In this document: piece after piece, positions 1-64,000 of the stretch | How positions within the stretch are numbered: the first letter of the stretch is position 1 | How the letters are laid out: each line of letters begins with the position of its first letter | Assembly: GCA_030602715.1 (NCBI GenBank) | Contig: JAUVZD010000011.1 | Location: forward strand, 1-64,000 | Reading direction: 5' to 3' | Source of the DNA: Candidatus Coatesiibacteriota bacterium | Lineage (GTDB): Bacteria > RBG-13-66-14 > B26-G2 > JAUVZD01 | Length of the DNA: 64,000 nucleotides | The notes under the pieces: generated by a model | What the model was told of the DNA's origin: nothing | Seen by the model: the letters and a program-made list of their open reading frames with translations, nothing else | Database searches by the model: none | Program-made: the position numbers and the translations under genes

Positions 1-120
1 CCCCTTCTTGGATAACACATAAGTCATCGCAGATGTCAATGTGGTCTTGCCATGATCAACATGACCTATCGTTCCCACATTCACATGGGGCTTGGTGCGC
101 TCATACTTCTTCTTGGACAT
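1..120 (-). CDS. tuf: Elongation factor Tu, N-terminal fragment (cut by window edge)
   Basis: The reverse complement gives about 40 residues beginning [20 protein letters not shown] and continuing with the G1 P-loop GHVDHGKTT, the diagnostic N-terminus of EF-Tu. EF-Tu delivers aminoacyl-tRNA to the ribosome in the cytoplasm. The ATG at 120 has an AAAGGAG ribosome-binding site nine bases upstream. It is the last visible gene of the rpoC-rpsL-rpsG-fusA-tuf cluster, 89 nt after fusA, and is presumably co-transcribed. The rest lies outside the window. The ORF track does not list it because it is partial. Confidence 0.97.
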
Positions 121-209
121 CACTCTCTCCTTTGAGAAACACCTGAAATTTATTCACAAAGAAATATCTTCACTCGTTTATTTCAAATACCGCTTCCCGC
201 TAAAAAGCA

Positions 210-2327
210 TCAACCTGTGGGCATCCCCTTTATGGATATTACCCGACCCGTGGAACGGGATATTATCTTGCTCACAATCTGTTTCGGAACCTCATCGTAA
301 GTAAAAAATTCCATGGTAAAAATAGCCCTACCCTGAGTGCGGCTACGCAGACTGGTGGCGTAGCCGAAAGTCTCCGCCAAAGGGACGATTGCGGTTATCG
401 TCTGGGCGTCGGTGCGCCGCTTCATACCCCGGATATCAGCTCTGCGACTGCCAAAATCTCCCATAACATCACCCACGAAATCTTCCGGGGTGATCACCAC
501 CACCTTCATCACCGGCTCAAGTAGTATCGGTCGGGCTTTCTCCATAGCGTCACGAAAAGCCATTGAGGCGGCGATCTTAAAAGCGATATCAGAGGAATCC
601 ACCTGATGATAGGAACCGCTGACACAGGTTGCCTTGACATCCACCACCGGATAACTAGCCAGTATTCCCGCCCCGGTGGCGTCAATCAAACCCTGTCTTA
701 CAGCAGGGATAAACTCACGGCGAATCTGCTCCGCAGAAGCCTTATTCTCAAACTCAAATCCCAAGCCCCGACTGAGCGGGGAGAGTTCTATCTCCACATG
801 ACCATACTGCCCCCTGCCGCCGGACTGACGGATAAACTTGCCCTCTCCAACACCTACAGCGGATACAGTCTCTTTGTAGGCGACCATCGGGTTGCTCACA
901 TCCGCCTGCACCTTGAACTCCCTGAACATCCGGTCCACCAATATCTCCAGGTGGAGCTCCCCCATCCCGGAGATAATAGTCTGTCCGGTGGACTCATCAA
1001 CCTTGACCAGGAATGTGGGGTCCTCCTCGGCAAGCTGAGAAAGCGCCTGGTTCAACTTGACCTCATCAGCCTGGCTCTTCGGCTCAATCGCCACAGAGAT
1101 AACCGGCTCGGGAAAGACGATGGACTCAAGGAGAATATGCTCCTTCTCATCGCATAGGGTATCTCCCGTAGTGGTCTGCTTCAGCCCCAACACAGCGCCG
1201 ATGTTACCTGCCTTTATGCTGGGCACCTCCTTGCGGTCGTTGGCATGCATCTCCAACAACCTTCCTATCCGCTCCTTGCTCTTCTTGGTGGAATTGTAAA
1301 CCAAACTACCGCCCGACAGCACCCCGGAATACACCCGCACATATACCAGCTTACCTACGAAAGGATCCAAGGCTATCTTGAAAGCCAGGGCGGATAACGG
1401 TTCATCGTTATCCGGGTATCGTTTTATCATCTCACCACTTCGGGGTTCCTCCCCCTCAATGGGAGGCACATCCAGGGGGGAGGGAAGATAATAAACGATG
1501 GCGTCCAGGAGGGGATGGATGCTTATATTCCTCAATGCTGAACCGCAAATGACCGGAACAAGCTTAGCCTTAATAGTAGCCCTGTGCAAAGCGGCGATGA
1601 GTTGTTCAGTAGTAGGTTCCTGACCATTTAGATAAAGCTCCATAGCTTCTTCATCAACCTCCGCCACTTTTTCAAATATCTCCCGCCTGCGCTGCAGAAC
1701 CTGCTCATCATAATAGGTGGGCACTTCCAGGGCTTCATACTTTGCCCCCTCCACATCAACGGCGTATATCAGAACCTGCATATTTATTACATCTATAACC
1801 CCCCGAAAATGCTCCTCCACACCGTAAGGGATGCACACAGCCACTGCGTTGGCTCCCAACATCTCTCGCATCTGTTTGATCACATTATCGTAGTCAGCCC
1901 CTATGCGGTCCATTTTGTTTACAAAGGCTATGCGAGGGATGTTGTAGCTGTCCGCCTGCCTCCATACAGTCTCAGTCTGCGGTTCCACTCCGCCGACACC
2001 GCAGAAGACAGCCACAGCACCATCCAAAACGCGCAGGCTCCGTTCCACCTCCACGGTAAAATCCACATGACCCGGGGTATCTATCAGGTTGACACGGTGC
2101 TTCTTCCACGAGAAGGTAGTCGCCGCAGAGGTTATAGTAATCCCCCGCTCCTTCTCCTGAGCCATCCAATCCATCTCCGCAGTGCCCTCATCCACCTCAC
2201 CGATCCGGTAGCTCTTGCCAGTATAATAGAGTATGCGCTCGGTCAAAGTGGTTTTACCGGCATCAATATGGGCGATGATGCCGATGTTGCGGATATCCCT
2301 TTTTTGAATTTTCTTCTGTTTAGCCAT
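210..2327 (-). CDS. fusA: Elongation factor G
   Basis: A 705-residue translational GTPase that drives ribosome translocation. Visible motifs are G1 AHIDAGKTT, the G2/switch region [10 protein letters not shown]3 DTPGHVDF and G4 NKMDR, followed by the usual domains II to V for a full-length EF-G. The track opens the ORF 29 codons earlier. I place the start at the ATG of MAKQKKIQK because this is the family N-terminus and GGGGGC lies just upstream. It follows rpsG after about 200 nt and precedes tuf, the conserved str-operon order. Confidence 0.97.
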
Positions 2328-2528
2328 CGCTTTGCCCCCATCCGGGGGTCGTCCGTGGAGGGAAAATGCTTCCTCCCCAGATTCTTGCCACCCACCTATT
2401 TCCCTTGTTAACACAAAGGTGATACGAAACCCCGACCTCTTTGATTAAAGAATCAATACCAGTAAATGAACATAATACTCCCCCCGCTCTGCAAGATTGT
2501 TGAGATATAGTTGTAGTGGGGGGAGGAT

Positions 2529-2999
2529 CTACCAACCGTAATGGGCAAAGGCTTTGTTTGCCTCCGCCATTCGGCGGGTGTCCTCCTTCTTCTTTATGGT
2601 GGCTCCTATGTTATTGGAAGCGTCGAGGAGCTCGCCAGCCAGCTTCTCTTGCATGGTTTTCTCACCCCGGAGACGGGCGAAGTTGATCATCCAACGGATG
2701 GCTAGGGCGCTCTGCCGGTCCTTACGGACCTCTATGGGCACTTGATAGGTAGCTCCACCGACACGCCTGGACTTGACCTCCAATATCGGTCTTGCGTTGT
2801 TCAAAGCACTCTGGAAAACCTCCAAGGGGTCCTTTCCAGTCTTCTTGGCTATGATATCCATCGCTTCATAGAAGATTCGCTCAGCCAGTGACCTCTTTCC
2901 CCATCTCATCAAGTTGTGAATGAATCTGGCAACTAAAACACTGTTGTATTTATTGTCAAGCGAAATCTCCCTCTTTACCACCTTACCGGATCTGGGCAA
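2529..2999 (-). CDS. rpsG: 30S ribosomal protein S7
   Basis: A 156-residue S7, the usual family length. It binds the 3' major domain of 16S rRNA, nucleates head assembly and contacts the E-site tRNA. The sequence opens MPRSGKVVKREI and contains the conserved segments GGATYQVPIEVR and EDTRRMAEANKAFAHY. The start codon is TTG, placed behind an AGAGGTGAG ribosome-binding site. It lies between rpsL (about 150 nt upstream) and fusA. In other bacteria S7 is the translational repressor of this operon; no S7-binding structure was identified here. Confidence 0.96.
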   Translation of the reverse strand: MPRSGKVVKREISLDNKYNSVLVARFIHNLMRWGKRSLAERIFYEAMDIIAKKTGKDPLEVFQSALNNARPILEVKSRRVGGATYQVPIEVRKDRQSALAIRWMINFARLRGEKTMQEKLAGELLDASNNIGATIKKKEDTRRMAEANKAFAHYGW

Positions 3000-3150
3000 T
3001 CTATCTCACCTCTTTTGAAATTACCGATTCGCTGGATTCACCAGATTGGGCATAGTAACACAACCATAAATATTACTGCAAGCGTAATTTCTACATTCTC
3101 CCCTCCAACCACCCGTACAACCCCCTTCAGGTAACCCCTGCATAAGCCCA

Positions 3151-3522
3151 TCATTTGGGGCGCTTGGTGCCGTATTTTGAACGACCCTTCTTACGGTCAT
3201 CCACACCCAAGCAATCCAGAGTTCCCCTGATGACACGATAGCGCACCCCGGGAAGGTCCTTCACTCTGCCCCCACGAATCAAGACGATGGAGTGTTCCTG
3301 CAGGTTATGTCCGATGCCGGGGATGTAAGTGGTTACCTCAATGCCGTTGGTCAAGCGAACCCGGGCTACTTTTCGCAGGGCAGAGTTGGGTTTCTTGGGG
3401 GTAATCGTCCACACTCTGGTGCAAACGCCACGCTTTTGGGGGCACCGGGACATAGCCGGAGTTTTTGTCTTCTTTTTCGGCTTCTTGCGCCCCTTGCGGA
3501 CTAGCTGGTTTATAGTGGGCAA
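3151..3522 (-). CDS. rpsL: 30S ribosomal protein S12, TTG start
   Basis: S12, 123 residues, a decoding-centre protein of the small subunit. Signature segments are [11 protein letters not shown] at the N-terminus, [15 protein letters not shown] (carrying Lys43, the streptomycin-sensitive residue) and [12 protein letters not shown] (carrying the Asp that is methylthiolated in other bacteria). The track starts it 19 codons early with a non-homologous extension. The real start is TTG at 3522, five bases after AAAGGAG, which gives the family N-terminus. It lies 43 nt downstream of rpoC. Confidence 0.95.
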
Positions 3523-3565
3523 ATATTCTCCTTTGCTTTTGTCGCCCTGAAATCTATAAGAACCC

Positions 3566-6500
3566 TCAATTACTCCCATCCTTCTCTGCTGAGGCTTCCG
3601 CTGGTTCTGGCTCTTCAGCCTCCACCTTCTCAGCTACCCTCTTGCGCTCTACCAGCTCGGCGGCAAGCGCAGTCTGGAACTTCTCCCGGTCCACAATTCC
3701 AGTGCCTGCGGGGATGAGATGACCCATGATTACATTTTCCTTCAAGCCGACCAGCTCATCCTTTCTACCGGCAACGGCAGCCTCAGTGAGCACTCGGGTC
3801 GTCTCCTGAAAAGAGGCGGCGCTGATAAACGAACCCGTGGACAGGCTGGCTTTGGTTATACCCTGTAAAATTGGACGTGCTGTGGCTGGACGCTTCTTCG
3901 CCTTAATCAGGCGCTCGTTCTCCTCACGGAAAGTGAACCTGTCCACATCTTGCTCGGGGAGAAAATCGCTGTCGCCGGGATCATCTATCTTCACCTTGCG
4001 CAACATCTTGCGCACGATGACCTCCATGTGCTTGTCGGATATATGCACCCCCTGCAGGCGATAGACCTCCTGTATCTCGTTTACTAAATACTCCTGAACT
4101 TCTTTGTCCCCCTTTACTCGCAGAATGTCATGGGGGTCTATGGAGCCCTCACAGAGCTGTTGTCCGGCGGAGACATAATCTCCGCTCTGAACCTTGACGT
4201 GCTTGCCCTGGGGGATGAGATACTCCCTATCCTCCACCTCACCGTGGACGATAATCTTCCGCTTACCCTTGGTGAAACCACCAAACTCAACCTCACCATC
4301 AATCTCGGAGATGGTTGCCGGGTCCTTCGGTCGACGAGCCTCAAAAAGCTCCGCCACCCTTGGCAGACCGCCGGTAATATCCCTAGTCTTGCCTATCTCC
4401 CGGGGTATCTTGACCAATGTATCTCCCCCCCGCACCTTGTCTCCATCTCGAACCATCAGATATGCACCGGTGGGCACATCATACTCCACCACTTTCTCCT
4501 TATTCTTCTCTTTAAACACCACAGCTATGGTAGGATGGAGTTTCTTCTCCCGATGTTCTATAATTACCCTCTGCCTCTTACCGGCGGAGTCAACCTCCTC
4601 CCGCATGGTCACGCCCTCATCAATATCCACGAAACGAACAGTCCCGTTGACATCGGTCAAAATCTGTTCGGAGTAGGGGTCCCAGTGATATATGGGCTCC
4701 CCACGATGCAAAAACTGACCGTCCTCCACCAACGGTATGGAGCCATAGGGAATGGTATAACGCACCCGCTCACGCCCCTCGTCATCATACTGCACAATCT
4801 CACCGTTGCGAGAGACCACCACTTTCTCACCACTCTGGCGGGTCATATAGCGCACCCGCTCAAATACCACCTTTCCGTCGGATTTGACCTTGATAACGGA
4901 CTGCTCAACGATACGGCTGGCGGTCCCGCCGATATGGAAAGTGCGCAAGGTCAACTGGGTACCCGGCTCTCCGATAGACTGGGCGGCGATGACCCCTATC
5001 GCCTCTCCTCTATTGATCAATTCGCCGGTGGCAAGGTTACGCCCATAGCAGAGGGCACAAACCCCCCGTTTGGTCTCACAGGTCAGTACCGAGCGAATGC
5101 GCACCCTACGCACCCCTTCATCCTCAATCAACTGTGCGGTGTCTTCATCCAATAGAGTATTGGCTTTTGCCAACACCTCACCGGTTATGGGATGATAGAT
5201 ATCCTCCAGGCATACTCTGCCCAAAATACGGTCGCGCAGAGATTCAATTATCTCCTCCCCCTCCTTCAGAGCCTCCACATCAATACCCATCAAGGTGCCG
5301 CAGTCATCCTCCACCACGATGAGGTCATGAGCCACATCCACCAGCCGGCGGGTGAGATAGCCGGCGTCGGCGGTCTTCAGGGCGGTATCCGCCAATCCCT
5401 TGCGACCACCATGGGTGGAGATGAAATACTCCTGCACGGTCAAACCCTCACGGAAGTTGGCGATAATCGGCGATTCAATGATCTCCCCCACCTGCCCGGT
5501 GATCTTCTTCTGCGGTTTGCTCATCAGCCCACGCATACCAGCCATCTGGCGTATCTGGGTTTTGCTGGCTCTGGCACCGGAATCAGCCATCATAAAGACC
5601 GAGTTGAAGCCCTGAACATCGCTGGAAAGGATATCCATCATACGGTCAGCCACATCATCGGTGGTCTGGGTCCAGATATCTATCACCTTGTTATACCGCT
5701 CACCCTCGGTTATGGACTCCTGCTTATACATCTTCTCCACTGAAGCCACCTCTTTGCGGGCTTCACCGATGAGTTCAAGTTTCTCCTCAGGTACCCTTAT
5801 ATCATCAATACATATGGAGATACCGTAAATGGTGGCATATAAGAAACCGGCGTCCTTTAATTTATCCAGAAAAATAACCGTCTTCTCATTTCCCAACCGC
5901 TTATAAGATTCCGCCACCACTGCGGACAGTGACTTCTTGTCCAGAGTCTTATTAACGAAACGCAGCTCGGAAGGGAGCATCTTGTTGAAGATGATTCGTC
6001 CTATCGTGGTGTCTATCATCTCCCCATTGAAACGCACCTCTATCTTAGCGTTCCGCCCCACCACACCGTGCTGGTAAGCGGTGATGGCATCATCAAGGTC
6101 GGCGAATATCATCCCCTCGCCCAACTCCCCAGTTCTGGGCTTGGTAAGCACATAACATCCCAGAATGATATCTCGGCTGGGGGTTGCCAGGGGATTACCC
6201 TGGGCGGGAGAGAGAATGTTGCGGGTGGACATCATCAGGATGCGGGACTCCAACTGCGCCTCAACCGATATGGGCACATGCACCGCCATCTGGTCCCCAT
6301 CAAAGTCAGCGTTAAAAGCGGCACAGACCAGGGGATGGATGGTGATGGCGTTCCCCTCAATGAGCAACGGCTGAAAGGCTTGGATACCCAGACGATGCAG
6401 GGTGGGAGCACGATTCAACAGCACTGGATGGTCCTTGATAACCTCGTCCAGGGTATCCCACACCTCCGGGCGCACCTGCTCCACCAACCGTTTGGCGCTC

Positions 6501-7747
6501 TTTGTAGTATGGACGAAGCCCTTCTCTTCCAACCTCTGGATGATGAAAGGCTTAAACAGTTCCAGAGCCATCTTCTTGGGCAGGCCACACTGATGAAGTT
6601 TCATATCCGGTCCCACAACGATGACCGCCCGACCGGAGTAGTCCACCCGCTTTCCCAGAAGGTTCTGGCGAAAACGACCCAGCTTACCCTTAAGGGAGTC
6701 GGAAAGGCTCTTCAAAGGGCGATTGCCCACCCCCTTGACGGTATATCCTCGCCGACCGTTGTCCAGAAGGGCATCCACCGCCTCCTGAAGCATCCGCTTC
6801 TCGTTTTTGAGGATGACATTAGGCGCCCTAAGTTCCATTAACTTCTTCAAGCGATTGTTGCGGTTGATAACCGTTCGGTACAGGTCGTTCAGGTCTGAGG
6901 TGGCGAAGCGACCTCCGTCAAGGGGAACCAGGGGACGCAGGTCCGGAGGTAGCACCGGCAGCACATCCAGTATCATCCACTCCGGGTGGTTGCCGCTGCC
7001 CAGGAAGTTCTCCACCTCGGACAGGCGTCTTATTAGAGTCTTTCGTTTCTGGATGCCGGTTTCAGTCTCCAGTTGCGCCTTCATCGCGGTGGAGAGCTCC
7101 TCCAGTTCCAACTCCTCCAAGAGCTCCTTGACCGCCTCTGCGCCCATCCCGGCCTTAAACTCGGCGCCAGCCTTCTCCTGCAGACGCTGATACTGCTCCT
7201 CGGTCAGCAATTGATACTTACTCAGACCGGTTATCTCCTCATCCCCGGGGTCAATGACGACATAGGCGGCATAATAGACGACCTTCTCCAAGTCACGAGA
7301 GGAGATGCCCAAAATCATCGCCACCCGATTGGGAGTTCCTTTGACGAACCAGATATGGGAACAGGGACTCACCAGGTGAATGTGGCCCATTCGCTCCCTA
7401 CGGACCCGGGATTCGGTAACTTCCACTCCACAGCGGTCACAAGTGATACCCCGGTTCTTGATGCGTTTATACTTTCCGCAGTAACACTCCCAATCCTTGG
7501 TAGGACCGAAGATGCGTTCACAGAAGAGACCGTCCCTCTCCGGCTTGAAGGTTCTATAGTTTATAGTCTCCGCTTTCTTTACCTCTCCGTAGGACCAGGA
7601 GAGGATTTTTTCCGGCGAGGCTATCTTTATGGTTATGTCGGAAAAATCGGGGTGCTCGCCGCTATCCAAATGGAATAGGCTTCTAACCAGAGGTAACACC
7701 TCCAAAGGATAAATAGACACAAACTCCCCATTCCACCCCAAAACCAA
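3566..7747 (-). CDS. rpoC: DNA-directed RNA polymerase beta' subunit
   Basis: A protein of about 1390 residues, the beta' subunit of RNA polymerase. Visible are the N-terminal zinc site [15 protein letters not shown], the catalytic magnesium loop NADFDGDQM, the second zinc site [14 protein letters not shown], the trigger-loop/bridge-helix region and a C-terminal extension ending in an acidic tail. The start is unresolved. The listed TTG lies inside a predicted leader hairpin, and homology begins only around [11 protein letters not shown] (residue 39), so a downstream GTG or TTG is likely. It is the first gene of the operon. Unusually, no rpoB precedes it; the upstream neighbour is a divergent exported-protein gene. 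Confidence 0.97.
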
Positions 7748-7762
7748 GTTAAAATGGGGTGG
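7733..7762 (-). promoter_or_regulatory. Hairpin in the rpoC leader
   Basis: On the minus strand CCACCCCA and TGGGGTGG form an 8-bp perfect stem with a 14-nt loop. It begins only a few bases after the predicted transcription start and ends before any well-placed start codon. It could mask or expose the rpoC initiation region, but no regulatory role is shown. Confidence 0.45.
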
Positions 7763-7774
7763 CTTTAAAAACTT

Positions 7775-7807
7775 ATTATACTAACACTTCAATCTACAAC
7801 TTGTCAA
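7775..7807 (-). promoter_or_regulatory. Promoter-like elements upstream of rpoC
   Basis: The minus strand carries perfect TTGACA (7807-7802) and perfect TATAAT (7780-7775). They are separated by 21 nt, longer than the usual 16-18, so the -10 may work largely on its own. It indicates that rpoC heads its own transcript here. Confidence 0.6.
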
Positions 7808-7889
7808 GTGCTTCCAGCTGTTTTTTGCGAATTTTTTTCTACCCCTGCTTTTATGTATGCTATCATACCTACAAACCAAGGAGTTAACT

Positions 7890-8342
7890 ATGAGAACATC
7901 TTGTCTACTCACTGCCTCACTTATCCTCTTCCTTTCCTCATTATCCACCAGTATCTGTCGGGCTACCTGGACTGTGGATAATGTGATTGAGGATATAGTG
8001 GCGCCGGAAGGAATAAAATTAATCTACTGGTGCGATTCCGATCTAGCAGATACCTCGCCCGGGGATGCCATCTGGCAGAAACTTCTTACCGACTTCGGCT
8101 CAAGGGTGGATTCTACCTTTAAAGTTGATCTGGCGGACACCTTTGGTAAGTATTCAAGGGGGGAGATTTTAGAATATACCCACCTTAGGGAGATTCCCAA
8201 CTTCGACCTGCTGTGGGGGGACTTCTCCGACGAGCAAACCTACCTGCGCATCACCAATCCCCCAACTCTGGAGGAGCTGGATTCACTCTATCCCTTGATA
8301 TATGAGGGGATAGACCAGATGTTGAAAGCCCTGGGAAGATAA
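7890..8342 (+). CDS. Exported protein of unknown function
   Basis: About 150 residues. The ATG at 7890 follows AAGGAG by seven bases and begins a clear signal peptide (MRTSCLLTASLILFLSS, cleavage probably after CRA). The mature part is acidic and soluble, with no family I recognise. The track starts it 11 codons early. An extended -10, TGCTATCAT (7858-7866), lies just upstream. It diverges from rpoC, occupying the place where rpoB is expected in most genomes. Presumably periplasmic or extracellular. Confidence 0.75.
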   Translation: MRTSCLLTASLILFLSSLSTSICRATWTVDNVIEDIVAPEGIKLIYWCDSDLADTSPGDAIWQKLLTDFGSRVDSTFKVDLADTFGKYSRGEILEYTHLREIPNFDLLWGDFSDEQTYLRITNPPTLEELDSLYPLIYEGIDQMLKALGR

Positions 8343-8497
8343 TCCCCATAAAATTACTACCACAGATACTATCACCGCTATTTACGAGAACTATACGAAA
8401 AAAGGGTACCGCTTTCGCCCATCCCTTATTCTTTTTCAAGCTCTTCATTCCAGGCATTGTCCATCTCAGAAGAGCTGGAGCAGAAAACCCTATGAGC

Positions 8498-8944
8498 CTA
8501 ATATCCCTCTCTGTTAGCCTTTTCTAGACCGACCACCAATGATTCCAGCGACTCCAATAACTGCCCATGCTTGCTTGCAGGTATGGAGCTCATCACCTTC
8601 TTGTAGTAGTCCTTGGAGCAGAGGCTGAGTTTGTCGGCAATTTCATCTCCCTTGGGGGTCAACTTGACCCACAGCCTGCGTCTATCAGCCGGGTCGCTCT
8701 TTCTTTTTACATATTTCCCTTCCACCAAGGAATCTACCAGGCGGGTGATGCGGCTGGCGGCAACATCCATCTTACGGGCAATACTACCGATGGTCATGTG
8801 ACCGCTAACCAGCAATACTAATAGCAGTCGGCTCTCAGCCGGACTCAAAGTTACCCTCTTGGAGATGGACTCATCCTTCGCTTTAAAGTTCTGAGCCAAG
8901 ACGCAGAGTAACTCCTCCATTCTCTTTCTCTCTTCTTTTTCCAT
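8498..8944 (-). CDS. MarR-family transcriptional regulator
   Basis: 148 residues with the MarR winged helix-turn-helix layout: the recognition region MTIGSIARKMDVAASRITRLVDSL (about residues 50-73), then the wing KRKSDPADRRRLWVKLTPKG (about 79-98), flanked by dimerisation helices. MarR proteins usually repress adjacent genes and release DNA on ligand binding. The ribosome-binding site GGAAGGAG precedes the ATG. Its target is not evident: the neighbours are two small exported-protein genes on the other strand. Confidence 0.88.
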   Translation of the reverse strand: MEKEERKRMEELLCVLAQNFKAKDESISKRVTLSPAESRLLLVLLVSGHMTIGSIARKMDVAASRITRLVDSLVEGKYVKRKSDPADRRRLWVKLTPKGDEIADKLSLCSKDYYKKVMSSIPASKHGQLLESLESLVVGLEKANREGY

Positions 8945-9421
8945 AATCTCCTTCCCTACCCGATAATCTGGAACTACTTGATGTTTTCAATTGTTGCTTA
9001 CCGATAGTTACTCCCAGAAGACTTTATCTTACGCTATTTTTAATGTAAATTAAAACAAAAAAATTCCTCAAAGTCAAATATAAATCACACAAAAAATTAA
9101 ACCATATCTCACTTTCAAGAAGGTAAAAAAATAAGACCTTCCCGCTGAATTGACCGACCAAACTTTTAATCAAGAAGCACCGCAAGCTGGAACACCGGTC
9201 ATCAACTCCTTACCCATCACTAAACCACCAGCAGTCTGGAAACCAGTCCCCAACATTCGGAGTCTTCTTCAACCACGAAAGCCGACGCAGATGTCCTTGA
9301 TATTTCTTCAGTATCCTGATAAAATATTCCACCTGGATACCTAGCCCAGCCATTCAGAAAGGCAATACTTACAATAATTGAAGTAAAACATTCCACACCC
9401 ACAATCATTTAAGGAGCGGTT
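8945..9421. other. AT-rich intergenic region
   Basis: A 477-nt AT-rich gap between the MarR gene and the next plus-strand gene. The 64-codon ORF at 9150 has a TTG start, no ribosome-binding site and no family resemblance, and it runs through the promoter described below, so I do not call it. Apart from that promoter I see no structured element. Confidence 0.6.
9297..9325 (+). promoter_or_regulatory. Sigma-70-type promoter for the 9422 gene
   Basis: TTGATA (9297-9302), a 17-nt spacer and TAAAAT (9320-9325). It would give a leader of about 90 nt before the exported-protein gene at 9422. Confidence 0.55.
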
Positions 9422-9775
9422 ATGGAGAAGAAACTATCATTTTTTATTATTTTGGGCGTCATCCTTCTGCCGGTATGCACGGCGGTTGCGGAGATAACTT
9501 ACCAGGGCCAGGACGGCATCACCATGGAGAATGCGGTGGTCATCCTGGGTGCGCCCAATGAGTTCGCCGGCGTAGAAGCTGAATACCAATGGCTGGAAAC
9601 GAAATTCGGTCCGGAAAACGAGGTGTGGAAGAGTGGAAATCAGGGGCTTATGAGCGACGAAGAAAAATGGTATGATGTGCTGGACATTGAATTTTTACAG
9701 GATGCCGACAGCTACCAGGCTGGCGATGTGGTGCAGTTCTACTTTGATATCACCGACTTCTTCGGGAAATGGTAG
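9422..9775 (+). CDS. Small exported protein of unknown function
   Basis: 117 residues. An AAGGAG ribosome-binding site precedes the ATG. Residues 1-23 form a signal peptide (MEKKLSFFIILGVILLPVCTAVA). The remaining 94 residues are acidic, aromatic-rich and probably beta-structured. I recognise no family. It is monocistronic, with its own promoter and a terminator 57 nt downstream. Confidence 0.72.
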   Translation: MEKKLSFFIILGVILLPVCTAVAEITYQGQDGITMENAVVILGAPNEFAGVEAEYQWLETKFGPENEVWKSGNQGLMSDEEKWYDVLDIEFLQDADSYQAGDVVQFYFDITDFFGKW

Positions 9776-9831
9776 GCACCAGCCGTCTTAGCTTTACAGA
9801 CAACGAGAGTGGGAAGAAGAGGGGGAAAAAC

Positions 9832-9866
9832 ACCGCCGGTCTTTGATCCGGCGGTTTATCTTTTAA
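9832..9866 (+). terminator. Rho-independent terminator after the 9422 gene
   Basis: ACCGCCGG/CCGGCGGT form an 8-bp perfect stem with an 8-nt loop, followed by TTTATCTTTT. It lies between two convergent genes. Confidence 0.8.
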
Positions 9867-9924
9867 GCCCAGAACAGCCTTCAATCACTCAGCTTTTTAC
9901 CCTATTACCCCAACACACCCGTCC

Positions 9925-11118
9925 TTACCCACCAAACATTATACCCTCCACCAGCGGATCTATCCTCGGCGCCTCCGAAAGCCGCCAGCGCCCCTCAGCT
10001 ATCCATATCCTGCGCTTTACCTCCACCTCGTCGGGTAGTGGGGGCACCTCTTCACCACGCAGATAGAGCTCATATTCACCGTCAATCAGATGACCCACCA
10101 GTATTACCTCACCCAAACCTTGATTGTCCGCCCAGGTCATCAACCGAGGCGCCGAATCTCCATCCGCCTCAAGATAGAGCAGTTGCCTCATCTCCCCCTT
10201 CTGGGTATGAATGCGGCGGAAATCAGCCAGCTCCTCAAGCCAGCGACCGTCCTCCCCCACCTCCATACTCCCCCCACCGGAAACCGCCCCCACCATCCGT
10301 GAGAGCTCATCATCTACCGCTCCGGGCGGACCTGCAAACCAGGCAAGCATAGCAAAGCGAGGTCCTGAGACCGGCCAGGAGACGAACGGCACCACACTGC
10401 GGTCCACCAACTCCAGCCCCAAGAGGGTGGTCAAGCGGAAGGGCAACTCGCCGAAAACCTCCACCCAACCTGAGGGCTCACCGGGACAGATAAGCGCCAG
10501 CTTCTGGGTCGGCGCCTTGGGTCGCAGGCGCAGAACCAAACTCTCCGCAAGACCCACTCGACCCCACTTCCCCTGCATCAGCCGGGAGAGCTCGTAGCCG
10601 GCAACCCCCTTCATCGTCCTGCGCCCCACAAAGCCTTTCCGCCCACCATAAAGTATATACTCCGCACCGATGATGGGCCACTCTCGCCCGCCCCGATCCG
10701 TCCGCTCCGCACCCCGGGAGAAGCTACCCAGCCAGCCCCCCAGGGTGGTCTTTGGATTGGAGGGGAGATGGCGCAGAGCCATCCCCGCCTTATCCAGAGC
10801 ACCGGTCAGCTCACCGATGGTAGCCGAACAGTCCGCCTCCAGGGTGAGACGCTCCGGTCTAAGGTCCAGGGAGCCCTTCTTTCGTGGGAGGGTCAGGGCT
10901 ACCGTGGGCTTATCCTCTTTGGGGGGGAGGAGCGTGCCTGCGCCCAGTGGAAGGACGGCAAAGCCTAGCTTGGAAGCCAGGCGGAAAAGCCTGAGGGCTT
11001 CATCTATATTTTTCGCCTTCAGGTGCAAGTCGGCGGAGTAGGAGAGCCAATCTTCCGCCTCTCTAATAGCGGGGAATTCCTTCTGCAGTTTAGAGCGTAT
11101 CTTTTCCAAGGAGTCCAT
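9925..11118 (-). CDS. FAD-linked oxidase, GlcE-like subunit
   Basis: About 397 residues with an FAD_binding_4 (PCMH-type) fold: LPLGAGTLLPP in the flavin pyrophosphate region (near residue 60), then NPKTTLGGWLGSFSRGAERT and a GVAGYELSRLMQGKWG segment typical of glycolate oxidase GlcE. GlcE works with GlcD and the Fe-S subunit GlcF in 2-hydroxyacid oxidation. A GlcD-like gene lies 10 kb away on the other strand; no GlcF is visible. The start is taken as ATG 11118; a TTG nine codons earlier is possible. Neither has a good ribosome-binding site. Confidence 0.82.
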   Translation of the reverse strand: MDSLEKIRSKLQKEFPAIREAEDWLSYSADLHLKAKNIDEALRLFRLASKLGFAVLPLGAGTLLPPKEDKPTVALTLPRKKGSLDLRPERLTLEADCSATIGELTGALDKAGMALRHLPSNPKTTLGGWLGSFSRGAERTDRGGREWPIIGAEYILYGGRKGFVGRRTMKGVAGYELSRLMQGKWGRVGLAESLVLRLRPKAPTQKLALICPGEPSGWVEVFGELPFRLTTLLGLELVDRSVVPFVSWPVSGPRFAMLAWFAGPPGAVDDELSRMVGAVSGGGSMEVGEDGRWLEELADFRRIHTQKGEMRQLLYLEADGDSAPRLMTWADNQGLGEVILVGHLIDGEYELYLRGEEVPPLPDEVEVKRRIWIAEGRWRLSEAPRIDPLVEGIMFGG

Positions 11119-11226
11119 AGGCTGTTTTGTGGGGTAAAATTTCAATCAGAATACATTTTCCAAATGATAACAAAACTTTCCCCTATATCAAGGTAAATTA
11201 TAATTTTTATATGCCCTGCCCAAGAT

Positions 11227-11405
11227 GTAGGGGCGGGAATCCCTTCCCGCCCGCAGCATAATATTCTCTTTTTGGATTAGGGCGGCATAGGAATGCCGCC
11301 CCTACCGGCAACCACCGCCATCCTGTTATTACAAAATGTAGGTGAGAGTTAAACTCTCCGCTACAAATAAAACAAGGGCTCCGGCGTCCGCCGAAGCCCC
11401 TACCA
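11227..11405. repeat. Cluster of four palindromic intergenic repeats (copy 1)
   Basis: Four hairpin modules in about 180 nt. A (11227-11252): GTAGGGGCGGGAA/TTCCCGCCC. B (11279-11306): GGGCGGCAT/ATGCCGCCC followed by CCTACC. C (11337-11365): a near-palindrome, AGAGTT A AACTCT inside GTAG/CTAC. E (11376-11405): GGGCTCCGGCG/CGCCGAAGCCC followed by CTACC. Read on one strand or the other, every module begins GTAGGGGC or GTAGCGG. Modules A, B and C recur in the same order, with nearly the same linker, at 28968-29128. Confidence 0.85.
11365..11399 (-). terminator. Terminator of the PQQ-repeat gene (module E)
   Basis: On the minus strand GGGCTTCGGCG and CGCCGGAGCCC form a stem with one mismatch, followed by TTGTTTTATTT. 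It lies about 20 nt after the stop of the gene at 11422 and coincides with repeat module E. Confidence 0.7.
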
Positions 11406-11421
11406 AAAGGAGGAAAAACGG

Positions 11422-12924
11422 TTAATTTACCTGTCCCCAGCCGTTATGTGCCGAGTTACCCCCCCACATATACCAGCCGTCAAGGCTCTTATCGCCGGTG
11501 TCAATGCAATAGAGGTTACCGAAATCGGTGGTGAAATAGACCTTACCGGCAACCACCGCCGGCTGGAAGCGGATGGGCTCTTTGACATTGTAGCTCCACA
11601 CTTCATCGCCGTCTCTGGCGTCAATGCAGATTATCTCCCCGTCCGAAGAACCGACGAACAGGTAATCGCCTGCCATTGACGGCGGGGTGAGGGTCCTTCC
11701 TCCCGCCTCGCACTTATACTCATTCTCCCAGAGAATCTCCCCGCTTTCCGCATCCAGACAGCGCAGAAAGTCGCCCTGAGCGTTATAGGAGATACCATCT
11801 CTCACCAGCAGACGAGAGCCCTGAAAGCCCCAGACGCCGGAGACGGTGCTCAAGCCTAAATTCTCCTGGGCATGTTCCAGCTTGGCAGTTGATGGAGCGG
11901 TGCTGAAGCCCACACTTGAATCCAACTGCTTCAGACTACTTTCATATTCCCGATTATAACCCAGGGTTAGATAGTCAGCCCTATACTGCGCCCAAAGCTC
12001 CTCCTGATTCTGCTCCCCGCTGGACTTTGAAAGGGAGCCAAGCCCCTCAGTCTGGTAGGTCGCATCGCCGTCGCTCTTCTCCTCCCGCATGGTGACGAAT
12101 ATCTCCCCCCCGACAATCCAGGGGGCTGAGGTGGCGTTCTTCTTCTCCTTCCAGATGAGCTCGCCGTCCTCGGCGCCGAAGCGATAGACGGTGCCCTCCA
12201 GGGTGGTGGCATAGACCGAATCACCATCAATTATCGGGGCGCTGATAAGCTCGCTCACAATCTGCTGGTTCCAGAATTCCTTCCCGGTCTCCAGGTCTCT
12301 GCAGGTGAGGTGGTGATAGCCGTCAGGACCGGGGTAGGTCATATAGACCTTGTCAAAGGCTGCCGCCGGCTGGCTCATCAGCGGATCCCCCAACCACTCA
12401 CACCATACGGTCTTGCCGGTGTGGGCATCCAGAATATAGATGATGCAGGATTCGGTGTTGAAGATGACCCGGTCCTTGTAAACAATGGCTGAGGTTGGTC
12501 CGTCATCTCCGCTGGCGAAATACCAGGAAAGCTTCCCGCTGTCCCTGTCAAAGGCATAGAAGCTATAGGAGCCGAAGCCCCCACCGAGATAGACATTCTC
12601 ATCGTCAACCGCCGGGGTTGTCAGGGGCAAACCTTCGGGGATATGCACCTTCCATCCCGAAAAGCCTTCATCGGTCTTAAATTTTTCGGGCGTTATCTTT
12701 GTAGGCGGGTCGGTGACCATCCCGGGGTCGGCATCGTAGCCGTAGTAGTAATCATAAGCGGGATACTCCACGCTGGTTACCGGCACCTGCTCGGTATCGC
12801 TCAAAGCCACGATGGGATTTGGGGGGTAATCGCCGGGGTCGGCTAATGTAGGCACAGTTGGAAGAGCGGCGATTATTATCAGGGTAAGTAGGGAAATTAG
12901 AGGAAGATAAAGCTTAGACGACAT
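11422..12924 (-). CDS. Exported PQQ-type beta-propeller repeat protein
   Basis: 500 residues with an N-terminal signal peptide (about 1-30, ending near PTLADP). It then has repeated blades of the PQQ_2 type, with motifs such as FYAFDRDSGKLSWYF, IYILDAHTGKTVW, VYRFGAEDGELIWK, CLDAESGEILWE and CIDARDGDEVWS. The C-terminus GWYMWGGNSAHNGWGQ is typical of these proteins. No catalytic PQQ-dehydrogenase residues are recognisable, so a scaffold or adhesion role outside the cytoplasm is likelier than an enzyme. The start ATG is seven bases after GGAGG; an adjacent upstream TTG is less likely. It diverges from accC. Confidence 0.85.
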   Translation of the reverse strand: MSSKLYLPLISLLTLIIIAALPTVPTLADPGDYPPNPIVALSDTEQVPVTSVEYPAYDYYYGYDADPGMVTDPPTKITPEKFKTDEGFSGWKVHIPEGLPLTTPAVDDENVYLGGGFGSYSFYAFDRDSGKLSWYFASGDDGPTSAIVYKDRVIFNTESCIIYILDAHTGKTVWCEWLGDPLMSQPAAAFDKVYMTYPGPDGYHHLTCRDLETGKEFWNQQIVSELISAPIIDGDSVYATTLEGTVYRFGAEDGELIWKEKKNATSAPWIVGGEIFVTMREEKSDGDATYQTEGLGSLSKSSGEQNQEELWAQYRADYLTLGYNREYESSLKQLDSSVGFSTAPSTAKLEHAQENLGLSTVSGVWGFQGSRLLVRDGISYNAQGDFLRCLDAESGEILWENEYKCEAGGRTLTPPSMAGDYLFVGSSDGEIICIDARDGDEVWSYNVKEPIRFQPAVVAGKVYFTTDFGNLYCIDTGDKSLDGWYMWGGNSAHNGWGQVN

Positions 12925-13074
12925 CAAAGGACCTCCGTTTATCGTTGAAGATTGGGGTTATTGCCTCATTTTCAACCTATTAGACCTTTTTCAAGCGAAT
13001 GGGGTTTAATATCCGGAATGTAACTGGACCTCAAAAACGCCCATTTGGGGGTGAAGTAGCCCTCCAACTTTCCC

Positions 13075-13103
13075 TTGACTGACAAATCTAAATAACCTAT
13101 GAT
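13075..13103 (+). promoter_or_regulatory. Sigma-70-type promoter of accC
   Basis: TTGACT (13075-13080), a 17-nt spacer and TATGAT (13098-13103). Transcription should start near 13110, inside the left arm of the dyad at 13107-13134. Confidence 0.8.
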
Positions 13104-13106
13104 TTT

Positions 13107-13134
13107 GTCGGTTGAAGACTATTCTTCAACCGAC
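13107..13134 (+). promoter_or_regulatory. Perfect 12-bp dyad at the accC transcription start
   Basis: GTCGGTTGAAGA and TCTTCAACCGAC form a perfect inverted repeat around CTAT. It covers the predicted +1 and ends 8 nt before the accC ATG, with no Shine-Dalgarno in between. It could be a repressor operator or a 5'-terminal RNA hairpin controlling stability or initiation. The absence of a T-run argues against a terminator. Confidence 0.75.
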
Positions 13135-13142
13135 CCTAAATT

Positions 13143-14507
13143 ATGTTCAATAAAATCCTCATCGCCAATCGGGGGGAGATAGCCCTGCGCATAATCAGGG
13201 CTTGCAAGGAGTTAGGCGTCCGCACGGTGCTGGTCTTCTCCGAGGCTGACCGAGACTCTCTTCCGGTGCGCCAAGCCGACCAGGCTATCTGCATCGGACC
13301 TCCTCCGGGGAGTAAGAGCTATCTAAACATCCCCCGCATAATCGCCGCCGCCGAGGTCTCCGAAGTGGAGGCAATCCATCCCGGCTACGGTTTTCTGGCT
13401 GAAAACGCCTATTTCGCCGACGCGGTGGAGGCTTGCGGACTGACCTTCATCGGACCTACCTACGACGCCATCACCAAGATGGGGGACAAGGCTCTAGCCC
13501 GCCGCACCATGGACTCCGCCGGCGTGCCCATCACCCCGGGCAGTGAGGACGGAATGACCGACCCGGAGAAAGCCCTAGAGGTGGCTTCCGCCATCGGTTA
13601 TCCGGTGATGGTCAAGGCGGTGGCCGGCGGGGGCGGTCGGGGGATGAGGATAGTGCACAGCGAATCCAGCCTGCGCAAGGCGGTAGCCACCGCCTCCGCC
13701 GAGGCTGACGCCGCCTTCGGCAACCCCAAGGTCTACATAGAGAAATACATCATTGACCCCCGCCACATTGAGTTCCAACTGCTCGCCGACAACCACGGCA
13801 ATGTCATCCACCTCGGCGAGCGAGAGTGCTCCATCCAGCGCAGACATCAGAAGCTGGTGGAGGAATCTCCCAGCCCGGTGGTAACCGAGAAGGAGCGGGA
13901 GATGTTGGGCGCCTTCGCTATTGCCGGCGCCAAAGCCGCCGACTACCGCAGTGCCGGGACTATGGAGTTTCTGCGCGACCAGGACGGCAAATTCTACTTT
14001 ATGGAGATGAACACCCGCATCCAGGTGGAGCATCCGGTAACCGAGATGGTGAGCGGTATAGACCTGGTCCAGGAGCAGATAAAGCTCGCCGCGGGTGATA
14101 AACTGTCCATCAGCCAGAAGGAAATCAAGCTTTCCGGTCACGCCATAGAGTGCCGCATAAACGCCGAGGACCCCCAAAACGACTTCGTCCCCTGCCCGGG
14201 CAAGATAGAGGAACTGCACCTGCCCGAGGGCGAGGGGGTGCGGGTGGACACCCATATCTATGCCGGCTACACCATACCCCCCTTCTACGATTCGCTGATC
14301 GCCAAGCTGATAGTGTGGGGCGAGGACCGGGAGACTGCCACCGAGCGGATGGCAAAAGCCCTGGACGATTTGGTGATTGAGGGGATAAAGACCACCATAC
14401 CGTTTCACCGAAAGGTGATAGGCTCGGAGATTTTCAAGAAAGGTGACCTGTCAACTTCGTTTGTGGAGCGGTTAGAGGAGGAGGAGGAAAAGGGGGGCGA
14501 GGGTTGA
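13143..14507 (+). CDS. accC: Biotin carboxylase (acetyl-CoA or pyruvate carboxylase subunit A)
   Basis: 454 residues, the usual AccC length. Biotin carboxylase carboxylates biotin on its carrier protein using bicarbonate and ATP. Seen are the N-terminal domain [15 protein letters not shown], the ATP-grasp glycine loop GGGGRGMR (about residues 160-170), the segment [10 protein letters not shown], the catalytic region [15 protein letters not shown] and the C-terminal domain [12 protein letters not shown]. No accB (biotin carrier) or carboxyltransferase is adjacent, so I cannot tell whether it serves acetyl-CoA or pyruvate carboxylase. It is transcribed alone behind a hairpin leader without a ribosome-binding site. 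Confidence 0.93.
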
Positions 14508-14511
14508 AATC

Positions 14512-14540
14512 TGTAGCGGGGATTTTAAATCTCCGCTACC
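14512..14540. repeat. Single type-C palindromic repeat
   Basis: TGTAGCGGGGATTTTAAATC continuing to CTCCGCTACC forms a near-perfect palindrome five bases after the accC stop. It matches the GTAG-GG-AGAGTT-AACTCT-CC-CTAC layout of module C at 11337 and 29100. It may also serve as an accC 3' stem. Confidence 0.65.
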
Positions 14541-14573
14541 AGGTAATAGTAAGAATAGAATATGGAGATGAAT

Positions 14574-15989
14574 ATGAGCAAGATTAGACCCACAGTATTC
14601 GGTTTGTTAATGACCGTTATGGTGGGGGCTTTTATTTTGGGGGGGGTTGTGTGGGCGGTGGAGGAGGCAGCAATCTTGGATTTCCCGGCGGCGGAAGAAA
14701 AGCCAGAGGGGGAGGACGCGCCTGCAGGAGACGAGCCCCCTACCCAGCCCGGCGGCGCCGCACGCAAGGGCGAGGAGGGAAGCGAAGTAGGTAAGGAGAC
14801 GGAGTGGAAAGAAGACCTAAATTGGACAATTAAAACCTTGGATATAGTTATTGCTTGTATGGGTTTATTATTGGTATTGATTGCATTAATTGCAACAGGC
14901 GTTGGCATTTACCTAAATATTAGATATAAGGATTTGAAAAAAGATGTAGAAGAAATGAAAGAAGCTAAAAAAGAACAAGAGGAGCAGTGGACTGACATTA
15001 TTGAAAAAATCGAACAAGATATTAAAGACTTTGAAGAGACAAAGAAAAATGTTGAAAAATGGTTTGATACAAGAAGATCCTATATTGAGAATATATTATT
15101 AAAAACTACTGTTGAAAAAATTTCAGAACAAGATAAAGAAAAAATAGATGAATTCAGCCGAAGATTAGATTTTTTGGATTTATTTGGGCTTCCGCTAAAA
15201 GCAGAAGATTATATCACACGAGGAATCGATATGTTCAATAAGCGAAGGTATGAAGACGCTTTGCTTGCATTTAATAAAGCCATTGAGTTGAAACCCGATG
15301 ATTCGCTAGCTTGGTATAACAAAGGGATTGCTCTTGGAAAACTTGAAAGACATGATGAAGCCTTATCAGCCTTTAACGAAGCCATAGAGTCAAAACACGA
15401 TTATGCTTATGCATGGTATAACAAAGGGGTTTCACTTGGAAAACTGGGAAGAGATAATGAAGAACTAACCGCTTATGCTAAAGCCATTGAGTTAAAACCC
15501 AATTTTGCTGAAGCATGGAATAACAAAGGTGTCTTACTCTTAGAATTAAAAAAGAATGATGAGGCTCTTCTAGCCTTTGACGAGGCAACAAAGATAAAAT
15601 CAAATTATGCAGAAGCATGGAACAACAAAGGTATTTTGCTAAATAAAATAGGTAGATATGAAGAAGCACTAGAAAATCATAACAAAGCATTAGAATTACA
15701 ACCTAATTTTGTAAATGCATTAGTCTCAAAGGGAAATATATTAGATAAATTGGGTAGATATAATGAAGCACTTGAAGAACATACTAAAGCGATTGTGTTA
15801 AGCCCTCACGATAATTTTGCATTGTATAACAGAGCCTGTACTTATGTTTTATTAGAAGATAAAGATAACGCCCTCAAAGATCTAGCCCAAGCCATAAAAA
15901 TAGACGAAACAAACAAAGAAAAAGCCAAAAAAGACGATGATTTCAAATCACTCTGGAAAGACCCGGACTTCAAAAAACTGGTAGAATAA
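14574..15989 (+). CDS. Membrane-anchored coiled-coil TPR protein
   Basis: About 471 residues. In order: a signal/anchor segment (FGLLMTVMVGAFILGGVVWA), an acidic/proline-rich linker, a second transmembrane helix (VIACMGLLLVLIALIATGVG, near residue 100), a charged coiled coil (about 120-190) and seven or so TPR units of 34 residues (for example AWYNKGIALGKLERHDEALSAF). TPRs bind partner proteins; the partner is unknown. The start is ATG 14574, six bases after GGAG; two earlier in-frame ATGs exist. The first 250 nt are GC-rich like the neighbourhood and the rest is strongly AT-rich. Confidence 0.8.
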   Translation: MSKIRPTVFGLLMTVMVGAFILGGVVWAVEEAAILDFPAAEEKPEGEDAPAGDEPPTQPGGAARKGEEGSEVGKETEWKEDLNWTIKTLDIVIACMGLLLVLIALIATGVGIYLNIRYKDLKKDVEEMKEAKKEQEEQWTDIIEKIEQDIKDFEETKKNVEKWFDTRRSYIENILLKTTVEKISEQDKEKIDEFSRRLDFLDLFGLPLKAEDYITRGIDMFNKRRYEDALLAFNKAIELKPDDSLAWYNKGIALGKLERHDEALSAFNEAIESKHDYAYAWYNKGVSLGKLGRDNEELTAYAKAIELKPNFAEAWNNKGVLLLELKKNDEALLAFDEATKIKSNYAEAWNNKGILLNKIGRYEEALENHNKALELQPNFVNALVSKGNILDKLGRYNEALEEHTKAIVLSPHDNFALYNRACTYVLLEDKDNALKDLAQAIKIDETNKEKAKKDDDFKSLWKDPDFKKLVE

Positions 15990-15997
15990 TCCCACCC

Positions 15998-16960
15998 ATG
16001 ACCACCAAAACCCCCATATTCCTATCCGTCAAATCAGCCGATGATTTTCGGGAACTGCTCGCCCCATTAAAGATCACCGGTGAGACCATCGTCATCAAGC
16101 CCAACTGGTTCTCCACCCACAGGGGCAACTTCACCGAGGCGGAGGTGCTCTCCGCCGTCCTTTCCGCCCTGCCCGCCGACACCTACAAGCTGGTGGTGGA
16201 GGGCTACAGCGGATTCCGCAACGACGGCAGCCGCCGGATCAACCTGAAGGACCAGAGGTCGGACTGGGAGTGGATCAGGGAGCAGGACGAGTGGTTCAGA
16301 GAAACCTTCGGCATCACCGAGGTGCTTGCCGAACACGGCGCCAAGTATCTCTCCGTAACCGAGGAGGTGTGGAGCGGGCGGACGGCACCCGCCGACGAGG
16401 TCTCCGCCCTGGTGGAGAAGAAAACCTCCTCCAAGAAAAAGGCAGAACCAATCGCTCACACAGAGCTTTACGAACAGGTGCCGATGAGGCTGTGGGAGCT
16501 TGCCGGGGCGACGCTTATCAGCCTGACCAAAATAAAGGGGGGCTTAAGCCTCTCCCTCAAGAACCTCTTCGGTATGGTGCCGGAGCCCTTACGCTTAAGC
16601 TACCATGGAGAGGACAGCGCCGACCTTCCCCAGAGCATAGCGGACATTGCCCGCATCTACCTTAGCATCTTCAATGTGGTGGGGGTCTGCGAAGCGGTCT
16701 TCTCCACCGCCGTATATAACGAGAAGGGAGCACTCACCACCGACTGGGGTAACTACGACCTCGTTGAGTCTGCGGGCATAGCCTGCGCCGGACGAGACCC
16801 CCTCACCCTGGATGCTGCTGTCTCCGCCATCATGGGCGAGAAACCCAAGAAACTCCACTACCTGCAGAAATTGGGCAAGAGCTACGGTTCCTACGACAAA
16901 AAAGCGGTTACGGCGGCTGTAAAGCAGTATTCCGACCTCTTCGCTCCCTTGAAGCGCTAG
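15998..16960 (+). CDS. DUF362-family protein
   Basis: 320 residues with the DUF362 hallmarks VIKPNWFS (near residue 33), KIKGGLSLSLKNLFGMVP (about 177-194) and a late GRDPLTLDAAVSAIM segment. The family is related to iron-sulfur proteins, but no ferredoxin cysteine cluster is present here and the biochemical role is not established. It lies 8 nt after the TPR gene, without a clear ribosome-binding site, so it may be translated by coupling. Base composition returns to the local norm at its start. No signal peptide is seen, so it is probably cytoplasmic. Confidence 0.8.
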   Translation: MTTKTPIFLSVKSADDFRELLAPLKITGETIVIKPNWFSTHRGNFTEAEVLSAVLSALPADTYKLVVEGYSGFRNDGSRRINLKDQRSDWEWIREQDEWFRETFGITEVLAEHGAKYLSVTEEVWSGRTAPADEVSALVEKKTSSKKKAEPIAHTELYEQVPMRLWELAGATLISLTKIKGGLSLSLKNLFGMVPEPLRLSYHGEDSADLPQSIADIARIYLSIFNVVGVCEAVFSTAVYNEKGALTTDWGNYDLVESAGIACAGRDPLTLDAAVSAIMGEKPKKLHYLQKLGKSYGSYDKKAVTAAVKQYSDLFAPLKR

Positions 16961-17051
16961 CTTTTATCCTTTCAAAGGACTTGCCTTTGCCCATCTCCTC
17001 TGTTATCCTGGTGTTTGATTTCATCATCTCTAACCATTGAGGAGAACACAC

Positions 17052-17648
17052 ATGAACTGCCCTAACTGCGGAAAACAGGTATCCGGAATGCCTGAGAGTT
17101 GCCCCCACTGTGGTTATCCTCTGAAGCTCTCCTCCCAGTTGAAGACCTCCATCCCCCAGCATGTGAAGCCGGAACCCTCGCCGACTCCCCCCGAAAAGGT
17201 TCCTCCCACAAGGACCAAGACAAAGAGCGGTCCGAAGGTGCTGATCAGCCTTGTGTTAGTTTTTGTCGTTTTCGGAATTGTTTCATATCTGCTCACCTCG
17301 GAGTCCACCGAAGGGACAGATGAAGAGCTTTCGGAGACTGAAGGGACCGAGTCGGTAGGGATAGAGACAGAGAAAACAAGGGGTGGCGGAGGAGTCAATT
17401 ATGGGTCCCAATCGCTGACCGAGACCCCTTCCGGTGTATCAAGTATGATGGTGGTCCAGGTTGACTCCCTAATCCTCTATGAAGTGCCGTCGGAAGATTC
17501 TGCTACGGTGCCGATCCAGCCTGAGTTGTATCAAGGCCAGGAGGTAGTCATCCTTGAGCAGATGGGCAACTGGGCTAAGGTGAAAACCGCCGAGGGAAAT
17601 ATCGGCTGGTGTCTCTCGGAGAAGGACGGGGTGGTAATGCTGGAGTAA
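17052..17648 (+). CDS. Zinc-ribbon membrane protein with C-terminal SH3-like domain
   Basis: 198 residues. The N-terminal zinc ribbon has CPNCG and CPHCG (residues 3-20), followed by a Pro-rich linker, one transmembrane helix (VLISLVLVFVVFGIVSYLL, about 66-84), an acidic linker and an SH3_3-like domain (about 130-198, with GNWAKVKTAEGNIGW). The likely topology is ribbon in the cytoplasm and SH3 domain outside, where bacterial SH3 domains often bind peptidoglycan. The start is the ATG following GAGGAG; the track starts five codons early with a TTG overlapping that site. Confidence 0.8.
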   Translation: MNCPNCGKQVSGMPESCPHCGYPLKLSSQLKTSIPQHVKPEPSPTPPEKVPPTRTKTKSGPKVLISLVLVFVVFGIVSYLLTSESTEGTDEELSETEGTESVGIETEKTRGGGGVNYGSQSLTETPSGVSSMMVVQVDSLILYEVPSEDSATVPIQPELYQGQEVVILEQMGNWAKVKTAEGNIGWCLSEKDGVVMLE

Positions 17649-17702
17649 GACAGGCTCTTATCATCCAAAAATCTCATTTAGAGTAAAAGAGTACCTCAGT
17701 AA

Positions 17703-17735
17703 AAAACCGGGGAGGCAATCCCCGGGTTATTTTCG
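17703..17735. terminator. Bidirectional terminator between convergent genes
   Basis: AACCGGGGA and TCCCCGGGTT form the stem around GGCAA. It is flanked by an A-run on the left and TTATTTTCG on the right, so it can act in both directions for the convergent genes at 17052 and 17756. Confidence 0.8.
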
Positions 17736-17755
17736 TTACCGCTTTGCTCTCCCCC

Positions 17756-18457
17756 TCAATACGACACCCTAAAGCAGAGTATCTCTACGTCGCTTTGTAG
17801 ATAATCCTTCGCCGACTCCACTTTGATAATAAAGTTGCCGCTGAACATCGTTTCGTCCATATAGAGAATGGTATCGTAACCGGGTGGTATCTGGTCCCTG
17901 ATGGCGTTGGAAAGAAGCGGCGGAACCTGCGAGGAGAACATCTCATCACCATAGGGCGAGTATATCCCCGCCTCAATATCCCCCTTCAGAGCGACTATAT
18001 AAGAGTTGCCCCTGATTACATCCAGGTCAAATGAGGAGGGGCTCTCACCGCTTATCCTGGCGCTGTAGCTTCCGGCATATTCCAGGATGGGGATGTCGGG
18101 AAAGACCTTAACCGGCTCAGGTCCACCCTCGGAGAAGAGGGCTTGCTCCAGGGCGCCGATGGTTTGAAAGCTTACGATGCCGTTCGCATCCAGGTGGTGC
18201 TGCTTCTGGAAACTGAGCACAGCCATATAGGTGCCAAAGCCGAAGCTGCCGGTAACGCCCCCTTCGCTTTCCAGAAACTCGCCGTAGCCCAAAGCGTAGA
18301 GGTCCTGCTGGAGAAGGGTGACGAAATCCCCGGGCAGAAGGTCATCTGAGTAGCCGATGGTCAGCAAGTATCCCCCGTAGCGCTCCTGGGAGAGGGAAAC
18401 CCCAGCCAGCGCCAGAAGGAGAACAGTGGCGACTATGGCAATCATCGCTCTTTTCAT
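17756..18457 (-). CDS. Exported peptidoglycan-binding-domain protein
   Basis: 233 residues: signal peptide (1-23, MKRAMIAIVATVLLLALAGVSLS), then a PG_binding_1-type helical domain (about 45-110) with LLQQDLYALGYGEF, GSFGFGTYMAVLSFQKQHHL and GIVSFQTIGALEQAL. The C-terminal half (about 120-233) is beta-rich and may be a ligand-binding or bacterial pre-peptidase-C-like domain; that part is uncertain. Presumably periplasmic and bound to the cell wall. It is transcribed convergently with the zinc-ribbon/SH3 protein, which may also act at the wall. Confidence 0.78.
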   Translation of the reverse strand: MKRAMIAIVATVLLLALAGVSLSQERYGGYLLTIGYSDDLLPGDFVTLLQQDLYALGYGEFLESEGGVTGSFGFGTYMAVLSFQKQHHLDANGIVSFQTIGALEQALFSEGGPEPVKVFPDIPILEYAGSYSARISGESPSSFDLDVIRGNSYIVALKGDIEAGIYSPYGDEMFSSQVPPLLSNAIRDQIPPGYDTILYMDETMFSGNFIIKVESAKDYLQSDVEILCFRVSY

Positions 18458-18564
18458 AACATGGAGATTATATCATAGGTTAGGGCTGACTGGAGAAAAA
18501 TGTTTAAGGTATTATGGGAAGGATGGTAATCCTCGCCTTTTTGTATACAAGAACCCCGTCTGCC

Positions 18565-18593
18565 TTGCCATCCCCCCTCCCCTATGTTATCCT
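18565..18593 (+). promoter_or_regulatory. Promoter of the MFS gene, predicting a leaderless mRNA
   Basis: TTGCCA (18565-18570), a 17-nt spacer and TATCCT (18588-18593) with the extension TGT (TATGTTATCCT overall). Only eight bases separate the -10 from ATG 18602, so transcription would start at or one base from the start codon. Confidence 0.65.
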
Positions 18594-18601
18594 TCCCGAT
18601 T

Positions 18602-19831
18602 ATGTCCCCAAAAACCAGACTCACCTCCCATGAACGAGCCCTGGTCCTCACCGTCTCCTCGGTCCACGCTTTGGTGCACATGGCTATGCTTGCTCTGCCC
18701 TGCCTGCTCCTTCCCATAAAGGAGGAATTCGGCACCAGCTTGGTGGGTGTGGCTTGGGCGGCAAACGCCGCCGGTCTGGCTTTCGGGCTCTTCGCCCTGC
18801 CGGCGGGCTTCCTCGCCGATCGCCTATCCCCCCGTTGGGCGCTCTCCCTCTGCCTGGTGGGCATGGGAATGTCGTCCCTCTTCACCGGGCTGTCAACCAA
18901 TATCTACACCTTCATCGTCGCCGTCTTCCTGCTGGGCGCCTTCGGGGGGTTATATCACCCCGCCGGGCTCTCCCTAATCTCGCAGGGGGTGAGCTCACGC
19001 CGGGCAAAAGCCATCTCCTATCACGGCATCGCCGGCTCCATAGGCTTAGCATGCGGACCCCTGCTAGCCGGAGTCATCTACTCCCTCTACAACTGGCGCC
19101 TCACCTATCACATCTATCTCTTCGCCTTCCTAGCCGCTCTGGCGTTTCTATTCCTGGTAGCACGCAAAACTTCTTCAGGTGAACCAACCAAGACCCCGAA
19201 TCCAAATAGCGCCGAAAACCCGGAACCAAAAACCTCCATCCGGCGCTTCTTCCTCACCCGGCGCATGCTCATCTTCTACGCCGCTTCCGCCACTACCAGC
19301 TTCGTCTTTCACGGCTCGCTCAACTTCCTTCCCACCTTCCTTGCCGAGCAGTTGGGTCCCCGCATTGAGGGTATAAACATTGTGCTGACCGGCAACATCT
19401 TCACCGCACTAATGCTCCTTTTAGGAGTGGTCGGTCAGTATGTGGGAGGGCTATTCCACGAAACGGTCAAGCAGACCAAAGTCCTGGCGATAGTGAACGG
19501 CGCAGTTACCGTCATGCTTCTAGGGATGGGGCTTTTCCTGGGCTGGTGGGTGCTTCCCTTCACCCTCCTGTTCGGGCTGATATATTTCGCCAACCAGCCC
19601 CTGACCAACACCCTGGCGGCAGATTTCTCCCCCAACGATATTCGGGGCAGAACCTACGGCATCCTCTTCATCACCAACTTCGGCTTGGGCTCCTTCGGAA
19701 GCTCGGTCGGCGGTTACATCGGAAGCGCAACGAGCCTCTCGTTCATCTACCTGGGAATGGCGGGTGCCAGTGTGGTGGGTTTTCTGCTGTGCGTCCTGTT
19801 GTATTTCCATATCAAGAAGTGCGGCAATTGA
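18602..19831 (+). CDS. Major facilitator superfamily transporter
   Basis: About 409 residues with 12 predicted transmembrane helices in two halves joined by a hydrophilic loop around residues 185-210. The MFS motif-A region LPAGFLADRLSPRWALSL is near residue 75, between helices 2 and 3. The substrate is unknown; the sequence does not match a subfamily I can name. I choose ATG 18602 because the track start at 18584 lies inside the -10 element. There is no ribosome-binding site, in keeping with a leaderless transcript. Confidence 0.88.
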   Translation: MSPKTRLTSHERALVLTVSSVHALVHMAMLALPCLLLPIKEEFGTSLVGVAWAANAAGLAFGLFALPAGFLADRLSPRWALSLCLVGMGMSSLFTGLSTNIYTFIVAVFLLGAFGGLYHPAGLSLISQGVSSRRAKAISYHGIAGSIGLACGPLLAGVIYSLYNWRLTYHIYLFAFLAALAFLFLVARKTSSGEPTKTPNPNSAENPEPKTSIRRFFLTRRMLIFYAASATTSFVFHGSLNFLPTFLAEQLGPRIEGINIVLTGNIFTALMLLLGVVGQYVGGLFHETVKQTKVLAIVNGAVTVMLLGMGLFLGWWVLPFTLLFGLIYFANQPLTNTLAADFSPNDIRGRTYGILFITNFGLGSFGSSVGGYIGSATSLSFIYLGMAGASVVGFLLCVLLYFHIKKCGN

Positions 19832-19894
19832 CGGATTGAGAAGACCAAAATTGACCGAGAAACGAGCGTATGAAATCCTTTCCTCTTTATCCAC

Positions 19895-19923
19895 TTGACC
19901 AAATCCCCGCACCAAGCTATAAT
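19895..19923 (+). promoter_or_regulatory. Promoter of the beta-flower gene cluster
   Basis: TTGACC (19895-19900), a 17-nt spacer and a perfect TATAAT (19918-19923). It lies about 40 nt upstream of the first repeat-protein gene and is probably the promoter for all three. Confidence 0.8.
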
Positions 19924-19965
19924 TCAGTTTTAATCTCCACACACAAAAGAAACCAGGGGGTTTTG

Positions 19966-20400
19966 ATGTTAAAAAGCACCTCCTTCATCATCCTTCTCCT
20001 GCTGGTAGCGGGCGGCACTTGGGCGGACATCACCATCACCGACAGCTCCTATCGCACCGTCGCTCACATTGAGGACGACGGCGATGTGCTTGATTCCTCA
20101 TATCACACCATCGGTCACATAGAGAGCGACGGCGACATCACCGACTCCAGCTACCGCACCATCGGACACATAGAGGAAGACGGCGACATAACCGACAGCT
20201 CCTATCGCATCATCGGGCACATTGAGGACGATGGGGACATAACCGACAGCTCCTACCGCACCATCGGGCACATTGAGGACGACGGGGACATCACCGACGA
20301 TTCCTACCGCACATTAGCCCACGCCGAGGACATGATGCTCGGTCAAAAACCGGTGGTCGCTGCTTATATCTTCTTCTTCACCAATATGTTGACCCCCTAA
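19966..20400 (+). CDS. Secreted 16-residue-repeat protein, 5-fold beta-flower type (1)
   Basis: 144 residues: signal peptide (1-20, ending TWA), then five tandem 16-residue units of the form DSSYRTIGHIEDDGDI and a shortened sixth ending AHAEDM. A hydrophobic C-terminus follows (VVAAYIFFFTNML). The repeat layout matches what is annotated as 5-fold beta-flower protein in Bacteroidota; that assignment rests on my recall of the pattern. The start ATG follows CAGGGGG; the track begins 32 codons early. It is the first of three tandem paralogues. Ligand and function are unknown; expected in the periplasm or at the surface. Confidence 0.82.
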   Translation: MLKSTSFIILLLLVAGGTWADITITDSSYRTVAHIEDDGDVLDSSYHTIGHIESDGDITDSSYRTIGHIEEDGDITDSSYRIIGHIEDDGDITDSSYRTIGHIEDDGDITDDSYRTLAHAEDMMLGQKPVVAAYIFFFTNMLTP

Positions 20401-20428
20401 ATTTGCCACCTTCATCACGAGGAAGACA

Positions 20429-20848
20429 ATGAACTTAAAGACACTCCTTTGTTTTATTCTCCTCATATCGTTGTCAATGCCCGCCTCCGCTGAGGTTATA
20501 AAGATATATCTGAACGATGAGTTCAAGGCGCTCATTGACGAGGATGGAGAGGTCTACGAGGGGAAAAAGCTAGCCGGGGAAATACAGGAGAACGGCGATG
20601 TCTTTTCAAAGAACACCTTCACCGCCTTCGTCAACAAATACGGCGATATGTATATCGGCAACACCCTCTACAGCAGTATTGAAGAAGACGGCGAGATCTA
20701 TATGAGCGGGCTTTACAAGGGTAAAATTGAGGAGAACGGCGACATCTACATAGGCGACGAGCTATCCGGCTACGCCGAGAACATGGACCCGGAGGAGCGC
20801 TGGAAGGTGATGGCTTATCTGATCCTCTTCGCCCGGGCGGTCAGATAG
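20429..20848 (+). CDS. Secreted repeat protein, 5-fold beta-flower type (2, divergent)
   Basis: 139 residues: signal peptide (1-21, MNLKTLLCFILLISLSMPASA), five degenerate 16-residue units with the pattern (E/Q)-(D/N)-G-(D/E)-(I/V)-(Y/F), a shortened sixth ending GYAENM, and a hydrophobic tail (KVMAYLILFARAV) like that of its neighbours. The repeats have diverged far more from each other than in the flanking paralogues, suggesting it is the oldest or most specialised member. It begins 28 nt after the first gene, so co-transcription is likely. Confidence 0.8.
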   Translation: MNLKTLLCFILLISLSMPASAEVIKIYLNDEFKALIDEDGEVYEGKKLAGEIQENGDVFSKNTFTAFVNKYGDMYIGNTLYSSIEEDGEIYMSGLYKGKIEENGDIYIGDELSGYAENMDPEERWKVMAYLILFARAVR

Positions 20849-20885
20849 AAATGCAATTTCCCACCGCACCATTGGAGGTAGTGCG

Positions 20886-21295
20886 ATGTATCTCAAAGTA
20901 GGTCTGACAATTACCATACTCCTCCTCGCCGGGGGGCTTTTGCGGACTTTGACATCTACATAGACGGCTCGTATGAGGGGCGGATTGAGAGCGACGGGGA
21001 CATCTACATAGACGGCTCTTACTGTGGTCGCATAGAGATGGACGGGGACGTCTATGTGGACGGCTCTTACGCCGGAAGAATTGAGGATGACGGCGATATC
21101 TACCTGGACGGCTCCTACTACGGGCGCATAGAGGACGACGGCGACATCTACATTGACGGCTCCTACACCGGCAGGATTGAGGACGACGGCGACATATACT
21201 TAGACGGCTCCTACTTCGGCAGGGCTAGCGACATGCCCTACGGCACAGCCCCACTGGTGGTGGGCTATCTGATATTCTTTGCCGGGTATTTGTAG
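20886..21295 (+). pseudogene. Secreted repeat protein, 5-fold beta-flower type (3), frameshifted in a G6 tract
   Basis: The ATG at 20886 follows GGAGG and opens a signal peptide (MYLKVGLTITILLLAGG). After GCC and six G (20931-20936) the frame runs into TAG. Adding one G restores LAGGAFADFDIYIDGSY and then five near-perfect 16-residue units (DGSYEGRIESDGDIYI type), a sixth ending GRASDM, and the family's hydrophobic tail (LVVGYLIFFAGYL). The track shows only the distal fragment from 21038. The gene is otherwise pristine, so a sequencing error or slipped-strand phase variation is more likely than decay. Confidence 0.85.
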
Positions 21296-21545
21296 GGGAG
21301 CGTCTTCAAAAGGAACCGACAGTCCCCGAACTGGGGCTAGTCTATAACCGTCTAAAATAACGCCACACCTTCATTTTTTTATGTGAACATCCGGACGACA
21401 ACGGCACAATGCAAATTAGAGAATCCTTTAAAAATCAGTTCTTTAGACTTGAAAATCTAAGCGTCCTGCTTCGTTCCCCAACTTCGCATAAACTACAACC
21501 CATAATCACCTTAAACCCTAACGACCCAACAATCGGCAGACCAAG
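21296..21545. other. Intergenic region with a weak hairpin
   Basis: A 250-nt gap. AGTCCCC/GGGGCT (about 21325-21341) could be a terminator stem for the beta-flower cluster, but it lacks a good T-run. No convincing promoter or RNA element was found ahead of the GlcD-like gene. Confidence 0.4.
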
Positions 21546-22964
21546 ATGAATATGAAGCTCAGCAGAGAGACTCTCCTACCTCCCCCTCTGCCTAAAGCCT
21601 TCGTCAAGGCTCTCAAGAGGATTGTCGGAAAGGAGCAGGTTTTCACCTCCGGACCGGAGATGGTGGCTTACTCCTTTGACGCCACCAAACTCGCCTCCTG
21701 GCCGCAGGCGGTGGTCATACCCACCGAGCAAAGCCAGGTAGCCCCGGTGGTTCGGCTCTGTAATCAACATATGGTTCATCTCATCCCCCGAGGCGAAGGG
21801 ACCGGCTTCACCGGGGGAACCGTGCCCGTCACCGGAGGAGTAGTCCTGGTGTTGAACGAGCTGAACGCCATCTCCTTCAAACCTGGTCCGCCTCCCTATA
21901 TAGAGGCTGAGGTGGGGGCTGTCACCACCAGAATTCAAGACCTAGCAGGTGAAAACGGTTATTTCTACCCTCCGGACCCGGCAAGCCAGAAGTATTCAAC
22001 CATCGGAGGGAATGTCGCCGTCGGCGCCGGGGGACCCCATTGTCTGAAATACGGCACCACCAGGGACTATGTGTTGGGCTTGGACTTGGTTCTACCCGAT
22101 GGAGAAGAGGTGAGCGTTAACCGAAACGATGAAAGAAGAGACCTACTGGAGTTGCTCATCGGCTCCGAAGGTACCCTGGGGGTGATAGTGAGAGTGCGTC
22201 TCAGACTGGTCCCCGAACCCCCCCACACCGCCTCAATGATGGTCGCCTTCAAGGACAATATCTCCGCCATACGCGGCGTCTCCCGCGTGGTGGCGGACGG
22301 ACTGATCCCCTCAAAGCTGGAGTTCATTGATAATCAATGCCTCAAAGCCATCGGCGGTTACATGGAGAGCCCACTACCCACCGAGGGGGCGGTGATACTT
22401 ATGGAGGAGGACGGCTCGCCCGAGGATGTGGACTTTACCCTGAAGAGAGCCGCCGAGCTAGCCCGCAAAGAGGGAGCGGTGGACATCCTCATTTCCGAGG
22501 ATGAGGAGACCAAGGACTTGCTCTGGGAGGCACGTAACGCCATCTCCCCCTCTCTTTCCCGCTACGGACCGACCAAGATAAACGAAGATGTCTGCGTGCC
22601 CATTGACCATATGGCGGAAGTAATGGATAAGATAGAGGGTATAGCCCACAAGCGTGGGGTCTTCGTTGCCAATTTCGGTCATGCCGGCGACGGCAACATT
22701 CATGTGAATTTCATAGGCGATGCTCGTCGTCCCAAGGAGATAGCCGAGATAGAAAAAGCGGTGGAGGAGGTCTTCGCCCTGGTCCTATCCGTCAACGGAA
22801 CCATCACCGGCGAACATGGGGAGGCAATCACCAAGCAGAGCTTCCTCCCCGACGAGGTCTCGCCCCTGGCCTACTCCCTCTTCAAGAGGATTAAGAATAG
22901 TCTTGATGGCGAGGGCATGTTCAACCCGGGCAAGATATTTCCCCTTGAAAACCCGCCGGCATAA
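21546..22964 (+). CDS. glcD: FAD-linked 2-hydroxyacid oxidase, GlcD/D-lactate dehydrogenase type
   Basis: 472 residues. The FAD_binding_4 domain contains PRGEGTGFTGGTVP (about residues 80-93), YPPDPAS, STIGGNVAVGAGGPHCLKYG and IGSEGTLGVI. The C-terminal FAD-oxidase_C domain carries NFGHAGDGNIHVN (about 378-390) with the substrate-site histidines and ends in GEHGEA and MFNPGKIFP. It oxidises glycolate or D-lactate. A GlcE-like gene is at 9925, not adjacent, and no GlcF is seen. The start could be ATG 21546 or 21552; no ribosome-binding site is clear. Confidence 0.9.
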   Translation: MNMKLSRETLLPPPLPKAFVKALKRIVGKEQVFTSGPEMVAYSFDATKLASWPQAVVIPTEQSQVAPVVRLCNQHMVHLIPRGEGTGFTGGTVPVTGGVVLVLNELNAISFKPGPPPYIEAEVGAVTTRIQDLAGENGYFYPPDPASQKYSTIGGNVAVGAGGPHCLKYGTTRDYVLGLDLVLPDGEEVSVNRNDERRDLLELLIGSEGTLGVIVRVRLRLVPEPPHTASMMVAFKDNISAIRGVSRVVADGLIPSKLEFIDNQCLKAIGGYMESPLPTEGAVILMEEDGSPEDVDFTLKRAAELARKEGAVDILISEDEETKDLLWEARNAISPSLSRYGPTKINEDVCVPIDHMAEVMDKIEGIAHKRGVFVANFGHAGDGNIHVNFIGDARRPKEIAEIEKAVEEVFALVLSVNGTITGEHGEAITKQSFLPDEVSPLAYSLFKRIKNSLDGEGMFNPGKIFPLENPPA

Positions 22965-23004
22965 TGGTAACATCACATAAAAAGGTGGAACACAGGAGGA
23001 TGGT

Positions 23005-23334
23005 ATGGCTTCGGAGAATGTCCAAGAACTGACCGAGAGCGATTTTGATAACATTGTTGCGGAATCAGAACTGCCAGTGCTGGTTGACTTCTGGGCGGAA
23101 TGGTGTCCCCCCTGCAAGATTCTCTCTCCACGTTTGGAGAACATCACCAAAAAACTGAAGGGACAACTGCTGGTCGGAGCTGTTGATGTGGGGGAAAACC
23201 CGAATTTGGCGGCAAAGTTTAATGTCACCGGCATCCCCACCCTGATCTTCTTCAAGGACGGTAAGGCGCATACCACCATCGTCGGAGCGGTCAGCGAGGA
23301 GGAGATATTAGCCGCCTTCAATAAACTCAAGTAG
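23005..23334 (+). CDS. trxA: Thioredoxin with CPPC active site
   Basis: 109 residues, the usual thioredoxin length, preceded by AGGAGG. The fold markers are VLVDFWAEWCPPCKILSP, the conserved cis-proline in TGIPTLIFFKDG and the C-terminal helix. The active site is WCPPC, not the usual WCGPC; the residues between the cysteines set the redox potential, so this may be a specialised thiol reductant or oxidase. No signal peptide, so cytoplasmic. Thioredoxin reductase lies 1.2 kb downstream, separated by the divergent nadE. Confidence 0.93.
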   Translation: MASENVQELTESDFDNIVAESELPVLVDFWAEWCPPCKILSPRLENITKKLKGQLLVGAVDVGENPNLAAKFNVTGIPTLIFFKDGKAHTTIVGAVSEEEILAAFNKLK

Positions 23335-23350
23335 GTCTTTTATATAATAA

Positions 23351-23388
23351 ATGGGGAGCTGTATATTCCAGCTCCCCATTCTTTCTTG
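23351..23388 (+). terminator. Terminator after trxA
   Basis: ATGGGGAGCTG/CAGCTCCCCAT form an 11-bp perfect stem with a 7-nt loop, followed by TCTTTCTT. It lies between convergent trxA and nadE. Confidence 0.88.
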
Positions 23389-23448
23389 CCGATTTAAAGC
23401 CATGATTCTTCCTAACCCACCCCTCCTAACCAACCGCCGTTAAACTCT

Positions 23449-24294
23449 CTACAACCACTCCTTCAGATTGGGGGGGACTTCCCCGAACCGCCAGCCGGAT
23501 AGATGGGCGATGGGGACGGGCATACGCTTGAACTGATTGGCGAGGAAGGTCCGCACCACCAGCCTGCACTTATCCTCAGGGAAACCCAAGGCTGATACCT
23601 CATCCCTGCCCATCGCCAGATCAAAAACCCGATAAGCAAAGGCATCCAGCAGGGGATAGGTTATGCCCATCTCCTCCTCATCGGTCTGCCCCTCCCAGAG
23701 CCCCGCCGAGGGCGTCTTTTTGATGAGCCAGCCGGGCAAACCCAGGTGTTCGGCAAGCCATCTGATCTGGGTCTTATACAAGCCCCCCAAGGGGTTGAAG
23801 GCGCAAGCCAAATCGCCAAAGAGTGTGCCGTAGCCCATTATCAACTCGCTCTTGTTGCTGGTGCCCACAACCACCGCCTGGTGCGCCTTGGAACGGTCGT
23901 AGAGGACCATCATGCGCAGGCGAGCCATCAGGTTACCCCGCCGCAGCTGGTCCATGGAGGGTTCGGGGTTCGGATAAGCTTTGACCATCGGGCTTATGTC
24001 AACCGCCGTGGCAAGCACCCCCAAATGCTTTGCAACCTTAATTGCTTCAGGAGAGGAATCGGCGCAGAAGGCAGCCGCCGGGAGCGAATAGGCGAATATA
24101 TGTTCGGCGCCCACCGCCCGAATTGCCAGGGCACAGGAGACCGCCGAGTCCAGCCCCCCGGAGAGACCCAGAACCAGGTTGGGCAGACCGGTAGCCTCCA
24201 GTTGAGTGCGGATGAACTCGGACAGGGTGGATTCCACCTCCGCCCAATCCCGCTTCAGGGGTTGTAGGAGTTCCGCAAGCCTACCCTCATCCAT
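23449..24294 (-). CDS. nadE: NAD+ synthetase
   Basis: About 281 residues, the short ammonia-dependent type without a glutaminase domain. It adenylates and amidates deamido-NAD. The ATP-pyrophosphatase P-loop is LGLSGGLDSAVS (about residues 41-52). Other family segments are VVGTSNKSELIMGYGTLFGD, LYKTQIRWLAEHLGLP, KTPSAGLWEGQTDEEEMG and the final PLLDAFAY. The track starts 28 codons early; ATG 24294 follows GGGAG by six bases. A promoter with an extended -10 lies just upstream. Confidence 0.93.
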   Translation of the reverse strand: MDEGRLAELLQPLKRDWAEVESTLSEFIRTQLEATGLPNLVLGLSGGLDSAVSCALAIRAVGAEHIFAYSLPAAAFCADSSPEAIKVAKHLGVLATAVDISPMVKAYPNPEPSMDQLRRGNLMARLRMMVLYDRSKAHQAVVVGTSNKSELIMGYGTLFGDLACAFNPLGGLYKTQIRWLAEHLGLPGWLIKKTPSAGLWEGQTDEEEMGITYPLLDAFAYRVFDLAMGRDEVSALGFPEDKCRLVVRTFLANQFKRMPVPIAHLSGWRFGEVPPNLKEWL

Positions 24295-24332
24295 ATGTAT
24301 CTCCCGGCTTCTTGCATTAATTACTTTGACGC

Positions 24333-24343
24333 AGTATAGCATA
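24333..24343 (-). promoter_or_regulatory. Extended -10 promoter of nadE
   Basis: The minus strand reads TATGCTATACT, an extended -10 (TGC plus TATACT at 24338-24333), 38 nt upstream of the nadE ATG. Confidence 0.55.
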
Positions 24344-24416
24344 ATGGTGAGGAAGCGAGAAGGGAAATGAGGACACACGTCCTGACCATCTCAGAGTAAA
24401 GATTTTTCAGAATCTT

Positions 24417-24445
24417 TTGACTTTTAATTATGTTTGCTATATACT
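24417..24445 (+). promoter_or_regulatory. Sigma-70-type promoter of trxB
   Basis: TTGACT (24417-24422), a 17-nt spacer and TATACT (24440-24445). It gives a leader of about 128 nt, unusually long for this window, which contains a bulged stem (TCCAGTCCT with AGGATGGA) and the small ORF at 24464. Confidence 0.75.
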
Positions 24446-24463
24446 ACTAAACCGTCTTGAACG

Positions 24464-24583
24464 ATGTTGGATTTTAACAGGGGAAGGAGTTCAAGTTACT
24501 TTGGGGCTACACCAGGTGATGAATCCAGTCCTGAGAAAAGGATGGAGCCGAATTTCGTAAAACAGGTGGTGATTTTGAAATGA
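24464..24583 (+). CDS. Possible leader ORF overlapping the trxB start
   Basis: A 39-codon ORF (begins MLDFNRGRSSSYFGA) opens about 12 nt after the predicted transcription start and ends in a TGA that overlaps the trxB ATG (ATGA). It has no ribosome-binding site of its own. An open frame of this length arises by chance in roughly one case in seven, so the evidence is positional: its exact overlap with trxB would allow translational coupling. It is too short for the ORF track. Confidence 0.3.
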   Translation: MLDFNRGRSSSYFGATPGDESSPEKRMEPNFVKQVVILK

Positions 24584-25509
24584 ACAATGTCACCCACGAT
24601 GTCATCATTGTAGGAGGTGGTCCTGCAGGACTGACTGCAGCAATATACACCTCAAGAGAAAGGCTTGATACCCTTTTGCTTGAAAAAGGTCTATGCGGAG
24701 GATTACCCGCAACTACGGATTTGATAGAGAACTACCCCGGTTTTCCGCAAGGAATAAAGGGAATGGACTTGATGAATAAGATCAAGGAGCAGGCTCTGAG
24801 ATTCGGCACAAATGTGATTGAATTTAAGGAGGTAAAGAGAATTGCACCAGCGGGAGAAAAGATAAAGGTGCAAACAGACGAAGAGCAGTATACCGCTCAT
24901 GCAGTGATAGTAGCTTCAGGTAGCACCCCCAAGAAATTAAATATTCCCGGCGAGGAAGAATATCAGGGTAAAGGCGTCTCTTACTGTGTCACCTGTGACG
25001 GACCATTATACGCAGATAAAGATGTCGCTGTCATTGGATGTGGAAACTCTGGATTACAAGAAGGAGAAGCCCTTCTCAAGCATGTAAAGAGTATAACCTT
25101 TATTGAGTTCCTGCCTCACATGACCGCCGAAAAAATATTGCAGGAGAGATTGCAGGAGAGCGAAAAAACAAGGTTCCTCTTAAACCATATGCTCACCTCA
25201 ATAAACGGCGATACTCAGGTCAATTCCGTTACAGTAAAGAACCGTCAGACCGGCGAGGAAGAGCAGATTAAAGTCTCAGGCGTCTTTATATATGCGGGAT
25301 TTTCACCCAAATCCAAACTTTTAGAGGGCATCGTTGAATTGGATAGTTCAGGGTATATCAAGGCGAATGAAAATATGGAAACTTCCCTGCCCGGCATATA
25401 TGTAGCCGGTGATGTGCGCTCAAAGAAGGTCCGCCAGATAGATTCCGCCTGCGCGGATGCCACCATAGCCGCCATATCGGCCAGGGACTACATAAGAGAA
25501 CTAGCATAA
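24580..25509 (+). CDS. trxB: Thioredoxin reductase
   Basis: 309 residues, standard for low-molecular-weight TrxR; an NADPH-dependent flavoenzyme that reduces thioredoxin. Motifs are the N-terminal FAD site IVGGGPAGLTAA, the redox centre YCVTCDG (CxxC, about residues 135-141), the NADP-binding GCGNSGLQEGEALL (about 153-166) and the C-terminal FAD-contact GIYVAGDVRSKKVRQ. GGTGG lies ahead of the ATG. Base composition is somewhat more AT-rich than nadE. It likely works with trxA at 23005. Confidence 0.94.
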   Translation: MNNVTHDVIIVGGGPAGLTAAIYTSRERLDTLLLEKGLCGGLPATTDLIENYPGFPQGIKGMDLMNKIKEQALRFGTNVIEFKEVKRIAPAGEKIKVQTDEEQYTAHAVIVASGSTPKKLNIPGEEEYQGKGVSYCVTCDGPLYADKDVAVIGCGNSGLQEGEALLKHVKSITFIEFLPHMTAEKILQERLQESEKTRFLLNHMLTSINGDTQVNSVTVKNRQTGEEEQIKVSGVFIYAGFSPKSKLLEGIVELDSSGYIKANENMETSLPGIYVAGDVRSKKVRQIDSACADATIAAISARDYIRELA

Positions 25510-25560
25510 AGTGAAAGAATATGAATTTTTGCAATAAAGAAATATCGTAGATTACAAGAT

Positions 25561-25595
25561 GCCCCCCCATTCTTCCCGAACGGGGGGCTTTCTCT
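25561..25595 (+). terminator. Terminator after trxB
   Basis: GCCCCCC/GGGGGGC stem with an inner ATTCTTCCCGAAC-type loop, followed by TTTCTCTGC. It lies between convergent trxB and the ARPP-1 gene. Confidence 0.75.
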
Positions 25596-25621
25596 GCTTA
25601 TTTTTCGCCGACTATCAGAGT

Positions 25622-26575
25622 CTAATACACATTGAGGTGCACTTTCTTGTTCTCAAATTCCAGCTCGTAGGCGCTCATGGCTCCCTTGGTCAGGCTTGCC
25701 CGATTCTGGGTGCCGTCATCAAAGAGCTCCTCGCGGTCTGCGTCCCCCAGTTGAGCCAGATACTCCTCCATCTCAGAGGCGCTGGGCACCTCCCCCAAGC
25801 CGGAGGAGAGCACCCCATCCATGGAGTAACTGGTCAGAAGACGGGTCCAGACCTTCTTGAACAGGTCGTGGTTGGCAAAAATATCCCCGGCTTGAATGCT
25901 CCCCTCGGAGACCACGATCACCCCCACCACTTCCTTGTCATCTACCAGGTCCTCAAAAGCCTTCTTATACTCCTCTACCTGCTCCAGAAATTCTTCGTCA
26001 CTGTAGCTTGCGGTCAGGGTGTCGCTTGCGGAATAGACCCCCACCCCCTCATTGACCAAGGAGACATCGCTCCAGACGGCGGATTGGTCCATCTTCTTCT
26101 GAGCGCTGTAGCGGATTATTGAGGGGGCTATCTCCTCCTTGTAGCTAAACTCGGCGCTCACCTCGGTCCATCGCCCGGCTTCCACACAGAAGACATCCAC
26201 ATAATACTTGCCCCCCGGTGGAACCACCATATCGTAGGAGATGATGCGGTCCTGCTTGGCGCCCCGGATTATCTCCCCGGCCAGTAGGATAACGTTTTTA
26301 CCAGTGTAATTGTTCACCTCAAGTAGATTGACCGAAGCCCCCTCGGAGAGCTCGGTAATCTTGAACTGTCCGCTCTCAATAGCCTCACCCATGGTGAGGA
26401 TATCGCCAATCTTCTCTCCGCCCTTGGGGAGATAGATGGGATAGACCGCCAGATTGCCGTGTATCTCGGGTTTGCCCACGGAAAGTTGGGAGTAGAAATC
26501 CTCGGCAGACAGCGGGGCAGATAGGAAGGCGAGAGAGACTACCAGAGAGAGAAGGGGAATTAAAATTTTTTTCAC
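25622..26575 (-). CDS. Exported ARPP-1-domain protein
   Basis: 317 residues. GTG start four bases after AGGAGG; signal peptide 1-24 (MKKILIPLLSLVVSLAFLSAPLSA). The mature protein matches the ARPP-1 family: EAIESGQFKITELSEG, then LLAGEIIRGAKQDRII (about residues 96-111) and DMVVPPGGKYYVDVFCVE. The family's biochemical function is not established; its name comes from association with ADP-ribosyl-glycohydrolase and phosphatase-type domains. This copy is periplasmic or exported and stands alone between terminators. Confidence 0.8.
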   Translation of the reverse strand: MKKILIPLLSLVVSLAFLSAPLSAEDFYSQLSVGKPEIHGNLAVYPIYLPKGGEKIGDILTMGEAIESGQFKITELSEGASVNLLEVNNYTGKNVILLAGEIIRGAKQDRIISYDMVVPPGGKYYVDVFCVEAGRWTEVSAEFSYKEEIAPSIIRYSAQKKMDQSAVWSDVSLVNEGVGVYSASDTLTASYSDEEFLEQVEEYKKAFEDLVDDKEVVGVIVVSEGSIQAGDIFANHDLFKKVWTRLLTSYSMDGVLSSGLGEVPSASEMEEYLAQLGDADREELFDDGTQNRASLTKGAMSAYELEFENKKVHLNVY

Positions 26576-26710
26576 AAAGACCTCCTGAATTGATGTTAAT
26601 TCGGGTTTCTATGATATTTGACATAGCAATTCAGGTAGGAGTTTAAACGGGTAAGTCAAATTTAGGTACTATACACACGAAAATTTTTCCTGAAAAACAC
26701 GAAGTTTTTC

Positions 26711-26739
26711 TTGAAAAACTTAGTTTTATATGCTATTTT
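26711..26739 (+). promoter_or_regulatory. Promoter of the barrel-protein gene
   Basis: TTGAAA (26711-26716), a 17-nt spacer and TATTTT (26734-26739) with a TGC extension (TATATGCTATTTT). Upstream, GAAAAAC/GTTTTTC form a short dyad. Confidence 0.6.
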
Positions 26740-26800
26740 CAATTATAAGTTTTAACTAATTATTTTCTATTTTCCAACCCTTAGATTAAGGAGGAAATTT

Positions 26801-27508
26801 ATGAAGAAGGTGATTTACATAACGCTCTTTTGTGCGCTTGTTTTTAGCGCGCAGGTCTATGCCTTTTCTGTCGGTTTCGGTGGCGGGTATTTCTTGGGTT
26901 TACCTGTGACCGAAATGAAGATAACCGGAGAAACATATTACGGGTTTAATTTTAAGGTCAATATGACCGACGGTTATCCCTTCAAGCTCGGTCCCACAAA
27001 TGTTAGCTTCATCGGCATATTAAACTTCACCTCAATTGTCGGCGTAGAGGCAGGAATGGACAATCACTTTGGCTACAAGAACAAGGCTGCTACCATAAAA
27101 GGTTCTAGAGAATCCACAGGTGAGCCGTTTGAATACGACATCAACGAAGACACATTTATGAAGTTTAAGATGTATGCCTTGAAAGTTGGTAGTAGATTTA
27201 CATTCCCCGTCGGCGGTTTCTTCAAGCCCTATGCCAATGGGGGTCTCTTGGTCGCTTTCGCCAAGATTGAAAATCCTCAAGTTGAAGGTGAATATTACAA
27301 AGGAAATCATCTAGGAGTATATGCCGGTGGCGGAATTAACCTATTCGTAACCAAAAACATCGCCATTAACGTTCCTGTATCATTCAACACGTTCTTCGCG
27401 GGCAAACACAGCTACTATTATGAAGGAACTAAAGTTGGGGGTTATGGCATTAAATTCAAACCTCCTTCATTCATCACCTTCGGCGCCGGAACGGAGATTT
27501 ACCTGTAA
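26801..27508 (+). CDS. Outer-membrane beta-barrel-like protein
   Basis: 235 residues. AAGGAGG precedes the ATG; signal peptide 1-21 (MKKVIYITLFCALVFSAQVYA). The mature sequence alternates short amphipathic strands rich in Gly and aromatic residues (FSVGFGGGYFLG, YANGGLLVAFA, HLGVYAGGGINLFV) and ends in a strand with a hydrophobic terminal residue (FGAGTEIYL), the usual sign of an 8- to 10-stranded outer-membrane barrel. This is the best evidence in the window for an outer membrane. More AT-rich than its neighbours. Confidence 0.75.
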   Translation: MKKVIYITLFCALVFSAQVYAFSVGFGGGYFLGLPVTEMKITGETYYGFNFKVNMTDGYPFKLGPTNVSFIGILNFTSIVGVEAGMDNHFGYKNKAATIKGSRESTGEPFEYDINEDTFMKFKMYALKVGSRFTFPVGGFFKPYANGGLLVAFAKIENPQVEGEYYKGNHLGVYAGGGINLFVTKNIAINVPVSFNTFFAGKHSYYYEGTKVGGYGIKFKPPSFITFGAGTEIYL

Positions 27509-27535
27509 GCAACACTCACTCCAAATTTGTGTAAA

Positions 27536-27570
27536 AACCCGCACCCCTCAAGGTGCGGGTTCATTTTATA
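27536..27570. terminator. Bidirectional terminator between the barrel gene and serS
   Basis: AACCCGCACC/GGTGCGGGTT form a 10-bp perfect stem with a 6-nt loop, preceded by TAAAAA and followed by TCATTTTAT. Confidence 0.87.
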
Positions 27571-27586
27571 CCTAAAATCTTTTCCC

Positions 27587-28864
27587 CTACCCTATCCTCT
27601 CCCTCCCCCCGAAGTAGGGTTGAAGCGCCTGGGGTATCTTTATGCTCCCGTCCTCCCCCTGATGCACCTCCAACAGGGCGAGAAAGGCTCGGGAGAGGGC
27701 AATCCCGCTGCCGTTCATGGTGTGGGCGAAGACCGCCTTGCCCCCGCCCTCGGGACGCATGCGGATGCGTGCCCGCCTAGCCTGATACTCCTCATAAATG
27801 GAGCAGGAGCTTATCTCCCGATAGCGCTCCTCGGAGGGAATCCACACCTCAATGTCGTAGCACTTGGAGGCGCCGAAGCCGATATCCCCACTACACAGGA
27901 CTATCACCCGATAAGGCAACTCCAGAGCTTGCATCACCACCTCGGCGTCAGCTAACAGCTTGTCCAGCTCTTCGTAGCTGTCCTCCGGGCGGGTTATCTT
28001 GACCAGCTCCACCTTGTTGAACTGGTGCATGCGCATAAGCCCCCGGGTGTCCCGACCGGCGGCTCCCGCCTCCCGCCGAAAGCAAGCCGAGTAGGAGCAG
28101 TAGCACTTGGGAAGCTCCCCCTCGGGGATAATCTCGTCCTTGTGCAGGTTGGTCACCGAGACCTCGGCGGTGGGTATGAGAAAGTAATCGCTGTCCTCTA
28201 TCTTATACATGTCATCCCTCAGATGGGGGAGCTGACCGGTGCCCTGCATGGAGTCGGTGTTGACCAGAAACGGGGCGAAGACCTCGGTATAGCCGTGCCG
28301 GGTGATGTGTATATCCAGCATCATATTGATCATCGCCCGCTCCAACTGCGCACCCAAACCAAAGTAGCAGGCAAACATGGAGCCGGAGACCTTCGCCGCC
28401 CGCTCAAAATCCAGCAGACCGTGCATCTCCCCCAGCTCCCAATGGGGCTTAAGTTTAAAGTCAAACTCCGGGGGTTTGCCCCACTTTTTTATCTCCACAT
28501 TGTCGTTCTCGTCCTTACCGATGGGGGTGGAGGAGTGCAACATGTTGGGCATCCACAGAAGAACCTCGTTCATCCGCTCCTCGGCACTGCGCACCGTCTC
28601 CTCCAGCTCCTTGATGCGCCCGGAGATGGAGCGCACCTCCTCTATGAACTTGGTGGCGTCGCCCCCGCTCCTCTTCAGCTTTGCCACCTCCTCGGAGGCT
28701 CGGTTGCGCCGGGCACGCAACTCATCCAGCTCGGTTACCGCCTTGCGCCGCTCGCTTATTGCGGACAGCAGACCGTCCAGGTCCACCTTGTCCTCGTAAT
28801 GACGGTCGGCAAGCATCTTGCGCACCGCTGAGGTGTTCTCCTCAATAAAACGAATATCCAACAT
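27587..28864 (-). CDS. serS: Seryl-tRNA synthetase
   Basis: 425 residues, class II, charging tRNA-Ser. The N-terminal antiparallel coiled-coil arm (about 27-105) is followed by the catalytic domain with motif 2 (SACFRREAGAAGRDTRGLMR, about 265-284, then HQFNKVE) and motif 3 (MNGSGIALSRAFLALLE). The family segment LIPTAEVSVTNLH is present. The start MLDIRFIEEN matches the family N-terminus. Downstream is a bidirectional terminator; upstream lies the second palindromic repeat cluster. Confidence 0.96.
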   Translation of the reverse strand: MLDIRFIEENTSAVRKMLADRHYEDKVDLDGLLSAISERRKAVTELDELRARRNRASEEVAKLKRSGGDATKFIEEVRSISGRIKELEETVRSAEERMNEVLLWMPNMLHSSTPIGKDENDNVEIKKWGKPPEFDFKLKPHWELGEMHGLLDFERAAKVSGSMFACYFGLGAQLERAMINMMLDIHITRHGYTEVFAPFLVNTDSMQGTGQLPHLRDDMYKIEDSDYFLIPTAEVSVTNLHKDEIIPEGELPKCYCSYSACFRREAGAAGRDTRGLMRMHQFNKVELVKITRPEDSYEELDKLLADAEVVMQALELPYRVIVLCSGDIGFGASKCYDIEVWIPSEERYREISSCSIYEEYQARRARIRMRPEGGGKAVFAHTMNGSGIALSRAFLALLEVHQGEDGSIKIPQALQPYFGGRERIG

Positions 28865-28967
28865 AGCTAAGCCCCTCTCGTCAGTTTAACCTAGAGGATA
28901 AAATAAGTAATATGTCAAGTCAATGGGATAATGTGAAAAGTGTGTGCCCTGTCCAAGGGATGTTGAA

Positions 28968-29176
28968 GTAGGGGCGGGAATCCCTTCCCGCCCGTAAAAC
29001 GGTAATCCCTTCCCGCCCGTAAAGCAATACAATCATACGATAGGGCGGCATAGGAATGCCGCCCCTACCAGCAACCACCGTTATCCTGTTATTACAAAAT
29101 GTAGGGGAGAGTTAAACTCTCCGCTACATACATTGGATTAACCTGATAGTGGGCAAACCCAAAGGTTCGCCCCTAC
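28968..29176. repeat. Cluster of palindromic intergenic repeats (copy 2)
   Basis: Modules A (28968-28993), a half-copy of A (about 29001-29019), B (29042-29069), C (29100-29128) and D (29149-29176, GGGCAAACC/GGTTCGCCC followed by CTAC). A, B and C are in the same order as at 11227, and the B-C linker CATCCTGTTATTACAAAATG-type sequence is nearly identical in both. Module D runs into the 3' end of the oxidoreductase gene and supplies its TAG stop. It fills the 308-nt gap between serS and that gene. Confidence 0.85.
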
Positions 29177-30141
29177 ACCTGACCCAACAGCTTGAAGACA
29201 AAATCCATAGAGATGAGCGCAGACTCCAGGGGGATGAAGGGCTCGCTTCCCTCCTCCAGCACGCTTACGATATTCTGGTAGATTTCAGGGTGGAGTGCCA
29301 AGGAACCGGTATATCCCGGATAGCGGTTGAAGTCCGGGCGTATCCCGGGGTCCGGCGGTGGCAGGGGCGCATCCCACTTGCGAATCTCGTTCAAGGTCTT
29401 GCCCCCAATCTCCACAAAACCCTTCTCCGCCAGAATGGTAAGGCAGGTCTCCTCACGGATGGTGGGCAGAACCGAACAACTGATAGTTCCGAAGGTCTCA
29501 CCGATATTGAAGGTGCCCACCAACGAGTCGGCGAACTCTATCTTTCTTTTCTTGGTGGCGGAGAGGGCTTGAGCGGAGTCCACCTTTCCAAAGAGGTAAC
29601 ATATCAAATCCAGGTGATGCAGGAACTGGAGATGGAGGATGGAGCCAGCCATCTTTATATCGGCGTGCCAGCCGGTGAAATATTGCGGGTCACGGCGCCA
29701 GTAGCCGGCAAAATGCACCTGAAAGACCTCCCCCATCCGGGGAAGCACCTTCTTCTTAAGATAGTCAACATAGGGATTGTAGCGATTCTGCAGAACCGGA
29801 AAGCATATACCTTTGGACCTCTCCGCACAGGCGATTATGTCCATCTCCTCGGGCCACATGACGATTGGCTTCTCCACGATGACATTCTTGTTTTGCCGGA
29901 GCAGTTCAGTGGTCATCTCGTAGTGCAAGCCGGAGGGGGTGCAGATGACATAAAAATCAACATTCTCCTCCTCAATCGCCTTCCGCCAGTCGGTGTAGGG
30001 CTTAGCGCCCTCATATGCGCTTGCCCGCTCGGGGATGATGTCACAGCAGGCGACCAGCTCCCCACCGACGGCATCTATCGCCTTCTTATTGAACTGACCG
30101 GCGTAGCCGTTTCCGATGAGCACAAAGCGTCTCTTAGCCAT
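29173..30141 (-). CDS. Gfo/Idh/MocA oxidoreductase, probable UDP-HexNAc(A) 3-dehydrogenase (WbpB/WlbA type)
   Basis: 322 residues. N-terminal Rossmann domain with VLIGNGYAGQFNKKA and the family VEKPIV motif (about residue 95), then the C-terminal substrate domain with GSILHLQFLHHLDL. In the WbpB/WlbA family this NAD enzyme oxidises C3 of UDP-GlcNAcA before transamination. The assignment is strengthened by its neighbours, an aminotransferase 9 nt upstream and a WbpD-like acetyltransferase in the same operon. ATG 30141 follows AAGGA. The TAG stop lies inside palindromic repeat D, so the C-terminus may have been set by the repeat. Confidence 0.82.
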   Translation of the reverse strand: MAKRRFVLIGNGYAGQFNKKAIDAVGGELVACCDIIPERASAYEGAKPYTDWRKAIEEENVDFYVICTPSGLHYEMTTELLRQNKNVIVEKPIVMWPEEMDIIACAERSKGICFPVLQNRYNPYVDYLKKKVLPRMGEVFQVHFAGYWRRDPQYFTGWHADIKMAGSILHLQFLHHLDLICYLFGKVDSAQALSATKKRKIEFADSLVGTFNIGETFGTISCSVLPTIREETCLTILAEKGFVEIGGKTLNEIRKWDAPLPPPDPGIRPDFNRYPGYTGSLALHPEIYQNIVSVLEEGSEPFIPLESALISMDFVFKLLGQV

Positions 30142-30150
30142 CAATAATCC

Positions 30151-31269
30151 TTATTTGAAGAAGTCCCTGATTGCTGAAATCACCCGCTCCACATCCTCCT
30201 CGGGGATGAGAGGGTAGAGCGGAAGGGAGAGCACCTCCCGGCAGAAACGCTCCGCAGTGGGGAACTGCCCCTCCCCATAGCCCAGATGGCTGTAGGCGGG
30301 CATGGTATGCAAGGGGAAGGGATAGTGTATCTGGCTCTCAACGCCCTTTTCGGCAAGATAATCCTTGAGCTCATCCCGCCTGGTGGTGGTGATGGCGTAT
30401 TGATAATAGACATGTTCCTTATGTGAGGGCACCTGGGGCAGGGTCAGCTTATCCGCCAGATCAGCCAGCCCCTCATCGTAGAGGTGAGCGACCGCCCTGC
30501 GCTTCGCATTCCAATCGTTTAAGTGGGGTAACTTAACCCGCAAAACAGCCGCCTGCATTGCGTCCAGCCGGGAGTTGTAGCCCAGACCGTGGGCTTGATA
30601 CCTGCTCCGCTGATAGTGGGAGCGTATGAGCCGAATCTCCTCCGTCAAGTCCGCATCGTCGGTGGTCACCGCCCCGGCGTCTCCGTATGCGCCAAGATTC
30701 TTCGCCGGAAAGAAGGAGAAGCAACCCACAGCACCGAAGGCACCCACCTTCTTGCCGTCTAAAGTTGCACCCAGAGCCTGAGCGCAGTCCTCCAGGAGAT
30801 GAACACCCCTCGGGGATAATATCTCCTGCAGGCGGTTCACATCGGCGGGCAAGCCGTTGAAGTGCACCGCCACCACCGCCCTGGTCCTCTCCGTGAGCGC
30901 CGATTCCACCGCCGCGATATCTATATTCATATCCTCGCCCACATCCACAAAGACCGGCTTGGCGGAAAGCCATGCCACCACCTCGGCGTTGGAGATATAG
31001 GTCAGGGCAGGCACCATCACCTCGTCGCCCTCCCCCACCCCCAGAGCCTGCAGGGCAAGCATCAGGGCGTCGGTGCCGGAGGCGACCCCCACCCCCTCGC
31101 TGGCACCAATGTAGTCGGCGAGCTCCCGTTCAAAGTCAGCCACCTCCGAGCCTAAAATATAGCGCCCGGAGGCGATGACCCGCTCTATGGCGGAGTCAAT
31201 CTCCTCCTTGATGGAGCCATATTCGGCTACCAGGTCCAGCATGCGTATGGTGTATTTTTGCTTGTGCAT
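30151..31269 (-). CDS. DegT/DnrJ/EryC1 sugar aminotransferase (WbpE/WlbC type)
   Basis: 372 residues, PLP-dependent fold type I. Seen are the N-terminal segment LDLVAEYGSIKEEID, GVASGTDALMLALQALG (about residues 62-78), the aspartate in HLLEDCAQALGA, and the Schiff-base lysine in FFPAKNLGAYGDAGAV (about residue 190). It transfers an amino group to a UDP-3-keto sugar. An internal start at residue 10 (MLDLVAEY) is possible. It is 9 nt upstream of the dehydrogenase and 32 nt downstream of the AT-rich unknown gene. Confidence 0.87.
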   Translation of the reverse strand: MHKQKYTIRMLDLVAEYGSIKEEIDSAIERVIASGRYILGSEVADFERELADYIGASEGVGVASGTDALMLALQALGVGEGDEVMVPALTYISNAEVVAWLSAKPVFVDVGEDMNIDIAAVESALTERTRAVVAVHFNGLPADVNRLQEILSPRGVHLLEDCAQALGATLDGKKVGAFGAVGCFSFFPAKNLGAYGDAGAVTTDDADLTEEIRLIRSHYQRSRYQAHGLGYNSRLDAMQAAVLRVKLPHLNDWNAKRRAVAHLYDEGLADLADKLTLPQVPSHKEHVYYQYAITTTRRDELKDYLAEKGVESQIHYPFPLHTMPAYSHLGYGEGQFPTAERFCREVLSLPLYPLIPEEDVERVISAIRDFFK

Positions 31270-31301
31270 GGGGGATAATTTATATTTTTAAATTACCTAA
31301 T

Positions 31302-32465
31302 TTAGTCGAATCTCTTCGCCATAATAATTGCCTTATACCATTCTCTTACTTCATCGTAAGTCATAAAATCACACACTTCTGATAGCTCCTTGAATGTAGG
31401 ACGATCCATTTCCCTTTCAACTTTCTTTAGCCGCTCTTCAGGAATTACTATTGATGCTTTAGGAATTGGATAATCAATTAGGATATCACTTAATCTTAAA
31501 AGACCTGAGTATATTGATGTGGAGTGTTCAATCTCAAAAAATCTAACAGGTTTATTTGTATCCTTCATGAAAAAGATAACATCTACCCACTTAGCAATAT
31601 TTATTGTGCGTGGCGAAGCGAAACTGGGAATAGATTCTAATGATAGTTCAGAGAATTTATGCCCGTCATAAATTTCCTTTCTGTCATTGGACGCAACCCA
31701 TACATCGTATCCTTTATCGCGTCCTATTCTAATTAGCAAATATTGTATTTCTAGATACTTCTTTCTTTCCTGTTTAGGAATTTTTTTTTCTTCTATATCG
31801 TCTTCCAGTTCTTTTACCTCTTTTTCTACAATTTCTTGTATGCCAGCATCTTTGCCAATGTATCCACGAACTAAAGAAAAAAGATAATTGTCAACTACCG
31901 GCAAAAAACTCTCCCCAATTATTTTAGAGACTTCAATTACAGAATTGTTAATCAACAGATATTTTTGCGGGTTTTTAGTTCCACGAGGTATTTCCGGATA
32001 AGCCCCGATAATTTTTAAAGCTTCATCAACCACTTTATTCCACTGACTACATTTATGGGGGAAAATTACCGTGAGAAAAAGAGTGACAAAGTTAATTCCC
32101 ACTCCTTTCAAGTTGTAAGGACTTTCAGGGTCATCAACTATTTCAAGTATCTTGTTCTCAATATCTACTGTTTCATCCAAAATAAATAAGAAAGTTTCAC
32201 CAATTTTTTCTATCCCGTTCTCAACAAAAGTATTGGGGTATAACTTTGGAGCAAAACCGAATGACTTATAAAAATTTAATACCTCACTTTCCTTTAATGT
32301 GTCCTGTTTATATTTTGTTACAATATCATTAATTGAAGAACTATAGTACTCCCACCAAGGTACCCCAGAAATAACGAAACCGTCTTTCTCACCATAATTT
32401 CTAAATATCTCATCACGCTGGGTAATGTATTCTTCGTAAGTCTCTTTAACAAGTTGTATATCCAT
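31302..32465 (-). CDS. Unknown AT-rich protein, possible PD-(D/E)XK-like nuclease
   Basis: About 387 residues, Lys/Glu/Ile-rich and clearly more AT-rich than the genes around it. An AAAGGAG site precedes two consecutive ATGs; the second is better spaced. The C-terminal third contains KWVDVIFF, then RFFEIEHSTSIYSGLLRLSD: the D-x(n)-E-x-E pattern could be a PD-(D/E)XK-type core, but I would not rely on it. It has no obvious link to sugar chemistry although it lies inside that operon, 32 and 56 nt from its neighbours. It looks like a horizontally acquired cargo gene, perhaps defensive. Confidence 0.6.
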   Translation of the reverse strand: MDIQLVKETYEEYITQRDEIFRNYGEKDGFVISGVPWWEYYSSSINDIVTKYKQDTLKESEVLNFYKSFGFAPKLYPNTFVENGIEKIGETFLFILDETVDIENKILEIVDDPESPYNLKGVGINFVTLFLTVIFPHKCSQWNKVVDEALKIIGAYPEIPRGTKNPQKYLLINNSVIEVSKIIGESFLPVVDNYLFSLVRGYIGKDAGIQEIVEKEVKELEDDIEEKKIPKQERKKYLEIQYLLIRIGRDKGYDVWVASNDRKEIYDGHKFSELSLESIPSFASPRTINIAKWVDVIFFMKDTNKPVRFFEIEHSTSIYSGLLRLSDILIDYPIPKASIVIPEERLKKVEREMDRPTFKELSEVCDFMTYDEVREWYKAIIMAKRFD

Positions 32466-32521
32466 CATAGGCTCCTTTCTATTTTTTTTCCAATTTTATG
32501 TCATTTTTTTCAATCACAACC

Positions 32522-33112
32522 TTAACACATCCCCACCAACCCCCACTCCCCCTGCTTATACCTCCGCCTGCACTTTCCGCAGGAATAAGCCTCTATATCC
32601 CCCTCCAGGAGGGCATCCAGATTTGCCCCGCACTCGCATATCCATCTGCGATGGCTGGCGGGGTTGCCCATGACCACCGAGTGGGGAGCGACATCTTTGG
32701 TGACCACCGCACCTGCGCCGACGAAAGCCCAAGCGCCGATACGCACCCCGCAGACTATGGTGGCGTTAGCGCCTATAGTGGCACCCCGCTCCACATAGGT
32801 GGTCAGATATTCGTCCACCGACTGCTTGTGGTAGGCGGAACGAGGGATGAGGTCGTTGGTGAAGACCATACTGGGACCAAGGAAGACATCGTCCTCGCAG
32901 ATGACCTTGTCGTAGATGGAGACATTGTTGTGCACATGGACATTGTTGCCCAGCTCGGCAAGGGAACCGATGAATACATTCTGCCCGATGACGCAGTCCT
33001 GGCCGACCTTGGCGCCGGGCATGATGTGGCAAAAGAGCCATATCTTGGTTCCTTTGCCTATCTCAGCTCCCTCTTCCACCACCGAGGTGGGATGGACGAA
33101 ATAATCAGCCAC
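32522..33112 (-). CDS. Hexapeptide-repeat N-acetyltransferase (WbpD/WlbB type)
   Basis: About 196 residues. Starts ADYFVHPTSVVEEGAEIGKG and continues with left-handed beta-helix repeats: KIWLFCHIMPGAKVG, CVIGQNVFIG, NNVHVHNNVSIYDKV, then the family segment GANATIVCGVRIGAWAFVGAGAVVTKDV. The C-terminus has a CECG...CGKC pair, likely a small zinc site. It acetylates the 3-amino group of a UDP-sugar. The start is taken as GTG 33112 (six bases after AGGACGG) to match the family; the track uses a TTG two codons earlier. First gene of the sugar operon. Confidence 0.88.
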   Translation of the reverse strand: MADYFVHPTSVVEEGAEIGKGTKIWLFCHIMPGAKVGQDCVIGQNVFIGSLAELGNNVHVHNNVSIYDKVICEDDVFLGPSMVFTNDLIPRSAYHKQSVDEYLTTYVERGATIGANATIVCGVRIGAWAFVGAGAVVTKDVAPHSVVMGNPASHRRWICECGANLDALLEGDIEAYSCGKCRRRYKQGEWGLVGMC

Positions 33113-33160
33113 ACTCAACCGTCCTGTTGCGCAGTCTCTTCATGGAAAAAATTCTCCGCC

Positions 33161-33189
33161 AGTGTAATACAGCGACGGAGATATTTCAA
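33161..33189 (-). promoter_or_regulatory. Promoter of the sugar operon
   Basis: On the minus strand TTGAAA (33189-33184), a 17-nt spacer and TACACT (33166-33161), about 48 nt upstream of the acetyltransferase start. Confidence 0.6.
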
Positions 33190-33219
33190 GCGATTTAGGC
33201 TCAACTATTCAAACGAACC

Positions 33220-33891
33220 CTAATCTCCCTCCCCTTCTCCTTTCTCATCCTCAAAGCCCCTGCGCACCTCATCAACTATAGTCTGCGCCCGCTCCCTATC
33301 CTTCTCCAGCACATACAGGTCACCATAATAGCCCTCGGCGAACGCCAGGACGCCGTCATACCAGGGTATCTCCTGGGCTTTGATTAGGGGGCGGATGCCC
33401 TCCTCTTCCAGGGCATAACGGAGCAGGTTCGCTTCCTGCTCGCTTTCCAGCCTGGCTATCAAGACCAGCGGTTGCTTGGCGGCGAGGTGGGCATAGAGTT
33501 TGCGACCATCCCCCAATATAATCCCCTCTATCTCTTGTAGATTTTGAAGCTCTCTCACCGAGCTGACGATCCAGTGGGCGTGATGTTTCCTTGCCAGGGT
33601 TATCAGCATATCGGCTGGCGGGATGCCCAACACCCTATCTGCATCCTTAGGCGATGAAACCACCGTAAGTATCTCCAAAAAAAGGTCATAAGCTTCCTCA
33701 GCGATGTCACCCACATCCCCCTCAAGCTTTCCCACCTCAACCCCCAAACTCTCCGCCTCCTCGGCGGTCATCATGAACCGCAATCCCCTCTGGCTCATAA
33801 ACTGCAGATCGGAGATGAACCGTTCACCATCCAACATGAGGTTAAGCGCCTCGGAGAGGTCTATGACCACCACAAGCGAGCCTTCGGACAT
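33220..33891 (-). CDS. PIN-like plus DUF2007 protein
   Basis: 223 residues. The N-terminal 130 residues resemble a PIN-like fold (VVVIDLSEALNL at the start, PADMLITLARKHHAHWIVSS near residue 93), but the acidic triad is not complete enough to claim nuclease activity. The C-terminus (about 140-210, LVLIARLESEQEANLLRYAL, then YYGDLYVLEKDRERA) matches DUF2007, a putative signal-transduction domain. The ATG directly follows the stop of the TPR gene (TAGATG), so the two are translationally coupled. Last gene of the DUF4175 operon. Confidence 0.65.
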   Translation of the reverse strand: MSEGSLVVVIDLSEALNLMLDGERFISDLQFMSQRGLRFMMTAEEAESLGVEVGKLEGDVGDIAEEAYDLFLEILTVVSSPKDADRVLGIPPADMLITLARKHHAHWIVSSVRELQNLQEIEGIILGDGRKLYAHLAAKQPLVLIARLESEQEANLLRYALEEEGIRPLIKAQEIPWYDGVLAFAEGYYGDLYVLEKDRERAQTIVDEVRRGFEDEKGEGEGD

Positions 33892-34506
33892 CTAGCCCTC
33901 CTCCTCATCTTCCTTGGAAAGCATCTGTGCGGGCACAGAATCTGGATACCGCTCCAATAAAAACTTCCTCAACTTATCTACCCTGGTTTCATCCCCCTGG
34001 GCTGAAAGGAGCTCCACCTGATGATAGAGCGCCCAGGGAGCACTCTCACTCTGGGGATAGCTCTCATAGATCCCCTGGTATAACTCTACCGCTTGTTCAT
34101 AGTCCCCCTGAAGCAGGGCGATGTGGGCCAGCTTTTCGGCTATGGCGATATCCAAATGCTGGGAAGCAGGGGAGATTCCCTCCAGAGTAATACGCGCCTC
34201 ATCAAGGAAACCGAACTCCATCAAGTCCCACCCCCGGGCAAAGTCCGCATATTGCTGCTGAAAGGGAACTTCATAGGCATCTAACAGACGAACCAGCTCC
34301 CATGCCCCCACCCTCTGCTCACTCTCTTGAGCAGAGAGTAAAATCTTCATGCACAGCTCCCCGGCACCGTCAATCTCCCCCCTCATCACCAACTGGCGAG
34401 CCTTATGCAAGAGCTCTTCCACCTCCCCCTGCTCCAATGCCGGGGATGTCCCCATCAAGCCCCCCAGCGCTACCGCCAAAATACCCGCCGCACAGACCGT
34501 CCTCAT
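33892..34506 (-). CDS. Exported TPR protein
   Basis: 204 residues: signal peptide (1-24, ending SPALEQ), then helical TPR-like repeats, clearest at AEKLAHIALLQGDYEQAVELYQGIYESYPQSESAPWALYH (about residues 117-156), in the style of periplasmic YbgF/BamD scaffolds. The start overlaps the stop of the DUF4175 gene (ATGA) and the stop abuts the next start, so the three genes form a tightly coupled operon. Expected role: periplasmic partner of the large DUF4175 protein (inference from gene order). Confidence 0.78.
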   Translation of the reverse strand: MRTVCAAGILAVALGGLMGTSPALEQGEVEELLHKARQLVMRGEIDGAGELCMKILLSAQESEQRVGAWELVRLLDAYEVPFQQQYADFARGWDLMEFGFLDEARITLEGISPASQHLDIAIAEKLAHIALLQGDYEQAVELYQGIYESYPQSESAPWALYHQVELLSAQGDETRVDKLRKFLLERYPDSVPAQMLSKEDEEEG

Positions 34507-37500
34507 CTTTCCCCACCTCCCAGATACCTCTCAATCAGCTCGCCGTAGCCGTAAGGAATCTTCTGCCCATAGATGTCCTCTACGCCAAAAGACTCAAATC
34601 TGGGGGGGATATCCACCCCCGGGGGTAGATGTTGGGGCACAAAGGGGTCGTAGTAATACTTTGCCGGCTCGCTCTTGCGCTCGGTGCTCACTCCCTTGGA
34701 GCGGATGGAGCGTTTGACGGACAACAACCGCTCCATTATGTGCTCCTGCTCCTCGGTGATCCGCCCCTCGGAGAAGCCCTCGGTGAGCATCCGCTCTATC
34801 CCCTCCATTCCCTGCACCGCCCCCTGAAGTTCGTCCATCAACTCCTCCATAGCCGAGTATTTCTCCATCAACTTCTGCAGAGCCTGGCGGAGTGCCGCCT
34901 GACCAGCGGCTAGAGCAAGAAGCTGTTCCCGGCTGGGGGTGGGCATCCCCCCGCCGAAGAGGCTCCGCAAGCTCTCCCCGAGCTTTTGTTGACCGGAGAC
35001 TATCTGCTCCAGAGCGGAGAGCATGTCCGCCAACCCAGAGGGTGTGGAGGCGCTCTCCACCCCCATCTTTGCCGCCCACAAATCCAACATAGCCTCATTC
35101 ATCGCTCCTGCCGCCTCCGAAAGCATGGATAGAGCTCTCTCCTCGTCAACCGAATCTTTGGAAAGCGAGGACATCTGCTCCACAGCGCTGTCCAGTTGGC
35201 GCAGTCCTTGGGGGCTCAGGAAAAGGGTCTTTCCCATTAGCTGGCTATATTTGCGCTTCACCGCCCCCAGTCCGCTCTCCATCTGTCCCGCAGACTCCAT
35301 TTGTGAGGGGGTGATTTTACCATCCTGAGCATCAATTTCGGAGGAGAGTTGATTCGCCTGCCTTTGAAGTTCGGAGAGTGCGCACATCAGTTCATCTATT
35401 CCCTCAAGAATCTCCCGGCGCTGGTCATCGTAATAGCCCGCCTGCATCGCCTCAAGGGCGGAGAGCATCTCCTCCAGGCTCATCTGCGCCTCATCCCCCA
35501 TCTGAGTAGCTCCACTCAGGTCTCCTGCCTCCATCGCCGAAACCGCCTCACTTAATGCTTCCTTTAACTCCTCCATCTCCTCTGCGGATAGCTCGGAAAG
35601 TGCCTCACCTGCCTCCGGCGAAAATTTGCTGACGGAATCCTGAAGCTGGTCCAGCAAGTGGTCCACTCTATCCGCTTCCCCTTCAAGCCTCTGCTCCTCC
35701 TTGGAGAGCTCGCCCAGGTCCTCCCCCTCATCCAGTTGTTGGTTTATCTGCTTCTGCTTCTCAAGCATCCGTTCCAGTTGAGCCTTGACGGCATCCAACA
35801 GCATCTCCGCCTCCACCCGCTCCAGGACCTCCAGCATCTGCTCCAGCTCCTCCGCCAACCGCTCCTGCTCCATCAAAATCTGCTCCAGATAGGGCTCCAT
35901 CTCCTCAGCGGTGATGGAGTCTATAGCCTCCTGCAACTCCTCAAGCATCAGTCGGGTCTGCTCGTCCAGCAGGTTGTTCAGGCGGCGGTTGACCTCCTCT
36001 ATCTTTGCCAGGGTCTCCAGGGAGATGAACTGCTCGTTCTCCTCCATCATCTGCTCCAACTGAGCGAGCAGTTCCTCGGTTGTCGCCCTCAGTTCCTGCT
36101 CCTTTTCAATTACCTGCTCCATGGACTGCATCTGTTCGTAGGTGAGAGAATGGCGGTCGCCGAGTTCCTCCCCGAGCTCCCTCAGCGCCTCCAGCAACTC
36201 CTCCCCCTGCCGATGAACATCTTGGGCAGTGCTCGCACTCTGAAACTCCAGGCTCCTCTCCCGCTCCATGAAGAAGTCGGCGAGCTCCGGTACCTTGACC
36301 TTAAATGAGCGTGAGTAACCGGCTTTGGGCCCATTTACGGTGTCGTTATCAAAGGCTACCAGCTTACAGATGATGATATCGCCGGGCAGGGGATTGGCGA
36401 CGCTGAAATCAAAGACCGCCTCAACACTTGCCCCCAGGGGCTGGTCGGGGAAGTTGAGGAGCGGGGCGATTCCGCCCTCGCCGGTTGCGGCAAGCTCGTA
36501 GGCAAGAGCCAGACCCCGCAAGCCGTAGTCATCGCCGGCGTAGGCTCTCAGTGAAAGCCTGAGGTCCGTGCCCAGATGGACATCCCCCTCCGGCTGAAGC
36601 AGTTGAACTGTGGGTGGCAGGTCGGCGAGCATCTCCACCCTTCCCCCCTCAACAAGGGAGACCTCTCCGCCCAGGGGGTCCTTTGCCAACAGGAAAAACT
36701 CCTGGCTAGAATAGACGATCAGCTCACCGCCCCAGGCGCCGTCCTCCTGAGGGGTGAGCGAGTGCTCCGTATCACCCAGGCGCAGGTAAACCTGCTCAGC
36801 CTCACCCTCCAAAATAACGTTTAATTCCAACTCGGTGCCCGGCAGGACGGAGATAACCCCCCCGAGGACGCTCTGCAATATCTCCGGCTTTCGGCTGTAA
36901 GCGGGGGGAGTAATAGCTAATGTGAGGGAGGAGAGATGGGGAGGGATGAGGACATGCAGTCTCCCTATCTCGCTTTTATTTGCGGAAAGCTGTGCCCAAT
37001 AGCTGACATCCTCCTGCACTTTCTTCAAAACCGCCGAATACTTCCCCCCGCCCTCGTGTTTAAGTGGAAGGGAGAGGACTTCGTCCCTGTCGTCCTTCTG
37101 GACATACAGGTTCGGTGGCAGAGGGGAGTTGCCCTCAACAGCCACCTGGATGGCAAAGTCCTGACCACGATAGACCATAGCCTCCCTCGGCTCTACGGTC
37201 ACCTCCACCTGCACCGCACCCAGTATATTCTTTAACGGAAAGAGGGCTTTCTGGGAGAGGGCGTACCAGTCGTAGCCCGAAAGGGCGATGCCGGCGATCA
37301 GCAAGACCGCAAGCACCAGCCACAGAAAACCCAGGCGACCGAAGCCCCTGACAAAGGGGAAGAGCGGTCTAACCCTTTGAGCCACTCGCTCTGTAAGCAG
37401 GTAAATCAGGGAGGGGGAGTATCCCCAAAAGATACCTTTTTGCGCAGAAAGTTGATAGGCGCTCTCTAGGTCGTCGGGGGGAATGCGGGAATTTCTTGCC

Positions 37501-37772
37501 AGCAGGTCAAGGTGCAGTCGCCTCTCCCTCTTTCGGGCAAGAACAGGGAGAAGTATAGCCGATACGACAACCAGCAAAACAAGGACAAGCTCCAGGAGAT
37601 AGAAGCCGGTCCTTGCCAAGATGAAGTCAGCCAGTGCAAGAGCTTGCAGAGCCAGGCAAAGAACGCAGAAAAACCCCAGCATAGCCTGTATAAGGCGACC
37701 CAGAGACAAGCCCATCTGTGCCCATCTTAAAGCCGAAAGGATACGGCGGTGATATGTGGTCAGCGCTTCCAT
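34503..37772 (-). CDS. Large DUF4175-family membrane protein
   Basis: 1089 residues. Two N-terminal transmembrane helices (about 25-75), a third near residues 145-170, then a beta-rich periplasmic region (about 185-500) and a very long Glu/Gln-rich helical part (about 500-1000; for example MEQVIEKEQELRATTEELL) predicted as coiled coil. The C-terminus is proline-rich. This layout is that of DUF4175 proteins, whose function is unknown; the usual context is envelope genes, often near MoxR/VWA clusters, which are not seen here. The downstream exported TPR protein starts inside its stop codon. Confidence 0.8.
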   Translation of the reverse strand: MEALTTYHRRILSALRWAQMGLSLGRLIQAMLGFFCVLCLALQALALADFILARTGFYLLELVLVLLVVVSAILLPVLARKRERRLHLDLLARNSRIPPDDLESAYQLSAQKGIFWGYSPSLIYLLTERVAQRVRPLFPFVRGFGRLGFLWLVLAVLLIAGIALSGYDWYALSQKALFPLKNILGAVQVEVTVEPREAMVYRGQDFAIQVAVEGNSPLPPNLYVQKDDRDEVLSLPLKHEGGGKYSAVLKKVQEDVSYWAQLSANKSEIGRLHVLIPPHLSSLTLAITPPAYSRKPEILQSVLGGVISVLPGTELELNVILEGEAEQVYLRLGDTEHSLTPQEDGAWGGELIVYSSQEFFLLAKDPLGGEVSLVEGGRVEMLADLPPTVQLLQPEGDVHLGTDLRLSLRAYAGDDYGLRGLALAYELAATGEGGIAPLLNFPDQPLGASVEAVFDFSVANPLPGDIIICKLVAFDNDTVNGPKAGYSRSFKVKVPELADFFMERERSLEFQSASTAQDVHRQGEELLEALRELGEELGDRHSLTYEQMQSMEQVIEKEQELRATTEELLAQLEQMMEENEQFISLETLAKIEEVNRRLNNLLDEQTRLMLEELQEAIDSITAEEMEPYLEQILMEQERLAEELEQMLEVLERVEAEMLLDAVKAQLERMLEKQKQINQQLDEGEDLGELSKEEQRLEGEADRVDHLLDQLQDSVSKFSPEAGEALSELSAEEMEELKEALSEAVSAMEAGDLSGATQMGDEAQMSLEEMLSALEAMQAGYYDDQRREILEGIDELMCALSELQRQANQLSSEIDAQDGKITPSQMESAGQMESGLGAVKRKYSQLMGKTLFLSPQGLRQLDSAVEQMSSLSKDSVDEERALSMLSEAAGAMNEAMLDLWAAKMGVESASTPSGLADMLSALEQIVSGQQKLGESLRSLFGGGMPTPSREQLLALAAGQAALRQALQKLMEKYSAMEELMDELQGAVQGMEGIERMLTEGFSEGRITEEQEHIMERLLSVKRSIRSKGVSTERKSEPAKYYYDPFVPQHLPPGVDIPPRFESFGVEDIYGQKIPYGYGELIERYLGGGER

Positions 37773-37910
37773 CTGAAAAGGATGATTAAGTATAAAGATA
37801 TATTATCACAGTTTTTGGACTGAGGGAGCATCATTTACATCTCGTTCTTCAAAGCATAAGATTAGACAGAAGGCGTGCTGGCTCCGTTTAGGCAACTTGC
37901 CCAATCCAGC

Positions 37911-37939
37911 TTGATTTTGGTGTAAGCTTATCCTATTAT
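37911..37939 (+). promoter_or_regulatory. Promoter of the CofE-like/DUF2079 operon
   Basis: TTGATT (37911-37916), a 17-nt spacer and TATTAT (37934-37939), 31 nt before ATG 37971. Confidence 0.6.
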
Positions 37940-37970
37940 CAGACGGTAACAGCCCTAATTTAGGCGAAGA

Positions 37971-38654
37971 ATGGCACAGATACTGAAGATTCCCATAAAA
38001 ACCCACCTTATAATCCCCGACGACGACATCGTTGAGGTGGTAGAACGCTATGTTCATCCTCACATTCAAGAGGGCGACATCGTTCTGGTCACCTCCAAGA
38101 TAGTCTCCATCTGCCAGCGGCGCGTCCGTCACTTTGACCGGCTCCAAGTCGGTTTCTGGGCGAACAGACTTTGGAAATATGTCACCGTGCCCAAGTTCGG
38201 CATAGGTGCGGTGGGTTTACCGGAGAAGATGCAGGCGGCGATAGACATCGCCGAGCTACCCCGCATACTACTCGCCGCTCTGGTGGCTGGTATAACCCGC
38301 ACATTTCTTCGCCGCAGAGGGGATTTTTTCCGCATCGCCGGCCATCAGGTCGCCGAGATAGATGGCAGCCGTATCCTCACCTTTGAGCAGTACTGCCGGG
38401 TGATAATATACGGTCCCGTAAACGGCGATGCAGTAGCCGAAGCCATCAAGGAGCGGGTGGACGCCGAGGTGGCTATCATAGACGCCGGCGACTGGGGGAA
38501 TGTGGATGTGCTGGGAGCCTCCAGCGGTCTGGACTGGAGCAGGCGGCAGTGGATAATCGCCAACTGCGCCGATAACCCCCTGGGGCAGACCATGGAGATG
38601 ACCCCGGTGGGGATTTTGCGGGTGGTGGGCGCCGGCAGGAAGGGAAGGGGATAA
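37971..38654 (+). CDS. F420-0:gamma-glutamyl ligase (CofE)-like protein
   Basis: 227 residues. The N-terminus LKIPIKTHLIIPDDDIVEVVERYV followed by EGDIVLVTSKIVSICQ (about residues 35-50) is the CofE/F420_ligase fold, and a late NADNPLGQ-like segment (NCADNPLGQTMEMTP) is also typical. No other F420 gene is visible, and these stand-alone bacterial homologues have no proven F420 role, so I give no gene symbol. The stop overlaps the start of the DUF2079 membrane protein by one base (TAATG), indicating translational coupling. Confidence 0.75.
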   Translation: MAQILKIPIKTHLIIPDDDIVEVVERYVHPHIQEGDIVLVTSKIVSICQRRVRHFDRLQVGFWANRLWKYVTVPKFGIGAVGLPEKMQAAIDIAELPRILLAALVAGITRTFLRRRGDFFRIAGHQVAEIDGSRILTFEQYCRVIIYGPVNGDAVAEAIKERVDAEVAIIDAGDWGNVDVLGASSGLDWSRRQWIIANCADNPLGQTMEMTPVGILRVVGAGRKGRG

Positions 38655-41059
38655 TGGAATTTGTGGAATATATCTCCCTACGTAGTTTAGGTATCCTCCT
38701 TTCCATCGTCCTTCCCTTTCTCATCCTAATAGCATCCCTGTGGCTTTCCTGCAAGGAGAAGCTCTACGACTGGCTTTCGCGCTTTGCAGAGCGTTATGGT
38801 AGGCAAGTGGTATATATCGTAGGCGGTCTTTTCCTCATCTGCCTGGTCTATGAGAAGATAATAGACTATCTCTCCTTGCGCTACCTGTTCACCGAGACCG
38901 GCGTCTTCCACCAGGGGCTGTGGAACACCATAAACGGCAACTTCTGCGATGTATCCGGATATTCGCCCCACCACCTCCTGCTCAACCATTTTGAGCCCAT
39001 CCTCTTCCTTCTCCTCCCCCTCTACTATATCCAGCCCACACAACTGTGGCTGGTCTTCCTCCCGGTAATAGTCGCCTTCATCGGGGGAATTATCCTATAT
39101 CGCCTCCTTGAAGCCTACAATACAGATAAAGTATTAGCCCTCTTGCTCACCATCGCCTACTTCTTCTACCCCACGGTATATAACTCCGCCTCCTGGGACT
39201 ACAACTCCGCCGCCCTCATAATGCTCTTCACCCTCTGCGCACTACTTATGGAGGTGCGCAAGAAGAACCTCTGGTTTTTCGTCTTCATCCTCCTCACCAT
39301 GATGTGCAAGGAAGATGTAGCCCCGCTCATATTCTGCCTGGGCATATACATCTTCTTCTCCCGCAAACGTCGCCTTCTGGGGGCGGTCACTTCCGCAGTA
39401 TCCGTCGTCTTCTTGGGTGCATACCTGCTCATCACCGGGATGATAACCGACGCTCCCAGCTTTCACATCGTGGATAGATTCTATCCCCTGGCAAGCGACA
39501 GCTTGGAACTGCTCCTGAGCCCCATTCTCCATCCCCGCCTGTTCTTCAGCACCCTTTTTTCCGGGGCAAACATCTCCCTGCTGGTAAAAACCCTCATTCC
39601 GCTGGCGCTACTTCCCGTCTTTTCCGGAGCGCTTTCCGTGGGAATATATGTCCTGCTCATTCCCACCTTCCTCAGCCAGATCGCCATCCAACATAACGCC
39701 TTCGCTCAAACCCACGCCTATATAGTCCCCTTCCTCTTTCTAGGCACAGCCTTGGGGGTATCCTTCTGGGCCAGGAGACAGCGAAGTTGGACCCGGTTCC
39801 TGAAAAAATTCAACATTAACTTACTGGTCGGATTATACATAGTCGGGGCTTGCGTCTCCTACCATCTTTACTATTCCTGGTCCCCGATTTCGCTGAACGC
39901 CTCTACCAGCATAGTATATGCGGAGTCCATCCAGGAGCAGTTTCACCAGATTACAGAGAAGTTTTCAAAAGACGACGCCATCGGCACTAACCATCGGACA
40001 TCCAGCTACCTGAGCAATCGCCGTTACATCTCCCCAGGGCACGATGTGGATTTTGACTATGTGCTCTACTTCCTGGACAATATTGACCCCACCATGAACA
40101 TTCTGCTTCTAGAATCGCTTTCCCTGGACCACTTTGCGGTGGAGGAGCAGTACCCTAACTTCATTATCTTGAAAAACGCCCCCAAAAGCACGCTGAATAA
40201 GGACATCTATCAATCGGTCTATTCCCGCTTTGATGACGCCTGGGGAATGGCGGAACCGGGAAAGATGTTTAAAGACCCCCAGGCGAAGAACGGCTTAGCC
40301 ACCATAATCGGGGGTTATCTCTCAAAACAGTACTTTCAATATCTACTCTGGTATCCGCCGGGAGAATACAAGCTGGAAATAATGCTGTGCGGTGAGCCCC
40401 AGCCGGGGAAGAGTCTGCTAATTGAGATAATCACCTTCGGTGGGATGGACGTTGACCCCCTCAAGCAGAGCGCCAACATCCCCCTGGACGACCTCTCAGC
40501 GGACGAGTATCGCCCCTTCCCCATCACCATAGTCATCCCCCGGGGAAAGAGGATGCTTTTGCACTTCACCACGCCAAAGGGAGGGGAGGTCCATTACGAT
40601 GGCTTTCTGGTCTCTGAAGGTCTACCCGCCTTTGAGGAGCTTGCGGATATGTTCATAGACCGCTGTTTCTCAGTGGACGGCGAAGGTGAACTTCAGACCA
40701 TCCCCCTGAACCATGAACTCTACTCCCGACCCGGATTCCTCCTGAGTGAAGAGGGCAAAACCTACTCCTTCACCATGAACGATGTCGCAAGCGATGCCAT
40801 CGCCCTCAATCTCTCCCTCATGGTGAGTGAATATCCCTATCCCCGTCCCCTGGCGGAGATTGTGATAAGAAGCGGAGGGCAGATAATCGGCGAACTGAAA
40901 CTGGACCGCCGAAGGATTGCCTTTGACAATTATTATGAGCTGATAACCGTGTTTCTGGATGGTGAACCCAGCTCCACCATCACCCTGGAGATCACTCCCC
41001 TGCTTGCAGACCAACTGTATCTAAATATAGTGCAGACTAGAAAATTGGTGGAGAAGTAA
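38654..41059 (+). CDS. DUF2079-family polytopic membrane protein
   Basis: 801 residues. The first 420 contain about 10-11 transmembrane helices with DUF2079 markers: TGVFHQGLWNTINGNF (about residues 83-98), HHLLLNHFEPILFLLLPLY (about 106-124) and, later, a DYNSAALIMLF loop. The fold resembles GT-C glycosyltransferases. The C-terminal half is soluble and extracytoplasmic (an HRTSSYLSNRRYISPG segment, then beta-rich domains), longer than in many family members. Coupled to the CofE-like gene. Role unknown; envelope glycan or lipid transfer is conceivable. Confidence 0.8.
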   Translation: MEFVEYISLRSLGILLSIVLPFLILIASLWLSCKEKLYDWLSRFAERYGRQVVYIVGGLFLICLVYEKIIDYLSLRYLFTETGVFHQGLWNTINGNFCDVSGYSPHHLLLNHFEPILFLLLPLYYIQPTQLWLVFLPVIVAFIGGIILYRLLEAYNTDKVLALLLTIAYFFYPTVYNSASWDYNSAALIMLFTLCALLMEVRKKNLWFFVFILLTMMCKEDVAPLIFCLGIYIFFSRKRRLLGAVTSAVSVVFLGAYLLITGMITDAPSFHIVDRFYPLASDSLELLLSPILHPRLFFSTLFSGANISLLVKTLIPLALLPVFSGALSVGIYVLLIPTFLSQIAIQHNAFAQTHAYIVPFLFLGTALGVSFWARRQRSWTRFLKKFNINLLVGLYIVGACVSYHLYYSWSPISLNASTSIVYAESIQEQFHQITEKFSKDDAIGTNHRTSSYLSNRRYISPGHDVDFDYVLYFLDNIDPTMNILLLESLSLDHFAVEEQYPNFIILKNAPKSTLNKDIYQSVYSRFDDAWGMAEPGKMFKDPQAKNGLATIIGGYLSKQYFQYLLWYPPGEYKLEIMLCGEPQPGKSLLIEIITFGGMDVDPLKQSANIPLDDLSADEYRPFPITIVIPRGKRMLLHFTTPKGGEVHYDGFLVSEGLPAFEELADMFIDRCFSVDGEGELQTIPLNHELYSRPGFLLSEEGKTYSFTMNDVASDAIALNLSLMVSEYPYPRPLAEIVIRSGGQIIGELKLDRRRIAFDNYYELITVFLDGEPSSTITLEITPLLADQLYLNIVQTRKLVEK

Positions 41060-41191
41060 CCATTGATTTTATCGGCAGTATTTACATATCTTCTGCAGAT
41101 AGAAGCGCAGAGAATCTGAAAGACTTTAAGCCCAAATGGGCAGAAAAAATGTTAAAATCTTCGTGATGGCATAAAATTGCAAGGAGGTTTT

Positions 41192-41944
41192 ATGTCCGGT
41201 CACTCCAGATGGTCCACCATAAAGCGCAAGAAGGGGGCAAAGGACGCCAAGCGGGGACAGTTGTTCTCCAGGCTGATCAAGGAGATCACCATCGCCGCCA
41301 AACTGGGAGGCGGAGATGCGGACACCAATACCCGTCTGAGGATAGCTATCGCCACCGCCAAGGAGAACAACATGCCCAAGGGCAACATTGAGCGGGCTAT
41401 CAGACGGGGCACAGGCGCTGAGGAGGGGGTCAACTATGAAGAGGTACTCTACGAGGCGTACGGTCCCGGGGGGGTAGCTTTCCTGTTAGAGACCTTGACC
41501 GACAACCGCAATCGCACCGTCGGCGAGGTGCGCTACATACTGGATAAAAACGGGGGGAGTCTGGCTGAGTCCGGCTCCGTCGCCTGGCAGTTTGAAAAAA
41601 TCGGCTTGATAGTCATTGACGACCCCAAAGCCGACCCGGACAGGATATTGGACATAGCCCTGGAAACAGGCGCCGAGGATATCAACCAGGAGGAAGGTAT
41701 AATTGAGATATTCACCCCGGTGAGCAAGTTTCACGATGTCTGCACCGCCCTGGACCACGCCGGTATCGCCCGCAGTCTCTCTGAGATCTCCATGCGCCCC
41801 AAATCCACCGTCAGGGTGGAGGGTAAGGAGGCTGAAAAATTGCTCCACCTATATGAGTTGTTGGAGGAGCACGACGACATCCAGAAGGTCTGGGCTAACT
41901 TTGACATCCCCGACGAGATTCTATCCGCTGTGGCTGAAGGATGA
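41192..41944 (+). CDS. yebC: YebC/PmpR-family protein
   Basis: About 250 residues starting MSGHSRWSTIKRKKGAKDAK, the invariant YebC N-terminus, then NMPKGNIERAIRRGTG, the YEAYGPGGVAFLLETLTDN segment and NKNGGSLAESGSVAWQFE-type sequence. YebC proteins act as transcription factors and/or ribosome-associated factors that relieve stalling at proline stretches. ATG 41192 follows AAGGAGG; the track starts five codons earlier at a TTG. The stop overlaps the ruvC start, the conserved yebC-ruvC-ruvA order. Confidence 0.95.
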   Translation: MSGHSRWSTIKRKKGAKDAKRGQLFSRLIKEITIAAKLGGGDADTNTRLRIAIATAKENNMPKGNIERAIRRGTGAEEGVNYEEVLYEAYGPGGVAFLLETLTDNRNRTVGEVRYILDKNGGSLAESGSVAWQFEKIGLIVIDDPKADPDRILDIALETGAEDINQEEGIIEIFTPVSKFHDVCTALDHAGIARSLSEISMRPKSTVRVEGKEAEKLLHLYELLEEHDDIQKVWANFDIPDEILSAVAEG

Positions 41945-42453
41945 TGAACCCCCAAAAAAGGGACCAACCCCTAATAATTCTGGGCATAGACCCCGGTCTG
42001 GCGGCTACCGGCTACGGAATAATCTCCCTCATTGACCGCAAGGTGGAGGTACAGAGCGGGGGAATAATCACCACCCAAGAGGGCCACCCCCTGCAGGAGC
42101 GGTTGGCTCACCTCCACCGGGAGGTCTCTTACATATTGGAAAAACACCAGCCCCAGATTATGGCAATAGAGGGACTATATAGTCATTACCGCCATCCCAG
42201 CACCGCCATCCTGATGGGGCATGCCCGGGGGGTAATCATACTCTCCGCCCAAAGGAATACCTTAGAGGTCGCCGAATATCCCCCAGCGACGATAAAACAG
42301 GCGGTCAGCGGGAGCGGGCGTGCGAGCAAGGAGCAGGTGCGGGGGATGGTGTCCGCCATGCTCTCTATAGAGGGTGAGAAGTTATCCGACCACATTAGCG
42401 ACGCCCTGGCTTGCGCCTTAACCCACCTCATCAAGGAGGATAAGTGGCCATGA
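41941..42453 (+). CDS. ruvC: Holliday-junction resolvase RuvC
   Basis: 170 residues, a dimeric endonuclease that cuts Holliday junctions. Catalytic acidic residues are visible in ILGIDPGLAATGYG (Asp near 17), IEGLYSHYRHP (Glu near 76) and LSDHISDALACAL (Asp near 149 and 152). Its ATG overlaps the yebC stop (ATGA) and its own stop overlaps the ruvA ATG, so the three are coupled. RuvC acts with the RuvAB branch-migration motor; ruvB is not in this cluster. Confidence 0.95.
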   Translation: MMNPQKRDQPLIILGIDPGLAATGYGIISLIDRKVEVQSGGIITTQEGHPLQERLAHLHREVSYILEKHQPQIMAIEGLYSHYRHPSTAILMGHARGVIILSAQRNTLEVAEYPPATIKQAVSGSGRASKEQVRGMVSAMLSIEGEKLSDHISDALACALTHLIKEDKWP

Positions 42454-43055
42454 TCGCTTATCTACGGGGGACCCTGATCAGCCTGGGGGAGGAGGGCATC
42501 ACCCTGGAGGTCGGTGGGGTGGGAGTTCGCTTGAACCTCTCCTCCTACGAGCGGGCGCAGTTGACCGAGGAGGAGCTTTCCGAAGAGATCATCTTAAACA
42601 CCCACCTGGCACTGACCACCTCCGGAAACCAGATCAGCGTTATGTTGGCTGGCTTCCTGAACCAGGAGACCTACCACCTCTTCACCAAGTTGGTCACCGT
42701 CCCCGGTTTAGGGCCGAGGGCGGCGCTTCAGGCCATATCCCAGCCTCCGACGGAGCTGATAAAGGCCATAAACGACGGCGATGTGGAAACGCTCAAACGT
42801 CTGCCGGGCATCGGCGCCGCAAAAGCCCGGCAGATAATCTCCAGCCTGGCCGGGAAGGTGGTCCTTCCTGAGGAGGCGGAAGCTCGTGCCTCCGCCGCAA
42901 CTCTTGAGCCCCCCTGGGACGATGTATGGAGCGCCCTGGAGAAATTCGGTCACAAGCGCACGGAGATTGAGGGGATGATAACCAAAGCCCGAAAGGAGCT
43001 TCCCGAGGCTGAATCGGTGGAGGAGATTCTGGCGCATATCTATAGGCGGGAGTAG
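42450..43055 (+). CDS. ruvA: Holliday-junction-binding protein RuvA
   Basis: 201 residues from ATG 42450 (MIAYLRGTLISL); the track adds a GTG two codons upstream. Domain I is an OB fold, domain II has the helix-hairpin-helix VPGLGPRAALQAI and LPGIGAAKARQIISSL (about residues 75-130), and domain III at the C-terminus binds RuvB. It tetramerises on the four-way junction. ATG overlaps the ruvC TGA. The next gene in most bacteria is ruvB; here the gad operon follows on the opposite strand, 31 nt away. Confidence 0.94.
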   Translation: MIAYLRGTLISLGEEGITLEVGGVGVRLNLSSYERAQLTEEELSEEIILNTHLALTTSGNQISVMLAGFLNQETYHLFTKLVTVPGLGPRAALQAISQPPTELIKAINDGDVETLKRLPGIGAAKARQIISSLAGKVVLPEEAEARASAATLEPPWDDVWSALEKFGHKRTEIEGMITKARKELPEAESVEEILAHIYRRE

Positions 43056-43086
43056 AGGGTTTGCCGCAACCGGGAGGTTGAAGCGC

Positions 43087-44517
43087 TCACTCCCCTCCCC
43101 CGACCGTGGGTTGCTTCCAACGCGGCTTACGGAACTGATATATGATCAAAGGTATGGCGCATACTAAGATTATGCCCAAGATCAGGAATGCCTCGTAGAA
43201 GACAACGCTACCTATCTCTAGTTGGGAAGGAGGAACGTAGCCGAGCGCCACGGCTAAAACGGCGACGACCGTCGCGACGCCCGCAACCAACCACATCCCC
43301 CATTTACCGCCCGGGACCTTGTAAGGTCGCGGGACGTCCGGTTTGGAATAACGTAAGCGAATAGCCGATATAAACAACAAAATATACATCACCAGATAGA
43401 GTTGCGCCGTTAGCACGGTTAGGATCCAATAAGAGCTGCTCACGGTCGGCATAAGGAGGAATACGAACGACAGGGCCGTCACGACCAACGCCTGGATTAA
43501 TAAGATATTGGTCTGCACGCCATGGCGGTTGACGCGTTGAAAGAAAGGCGGCAGATACCCGTTGCGGGCAACTGCCAGGATGCCCTTGCTTGGGCCGGCG
43601 ATCCACGAGCAGATCTGACCGAAAACGCCGAACGTGAGGAGCAGGGCGACGACCGGCAGGAACCATGTCATATGATAATTATCCAAAAAAACCGTGAATG
43701 CCTCCATCAAACCCGCGACGAGACTGATCTTCTCTCGCGGCACCACGGTGGCAACGGATAACGTGCCTAGAACGAACACAACGAGTACAATAACCGTCGC
43801 GAGGAATATCGCCTTCGGGAAATTCTTCCGCGGGTCTTTTACCTCTTGGGCATGGGCGGCGGACACCTCCATCCCGGAGAAGAAAAGGAGAGCACTCGCC
43901 GCCAGCACAATGGTGCCGAGTTTACTGAATTCCGGGATCAACGTACTCGCGGCGAAAGAAATCTGCGACGGCTCGCCAAGCGCAATCCAAACGATCCCGA
44001 AGATAATGATCAACGCGCCCGGCAGCAGCGTCCCCCCGATGACGCAGAGGGTACTGATCAAACCGGAGACTCTCATCCCCAAGAAATTAGCTAATGTCGC
44101 TCCCCAGTATACGACCAGGATTACGGCGATGCCGTAAACCTTGTTCCCAGCGAGGGAGGGGCTCAAGACGAAGGCGAACATCGCAGCCGCAAAAGCCAAC
44201 ACCGTCGGATACCAGATGACGTTCTGAAACCACTGCAACCAGACCGCTAGAAAACCCCACCTCGCACCGAGCGCCTCTTTTACCCAGACGAAGATGCCAC
44301 CTCGTTTCGGCCACCCGGTGGCGAGCTCAGCGGAGACCAACGCCGTGGGAATTAGAAATATGGCCGCGGCCACCACGAAATAAAAGACCGCGCTGAGGCC
44401 GTATTCGGCCATAGTTGGCAAACCGCGTAAGCTCATAATTATCGCGACGTTGATCATCGCGAGCGTAAAGACGTTCAATACGCGACGAGTACCCGACTTT
44501 ACTTGATTCGCGATCAT
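43087..44517 (-). CDS. gadC: APC-family amino-acid permease, GadC-type glutamate/GABA antiporter
   Basis: 476 residues with about 12 transmembrane helices. The N-terminal helix 1 region VFTLAMINVAIIMSLRGLP and the later EVSAAHAQEVKDPRKNFPKAI are characteristic of the GadC branch of the APC superfamily. GadC exchanges extracellular glutamate for cytoplasmic GABA, exporting a proton equivalent in acid resistance. It lies 40 nt downstream of gadB in the same operon. CpG-rich codon use (many ACG, GCG, CGA, GTC) differs from neighbouring genes, indicating transfer with gadB. Confidence 0.9.
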   Translation of the reverse strand: MIANQVKSGTRRVLNVFTLAMINVAIIMSLRGLPTMAEYGLSAVFYFVVAAAIFLIPTALVSAELATGWPKRGGIFVWVKEALGARWGFLAVWLQWFQNVIWYPTVLAFAAAMFAFVLSPSLAGNKVYGIAVILVVYWGATLANFLGMRVSGLISTLCVIGGTLLPGALIIIFGIVWIALGEPSQISFAASTLIPEFSKLGTIVLAASALLFFSGMEVSAAHAQEVKDPRKNFPKAIFLATVIVLVVFVLGTLSVATVVPREKISLVAGLMEAFTVFLDNYHMTWFLPVVALLLTFGVFGQICSWIAGPSKGILAVARNGYLPPFFQRVNRHGVQTNILLIQALVVTALSFVFLLMPTVSSSYWILTVLTAQLYLVMYILLFISAIRLRYSKPDVPRPYKVPGGKWGMWLVAGVATVVAVLAVALGYVPPSQLEIGSVVFYEAFLILGIILVCAIPLIIYQFRKPRWKQPTVGGGE

Positions 44518-44557
44518 TTTTACCTATCCTTAGTTTTAAACCTCGCGCTCTGGTTAC

Positions 44558-45961
44558 TTAATTGACGTGGTGTCCTCTCCGCGCCGACCTCCGCGGCACG
44601 ACTACCTCACCCTTAGCGCCCTCTAGGACCTCGCAGACGTTCGCCACGTCGGCGACGAATATGTCTGCCAGATCTCGTCCGAAGTTTTCCTTTACTACTA
44701 CGCGCATTATGGCGATATCCTCGGCATTGGGCGGCAACGTATAGGCCGGCACGATCCATCCACGCTCACGGAGTTTGTGCGAGAGGTCGAAAACGGTATA
44801 TTTAGCATCCTCCTTCAATTTGACCGTTACGATCGGGAGAAGGTCCGCCGTGTTCAGCACCTCAAACCTTCCGGAATCGGCCAGTTGCTCCGCCACGTAT
44901 CGTGCGTTCTCCAGAACGTTGGTCGCGATCCTCGCGTACCCCTTTCGGCCAAGCCGCAGTAAATTGTAATACTGCGCTAGGATCATGGCGCTACCCCGCG
45001 AGAAGTTCAGCGTATACGTGGGCATCTCGTCGCCGAGGTAGTTCACGTAAAACACCAAATCCTCTGGCAGGTCGCTGGCGTCACGAAAAATAAGCCATCC
45101 TAAGCCTGGATAAACTAGTCCGTATTTATGGCCCGAGACGTTGATTGATTTGACGCGGGGCAGCCGGAAATCCCACTGGAGCTCAGGATTTGCAAAGGGC
45201 GTGACAAAACCACCGCTGGCTGCGTCGACGTGCACCGGGATATCCCAATCTTTCTTCTTGTAAACGCCGTCTAGCAGGGCGCTTATTTCAGCGATTGGGT
45301 CCGCCTCCCCGGTGAACGTCGTGCCCAGGATCGCGCCGACGCAAATGGTATTCTCGTCGATACGCTCCTCCACACCCACCGCGGTAATCGCAAAACGGTC
45401 CGGTTCCATAGGGATTATACGCGGTTCAATGTCGAAATACTTCGCGAACTTGTCCCAGCACACATGGGCGTCGGCGCCATAGACGATGTTCGGTTTTCCG
45501 CAAGGCTTCCCCTTGGCTTCCCTTCGCTTCTTCCAGGCCCATTTGTGCGCCAACAACCCAAGCGTTACAGCTTCCGACGACCCGACCGTCGCCGTGCCAG
45601 CGAAAGTGGTATCCTCGGGCGCATTGAATAAACGCGCCAACATGTTTACTACTCGCTCGTGGATAACTTCAGTCTGGGGATACTCGAAATGGTCGATAAA
45701 ATTCCTGCCGATGTTTTCTATGATCAGCCGTTCCGCCTCGGGCTCCATCCACGTTGTGACGAAACTCGCGAGGTTGAGGGCGGGATTGCCGTCGAGGTTC
45801 AGCTCGTCGTGGACCAGTTGATACGCGGCATTTGCCGGCATACCCTCCTCCAGTATTTCGTACTTCGGCACGGTTTCATCAAAAAATCTCGTGCTGTACG
45901 TGCTGGCGTGTCCCCTGCGCGATTCCTCCAGCCGTTCGATATCAACTTTCTTAGATATCAT
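44558..45961 (-). CDS. gadB: Glutamate decarboxylase
   Basis: 467 residues, the usual GadA/GadB length. PLP-dependent enzyme converting glutamate to GABA and CO2 with uptake of a proton. Seen are [15 protein letters not shown] near the N-terminus, [35 protein letters not shown] and the PLP lysine in [16 protein letters not shown] (about residue 275). The C-terminal tail ends in basic residues and HHVN, suggestive of the GAD tail involved in pH control. ATG 45961 follows AAAGGA. It is preceded by a 29-codon remnant of hicB and its promoter. Confidence 0.94.
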
Positions 45962-45976
45962 AACCTGCCGTCCTTT

Positions 45977-46066
45977 CTACCCGCTTGTCCAGCGGGATTT
46001 CGCGGCGTCAATTCCCGGGTGACGCTGAAGTCCTTCATCTTGCTCAGTTAGCACCCGATATTTCAT
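45977..46066 (-). pseudogene. hicB 5' remnant forming a leader ORF for gadB
   Basis: ATG 46066 opens MKYRVLTEQDEG, which matches the start of the intact HicB at 48681 (MKYRVIIEQGEDG). Both the DNA and the upstream sequence are nearly identical between the loci. After about 12 codons homology stops and a foreign tail leads to TAG at 45977, 15 nt before the gadB ATG. The intact promoter and truncated gene now stand in front of gadBC. Below the ORF track's size limit. Confidence 0.75.
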
Positions 46067-46073
46067 ACTAATT

Positions 46074-46082
46074 ATTATATCA
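46074..46082 (-). promoter_or_regulatory. hicB-derived promoter ahead of the gad operon
   Basis: The minus strand has TGATATAAT (extended -10, TATAAT at 46079-46074), seven bases before the hicB-remnant ATG. The same element with the same spacing precedes intact hicB at 48681. Confidence 0.65.
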
Positions 46083-46109
46083 AAAATGCGTATAAAAAAT
46101 AAAATAATA

Positions 46110-46135
46110 CCTCAGCCTTCTTAATTAGGCTGGGG
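46110..46135 (-). terminator. Orphan CAGCC hairpin terminator (copy 1)
   Basis: On the minus strand CCCCAGCC/GGCTGAGG form a stem followed by TATTATTTTATTTTTT. No minus-strand gene remains upstream of it, so it appears to have been left over from, or copied with, the hicB segment. The same stem recurs at 48311-48335 and 48728-48752. Confidence 0.7.
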
Positions 46136-46243
46136 TTTCAATCATCACCCTGAGCCTCTTATTATTCATGGATTTACCCATTTCCTCCATCCTAATATCT
46201 TACCCCACCAGTCTTTTCCACGATTCAACACCACCACAAAATT

Positions 46244-46253
46244 ATGATATAAT
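46244..46253 (+). promoter_or_regulatory. Extended -10 promoter of the archaemetzincin gene
   Basis: TATGATATAAT (TATAAT at 46248-46253) ends eight bases before ATG 46262, predicting a leaderless transcript. The same 11-mer occurs on the minus strand at 62482-62472. Confidence 0.6.
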
Positions 46254-46261
46254 TCCTCCAC

Positions 46262-46975
46262 ATGCCAAAAAAAATCCACATCCTCCTAGCCTTACTTCTC
46301 CTCCCCCTCGCTTGCTCCCCAAAAAGCGACACTGAAGCAGGGAAGGAGCAAGCCCCCACCACGGTAACCGTCTGCGCCATGGGCGAGGTTGATTCCCGCT
46401 GGCTCACCCTGATGGGCGAGACCCTGCAGGCTTCCTTCAAGGTGGAGTGGAAACCCGGCTCGGCTATGGACTACCCCGAGGGCGCCTACAACGCCTCCCG
46501 CAACCAATATGACGCCCCCACCATCCTCAAATACATCCACAAAAACCAGCCTCCCACCGAAGGAGTGATGGTGCTGGTGGAGGGCGACCTCTATCGTGAG
46601 GGGCGTAACTACCTCTTCGGCTATGCGCTCATGCCCGGGAATATATCCATTATGTCCCTCGCCCGCCTGGACGGCTCCGCCTTCGGCTATCAGCCCACCG
46701 ACACAAAGACCGTCCCCCGCATAATCAAGACCACCGTCCACGAGTTCGCCCACAACCTGGGCTTGAGCCACTGTCAGCACGACGACACCTGCGTCGTCTC
46801 CGACACCCTGGGCTTAAAGGATTTGGACAACAAGCAGATGAACTTCTGCCCCACCTGCGAGAGGTGGATATGCATGGTCTGTGGTATGGAGGTGGAGGAG
46901 GGCCGGGAAAGGATGAGGAAGCTCTTTGAGAAATATGGTCTGGTGGTGGAGTTTTCCCCCCTGGAAGAGAATTAG
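46262..46975 (+). CDS. Archaemetzincin-like zinc metalloprotease, predicted lipoprotein
   Basis: 237 residues. The N-terminus IHILLALLLLPLACSPK contains a lipobox (LAC, Cys near residue 19), predicting a lipid-anchored protein. The catalytic motif is TTVHEFAHNLGLSHCQHDDTC (HExxHxxGxxHC, about residues 159-180), followed by LDNKQMNFCPTCERWI, the cysteine set of archaemetzincins. The extra zinc ligands and CxxC are intact. Family members are usually cytoplasmic and of unknown substrate; export here is unusual. The next gene starts 3 nt after its stop. Confidence 0.87.
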   Translation: MPKKIHILLALLLLPLACSPKSDTEAGKEQAPTTVTVCAMGEVDSRWLTLMGETLQASFKVEWKPGSAMDYPEGAYNASRNQYDAPTILKYIHKNQPPTEGVMVLVEGDLYREGRNYLFGYALMPGNISIMSLARLDGSAFGYQPTDTKTVPRIIKTTVHEFAHNLGLSHCQHDDTCVVSDTLGLKDLDNKQMNFCPTCERWICMVCGMEVEEGRERMRKLFEKYGLVVEFSPLEEN

Positions 46976-46978
46976 CGG

Positions 46979-47884
46979 ATGATAGTAAGCGCCAGCAGAA
47001 GGACGGACATCCCCGCCTTCTACGCCCCCTGGTTTATGGAGCGAGTAAGACGGGGCTTCTGCCTGACCGCAAACCCCTTCAACCCCCATCAGATTCGCCG
47101 GGTGGAGCTTGACCCCCAGGTGGTGGATGCGGTGGTCTTCTGGACCAGAAACCCCAAGCCCCTACTACGCCATCTGGACGAGCTGGACGAGCGAGGCTTC
47201 AATTACTACTTCCTTTTCACTATAAACGATTACCCTAAAATACTTGAGCCCCATCTTCCCCCACCGGCTGAGCTTGTGGAGAGCTTTTGCGAGCTGGGTC
47301 GGCGCCTGGGGCGGGAGAGGATGGTGTGGCGCTACGACCCGATAATACTGTCAAACATCACCGACGGAGCCTACCATGCTGAAAAGGTGCACAGGATTGC
47401 CGATTCGGTCGGGGAGTGGTGCGGACGGATGGTGATAAGTATAGTCCATCCCTACCGCAAGGTGGAGCGCAGGCTTTCCAGGCTTGCGGAGACGGGTTTT
47501 TCCTACCTAGACGCTGAAAATCACCAGGAGGAGTTGGACAAGGTTTTCTCTGCGGTTCAAGAGGTCTCCACTGACTACCGCTTTCCGGCTTTCTCCTGCG
47601 CCCAGAGGGTGGACCTGTCAAAATACGACACCGCACCCGGCGCTTGCATTGATAATGAGTTAATCAATCATGCCTTCGGGCTGAACCTTCCCTACAAGAA
47701 GGACAGGTCCCAACGGGCGGAGTGCCGGTGCATGCCAAGCATAGACATCGGCGCCTACGACACCTGCCCCTACGGCTGTATCTACTGTTATGCGATAAAC
47801 AGCGTGGAGGTAGCAAGGGAGAACTACAGGTTGCATAATCCTAGAGCGGAGGGGCTCCTGCCTCAAAGGACACCAGGCAGTTAG
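46979..47884 (+). CDS. DUF1848-family protein with C-terminal cysteine cluster
   Basis: 301 residues. The start MIVSASRRTDIPAFYAPWF is the family hallmark, then VVFWTRNPKPLLRHLDEL and VWRYDPIILSN (about residues 118-128). Near the C-terminus CRCMPSIDIGAYDTCPYGCIYCYA provides the conserved Cys cluster, reminiscent of radical-SAM or iron-sulfur sites. DUF1848 enzymes are uncharacterised. It begins 3 nt after the metzincin gene with no strong ribosome-binding site, so it is probably coupled to it. Confidence 0.85.
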   Translation: MIVSASRRTDIPAFYAPWFMERVRRGFCLTANPFNPHQIRRVELDPQVVDAVVFWTRNPKPLLRHLDELDERGFNYYFLFTINDYPKILEPHLPPPAELVESFCELGRRLGRERMVWRYDPIILSNITDGAYHAEKVHRIADSVGEWCGRMVISIVHPYRKVERRLSRLAETGFSYLDAENHQEELDKVFSAVQEVSTDYRFPAFSCAQRVDLSKYDTAPGACIDNELINHAFGLNLPYKKDRSQRAECRCMPSIDIGAYDTCPYGCIYCYAINSVEVARENYRLHNPRAEGLLPQRTPGS

Positions 47885-47931
47885 TTATCTTTATATTAGC
47901 GAGGTGCTTAATAAGCGGGTTATTTTTCCCC

Positions 47932-47959
47932 TTTACATGTCGTAAAATTATGTCATAAT
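47932..47959 (+). promoter_or_regulatory. Promoter of the small acidic exported protein
   Basis: TTTACA (47932-47937), a 16-nt spacer and CATAAT (47954-47959) with a TGT extension (TATGTCATAAT overall). Confidence 0.5.
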
Positions 47960-48007
47960 GTCTAATGCATGCATATCTTATCTCCAAGAAAAAAGGAGGT
48001 AAAAAAC

Positions 48008-48289
48008 ATGAGAATCAACAAACTCGCTTTTTGGGTAGTTTTCACAGCGTTATTCTTGCTGATGGGAATGACCACCAATCAAGCAATCGCCGAGGATGAC
48101 GATCTAGTGTGGGTGGACGAGGATGGAACCATCTGGATTAATGACAACTTTGATGGAGTTGACCCCGACGATGATATCAACGACTATCACAACTGGATAG
48201 CCTTTCCAGATGACTACGATGATATTGAAATTCCGCCAGTTCCGGAGGTTACCGTCATAGATGATACAGAAGCGGAGGACTCAGAATAG
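48008..48289 (+). CDS. Small acidic exported protein
   Basis: 93 residues. ATG 48008 follows AAAGGAGG; the track starts 13 codons earlier. Signal peptide about 1-28 (MRINKLAFWVVFTALFLLMGM, ending AIAED). The mature 65 residues are extremely rich in Asp and Glu (for example NDNFDGVDPDDDINDYH) and are probably disordered or metal-binding. No family recognised. It has its own promoter and is monocistronic. Confidence 0.7.
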   Translation: MRINKLAFWVVFTALFLLMGMTTNQAIAEDDDLVWVDEDGTIWINDNFDGVDPDDDINDYHNWIAFPDDYDDIEIPPVPEVTVIDDTEAEDSE

Positions 48290-48310
48290 ATTTTATCAGT
48301 AAAAACAAAC

Positions 48311-48335
48311 CCCCAGCCCTGCACTCAGGCTGGGG
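48311..48335 (-). terminator. CAGCC hairpin terminator (copy 2), downstream of hicB/hicA remnant
   Basis: On the minus strand CCCCAGCC/GGCTGGGG (9-nt loop) is followed by GGTTTGTTTTTAC. It ends the hicB transcript and may also serve the plus-strand gene at 48008, though the plus-side T-run is weak. Confidence 0.75.
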
Positions 48336-48356
48336 TGAACTATCTTAGAAATCAGG

Positions 48357-48467
48357 TCAGCTCTTCTCTCTTAAGCGTTCTCCATCTGTCTGATGGTCAA
48401 CCTAATAACCAAACTTCTTCAATGCTCTCACCAATCTATTGCCGGATATTATTGGAAGCTTTGTCAA
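48357..48467 (-). pseudogene. Decayed hicA toxin gene
   Basis: Eight bases after the hicB stop, a TTG opens MTKLPIISGNRLVRALKKFGY, a good match to the HicA N-terminus (KLPxxSGKxxxxALxKxGF). An in-frame TAG follows at codon 22. The same frame continues VDHQTDGERLREKS, which resembles the following HicA segment, then TGA. The rest is missing, the terminator arriving within 50 nt. HicA is an mRNA interferase; this copy cannot make one. Not in the ORF track. Confidence 0.72.
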
Positions 48468-48474
48468 GAGCTAC

Positions 48475-48681
48475 TTATACCTCAACAATGGCTTCATTTA
48501 TCGGTGGAGGAATTGGCTCACCGTGTTTTTCCAGGCTCTCTATATAACCCTTTATTGCATCCTGGATATTTTCCAGAGCTTTCTGGTATGTATCACCCTG
48601 GGATACACAACCCGGCAGAACTGGACACTCTGCGATGAAGACCCCGTCTTCACCTTGCTCAATTATCACCCGATATTTCAT
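48475..48681 (-). CDS. hicB: HicB-family antitoxin, apparently orphan
   Basis: 68 residues from ATG 48681 (MKYRVIIEQGEDGVFIAECP); the track adds nine codons that lie over the promoter. The fold is the HicB partial RNase H-like domain (ECPVLPGCVSQGDTYQKALENIQDAIKGYIE) with a C-terminal GEPIPPP stretch. HicB neutralises HicA and can autorepress. The partner hicA just downstream is broken. The start codon is seven bases after TATAAT, so the mRNA should be leaderless. Flanked by two copies of the same hairpin terminator. Confidence 0.85.
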   Translation of the reverse strand: MKYRVIIEQGEDGVFIAECPVLPGCVSQGDTYQKALENIQDAIKGYIESLEKHGEPIPPPINEAIVEV

Positions 48682-48688
48682 ACTAATT

Positions 48689-48697
48689 ATTATATCA
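48689..48697 (-). promoter_or_regulatory. Extended -10 promoter of hicB
   Basis: Minus-strand TGATATAAT (TATAAT at 48694-48689), seven bases from the hicB ATG; duplicated at 46074-46082. Confidence 0.6.
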
Positions 48698-48714
48698 AAA
48701 ATGCGCATAAAAAA

Positions 48715-48752
48715 CCAAACAAAAAAGCCCCAGCCCTATCAAAAGGCTGGGG
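48715..48752 (-). terminator. CAGCC hairpin terminator (copy 3), after pckA
   Basis: On the minus strand CCCCAGCC/GGGCTGGGG is followed by CTTTTTTGTTTGG, about 30 nt after the pckA stop. It shares its stem with the hairpins at 46110 and 48311. Confidence 0.85.
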
Positions 48753-48781
48753 TTGACAATTCACTTGTTGATACAGACGTT

Positions 48782-50545
48782 TTACCCGCAGACCGCCTCC
48801 ATTATCTCCGGCTCCAGATTGAATTTCTCCAGGAAAGCCCTGCGCTCCTCCTTCATCTTCGCCACCCAGGCGTTATATTCGTCCAGCCTGCCCTCCTTCT
48901 CAAAGAACCGTCGGGGCTCAAGTATCTCAGCGGGGACTTTTTTTAGCAGTTCGGCATTTTCCGGCGCATCCGGATCGGCAATCTCATAGCCGAAGTCGGG
49001 GTCCTTCTTCCAGACGATCTTGCCGGCGAGCATCGCCTCCAGCATTGCCGAGGAGTGGCGAATCTTCACCTTGAGCGCACGCCCCTCCTGCTCGGCTCGG
49101 GCGTCGCCGCCGATATATCCGGTGTTCATAATCCACAAGTCCACATCCTTCAACGTCTCCGCCAGCTTGCTGAAGCGCTCCGCCTGAAGTCCCATAGTTT
49201 GGGGGAAGAAGGGTTGAGTGAAAGGCGAGCGTGTCTTACCCCGCTCTTTGCCGGCTGCGGAGGTCTTGGAGGTCTCCCCCAGCATGAAATAGCCCGCCGC
49301 CTGCTCAGGACATACGAAGCGGGCTATGCCCGGCGTTGCCGCATCATCCCCCTCATCACGATTGAGGATGCCCATAGACCCCACCGGTGGAAGGTGCTGG
49401 GGGTCGGCGGCGTCCTTGATGGCGGACATGGGGATGATGGAGCGACCGTTCTCGGTCCACATCACGAAATCCCAGCCGTCGGCGGGGATACCCAGCTCGT
49501 CCACCACCTCCTCAAACTTCACCTCACCCTTGATATATTTATCCACATTCTCAGCTTGTGCTCCGGTCTCTATCAATATATCCCGCCACCGCTCCACATC
49601 TTGAGGTGAAAGTTCCTTTTTGGAGAAATCGTAGATGCCGTCGGGATTGATGAAGTTGTTCTCCAGCCAGGCGCTGGGATCTATAGTGCCACGGTAGATG
49701 GTCGGCTCCGCCTTCTCGGTCAGCCCGAAGGTCTTGGCGAAACACCCGTTCTCGGTAACGGTTACCTGTCCCCCTTCCCAGAGGCAGACCATATCATCCT
49801 GAGACGGCTTGGTCAGCTTACCCTGTTTGCTGAAGGTGGTGGTGGTCTTGCCGGTGCCGGAGAGTCCCATAATGGTCATGGTGACCGGCGGCTCATCCCC
49901 AATCTTCACAATCTTCGCCCCGGCGTGCATCACCAGTCCCCCTTGGCGATAGACATATTCATTCAGCATACGCAGGGCGCCCTTCTTGGACTCGCCGAAA
50001 TAGTCGGAGCCGATGACATAGGTAACGAAATTCTCCAAATCCACCAGCATAGCCACCTTGCCGGGCATATCCACAGGGATACATCCAGCGGTAAATACCA
50101 GCTGAAAGAGAGGTTCAAACGGTTTTGCTAACTGCTCCGGACTCTCCACCCGTTCCCGGGGGAAGGTGAGGGTCTTCTGCATACCGGCCAGGTTCGCCGA
50201 TTCAAGGGAATAATACCATCTGACCGGGTAGGCAAAATCACCCAGACCCAAATAAGTTTCAATAGCTATCAGCTTTCCACTATCCTCAATATACTTCTTC
50301 TGGAACTGGATGAGCTCCTCCGCCTTTGCCGGGTCTATGGTCTCGCTGGAATACCTGCCCGCTTGGGATTCATCCGCTATGATATAAGTATACTGCGCCT
50401 TACGGGCTTTGAAGCGGGTTATCTTATCCAGGTTGTTATAGGCTGAGGTCAACACCGAGGGGACATGCTTGAGGGTCAACTCACGGAGCTCCTCTTGACT
50501 GGGGTTGGTGATCACCTCAACATTGAAGGAAAGTTCTTTAGCCAT
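48782..50545 (-). CDS. pckA: Phosphoenolpyruvate carboxykinase, ATP type
   Basis: 587 residues. The kinase P-loop is TIMGLSGTGKTTTTF (about residues 230-245), with ENGCFAKTFGL and GRSIIPMSAI among the active-site segments and FVCPEQAAGYFMLGETSKT further on. It interconverts oxaloacetate and PEP using ATP/ADP. ATG 50545 follows AAGGAG; the track begins two codons early at GTG. Together with ppdK and the fumarase at the window end it outlines a PEP-pyruvate-C4 node. A consensus promoter lies 52 nt upstream. Confidence 0.95.
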   Translation of the reverse strand: MAKELSFNVEVITNPSQEELRELTLKHVPSVLTSAYNNLDKITRFKARKAQYTYIIADESQAGRYSSETIDPAKAEELIQFQKKYIEDSGKLIAIETYLGLGDFAYPVRWYYSLESANLAGMQKTLTFPRERVESPEQLAKPFEPLFQLVFTAGCIPVDMPGKVAMLVDLENFVTYVIGSDYFGESKKGALRMLNEYVYRQGGLVMHAGAKIVKIGDEPPVTMTIMGLSGTGKTTTTFSKQGKLTKPSQDDMVCLWEGGQVTVTENGCFAKTFGLTEKAEPTIYRGTIDPSAWLENNFINPDGIYDFSKKELSPQDVERWRDILIETGAQAENVDKYIKGEVKFEEVVDELGIPADGWDFVMWTENGRSIIPMSAIKDAADPQHLPPVGSMGILNRDEGDDAATPGIARFVCPEQAAGYFMLGETSKTSAAGKERGKTRSPFTQPFFPQTMGLQAERFSKLAETLKDVDLWIMNTGYIGGDARAEQEGRALKVKIRHSSAMLEAMLAGKIVWKKDPDFGYEIADPDAPENAELLKKVPAEILEPRRFFEKEGRLDEYNAWVAKMKEERRAFLEKFNLEPEIMEAVCG

Positions 50546-50596
50546 CTCCACTCCTTAGGGACGGGATAAAGCTTGTGAAAAAATGTTCAAGAATAT

Positions 50597-50625
50597 ATTG
50601 TATCAACAAAAAACCCCCATGTCAA
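50597..50625 (-). promoter_or_regulatory. Sigma-70-type promoter of pckA
   Basis: On the minus strand a perfect TTGACA (50625-50620), a 17-nt spacer and TACAAT (50602-50597). Confidence 0.82.
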
Positions 50626-50698
50626 AGGAAATCGTTAGGGTTTTCCTCAAAATTTACCGGAAATTCAGGTTAATCAATTTTGATTGGCCCAATCCCCC

Positions 50699-51451
50699 TT
50701 ACTCACCCTCCCAGCCCCGTGCCTTAACCACACCCCGCCAGAAGCCCTTGCGCAAAAAGTGGTTATCGTCCACATCTATCATCTGATAGAACATAGGCAT
50801 ATTCATGGTAAACGCCATCTCACAGGGGGGTAGATAACTGCGCATAGCCATATCGGAGGAGCCCAAGACCGCCCGGGGTTTATCCGGGTCGGCGTAGTTC
50901 ACGAACGGATCAAGCAGAGAACAGCCGGAGCCCATAGTGGCTATGACCACATCGTCGGCGGGGTCAACGGTATAATAGTGCGCCCCGGTTATTAACGGCG
51001 CCAGCCGATCCGGGTCGGCAAAGAGGGTTACAGAAGTCATCCTGTCGGTATGCTCCACCCGAAAGGGACCCAAAAGGGTGTATTTTTCCCGGGGTCGGCG
51101 TCGTTTGGCGTCGTCCATCATCTCCTCTACAAGCTCCCTGCTCGCTTTGAGCCCCTCATCACCATAGAGAAAATCAACGAAATCCTCCCGGTTGAGATGA
51201 GGCTCTGCCCCGCAGAGGTAGCGCCCTCCACCCCCACAGCCGGACCGCTCCTTGGTAAGAACCAGGGTCCTATCTTTCTCCCAGGCGGGGTAGAAGGAGA
51301 AGACACAGGCATGACCCTCCTCTGGAGGATATACCACAGGTTCAAAGGGCTCCACCTCATCTGCATCATACAAGGCAACAATCGGTCGGTCATAGTGGAG
51401 AAGCCCGAGGAATTCTTTCAGCCTGTCCTGCACCTCTTTTGCATCCATCAT
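50699..51451 (-). CDS. DUF169-family protein
   Basis: 250 residues. Family features include DRPIVALYDADEVE near the N-terminus, the cysteine-containing HACVFSFY and KERSGCGGGGRYLCG (about residues 66-80) and MGSGCSLLDPFVNYADPDKP. DUF169 proteins are uncharacterised; the conserved cysteines suggest a cofactor or metal site. GGGGAGAGG precedes tandem ATGs. No signal peptide, so cytoplasmic. It sits between pckA and the EamA transporter on the same strand, 60 nt from the latter. Confidence 0.8.
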   Translation of the reverse strand: MMDAKEVQDRLKEFLGLLHYDRPIVALYDADEVEPFEPVVYPPEEGHACVFSFYPAWEKDRTLVLTKERSGCGGGGRYLCGAEPHLNREDFVDFLYGDEGLKASRELVEEMMDDAKRRRPREKYTLLGPFRVEHTDRMTSVTLFADPDRLAPLITGAHYYTVDPADDVVIATMGSGCSLLDPFVNYADPDKPRAVLGSSDMAMRSYLPPCEMAFTMNMPMFYQMIDVDDNHFLRKGFWRGVVKARGWEGE

Positions 51452-51510
51452 CCTCTCCCCTTATTTTCAGTTGGGTTAACTTTTAGCCTATATTACTCAA
51501 ACCAATCACT

Positions 51511-52365
51511 CTAACCCCGTAAGCCGATTACCAACACTCCTGAAGCGATGATACACGCTCCCAAGATGCGCCACAATATCGGTCGTTCTCTATAGAAGAT
51601 AACCCCCATGGTGGCGCCGAAGGCTATGCTTACCTCCCGCACCCCGCTCACATAAGCCAGGGGGGCTAAGGTCATCGCCCACAACGAGAAGATATAACTG
51701 AAGGGGAAAACAACCCCCCCGGCGATCACCTGCTTCCAGGACACTCTAATTTCATTTAGAATAAATTTCCTGCGAAAGATCAAGATAAAAGGCGTAAGGA
51801 TGAGGAAAGTCGCCATTATCAGAAAATACATGTAGTGATAAGGTGGAAGGTAGGCTATTCCGATCTTATCAACAGAGTAAAAACCCCAAAGGGTTAAACC
51901 CACTCCAACGGACAGAAGAACTGTGCGCAGATTCACCGGGCGGGGATTGTTCCTTCCCCGGCGCATCAACATGAACACCCCCAGCACCACCACAGCAATG
52001 CCTAAAGTTCCCCACAAGGAGGGGAACTCCTTGAACAGGACTGTGGAAAATAAAGCGGTAAATACTATCCCTGAGCCCCGAGCGATGGGATAAGCCAAGG
52101 AGATATCACCGTAGGTATAAGCGGAGGTGAGCAGGAAAAAATATACAGCGTGGATGCAACCGGTGGCTAGAAGGAAACCCCAGGCGGGCCAAGCCAGGTC
52201 GGAAATGTCAAAGGTTATGACGACCGGAATGGTATAGACCACCACCATAAAGCCGACCACCAGCCACAGCGTTACCAGCTTATCCTCGCCGCCCTTGACG
52301 AAGAAGTTCCACAGAGCGTGGGTCAAAGCGGCGCAGATTATGAGGATGAAGGGCAGGAAGGGCAT
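51511..52365 (-). CDS. EamA-family (DMT) transporter
   Basis: About 284 residues with ten predicted transmembrane helices as two EamA repeats. The first has NFFVKGGEDKL and SLAYPIARGSGIVFTALFS; the second LAYVSGVREVSIAFGATMGVIFYRE. The drug/metabolite transporter family exports metabolites; the substrate is unknown. I prefer the ATG at 52365 to the track start at 52386, because a -10 element overlaps the latter. No ribosome-binding site is seen. Confidence 0.85.
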   Translation of the reverse strand: MPFLPFILIICAALTHALWNFFVKGGEDKLVTLWLVVGFMVVVYTIPVVITFDISDLAWPAWGFLLATGCIHAVYFFLLTSAYTYGDISLAYPIARGSGIVFTALFSTVLFKEFPSLWGTLGIAVVVLGVFMLMRRGRNNPRPVNLRTVLLSVGVGLTLWGFYSVDKIGIAYLPPYHYMYFLIMATFLILTPFILIFRRKFILNEIRVSWKQVIAGGVVFPFSYIFSLWAMTLAPLAYVSGVREVSIAFGATMGVIFYRERPILWRILGACIIASGVLVIGLRG

Positions 52366-52376
52366 AAGTTGCCAAG

Positions 52377-52387
52377 ATAGTAGCATA
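52377..52387 (-). promoter_or_regulatory. Extended -10 promoter of the EamA gene
   Basis: Minus-strand TATGCTACTAT (TACTAT at 52382-52377), eleven bases from ATG 52365, predicting a leader of only a few bases. Confidence 0.45.
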
Positions 52388-52522
52388 AATCTTAAGAGAC
52401 GAGAGCCTTTTTGTTTCCTCTACAAAAAGGATTATCCGCTGATATTAAACTAAAAAATTTGAAACCAGGGGCATTGAACCCCTGGTTAATATCGGAGCGG
52501 TTCAAGAGACTTGCTCAATCTA

Positions 52523-55270
52523 TTACTTCTTTTCCTTCTTCCTCTCCTCCTCCTTCTTCTGCTCCCTCTCCTCAAGCACCGCCTGGGCGGCGGCAAGACG
52601 GGCGATGGGTACCCGATAGGGGGAACAGGAGACATAATCCAAGCCCAAGCGGTGGCAGAACTTCACCGAATCCGGGTCTCCGCCGTGCTCACCGCAGATG
52701 CCCAACTTGATATCCTTTCGTTTTCCGCGCCCTTTCTGCACACAGATTTCCATCAACTGACCTACCCCGTCAAAGTCTATGGTCTGGAAGGGGTCCCGTC
52801 TGAGGATGCCTTTGGAAGTATAATAAGCCAGGAACTTTCCGGCGTCGTCACGGGAGAAGCCGAAAGCGGTCTGGGTCAAGTCGTTGGTGCCGAAGGAGAA
52901 GAACTCCGCCACCTCGGCGATCTGGTCGGCGACCAAAGCGGCTCGGGGAAGCTCTATCATAGTCCCTATCTTATACTCCAGCCGCACGCCCTGCTCCTCA
53001 AAGACCTTCTCCGCCACATCGCGCACCACCTCAGCTTGAAGCTCAAGCTCTTTGGCGATGCCCACCAAAGGAATCATTATCTCCGGCTTGACCTCTTTCC
53101 CCTCTTTGGACACCGCACAGGCTGCCTCCAGGATGGCTCGGGCTTGCATGGCGGTTATCTGGGGATAGACCACCCCTAAACGACAACCACGATGACCGAG
53201 CATGGGATTGGTTTCCGCCAAGCTCTCAACCTTGAATTTCAACTCCTCGTTGCTTACCCCCATCTTCTTCGCCAAATCCACTATCTCGTGCTCATCATCC
53301 GGCAAAAACTCGTGCAGGGGCGGGTCAAGGGTTCTGATGGTAACCGGAAGCCCCTCCATAACCCGAAAGATACCCACAAAGTCCTCCCTCTGCATGGGCA
53401 GAATCTTAGCCAGAGCTTGCTCCCGTCCGGATGGGCTGTCGGCAAGAATCATCTCCCGCACCGCATCAATGCGGTCCCCCTCAAAGAACATATGCTCGGT
53501 GCGACACAGCCCTATTCCCTCGGCGCCCAGCATGCGGGCAACATACGATTGATCGGGCTGGTCGGCGTTGGTAAAGACCCCCAACCGACGATACTCGTCC
53601 GACCAACTCATTATCTTATCAAAGAGCTGATAGGTGGGAGAATCCTCCGGCTTCATGTCCTTCTCTATCAACACACGAATGACATCCGAGGGCTGGGTGG
53701 GTAGCTCCCCTAGGATGACCTCGCCGGTTGAACCATCAAGGGAGATGAAGTCCCGGTCCTTGATGACGGTATCGTTGACGGTGATGGTGCGCTCCTGATA
53801 ATCAATGTTCAGTTCATCACAACCAGCCACGCAGACGATACCCATCTGGCGGGCGACCAGCGCTGCGTGACTGGTCATCCCCCCTCGGCTGGTCAAGATG
53901 CCCTCAGCGACGGACATCCCCCGGATATCCTCCGGGCTGGTCTCCATGCGCACCAGAATTACCGGCTCACCCTCACCGGCACGCTCCTCAGCCTCCTCCG
54001 GGAAGAAGCAGACCCGCCCGGAAGCGGCTCCCGGTCCGGCGTTCAATCCATGAGCAACCACCCTACCCTCTTTTACCGCCTTCCTTTTCGCCTCCTGGTC
54101 AAAGATGGGACGGAGCAGTTGATTGAGTTGGTCCGGCTCCAGGCGCATCAAGGCTTGCTCTTTGGAGATCAACCCCTCCTCAACCATATCCACCGCTATC
54201 TTGATTGCCGCCAGACCGGTCCGTTTTCCCGCTCGGGTCTGTAACATCCACAGCTTGCCGTGCTCAAAGGTAAACTCCACATCCTGGACATCTTTGTAGT
54301 GCTCCTCTAATTTGTGGCGTATCCCATCCAGCTCTTTATATATCTTGGGCATCTCCTTTTCCAGGTCGGAGATGGGATGGGGATTGCGGATGCCGGCGAC
54401 TACATCCTCGCCCTGGGCATCTATCAGATACTCGCCGAAGAAACTGTTCTCTCCAGTTGCCGGGTCACGGGTAAAAGCCACCCCGGTTCCGCTCTCCTCG
54501 CCGGTGTTGCCGAAAACCATAGCCTGCACATTAACCGCCGTGCCCCAGTCGTCGGGGATGTAATTCAACTGGCGGTAAGCGATAGCCCGGGGGTTATCCC
54601 AGGAGCTGAATACCGCATCTATAGCCCCCCAGAGCTGGTCGGAGGGGTTGTCGGGAAAGTCCAGACCCAACCGTTCTTTAATCATCCCCTTAAATCGGCG
54701 CACCAGCTCCTTGAGGTCCTCGGTGGTCAGGTCTATATCCTGCTCCACACCCTTTTCAGCCTTCATCTCCTCAATTATAGCCTCAAAGGGGTCGGTCTCT
54801 TCTTTGCTCTCCGGCCTTAAGTCCATGACTACATCGCCATACATCTGCACAAAACGGCGATAACTGTCCCAGGCGGCACGGGGATTGTCCATGGAATCAG
54901 CCAAACCCCCTACCGTCTCGTCGTTTAAGCCGATGTTCAACACCGTATCCATCATACCGGGCATGGAGACCCGAGCCCCGGAACGAACCGAGACCAGCAG
55001 TGGGTTAGCCTTATCCCCGAAGCCCCGCCCCATGACCTTCTCCAATTTAGCCAGAGCCTCCTCCACCTGCTTCTTCATCCCCTGCGGGTATTTCTTGTTT
55101 CTATAGAAATACACGCAGGCTTCCGTGGTTATGGTGAAGCCGGGAGGGACGGGGATACCGATGACAGCCATCTCCGCCAGGTTACTTCCCTTTCCTCCCA
55201 GTAAGTTGCGCAACTCTTTAGACCCTTCGGCCAAATCTCCGCTGAAGAAATAGACATGTTTGTCTGCCAT
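52523..55270 (-). CDS. ppdK: Pyruvate, phosphate dikinase
   Basis: 915 residues, the usual length. Interconverts pyruvate, ATP and Pi with PEP, AMP and PPi. The N-terminal nucleotide-binding domain begins [22 protein letters not shown], the swivelling phosphohistidine domain carries [19 protein letters not shown] (about residues 448-466), and the C-terminal TIM barrel contains GLCRTEHMF and [11 protein letters not shown]. The track starts 27 codons early; ATG 55270 follows GGGAGG. An extended -10 (TGGTATAAT) is upstream. The C-terminus is a Lys/Glu run ([16 protein letters not shown]) not typical of the family. Confidence 0.96.
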
Positions 55271-55331
55271 CAAAATCCTCCCAAAAGCACTGAAAATGAC
55301 CTGAAATTTTTTCGGTTCTAGAATGTGAAGA

Positions 55332-55340
55332 ATTATACCA
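55332..55340 (-). promoter_or_regulatory. Extended -10 promoter of ppdK
   Basis: Minus-strand TGGTATAAT (TATAAT at 55337-55332), 61 nt before the ATG; no good -35. Confidence 0.5.
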
Positions 55341-55389
55341 CATCTAAACAAGATTTTGTTCGCTTTTTCACAAAATTGCTCAGATTAAC

Positions 55390-56322
55390 TCACTCCTCCG
55401 CCAAAATCTCATAAAGACGAAGGAGTAAACCATAGCTCAAGCCCCACCAGCAGACCTGAACCGCATCCTTCTCCAAGAAGCGCATAAACTCCTGCAAGAC
55501 CAGCGTCCCGGCAAGTATGATCGCCGCCCGCTCCGGCTCAAATGGCATCCGCTCTCCACGCTCCTCTTGACCTAAAGGGGCTAATGCGGCGACGGTCCCG
55601 GCGACATCATCGGCGGTGAGCGACTCGCCGTGGATAGCGTCTCGTTCGTATTGCGCAAGTCCCAGCTTGAGGGCGATGAGCGCCACCGCCGTCCCCCCAA
55701 CCACCACCAGCGGAACCGCCCCAACTTTCCTAAGCCATCCCCCTTCCTCCTCCTGTAACTGCTTGCGGATGTAATCCTGCAATCCGGACAGGTCATCGTT
55801 TGACGTCGGTGCCTCGGGGATGAACCTCTCGGTCAAGCGCAGTGAACCCAAAGGCAGTGAAACGGATTCTCGGATGACAGCCCCACTGCCCAGGCTCAAT
55901 TGGGCGCTTCCGGCACCGATATCCAGGACAACCACATCGCCGGGAAGCTCCAAGCTGGTTGTAGCTGAGAGGAAGGAGAGCTCCGCCTCCTTTTGGGGGG
56001 TAATCAGGGCTATCCTCAGCCCAATCTGCTCATAGACCCTATCGCTGAAGTTCTGCCAGTTATCCGCCCGGCGGAGGAGCCCGGTGGCTACAGCCAAATA
56101 AGCCTCCACCTCAGCCTCATCCATCCTCCTGGAAAAATCCACCAAAGCGTCCAAGCCGTCTTTCAAAGCCTCGGGGGATAACTCCCCGCTCTCCTCCACT
56201 CCCTTGCCCAATCTGGTGGTGACCAGCGCCTCATCAATGATGACCGGCGGCTTCCCCTCCAGAACATCGGCGATAAGCAGAAGGGCGGAGTTTGAACCCA
56301 CATCAACAGCAGACAGGCGCAC
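55390..56322 (-). CDS. Ppx/GppA-family phosphatase
   Basis: 310 residues, only the actin-like ASKHA core of exopolyphosphatase/pppGpp phosphohydrolase, without the C-terminal HD region of E. coli Ppx. Phosphate loops are AVDVGSNSALLLIAD (N-terminus), VVLDIGAGSAQLSL (about residues 128-141) and VVVGGTAVALIAL (about 203-215); the GERMPFEPERAAIILAG segment is also conserved. It acts on polyphosphate or (p)ppGpp. It starts 3 nt after the PHP gene, so the two are co-transcribed. Confidence 0.88.
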   Translation of the reverse strand: MRLSAVDVGSNSALLLIADVLEGKPPVIIDEALVTTRLGKGVEESGELSPEALKDGLDALVDFSRRMDEAEVEAYLAVATGLLRRADNWQNFSDRVYEQIGLRIALITPQKEAELSFLSATTSLELPGDVVVLDIGAGSAQLSLGSGAVIRESVSLPLGSLRLTERFIPEAPTSNDDLSGLQDYIRKQLQEEEGGWLRKVGAVPLVVVGGTAVALIALKLGLAQYERDAIHGESLTADDVAGTVAALAPLGQEERGERMPFEPERAAIILAGTLVLQEFMRFLEKDAVQVCWWGLSYGLLLRLYEILAEE

Positions 56323-56325
56323 CGC

Positions 56326-57216
56326 TCAACCCCCACGACCGATAGCCTGAAGCAATTCCTCAACTATCTTATATTTGCCCACTACATTCACCCCGATACG
56401 AATATTCGGCTTTATCCCGGGACCATGGAAGTCCGAGCCGGCTGAAGCGACCAGGTCCAGTCTCCGGGCAAGGTTGAAGAAGGCGTTTTGCATAGCTCCA
56501 TCGTGATAGGTGGACCAGACCTCCAATCCCACCATACCGTGCTCCTTCAGTTCGGCGATCAACCCGGCGTCCTTGCTGGGGTCAAACTTCTCGCCGGGGT
56601 GAGCCAGAACCGGAGCCCCTCCAATCTCCCTCAGCAGTTCTATCGCCCCGGTGGTGGAAATTCGTTCTACATGACAGTATGCCGGCTTCCCCTCCTGCAG
56701 GAAATCCTTGTCAAAGTAGTAATAGGGCTGTTCAGCGCGCTCTCCACCCTCACGATAGGGAAGTAGCCTGGCGTCGCGGTCGTTGGCGGGGTTGTTGATG
56801 ATAGCCATTCCAAATATGGGACCGACCGGCACCTTACCCCTGGCGTATCTCGCCACATCCGAATCGGTGAAGACGAAGCCCAACTGGCGCAGTCTTTCCG
56901 CCCGTAGCTTTGCCTGCTTCCTCTTTGCCGAATCCAGCCTGGAGAGCTCCTCCACCAATCTCTCCTCAAAGGGATCCATAAAATATCCCAGAAGGTGAAC
57001 CGTCCTCTCGCCGAGTCTGGTGGTCATCTCCACTCCGCATATCAGCTCCGGATTTGAGCCACCGGGGGGCGTCTGGAGATATGCCTCGGTGGTGTCGTGG
57101 TCGGTGATGGAGACGGCGCACAGCCCGGCGGCGGAAGCCAATTGCAGAAGCTCGGCGGGAGGGACCTCGCCGTCGCTGGAGACCGAACTATGTAAATGTA
57201 GGTCTACGAGCTCCAT
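56326..57216 (-). CDS. PHP-domain phosphoesterase
   Basis: 296 residues from ATG 57216. Metal-binding motifs of the PHP fold are MELVDLHLHSSVSSDG (first HxH), SITDHDTTEAY, ICGVEMTT, APVLAHPGE and the final SAGSDFHGPG. Such stand-alone PHP proteins are often nucleotide or phosphosugar phosphatases; the substrate here is not known. The track begins 37 codons upstream, but a consensus promoter overlaps that stretch, which supports the internal start although it lacks a strong ribosome-binding site. Operon with the Ppx/GppA gene. Confidence 0.87.
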   Translation of the reverse strand: MELVDLHLHSSVSSDGEVPPAELLQLASAAGLCAVSITDHDTTEAYLQTPPGGSNPELICGVEMTTRLGERTVHLLGYFMDPFEERLVEELSRLDSAKRKQAKLRAERLRQLGFVFTDSDVARYARGKVPVGPIFGMAIINNPANDRDARLLPYREGGERAEQPYYYFDKDFLQEGKPAYCHVERISTTGAIELLREIGGAPVLAHPGEKFDPSKDAGLIAELKEHGMVGLEVWSTYHDGAMQNAFFNLARRLDLVASAGSDFHGPGIKPNIRIGVNVVGKYKIVEELLQAIGRGG

Positions 57217-57280
57217 TAGAATATCTGAAACTTGTAAATGTTTGTCATCATCAAGGGATAATGTAATTATTATTCTTGCC

Positions 57281-57309
57281 ATTTTACCACCAACTTGCCA
57301 CCGTGTCAA
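57281..57309 (-). promoter_or_regulatory. Sigma-70-type promoter of the PHP-ppx operon
   Basis: On the minus strand a perfect TTGACA (57309-57304), a 17-nt spacer and TAAAAT (57286-57281). It lies inside the track's N-terminal extension, so the real start must be downstream. Confidence 0.82.
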
Positions 57310-57491
57310 GATTTTAGATTGTGGCAAGCAACAGTATTCGGTAGCCGACCTCCGGCTTCAGCTCATCGTTAGCGGTCTATGGCTGAGACCGGGATTCTGC
57401 TCAGGGAGATTTCCATCTATAGAATAAGCTAAAAGTAGCAGTTCCAATCTTCATCATCTACCACACCCTCCAGCTTTCCCCGCCTACCAAT

Positions 57492-57520
57492 TTGCCTTTT
57501 CCCCCATTTCGGGTTATACT
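57492..57520 (+). promoter_or_regulatory. Promoter of the DUF6599-DUF362-ferredoxin operon
   Basis: TTGCCT (57492-57497), a 17-nt spacer and TATACT (57515-57520); leader of about 98 nt. Confidence 0.65.
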
Positions 57521-57624
57521 AATGAGGGAAATTTTAACCGCATCCTTATGCCCCCAACACCTTAAATAGTAACCGGCAGCCCGATTATGAACACTACTAC
57601 CTTCGCCACCCCGCAGGGGTGAGC

Positions 57625-58122
57625 ATGCTTACATCCGCCAGAACCTGCAAAGCAAAAAGACTCCCGGTCGCAGGTGTATTTGCAGGTCTACTCATCATCT
57701 GTCTCGCTGTAGTGCCGGCACAGGGAGGTTTTTTGTCCTTCCCTGATGAACTGGTCGGCTACGAAAAAGAGGAGACAGAGAGGTTCTATCCGGGGGAGGA
57801 AGGTCTCTGGGAATATCTAAACGGCGGAGCCAACCGGTTCATTGATGCGGGGGCTACAGCTCTAGCCGTCGCCTACTATCAGAAGGGGGAGGACGAGTTC
57901 TCTCTGGTAATACTCTCCTGCGCTGATGGGGGGCGCCAGGTTCTGGAAAGCGTCTATGAGGACTACAGCACCGACGGGCTCGGAGAGGGAAGTCTTATCG
58001 GTGAGGGCTCCATCGTCTTCTGCCGGGGGACATATCTGGTCATGCTGACCGCCTACAGCGACGGTTCCCGAAGGGAGCTGACCGTTGTGGCTGAAAGAGT
58101 TGATGAACTGCTCTTCAGATAA
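57625..58122 (+). CDS. Exported DUF6599-family protein
   Basis: 165 residues. ATG 57625 lies behind CAGGGGTGA; the track uses a GTG two codons earlier. Signal peptide about 8-34 (LPVAGVFAGLLIICLAVVPAQG). The mature protein begins FPDELVGYEKEETERFYPGE and contains LWEYLNGGANRFIDAGATAL (about residues 59-78), the hallmark of DUF6599. Function unknown; the family often occurs with DUF362 and 4Fe-4S proteins, as here. It lies 46 nt upstream of the Tat-exported DUF362 gene. Confidence 0.75.
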   Translation: MLTSARTCKAKRLPVAGVFAGLLIICLAVVPAQGGFLSFPDELVGYEKEETERFYPGEEGLWEYLNGGANRFIDAGATALAVAYYQKGEDEFSLVILSCADGGRQVLESVYEDYSTDGLGEGSLIGEGSIVFCRGTYLVMLTAYSDGSRRELTVVAERVDELLFR

Positions 58123-58168
58123 TAGAATTCAACCTCCAATATTCATTTGAGGGATAAAGGAGGGAAAG

Positions 58169-59152
58169 ATGGGAAATTTCGTAAACGGCTACCTCTACGA
58201 TTTCAACTGGAAGCAGTCTCGCAGGGATTTTCTGAAGACCCTGGGCACCGCCGGCATAGGAGCACTCTGCGGCGGTCTTTTAGGCTGTAAGAGGGGGGAT
58301 TCTTCCGGTGAGGTGATAACCGTTGAGGAACCCAAGACGGGGGAGCTGACCGAGGGGCTGGTGGTGGTTACCGGGCGGGATTACCGGGCCATGGTTCGTC
58401 GGGGCTTGGAGGCAATGGGGGGACTCTCCAATCTGGTGCATGAGGGCGATGTGGTGGTAGTCAAACCCAACATCGCCTGGGACCGCACTGAAGAGCAGGC
58501 GGCAAACACCCACCCCGAGGTGGTCGCCGAGCTGGTCAAGCAGTGTGTCGCCTGTCGGGCGGAGAAGGTGCGGGTCTTTGACTACCCCTGCAACGACGCC
58601 CGCAGAACCTATGTGCGAAGCGGTATCGCCTCCGCCGCCGAAGCCGAGGGAGCTTCCGTCTCCTTCATAGACGAGGAGCGTTTTGTGGAGGTGGCAATTC
58701 CTGGAGGCGTCGCCCTGGATAGCTTCCTCTACTACCAGGACTGCATGGACGCCAATGTGATTATAAATGTCCCCATTGCCAAGGACCACAGCCTTACCAA
58801 ACTGACCCTGGGCTTCAAGAACCTGATGGGGGTGATCGGCGGAAACCGGGGAAAGTGGCACAGCGGTATAGGGGAGAAGCTGGTGGACTTGTGGACCGTG
58901 GTGCGCCCCCAACTGACGGTGATAGACGCCACCCGCATCCTTGTAGCCAACGGACCTACCGGCGGAGACCTGGCAGATGTTAAAATAATGAATACCATTA
59001 TCCTCTCCACCGACCCGGTAGCTGTTGATGCCCACGCCGCCACCCTCTTCAACATAGACCCGGAGGACATCTACTGCATCAAAGAGGGCTACCAGCGGGG
59101 GCTGGGGGAGATTGACCTCACCAAAGTCAACATTGAGCGGATAGCGGTCTAA
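58169..59152 (+). CDS. DUF362 protein with twin-arginine signal and lipobox
   Basis: 327 residues. The N-terminus has the Tat motif SRRDFLKTLGTAG (about residues 17-29) and LLGC as a possible lipobox, so it should be exported folded and perhaps lipid-anchored. The DUF362 core has VVVVKPNIAWDR, the PIAKDHSLTKLTLGFKNLMGV segment and STDPVAVDAHAA. Tat export implies cofactor loading in the cytoplasm, which fits the family's suspected iron-sulfur or redox role. The AGGAGGG site precedes the ATG. Middle gene of a probable redox operon. Confidence 0.88.
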   Translation: MGNFVNGYLYDFNWKQSRRDFLKTLGTAGIGALCGGLLGCKRGDSSGEVITVEEPKTGELTEGLVVVTGRDYRAMVRRGLEAMGGLSNLVHEGDVVVVKPNIAWDRTEEQAANTHPEVVAELVKQCVACRAEKVRVFDYPCNDARRTYVRSGIASAAEAEGASVSFIDEERFVEVAIPGGVALDSFLYYQDCMDANVIINVPIAKDHSLTKLTLGFKNLMGVIGGNRGKWHSGIGEKLVDLWTVVRPQLTVIDATRILVANGPTGGDLADVKIMNTIILSTDPVAVDAHAATLFNIDPEDIYCIKEGYQRGLGEIDLTKVNIERIAV

Positions 59153-59197
59153 CGGGGTCTCACCTTGACCGGAAAAACCAAGCCCAAAGGCAACAAG

Positions 59198-60748
59198 ATG
59201 TGCCTCATCTGGCTGCGCCGCTTAACCCAGCTTTTCAGCCTGGCTTTCTTTCTCTATCTCATCGGTCGCAACAGCTACCCCCTGGACTTTCCCATCCCCC
59301 CAGAGCTCTTCTCCCGCCTCTCGCCGCTTACCGCACTCACCGCCTCCATCTCCGCCCGCAGTCTGCTCACCCCCTTCTGGCCGGCGCTGTTCATCCTGGT
59401 CTCCGCCCTCATCCTGGGTAGAGCCTTCTGCGGCTGGGTCTGCCCCCTGGGCAGCACCATTGACATAACCGACAAACTCCTCCCCGGATGCAAGGAGAAG
59501 CCCGGCGATAAGCCCTCCCCCGCCTCTCGGGTAAAATATCTCATCCTCATCGGGGGAATCTCCGCCTCCCTCCTGGGGGTGCAACTGGTGGGCTACCTGG
59601 ACCCGCTGAGCATAGCCCCCCGCTCCTACATCATGGGCATACTCGCCCCCCTGGAGCTCCTCACCCGATGGCTGCTTTCGGTAGCAAAGGGCGTTGGGTG
59701 GCTCTCCCCCATCGCAAGTCCGCTATCCTCCTTCGCCAACAAACATATCTTCTCCTTCCTTGCGCCCAACTTCCCCCACTGGTATGTCCACACCCTGGTG
59801 ATATTGGGAATAGCCCTCCTGGCTCTGTGGCGCAGGCGGGGATTCTGCCGTATGCTCTGTCCCCTGGGGGCGCTTCTGGGAACGGTCTCCCGACTCGCCC
59901 CAATGGGTCGGACGGTGGATGCGGAGAGGTGCAAGGATTGCGGCACCTGCCCGGCTGAGTGCAAGATGGGGGCTATTGCCGGGGACGGGGTGGGGACCTT
60001 CGGCGGGGAGTGCATCCTCTGCCTGAACTGCCGTAGTAGCTGTCGCTTGGATGCGGTCCATTTCAATTTTGCCAGCCCCTTCATCCGCAGGAAGGAGGAG
60101 CAGGAACTTGCCTCCGCAGGACCCAGTAGAAGAGCCTTCATCGCCAGTATCGGCACCGGGCTGGTCCTTGCCGCCCCCAGAGCTCTTGGAGCGGACCTGT
60201 TCCTCCCCAAAAAGAAGAACAACGCGCCCCTCCGTCCCCCGGGAGCACTCCCCGAGGAGCGATTTCTGGGCGCCTGCATCCGCTGCGGTCAATGTATGCG
60301 AGTCTGTCCCACCTGGGGACTTCAGCCCACCCTTCTGGAGGCTGGCTTGGCGGGGATGTTCTCCCCCCGGTTGGTGCCCCGCATCGGCTACTGTGAGTAT
60401 AATTGCAACCTGTGCGGGCGGGTCTGCTCCAGCGGGGCTATTCGGGAACTGCCCCTGGAGGAGAAGCAGATATTCGTAATCGGTTTGGCGGTGATAGACC
60501 GCAACCGCTGCCTTCCCTGGGCGAAGAACGAGGAGTGTCTGGTCTGCGAGGAGGTCTGCCCGGTTCCGCAAAAGGCTATCGTCCTCAAGGGCGGGGGTAA
60601 GAGAAAGGGAAAGGGCGGTAAGAGAGTGGCAAGACCGGTGGTTGTTGGGGACCTGTGCATCGGCTGTGGGATTTGCGAGAACCGCTGTCCGCTGGAGGGA
60701 AAGTCGGCTATCGTTGTGGAGGTGGGAATGGTGGGGGGTGATTCGTAA
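59198..60748 (+). CDS. NapH-NapG-like fusion: polytopic membrane protein with multiple 4Fe-4S sites
   Basis: 516 residues. The N-terminal half is NapH-like, with four to five helices, the CGWVCPLGS loop (about residues 85-93) and CRMLCPLGALLG, then two 4Fe-4S motifs (CKDCGTCPAECKMG and CILCLNCRSSC). At about residues 308-330 PSRRAFIASIGTGLVLAAP looks like an internal Tat signal, followed by a NapG-like ferredoxin region with CIRCGQCMRVCP, CEYNCNLCGRVC, CLVCEEVCPVP and CIGCGICENRCP. It would pass electrons from quinol to a periplasmic acceptor. ATG 59198 follows AAAGG; the track starts 11 codons earlier at TTG. Confidence 0.88.
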   Translation: MCLIWLRRLTQLFSLAFFLYLIGRNSYPLDFPIPPELFSRLSPLTALTASISARSLLTPFWPALFILVSALILGRAFCGWVCPLGSTIDITDKLLPGCKEKPGDKPSPASRVKYLILIGGISASLLGVQLVGYLDPLSIAPRSYIMGILAPLELLTRWLLSVAKGVGWLSPIASPLSSFANKHIFSFLAPNFPHWYVHTLVILGIALLALWRRRGFCRMLCPLGALLGTVSRLAPMGRTVDAERCKDCGTCPAECKMGAIAGDGVGTFGGECILCLNCRSSCRLDAVHFNFASPFIRRKEEQELASAGPSRRAFIASIGTGLVLAAPRALGADLFLPKKKNNAPLRPPGALPEERFLGACIRCGQCMRVCPTWGLQPTLLEAGLAGMFSPRLVPRIGYCEYNCNLCGRVCSSGAIRELPLEEKQIFVIGLAVIDRNRCLPWAKNEECLVCEEVCPVPQKAIVLKGGGKRKGKGGKRVARPVVVGDLCIGCGICENRCPLEGKSAIVVEVGMVGGDS

Positions 60749-60754
60749 CTACCT

Positions 60755-61789
60755 CTACTTCACATCATCCGTTGACCCAAAAGCCTCCACGGAGGGCGCA
60801 AACAGAGCCTTCACCTTACCCACGCTGATGGGCTGGATGCTGCCGATTGGATCACGACTGAGTATAGTCCCATTATCTCCAACTGCCCAAACATATTCAC
60901 CCCATCTTGCAACACCATGTAAATCAAAATATACGGGACAATCTTCTATCTCCCAGCTTTGACCACCATCATAGCTAAACAGGATTGTCCCATTAGCTCC
61001 GACGCAAAATAAAGCCCAAGCGGGGCCTTGTATAGAGAATAAGTCCTCAGTTGTAGGAGTATCCACCACATTCCAGCTAGCTCCGTCCCAAAGAATTATA
61101 GTCCCTGCCGCACCGCAAGCAACTGTTAAGTCGAAGTAGTCGTTAACATAGACACCATATAAATCTTCAGTAGTAGGGGAAGATGGATATAGGCTCCATA
61201 CCCCGTCCTCATAGTCTATAATTGTTCCTCCTGCACCTACAGCCCAGGTGCTGTTGGGATTGTCATGGTCTCCGCATACAGAATAGAGGTCCTGACTAGT
61301 TGGAGATGATTCATAAAGTTCCCACTCTGGGGGGTCTTCGTCAGCGAAGATGATAGTTCCATCCTCGCCTACAACGAAACCCACCTCGTTGTCATTTCTG
61401 GATATAGAAATTGAGTAAAGGTCTTTTGTTGTAGGTGAGTTATCGAATGTCCAAGAATGTTCTGAATAACAGATGATTATCCCTGATGTTCCAACTACAT
61501 ATTCATTAAACCAACCATAGCACTCTCCATACAAGTCTTCCGATGTTGGCGGGGAAATATCTTGCCATTCAGGATCGTAATCAGAACATAGTGGATACAA
61601 ACATTCCAGAACTACCCCATTATCTCCGACGGCAAAAACCCCTCCAATGTCAATAAAATTCAAATCCTCTTCGGTTAGGTCGTGTTCATAGACCCACCAG
61701 TAATCTGAAAAAGCTGGCGATGATAGGAGAACCCCGGACACAAAAAAGAGCACCATTAATGTAGGTGCGAAGATAGAAAGCGCCTTCAC
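60755..61789 (-). CDS. Exported Ycf48-like beta-propeller protein
   Basis: 344 residues from GTG 61789, placed five bases after AAAGGAGG; the track starts six codons earlier at TTG. Signal peptide about 1-29 (MKALSIFAPTLMVLFFVSG, ending AFS). Then about seven blades with the repeated pattern SPTTEDLYGV...AVGAGGTI (for example FVVGEDGTIIF, WAVGAGGTIID, FCVGANGTILF, WAVGDNGTILS), as in Ycf48/BNR photosystem-assembly-type propellers. Binding role presumed; no enzyme motif. It ends 6 nt from the convergent ferredoxin gene with no terminator between. Confidence 0.8.
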   Translation of the reverse strand: MKALSIFAPTLMVLFFVSGVLLSSPAFSDYWWVYEHDLTEEDLNFIDIGGVFAVGDNGVVLECLYPLCSDYDPEWQDISPPTSEDLYGECYGWFNEYVVGTSGIIICYSEHSWTFDNSPTTKDLYSISISRNDNEVGFVVGEDGTIIFADEDPPEWELYESSPTSQDLYSVCGDHDNPNSTWAVGAGGTIIDYEDGVWSLYPSSPTTEDLYGVYVNDYFDLTVACGAAGTIILWDGASWNVVDTPTTEDLFSIQGPAWALFCVGANGTILFSYDGGQSWEIEDCPVYFDLHGVARWGEYVWAVGDNGTILSRDPIGSIQPISVGKVKALFAPSVEAFGSTDDVK

Positions 61790-61930
61790 CTTGTCCTCCT
61801 TTATCAATAATTGATTGGATATTAACTTTTATAATGACATTGAAATCGCATGAATCATAACACAATTCCAGCCTGCGTCAAGAAAAAAAATGCATATATT
61901 TTGGGGTTTTTTCCTTCTTTCGCAAATCCC

Positions 61931-62440
61931 CTACCCTCCCCCACTCAACCGCGCATACAACTCCCCCTCCAGCTCCTTGATTATCTCCTCGTCGCTCTCT
62001 ATGTCCTCCAAAAGGCGCACCGCCCGCTCCCCCTGGGCGTAGTCGCCCATCCCCACATAGTCGGCTATGGCTCGGATGAAGGCCTGGTAGCGCTCAAAGT
62101 TGCGCCCCTGCCGTTTCAATATCTCCGCAAAGAGCCGGTCATCACAATCCGGGATGATGGAAAGCCTTCCGTAAAGCTCCTCCACCAGCAGGGCAATTTC
62201 CTCCATCTCCTCCATGAACTCGGCGGGCTCCATCTCCCCCCCCTCAGCCGCCGTCTGAAGCCCCTCAGCCTCCACCATATAGCCCTGCAATATGGTCTCC
62301 AGGGTCTTGGCCTCTATCCAGCTCTCCAGAATATCCGCCTCCACTCCACCGACAGCCCGACCGGCGCTAAGCGAGAGAAGGGCGAGGAGAGCGAGGGAGA
62401 CTATTATTGTCCATCTGGTAAGGTTCTTTTCCCTATGCAT
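61931..62440 (-). CDS. Exported helical protein of unknown function
   Basis: 169 residues from ATG 62440 (MHREKNLTRWTIIVS), behind GGAAGGTG; the track starts 11 codons earlier, inside the promoter. Signal peptide about 1-31, ending AVGGVEA. The mature part is all-helical, acidic and possibly coiled coil (GGEMEPAEFMEEMEEIALLVEEL), with two cysteines or fewer. No family recognised. Confidence 0.68.
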   Translation of the reverse strand: MHREKNLTRWTIIVSLALLALLSLSAGRAVGGVEADILESWIEAKTLETILQGYMVEAEGLQTAAEGGEMEPAEFMEEMEEIALLVEELYGRLSIIPDCDDRLFAEILKRQGRNFERYQAFIRAIADYVGMGDYAQGERAVRLLEDIESDEEIIKELEGELYARLSGGG

Positions 62441-62471
62441 TGTCACCTTCCCGGAGAAATCATCCGGCGTC

Positions 62472-62482
62472 ATTATATCATA
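62472..62482 (-). promoter_or_regulatory. Extended -10 promoter of the 62440 gene
   Basis: Minus-strand TATGATATAAT (TATAAT at 62477-62472), 31 nt before the ATG. Confidence 0.6.
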
Positions 62483-62540
62483 AAAGTTCCCCCTTCATTT
62501 CCCCAAGCAGTCCCATCCGCCGACCAAAACTCAATTTTCC

Positions 62541-62570
62541 TTGCCTGCTTGCGAACTCTTATGTTATAAT
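62541..62570 (+). promoter_or_regulatory. Promoter of the metal-dependent hydrolase gene
   Basis: TTGCCT (62541-62546), an 18-nt spacer and TATAAT (62565-62570) with a TGT extension (TATGTTATAAT). Confidence 0.65.
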
Positions 62571-62625
62571 TTTCACCAATTTCCCCCTCCAACATACTTC
62601 CCATCAGCAACAGGAGGATTCATAT

Positions 62626-63288
62626 ATGAAAATCAAATGGTATGGACATTCCGCCTGGGGCATCACCTCCGCCGACGGAACCACCATCATCACCGACCCC
62701 TACGAAGCCGGCTCCTACGACGGTGCGGTGGGCTACGCCCCCATAAGCGACTCCGCCGATGTCATCCTCGCCACTCACGAGCATCCGGACCACTACGGCG
62801 TGGGTGCAATCCCCGGCAACCCGGAGGTATTCCTGGGCGCAGGCAAATACAGATTCAACCAGTATGAATTTGAGGCGCTGGCCAGCTTCCACGACGAAAG
62901 CGGGGGCAGCGAGCGGGGTCCCAACGCCATCTTCCTCTTTGAGGTGGATGGGGTCAAGATGGCTCACCTGGGCGACCAGGGCATCTATCCCCCCGAGGAG
63001 ATTATGGAGAAGTTAAAGGGCGTGGAGGTGGTCTTCATCCCCACAGGCGGTCATTTCACCATTGACGCCCAGACTGCGGTGAAGATAATTGACGCCTTAG
63101 CCCCCAGGGTGGTCTTCCCCATGCACTACAAGACCGATGTGCTGGGCTTTCCCATCGCCCCGATGGACGATTTCGTCAAGCTCTTCGGTGAGGATAGGGT
63201 CAAGCGCTTTGACGATTGCCAACTGGAGCTTACCAAGGAGACCCTGCCGGAAAAGACCGAGGCTTGGGTCTGCAGTTACGCAAAATAA
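62626..63288 (+). CDS. UPF0173-type metal-dependent hydrolase (metallo-beta-lactamase fold)
   Basis: 220 residues. ATG 62626 follows AGGAGG; the track begins 62 codons early. MKIKWYGHSAWGI is the UPF0173/UlaG-like start; the metal site is THEHPDHYG (HxHxDH, about residues 50-58), with further ligands in HLGDQGIY and FPMHYKTD. The family is related to UlaG lactonase; the substrate is unknown. Cytoplasmic. The fumarase gene follows 40 nt downstream on the same strand. Confidence 0.88.
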   Translation: MKIKWYGHSAWGITSADGTTIITDPYEAGSYDGAVGYAPISDSADVILATHEHPDHYGVGAIPGNPEVFLGAGKYRFNQYEFEALASFHDESGGSERGPNAIFLFEVDGVKMAHLGDQGIYPPEEIMEKLKGVEVVFIPTGGHFTIDAQTAVKIIDALAPRVVFPMHYKTDVLGFPIAPMDDFVKLFGEDRVKRFDDCQLELTKETLPEKTEAWVCSYAK

Positions 63289-63328
63289 CCCCAATTTCAA
63301 ATAGGCACTTTAAGAAAGGAGATTTCAA

Positions 63329-64000
63329 GTGCGCGTTATCAAGGCTGAGGAGTTAACTCCGATAATCAAGAAACTGTGTATGGACTCCAACTACTTCCTG
63401 GACGACGACCTCATCAATGTCCTCAAGAAGGCGGTGGATGAAGAGGATTCCCCGGCGGGCAAGGAGGTTCTGGAGAAGATTCTGGAGAACGCCGAGATTG
63501 CCGCCCGTGATGAGGTAGCCGCCTGCCAGGACACCGGCTTTACCGTTGTATTCATGGACATCGGCGAGGATGTCTTCTTTGAGGGAAGCATCAACGAAGC
63601 CATAAACGAGGGCGTCCGCCAGGGCTACACCGATGGCTATCTGCGCAAGTCCATTCTGGACGATGCCCTGCGGCGCAAAAACACCGGCGACAACACCCCG
63701 GCGATAATCCACATCCGGGAGGTGCCCGGCGACAAGGTGCACATCACCATAGCGCCCAAGGGCGGCGGCGCCGAGAACATGTCCACGGTCAAGATGCTCT
63801 CTCCGGCGGCTGGCGAGGACGGCGTGGTGCAGGCGGTGGTGGACCAGGTCTCCCAGGCGGGAGCCAACCCCTGCCCGCCGGTCATAGTCGGCGTGGGGCT
63901 GGGAGGAACATTTGAGATGGCGGCTCTCAACGCCAAGCGAGCCCTGCTTCGTCCCCTGGGCACCTTCAGCGACGATGAGGAGACCGCCCGCATAGAGAAG
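63329..64000 (+). CDS. Fumarate hydratase class I, alpha subunit (cut by window edge)
   Basis: 224 codons are visible, open to the window end. GTG start at 63329, eight bases after AAAGGAG, giving MRVIKAEELTPIIKKLCM. The [4Fe-4S] cysteine motif ACQDTGFTVVFMDIG (about residues 71-85) and KGGGAENMSTVKMLSP mark the two-subunit, oxygen-sensitive fumarase (also L(+)-tartrate dehydratase). It hydrates fumarate to malate. The beta subunit should follow outside the window. Absent from the ORF track, presumably because it has no stop. Confidence 0.93.
   Translation, partial: MRVIKAEELTPIIKKLCMDSNYFLDDDLINVLKKAVDEEDSPAGKEVLEKILENAEIAARDEVAACQDTGFTVVFMDIGEDVFFEGSINEAINEGVRQGYTDGYLRKSILDDALRRKNTGDNTPAIIHIREVPGDKVHITIAPKGGGAENMSTVKMLSPAAGEDGVVQAVVDQVSQAGANPCPPVIVGVGLGGTFEMAALNAKRALLRPLGTFSDDEETARIEK

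Follow-up and report, generated by a model that had tools for sequence, protein, structure and literature searches.

Type II restriction enzymes normally come with their methyltransferase. Modified DNA, in turn, is known to be read in restriction by EVE, SRA, YTH, ASCH, winged-helix, and similar domains. Enzymes that join such a reader to a nuclease are already known; in the EVE-PD(D/E)XK and EVE-HNH modification-dependent enzymes, both functions reside within one chain (PMC7641849, PMC7897488). Furthermore, the shuffling of modules is a recognized pattern among modification-dependent restriction enzymes, for those with an EVE domain (PMC7641849) as well as for those with a winged-helix domain (PMC11037411). 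Modified phage bases are also recognized by glycosylase-type folds. The anti-phage glycosylases Brig1 and Brig3, which belong to the uracil-glycosylase superfamily or are AAG-like, act in this way; both retain catalysis, and neither carries a nuclease (PMC11078745, PMC13160076).

The gene considered here lies at 31302..32465 on the minus strand of the window, the whole stretch of 64,000 nucleotides that was analyzed, and encodes a predicted two-domain endonuclease, both halves of which have known kin. Like the EVE enzymes, the protein combines a putative reader and a nuclease in one chain, and the same C-terminal domain is found elsewhere with EVE. However, the reader of those enzymes is EVE itself, whereas here it would be a glycosylase-fold domain. 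With Brig1 and Brig3, the protein would share the recognition of modified phage bases by a glycosylase-type fold. It is not a Brig relative, because its fold matches are of the HhH/Ogg type.

An AT-rich gene inserted into a sugar-nucleotide operon

The open reading frame on the minus strand is uninterrupted and, in the ORF listing, occupies 31302-32468, which gives 388 aa when translation begins at the upstream ATG of a tandem pair. The sequence before the start reads AAAGGAG-CCTATG-ATG, so that a ribosome-binding site (the AAAGGAG region 5' of the start codons) can be read at 32469..32480 on the same strand. Since the Shine-Dalgarno spacing fits the second ATG better, the coding sequence is more likely to be 31302-32465 (387 aa followed by TAA); residues are numbered throughout from the upstream ATG at 32468. 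The AlphaFold model of the product has a mean pLDDT of 90.7.

The initial annotation had described an AT-rich, 387-residue gene of foreign composition, and this description is borne out. The gene has a GC content of 34.0%, compared with 53.2% for the window, and its GC3 is 29%, compared with 72-74% in three neighboring genes; only 0.4% of segments of equal size are as AT-rich. By composition, the inserted block spans 31270..32525 (no strand assigned), with sharp edges at ~31270 and ~32525. A second AT-rich gene is present in the window at 14562-15989 (33.5% GC in its kilobase, with the window at 53%) and encodes a protein of 475 aa that has a membrane segment and a series of TPR-like repeat units. 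Separately, 19870-20400 encodes a protein of 176 aa that is predicted to be secreted and consists of short, nearly perfect repeats (DSSYRTIGHIEDDGDI and its variants).

The genes on either side of the insert belong to a sugar-nucleotide operon and lie on the same, minus strand. Upstream is a hexapeptide acyltransferase (acetyltransferase; 32522..33118; Pfam Hexapep 1.5e-20), and downstream are a DegT/DnrJ/EryC1/StrS aminotransferase (30151..31269; Pfam 4.8e-115) and a GFO/IDH/MocA dehydrogenase (29173..30144; Pfam 8e-19). The intergenic gaps are 56 bp upstream of the insert and 32 bp downstream. In five relatives, one from the same order and four from other genomes of the same class, no gene separates the acetyltransferase from the aminotransferase, and the two frames either adjoin directly or overlap. 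Given this adjacency, the 31302-32465 gene represents a lineage-specific insertion; it is specific to the source lineage, at least among the genomes compared, and was acquired by horizontal transfer as solo cargo. The earlier statement that the gene interrupts the operon, and the suggestion that it is carried as cargo, are therefore in agreement with the five empty sites, which also indicate that the gene is not a constant member of such operons. Around the insert, no convincing flanking repeat (direct or inverted), promoter, terminator, tRNA, or RNA family was detected, and no integrase was recognized near the AT-rich block.

Because of its position, the protein might have been taken for a sugar-nucleotide enzyme of the operon, and position is all that speaks for such a role. 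It is contradicted by the folds of both domains, by the absence of the gene from the operons of relatives, and by the foreign composition. Structure prediction, which the initial annotation had named as a check, gave no match to a sugar-biosynthesis enzyme, and we regard this idea as having essentially no chance of being correct.

The predicted C-terminal nuclease domain

Residues 228-388 (31305..31787, minus strand) form a PD-(D/E)XK-type nuclease domain, as judged by PADLOC, the predicted model, Foldseek, and conservation. Within this domain, residues 232-383 match the PADLOC family REase_II with an E-value of 3.9e-13. This is the sole PADLOC family that the protein matches, and no significant family was found for the 387-aa protein in Pfam, NCBIfam, or PHROGs. 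Relatives are widespread, and most match only the C-terminal half.

The AlphaFold model of the domain (pLDDT 96.3) has the order alpha-beta-beta-beta-alpha-beta, as in PD-(D/E)XK nucleases. By DSSP, the models contain helices at 232-251 and 319-332 and strands at 255-258, 297-300, 307-313, and 338-342. The leading Foldseek matches include BstEII, EcoT38I, Can2, and BsaWI, and the best folds are those of restriction and CRISPR-ancillary nucleases. BstEII, EcoT38I, and BsaWI are the nearest solved folds, with an identity of only ~10%. The E-values are weak (0.04), which counts against the Type IV-like reading developed below, although the matches agree in kind and the best ones are of the right kind. 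A search of PDB sequences with the C-terminal profile returned serine proteases only, and these matches were judged to be due to chance.

D296 is followed by E312-x-E314, an E-x-E variant in which Glu occupies the usual place of Lys in (D/E)-x-K. D296, E312, and E314, together with Q242 and D262, are invariant in all 35 divergent relatives that were aligned (35/35), and the segment T-S-x-Y-S-G-x-x-R of the domain is invariant or nearly so in the same alignment. A PD-(D/E)XK core had earlier been suspected in a D...FEIEHS segment, which corresponds to D296...E312-I-E314. The REase_II match, the model, the restriction-nuclease folds, and the invariant acidic residues all uphold this suspicion. 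Thus, the assignment of the C-terminal half as a PD-(D/E)XK-type nuclease core of the E-x-E form is supported, and it is quite likely that the protein has endonuclease activity.

The missing Lys is nevertheless a point against a Type IV-like nuclease. Together with the loss of the glycosylase center described below, the replacement of D/E-x-K by E-x-E could mean that the protein is instead an abortive or regulatory DNA-binding protein, with a nuclease core that is inactive or that acts only at its own promoter. However, E-x-E centers, in which Glu stands for the classical Lys, occur in active enzymes such as BamHI, and the invariance of D296, E312, E314, Q242, and D262 argues for selection on catalysis. 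We consider a purely regulatory or abortive role very improbable.

The N-terminal glycosylase-fold domain

The N-terminal domain (residues 1-205; 31854..32468, minus strand) is all-helical and, by Foldseek and by profile, has the fold of the archaeal-type 8-oxoguanine glycosylases (Ogg2/HhH). In Foldseek, the full model (pLDDT 90.7) matches TmOgg (3n0u) with an E-value of 3.5e-4 and a probability of 1.00, followed by MjOgg and SsOgg. By sequence, the profile of the N-terminal domain matches the archaeal-type 8-oxoguanine glycosylase 9o01 (E 0.0011); spike-protein matches of this profile look like noise arising from helical composition. The fold of residues 1-205, the K-G-x-G hairpin region, and an 18-residue spacing between catalytic positions are all held in common with the Ogg2 enzymes TmOgg (3n0u), MjOgg (3knt/3fhf), and SsOgg (3fhg).

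However, the Ogg2 glycosylases possess a catalytic Lys and a catalytic Asp, whereas this protein has Asn126 and Asn144 at these positions, along with a fused nuclease. Asn126 and Asn144 align with columns that differ between chains 9o01 and 9o02 (Lys/Ser and Asn/Asp, respectively), and these differences are taken to be engineered catalytic mutants. The catalytic Lys corresponds to Asn126 and the catalytic Asp to Asn144, with the same spacing of 18 residues as in the 9o01/9o02 alignment. Asn144 is Asn in every relative that has the column (76/76). At the position of the catalytic Lys, the relatives have A, S, G, or N, and Lys is not among the residues seen. Because both catalytic residues are replaced, the N-terminal domain has the shape of a glycosylase but is not expected to remove bases. 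An active glycosylase is thus ruled out, and the domain is better described as having the fold of the active enzymes than as being a member of them. It probably sets the target of the protein. The initial annotation, which was right about the nuclease core and the cargo gene, had missed this domain as well as the copper-linked sister clade discussed below.

Domain fusions and the closest relatives

The same inactivated N-terminal domain, with Asn at the catalytic-Asp position, is found fused to other effectors, namely an McrB-like AAA+ protein (L034) and NucS/YhcG-type nucleases of the PADLOC candidate system PDC-S02 (L005, L010, L011, L033, and L037). In the latter, the N-terminal domain is the same, including the Asn, but the nuclease half is NucS/YhcG-like with E-x-K rather than E-x-E. 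Membership of PDC-S02 is ruled out because the nuclease half differs and only REase_II is matched. Conversely, the C-terminal domain is fused to modules that read modified DNA or belong to restriction systems: to EVE in L100 (Pfam 7e-7) and also in L103 and L122, to HARE-HTH in some relatives, and, in L032 (691-2604, minus strand), to a DPPY-type/PglX-like DNA methyltransferase within one chain of 637 aa. This exchange of N- and C-terminal domains follows the same shuffling pattern as that of the modification-dependent restriction enzymes. The source genome itself carries two paralogues of the nuclease domain as solo genes (L012:6766-7470 and L013:6720-7508), one of which is clearly joined to HARE-HTH. 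The L013 paralogue appears to lie inside a housekeeping operon of the infB/nrnA/truB/ribF type, judging by gene identities read from the ORFs.

In a tree of the nuclease domain, the protein groups with L071, L072, and L073 (EVE-like-fused) with a support of 98/94. L071, from an Actinomycetota MAG, is 43% identical over its full length; it has several tyrosine recombinases around it, and the Gabija gene gajA (6.6e-275) is located ~2.5 kb away. L072, from Anaerolineales, is 35% identical and is preceded by a gene pair, Type I hsdR with YgjP, and L073 has a methyltransferase nearby. The surroundings of L071 and L072, the two closest relatives, have been counted in favor of a defense reading, and we think it rather probable that the protein serves in defense. 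No relatives were returned when the single sequence was compared with viral contigs, genome contigs, and phage records; an alignment query was needed to find them.

If the role is one of defense, the protein could be an ordinary Type II enzyme that cuts an unmodified sequence, with the host protected by a methyltransferase encoded elsewhere in the genome. The PADLOC label of the C-terminal domain is indeed that of a Type II REase, L032 is fused to a methyltransferase and L073 is near one, and the source genome (2.3 Mb) has many such genes, at least 10 of the N6/N4 type and several of the N6 type by family searches. However, there is no methyltransferase in the operon, and a cognate one is not found among the adjacent genes. 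Beside the relatives there is almost none; an N6/N4 methyltransferase was detected within 5 kb of 1 of 83 related loci, an insensitive count since the queries were the source genome's own methyltransferases only. Furthermore, a solo cutter of unmodified DNA would kill its recipient upon transfer. For these reasons, we consider a Type II enzyme an unlikely explanation. What is present, a reader-type domain joined to a nuclease with no cognate methyltransferase among the adjacent genes, is the arrangement of a Type IV enzyme.

The CopL clade and copper resistance

A sister clade consists of proteins of ~415-425 aa that share both the two-domain plan and the key residues. These CopL-type proteins differ from the present one in having a longer N-terminus and a fixed copper-resistance neighborhood, and they form a separate clade (support 99/92). 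The separate clade, together with the lack of metal genes in the operon of the 31302-32465 gene, rules out membership of the CopL clade. Metal-resistance genes lie within 5 kb of 50 of the 64 CopL-clade loci (among L071-L150) but of none of the 18 non-CopL-type loci in the same searches (Fisher p = 8e-10), a value that overstates the case because the loci are not independent, most being from Bacteroidota. CopL-clade genes also occur among copper or heavy-metal resistance genes on annotated plasmids from several phyla (Leptolyngbya, Sphingomonas, Cupriavidus, Enterococcus, Listeria, Hymenobacter, Komagataeibacter, Azospirillum, and Streptomyces); the loci L038, L039, L151, L152, and L154-L157 are clade members placed in clusters for copper/heavy-metal resistance.

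One clade member is CopL (Rmet_6120) of Cupriavidus metallidurans plasmid pMOL30 (L153:4233-5498; gene 180704-181969), which belongs to a copper-resistance cluster that serves as a model. Transcription of copL has been mapped to start at 181983, which is 14 bp upstream of Rmet_6120; inside copL there is also a start on the antisense strand, at 181548, and CopL has been described as a cys-rich cytosolic protein (PMC9045368, PMC7563307). The sequence comparison given above suggests that CopL may be a nuclease.

Given the tie of this clade to copper-resistance clusters, a non-phage role is possible for the family, and some members may not function in phage restriction, which weighs against the Type IV-like reading. 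The main rival to that reading, prompted by the sister clade, is damage-directed incision. Copper causes oxidative DNA damage, and the N-terminal domain is nearest to 8-oxoguanine glycosylases. The glycosylase-fold domain could find a base with oxidative or other damage, beside which the nuclease would nick the DNA and so start repair rather than restrict phages; also in favor is the company that proteins of the same plan keep with metal-resistance genes, on plasmids of several phyla. However, the present protein belongs to a different clade and has no metal-gene neighbors, and its two closest relatives adjoin defense genes. In addition, the gene occurs sporadically and as an insertion, which is not the behavior of a repair gene, and the same N-terminal domain is found on McrB-like and PDC-S02 proteins. 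Damage-directed incision is therefore considered improbable for this protein.

A proposed model for a probable solo modification-dependent endonuclease

Taken together, these results have led us to propose, tentatively, that the gene encodes a one-gene, probably modification-dependent (Type IV-like) endonuclease that was acquired horizontally. In this model, the N-terminal domain would bind DNA and probe or flip out a modified base without excising it. Recognition of the base would then license DNA cleavage by the C-terminal domain, which would probably work as a dimer and use Mg2+. Host DNA that lacks the target modification would be safe; consequently, no partner methyltransferase would be required, and a single gene that can move without a methyltransferase would be well suited to solo insertion into an operon. 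As solo cargo, the gene may be read together with the sugar operon, as its strand and the short gaps would suggest. Dependence on a modified base is put forward with some reserve. No C5-cytosine methyltransferase was detected in the source genome by family searches, a finding that is compatible with, though no proof of, a 5-modified cytosine as the target; an enzyme directed at such a base would require this absence.

More speculatively, inactivated Ogg-fold domains in which the catalytic Asp is fixed as Asn might constitute an unnamed class of base readers, carried by nucleases and McrB-like ATPases of prokaryotes. The PD-(D/E)xE nuclease of the present protein and its kin would then be guided by such a reader to the modified bases of phages, and that of the CopL clade to DNA that copper stress has changed. 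Within a partial coverage of the literature, no paper was found on an inactivated Ogg-fold reader in restriction. The 31302-32465 gene provides a clean example of a lone defense-type gene that separates a pair of sugar genes found side by side in relatives. If the proposal is true, an inactive glycosylase fold that has been joined to several types of effector would represent a new class of reader.
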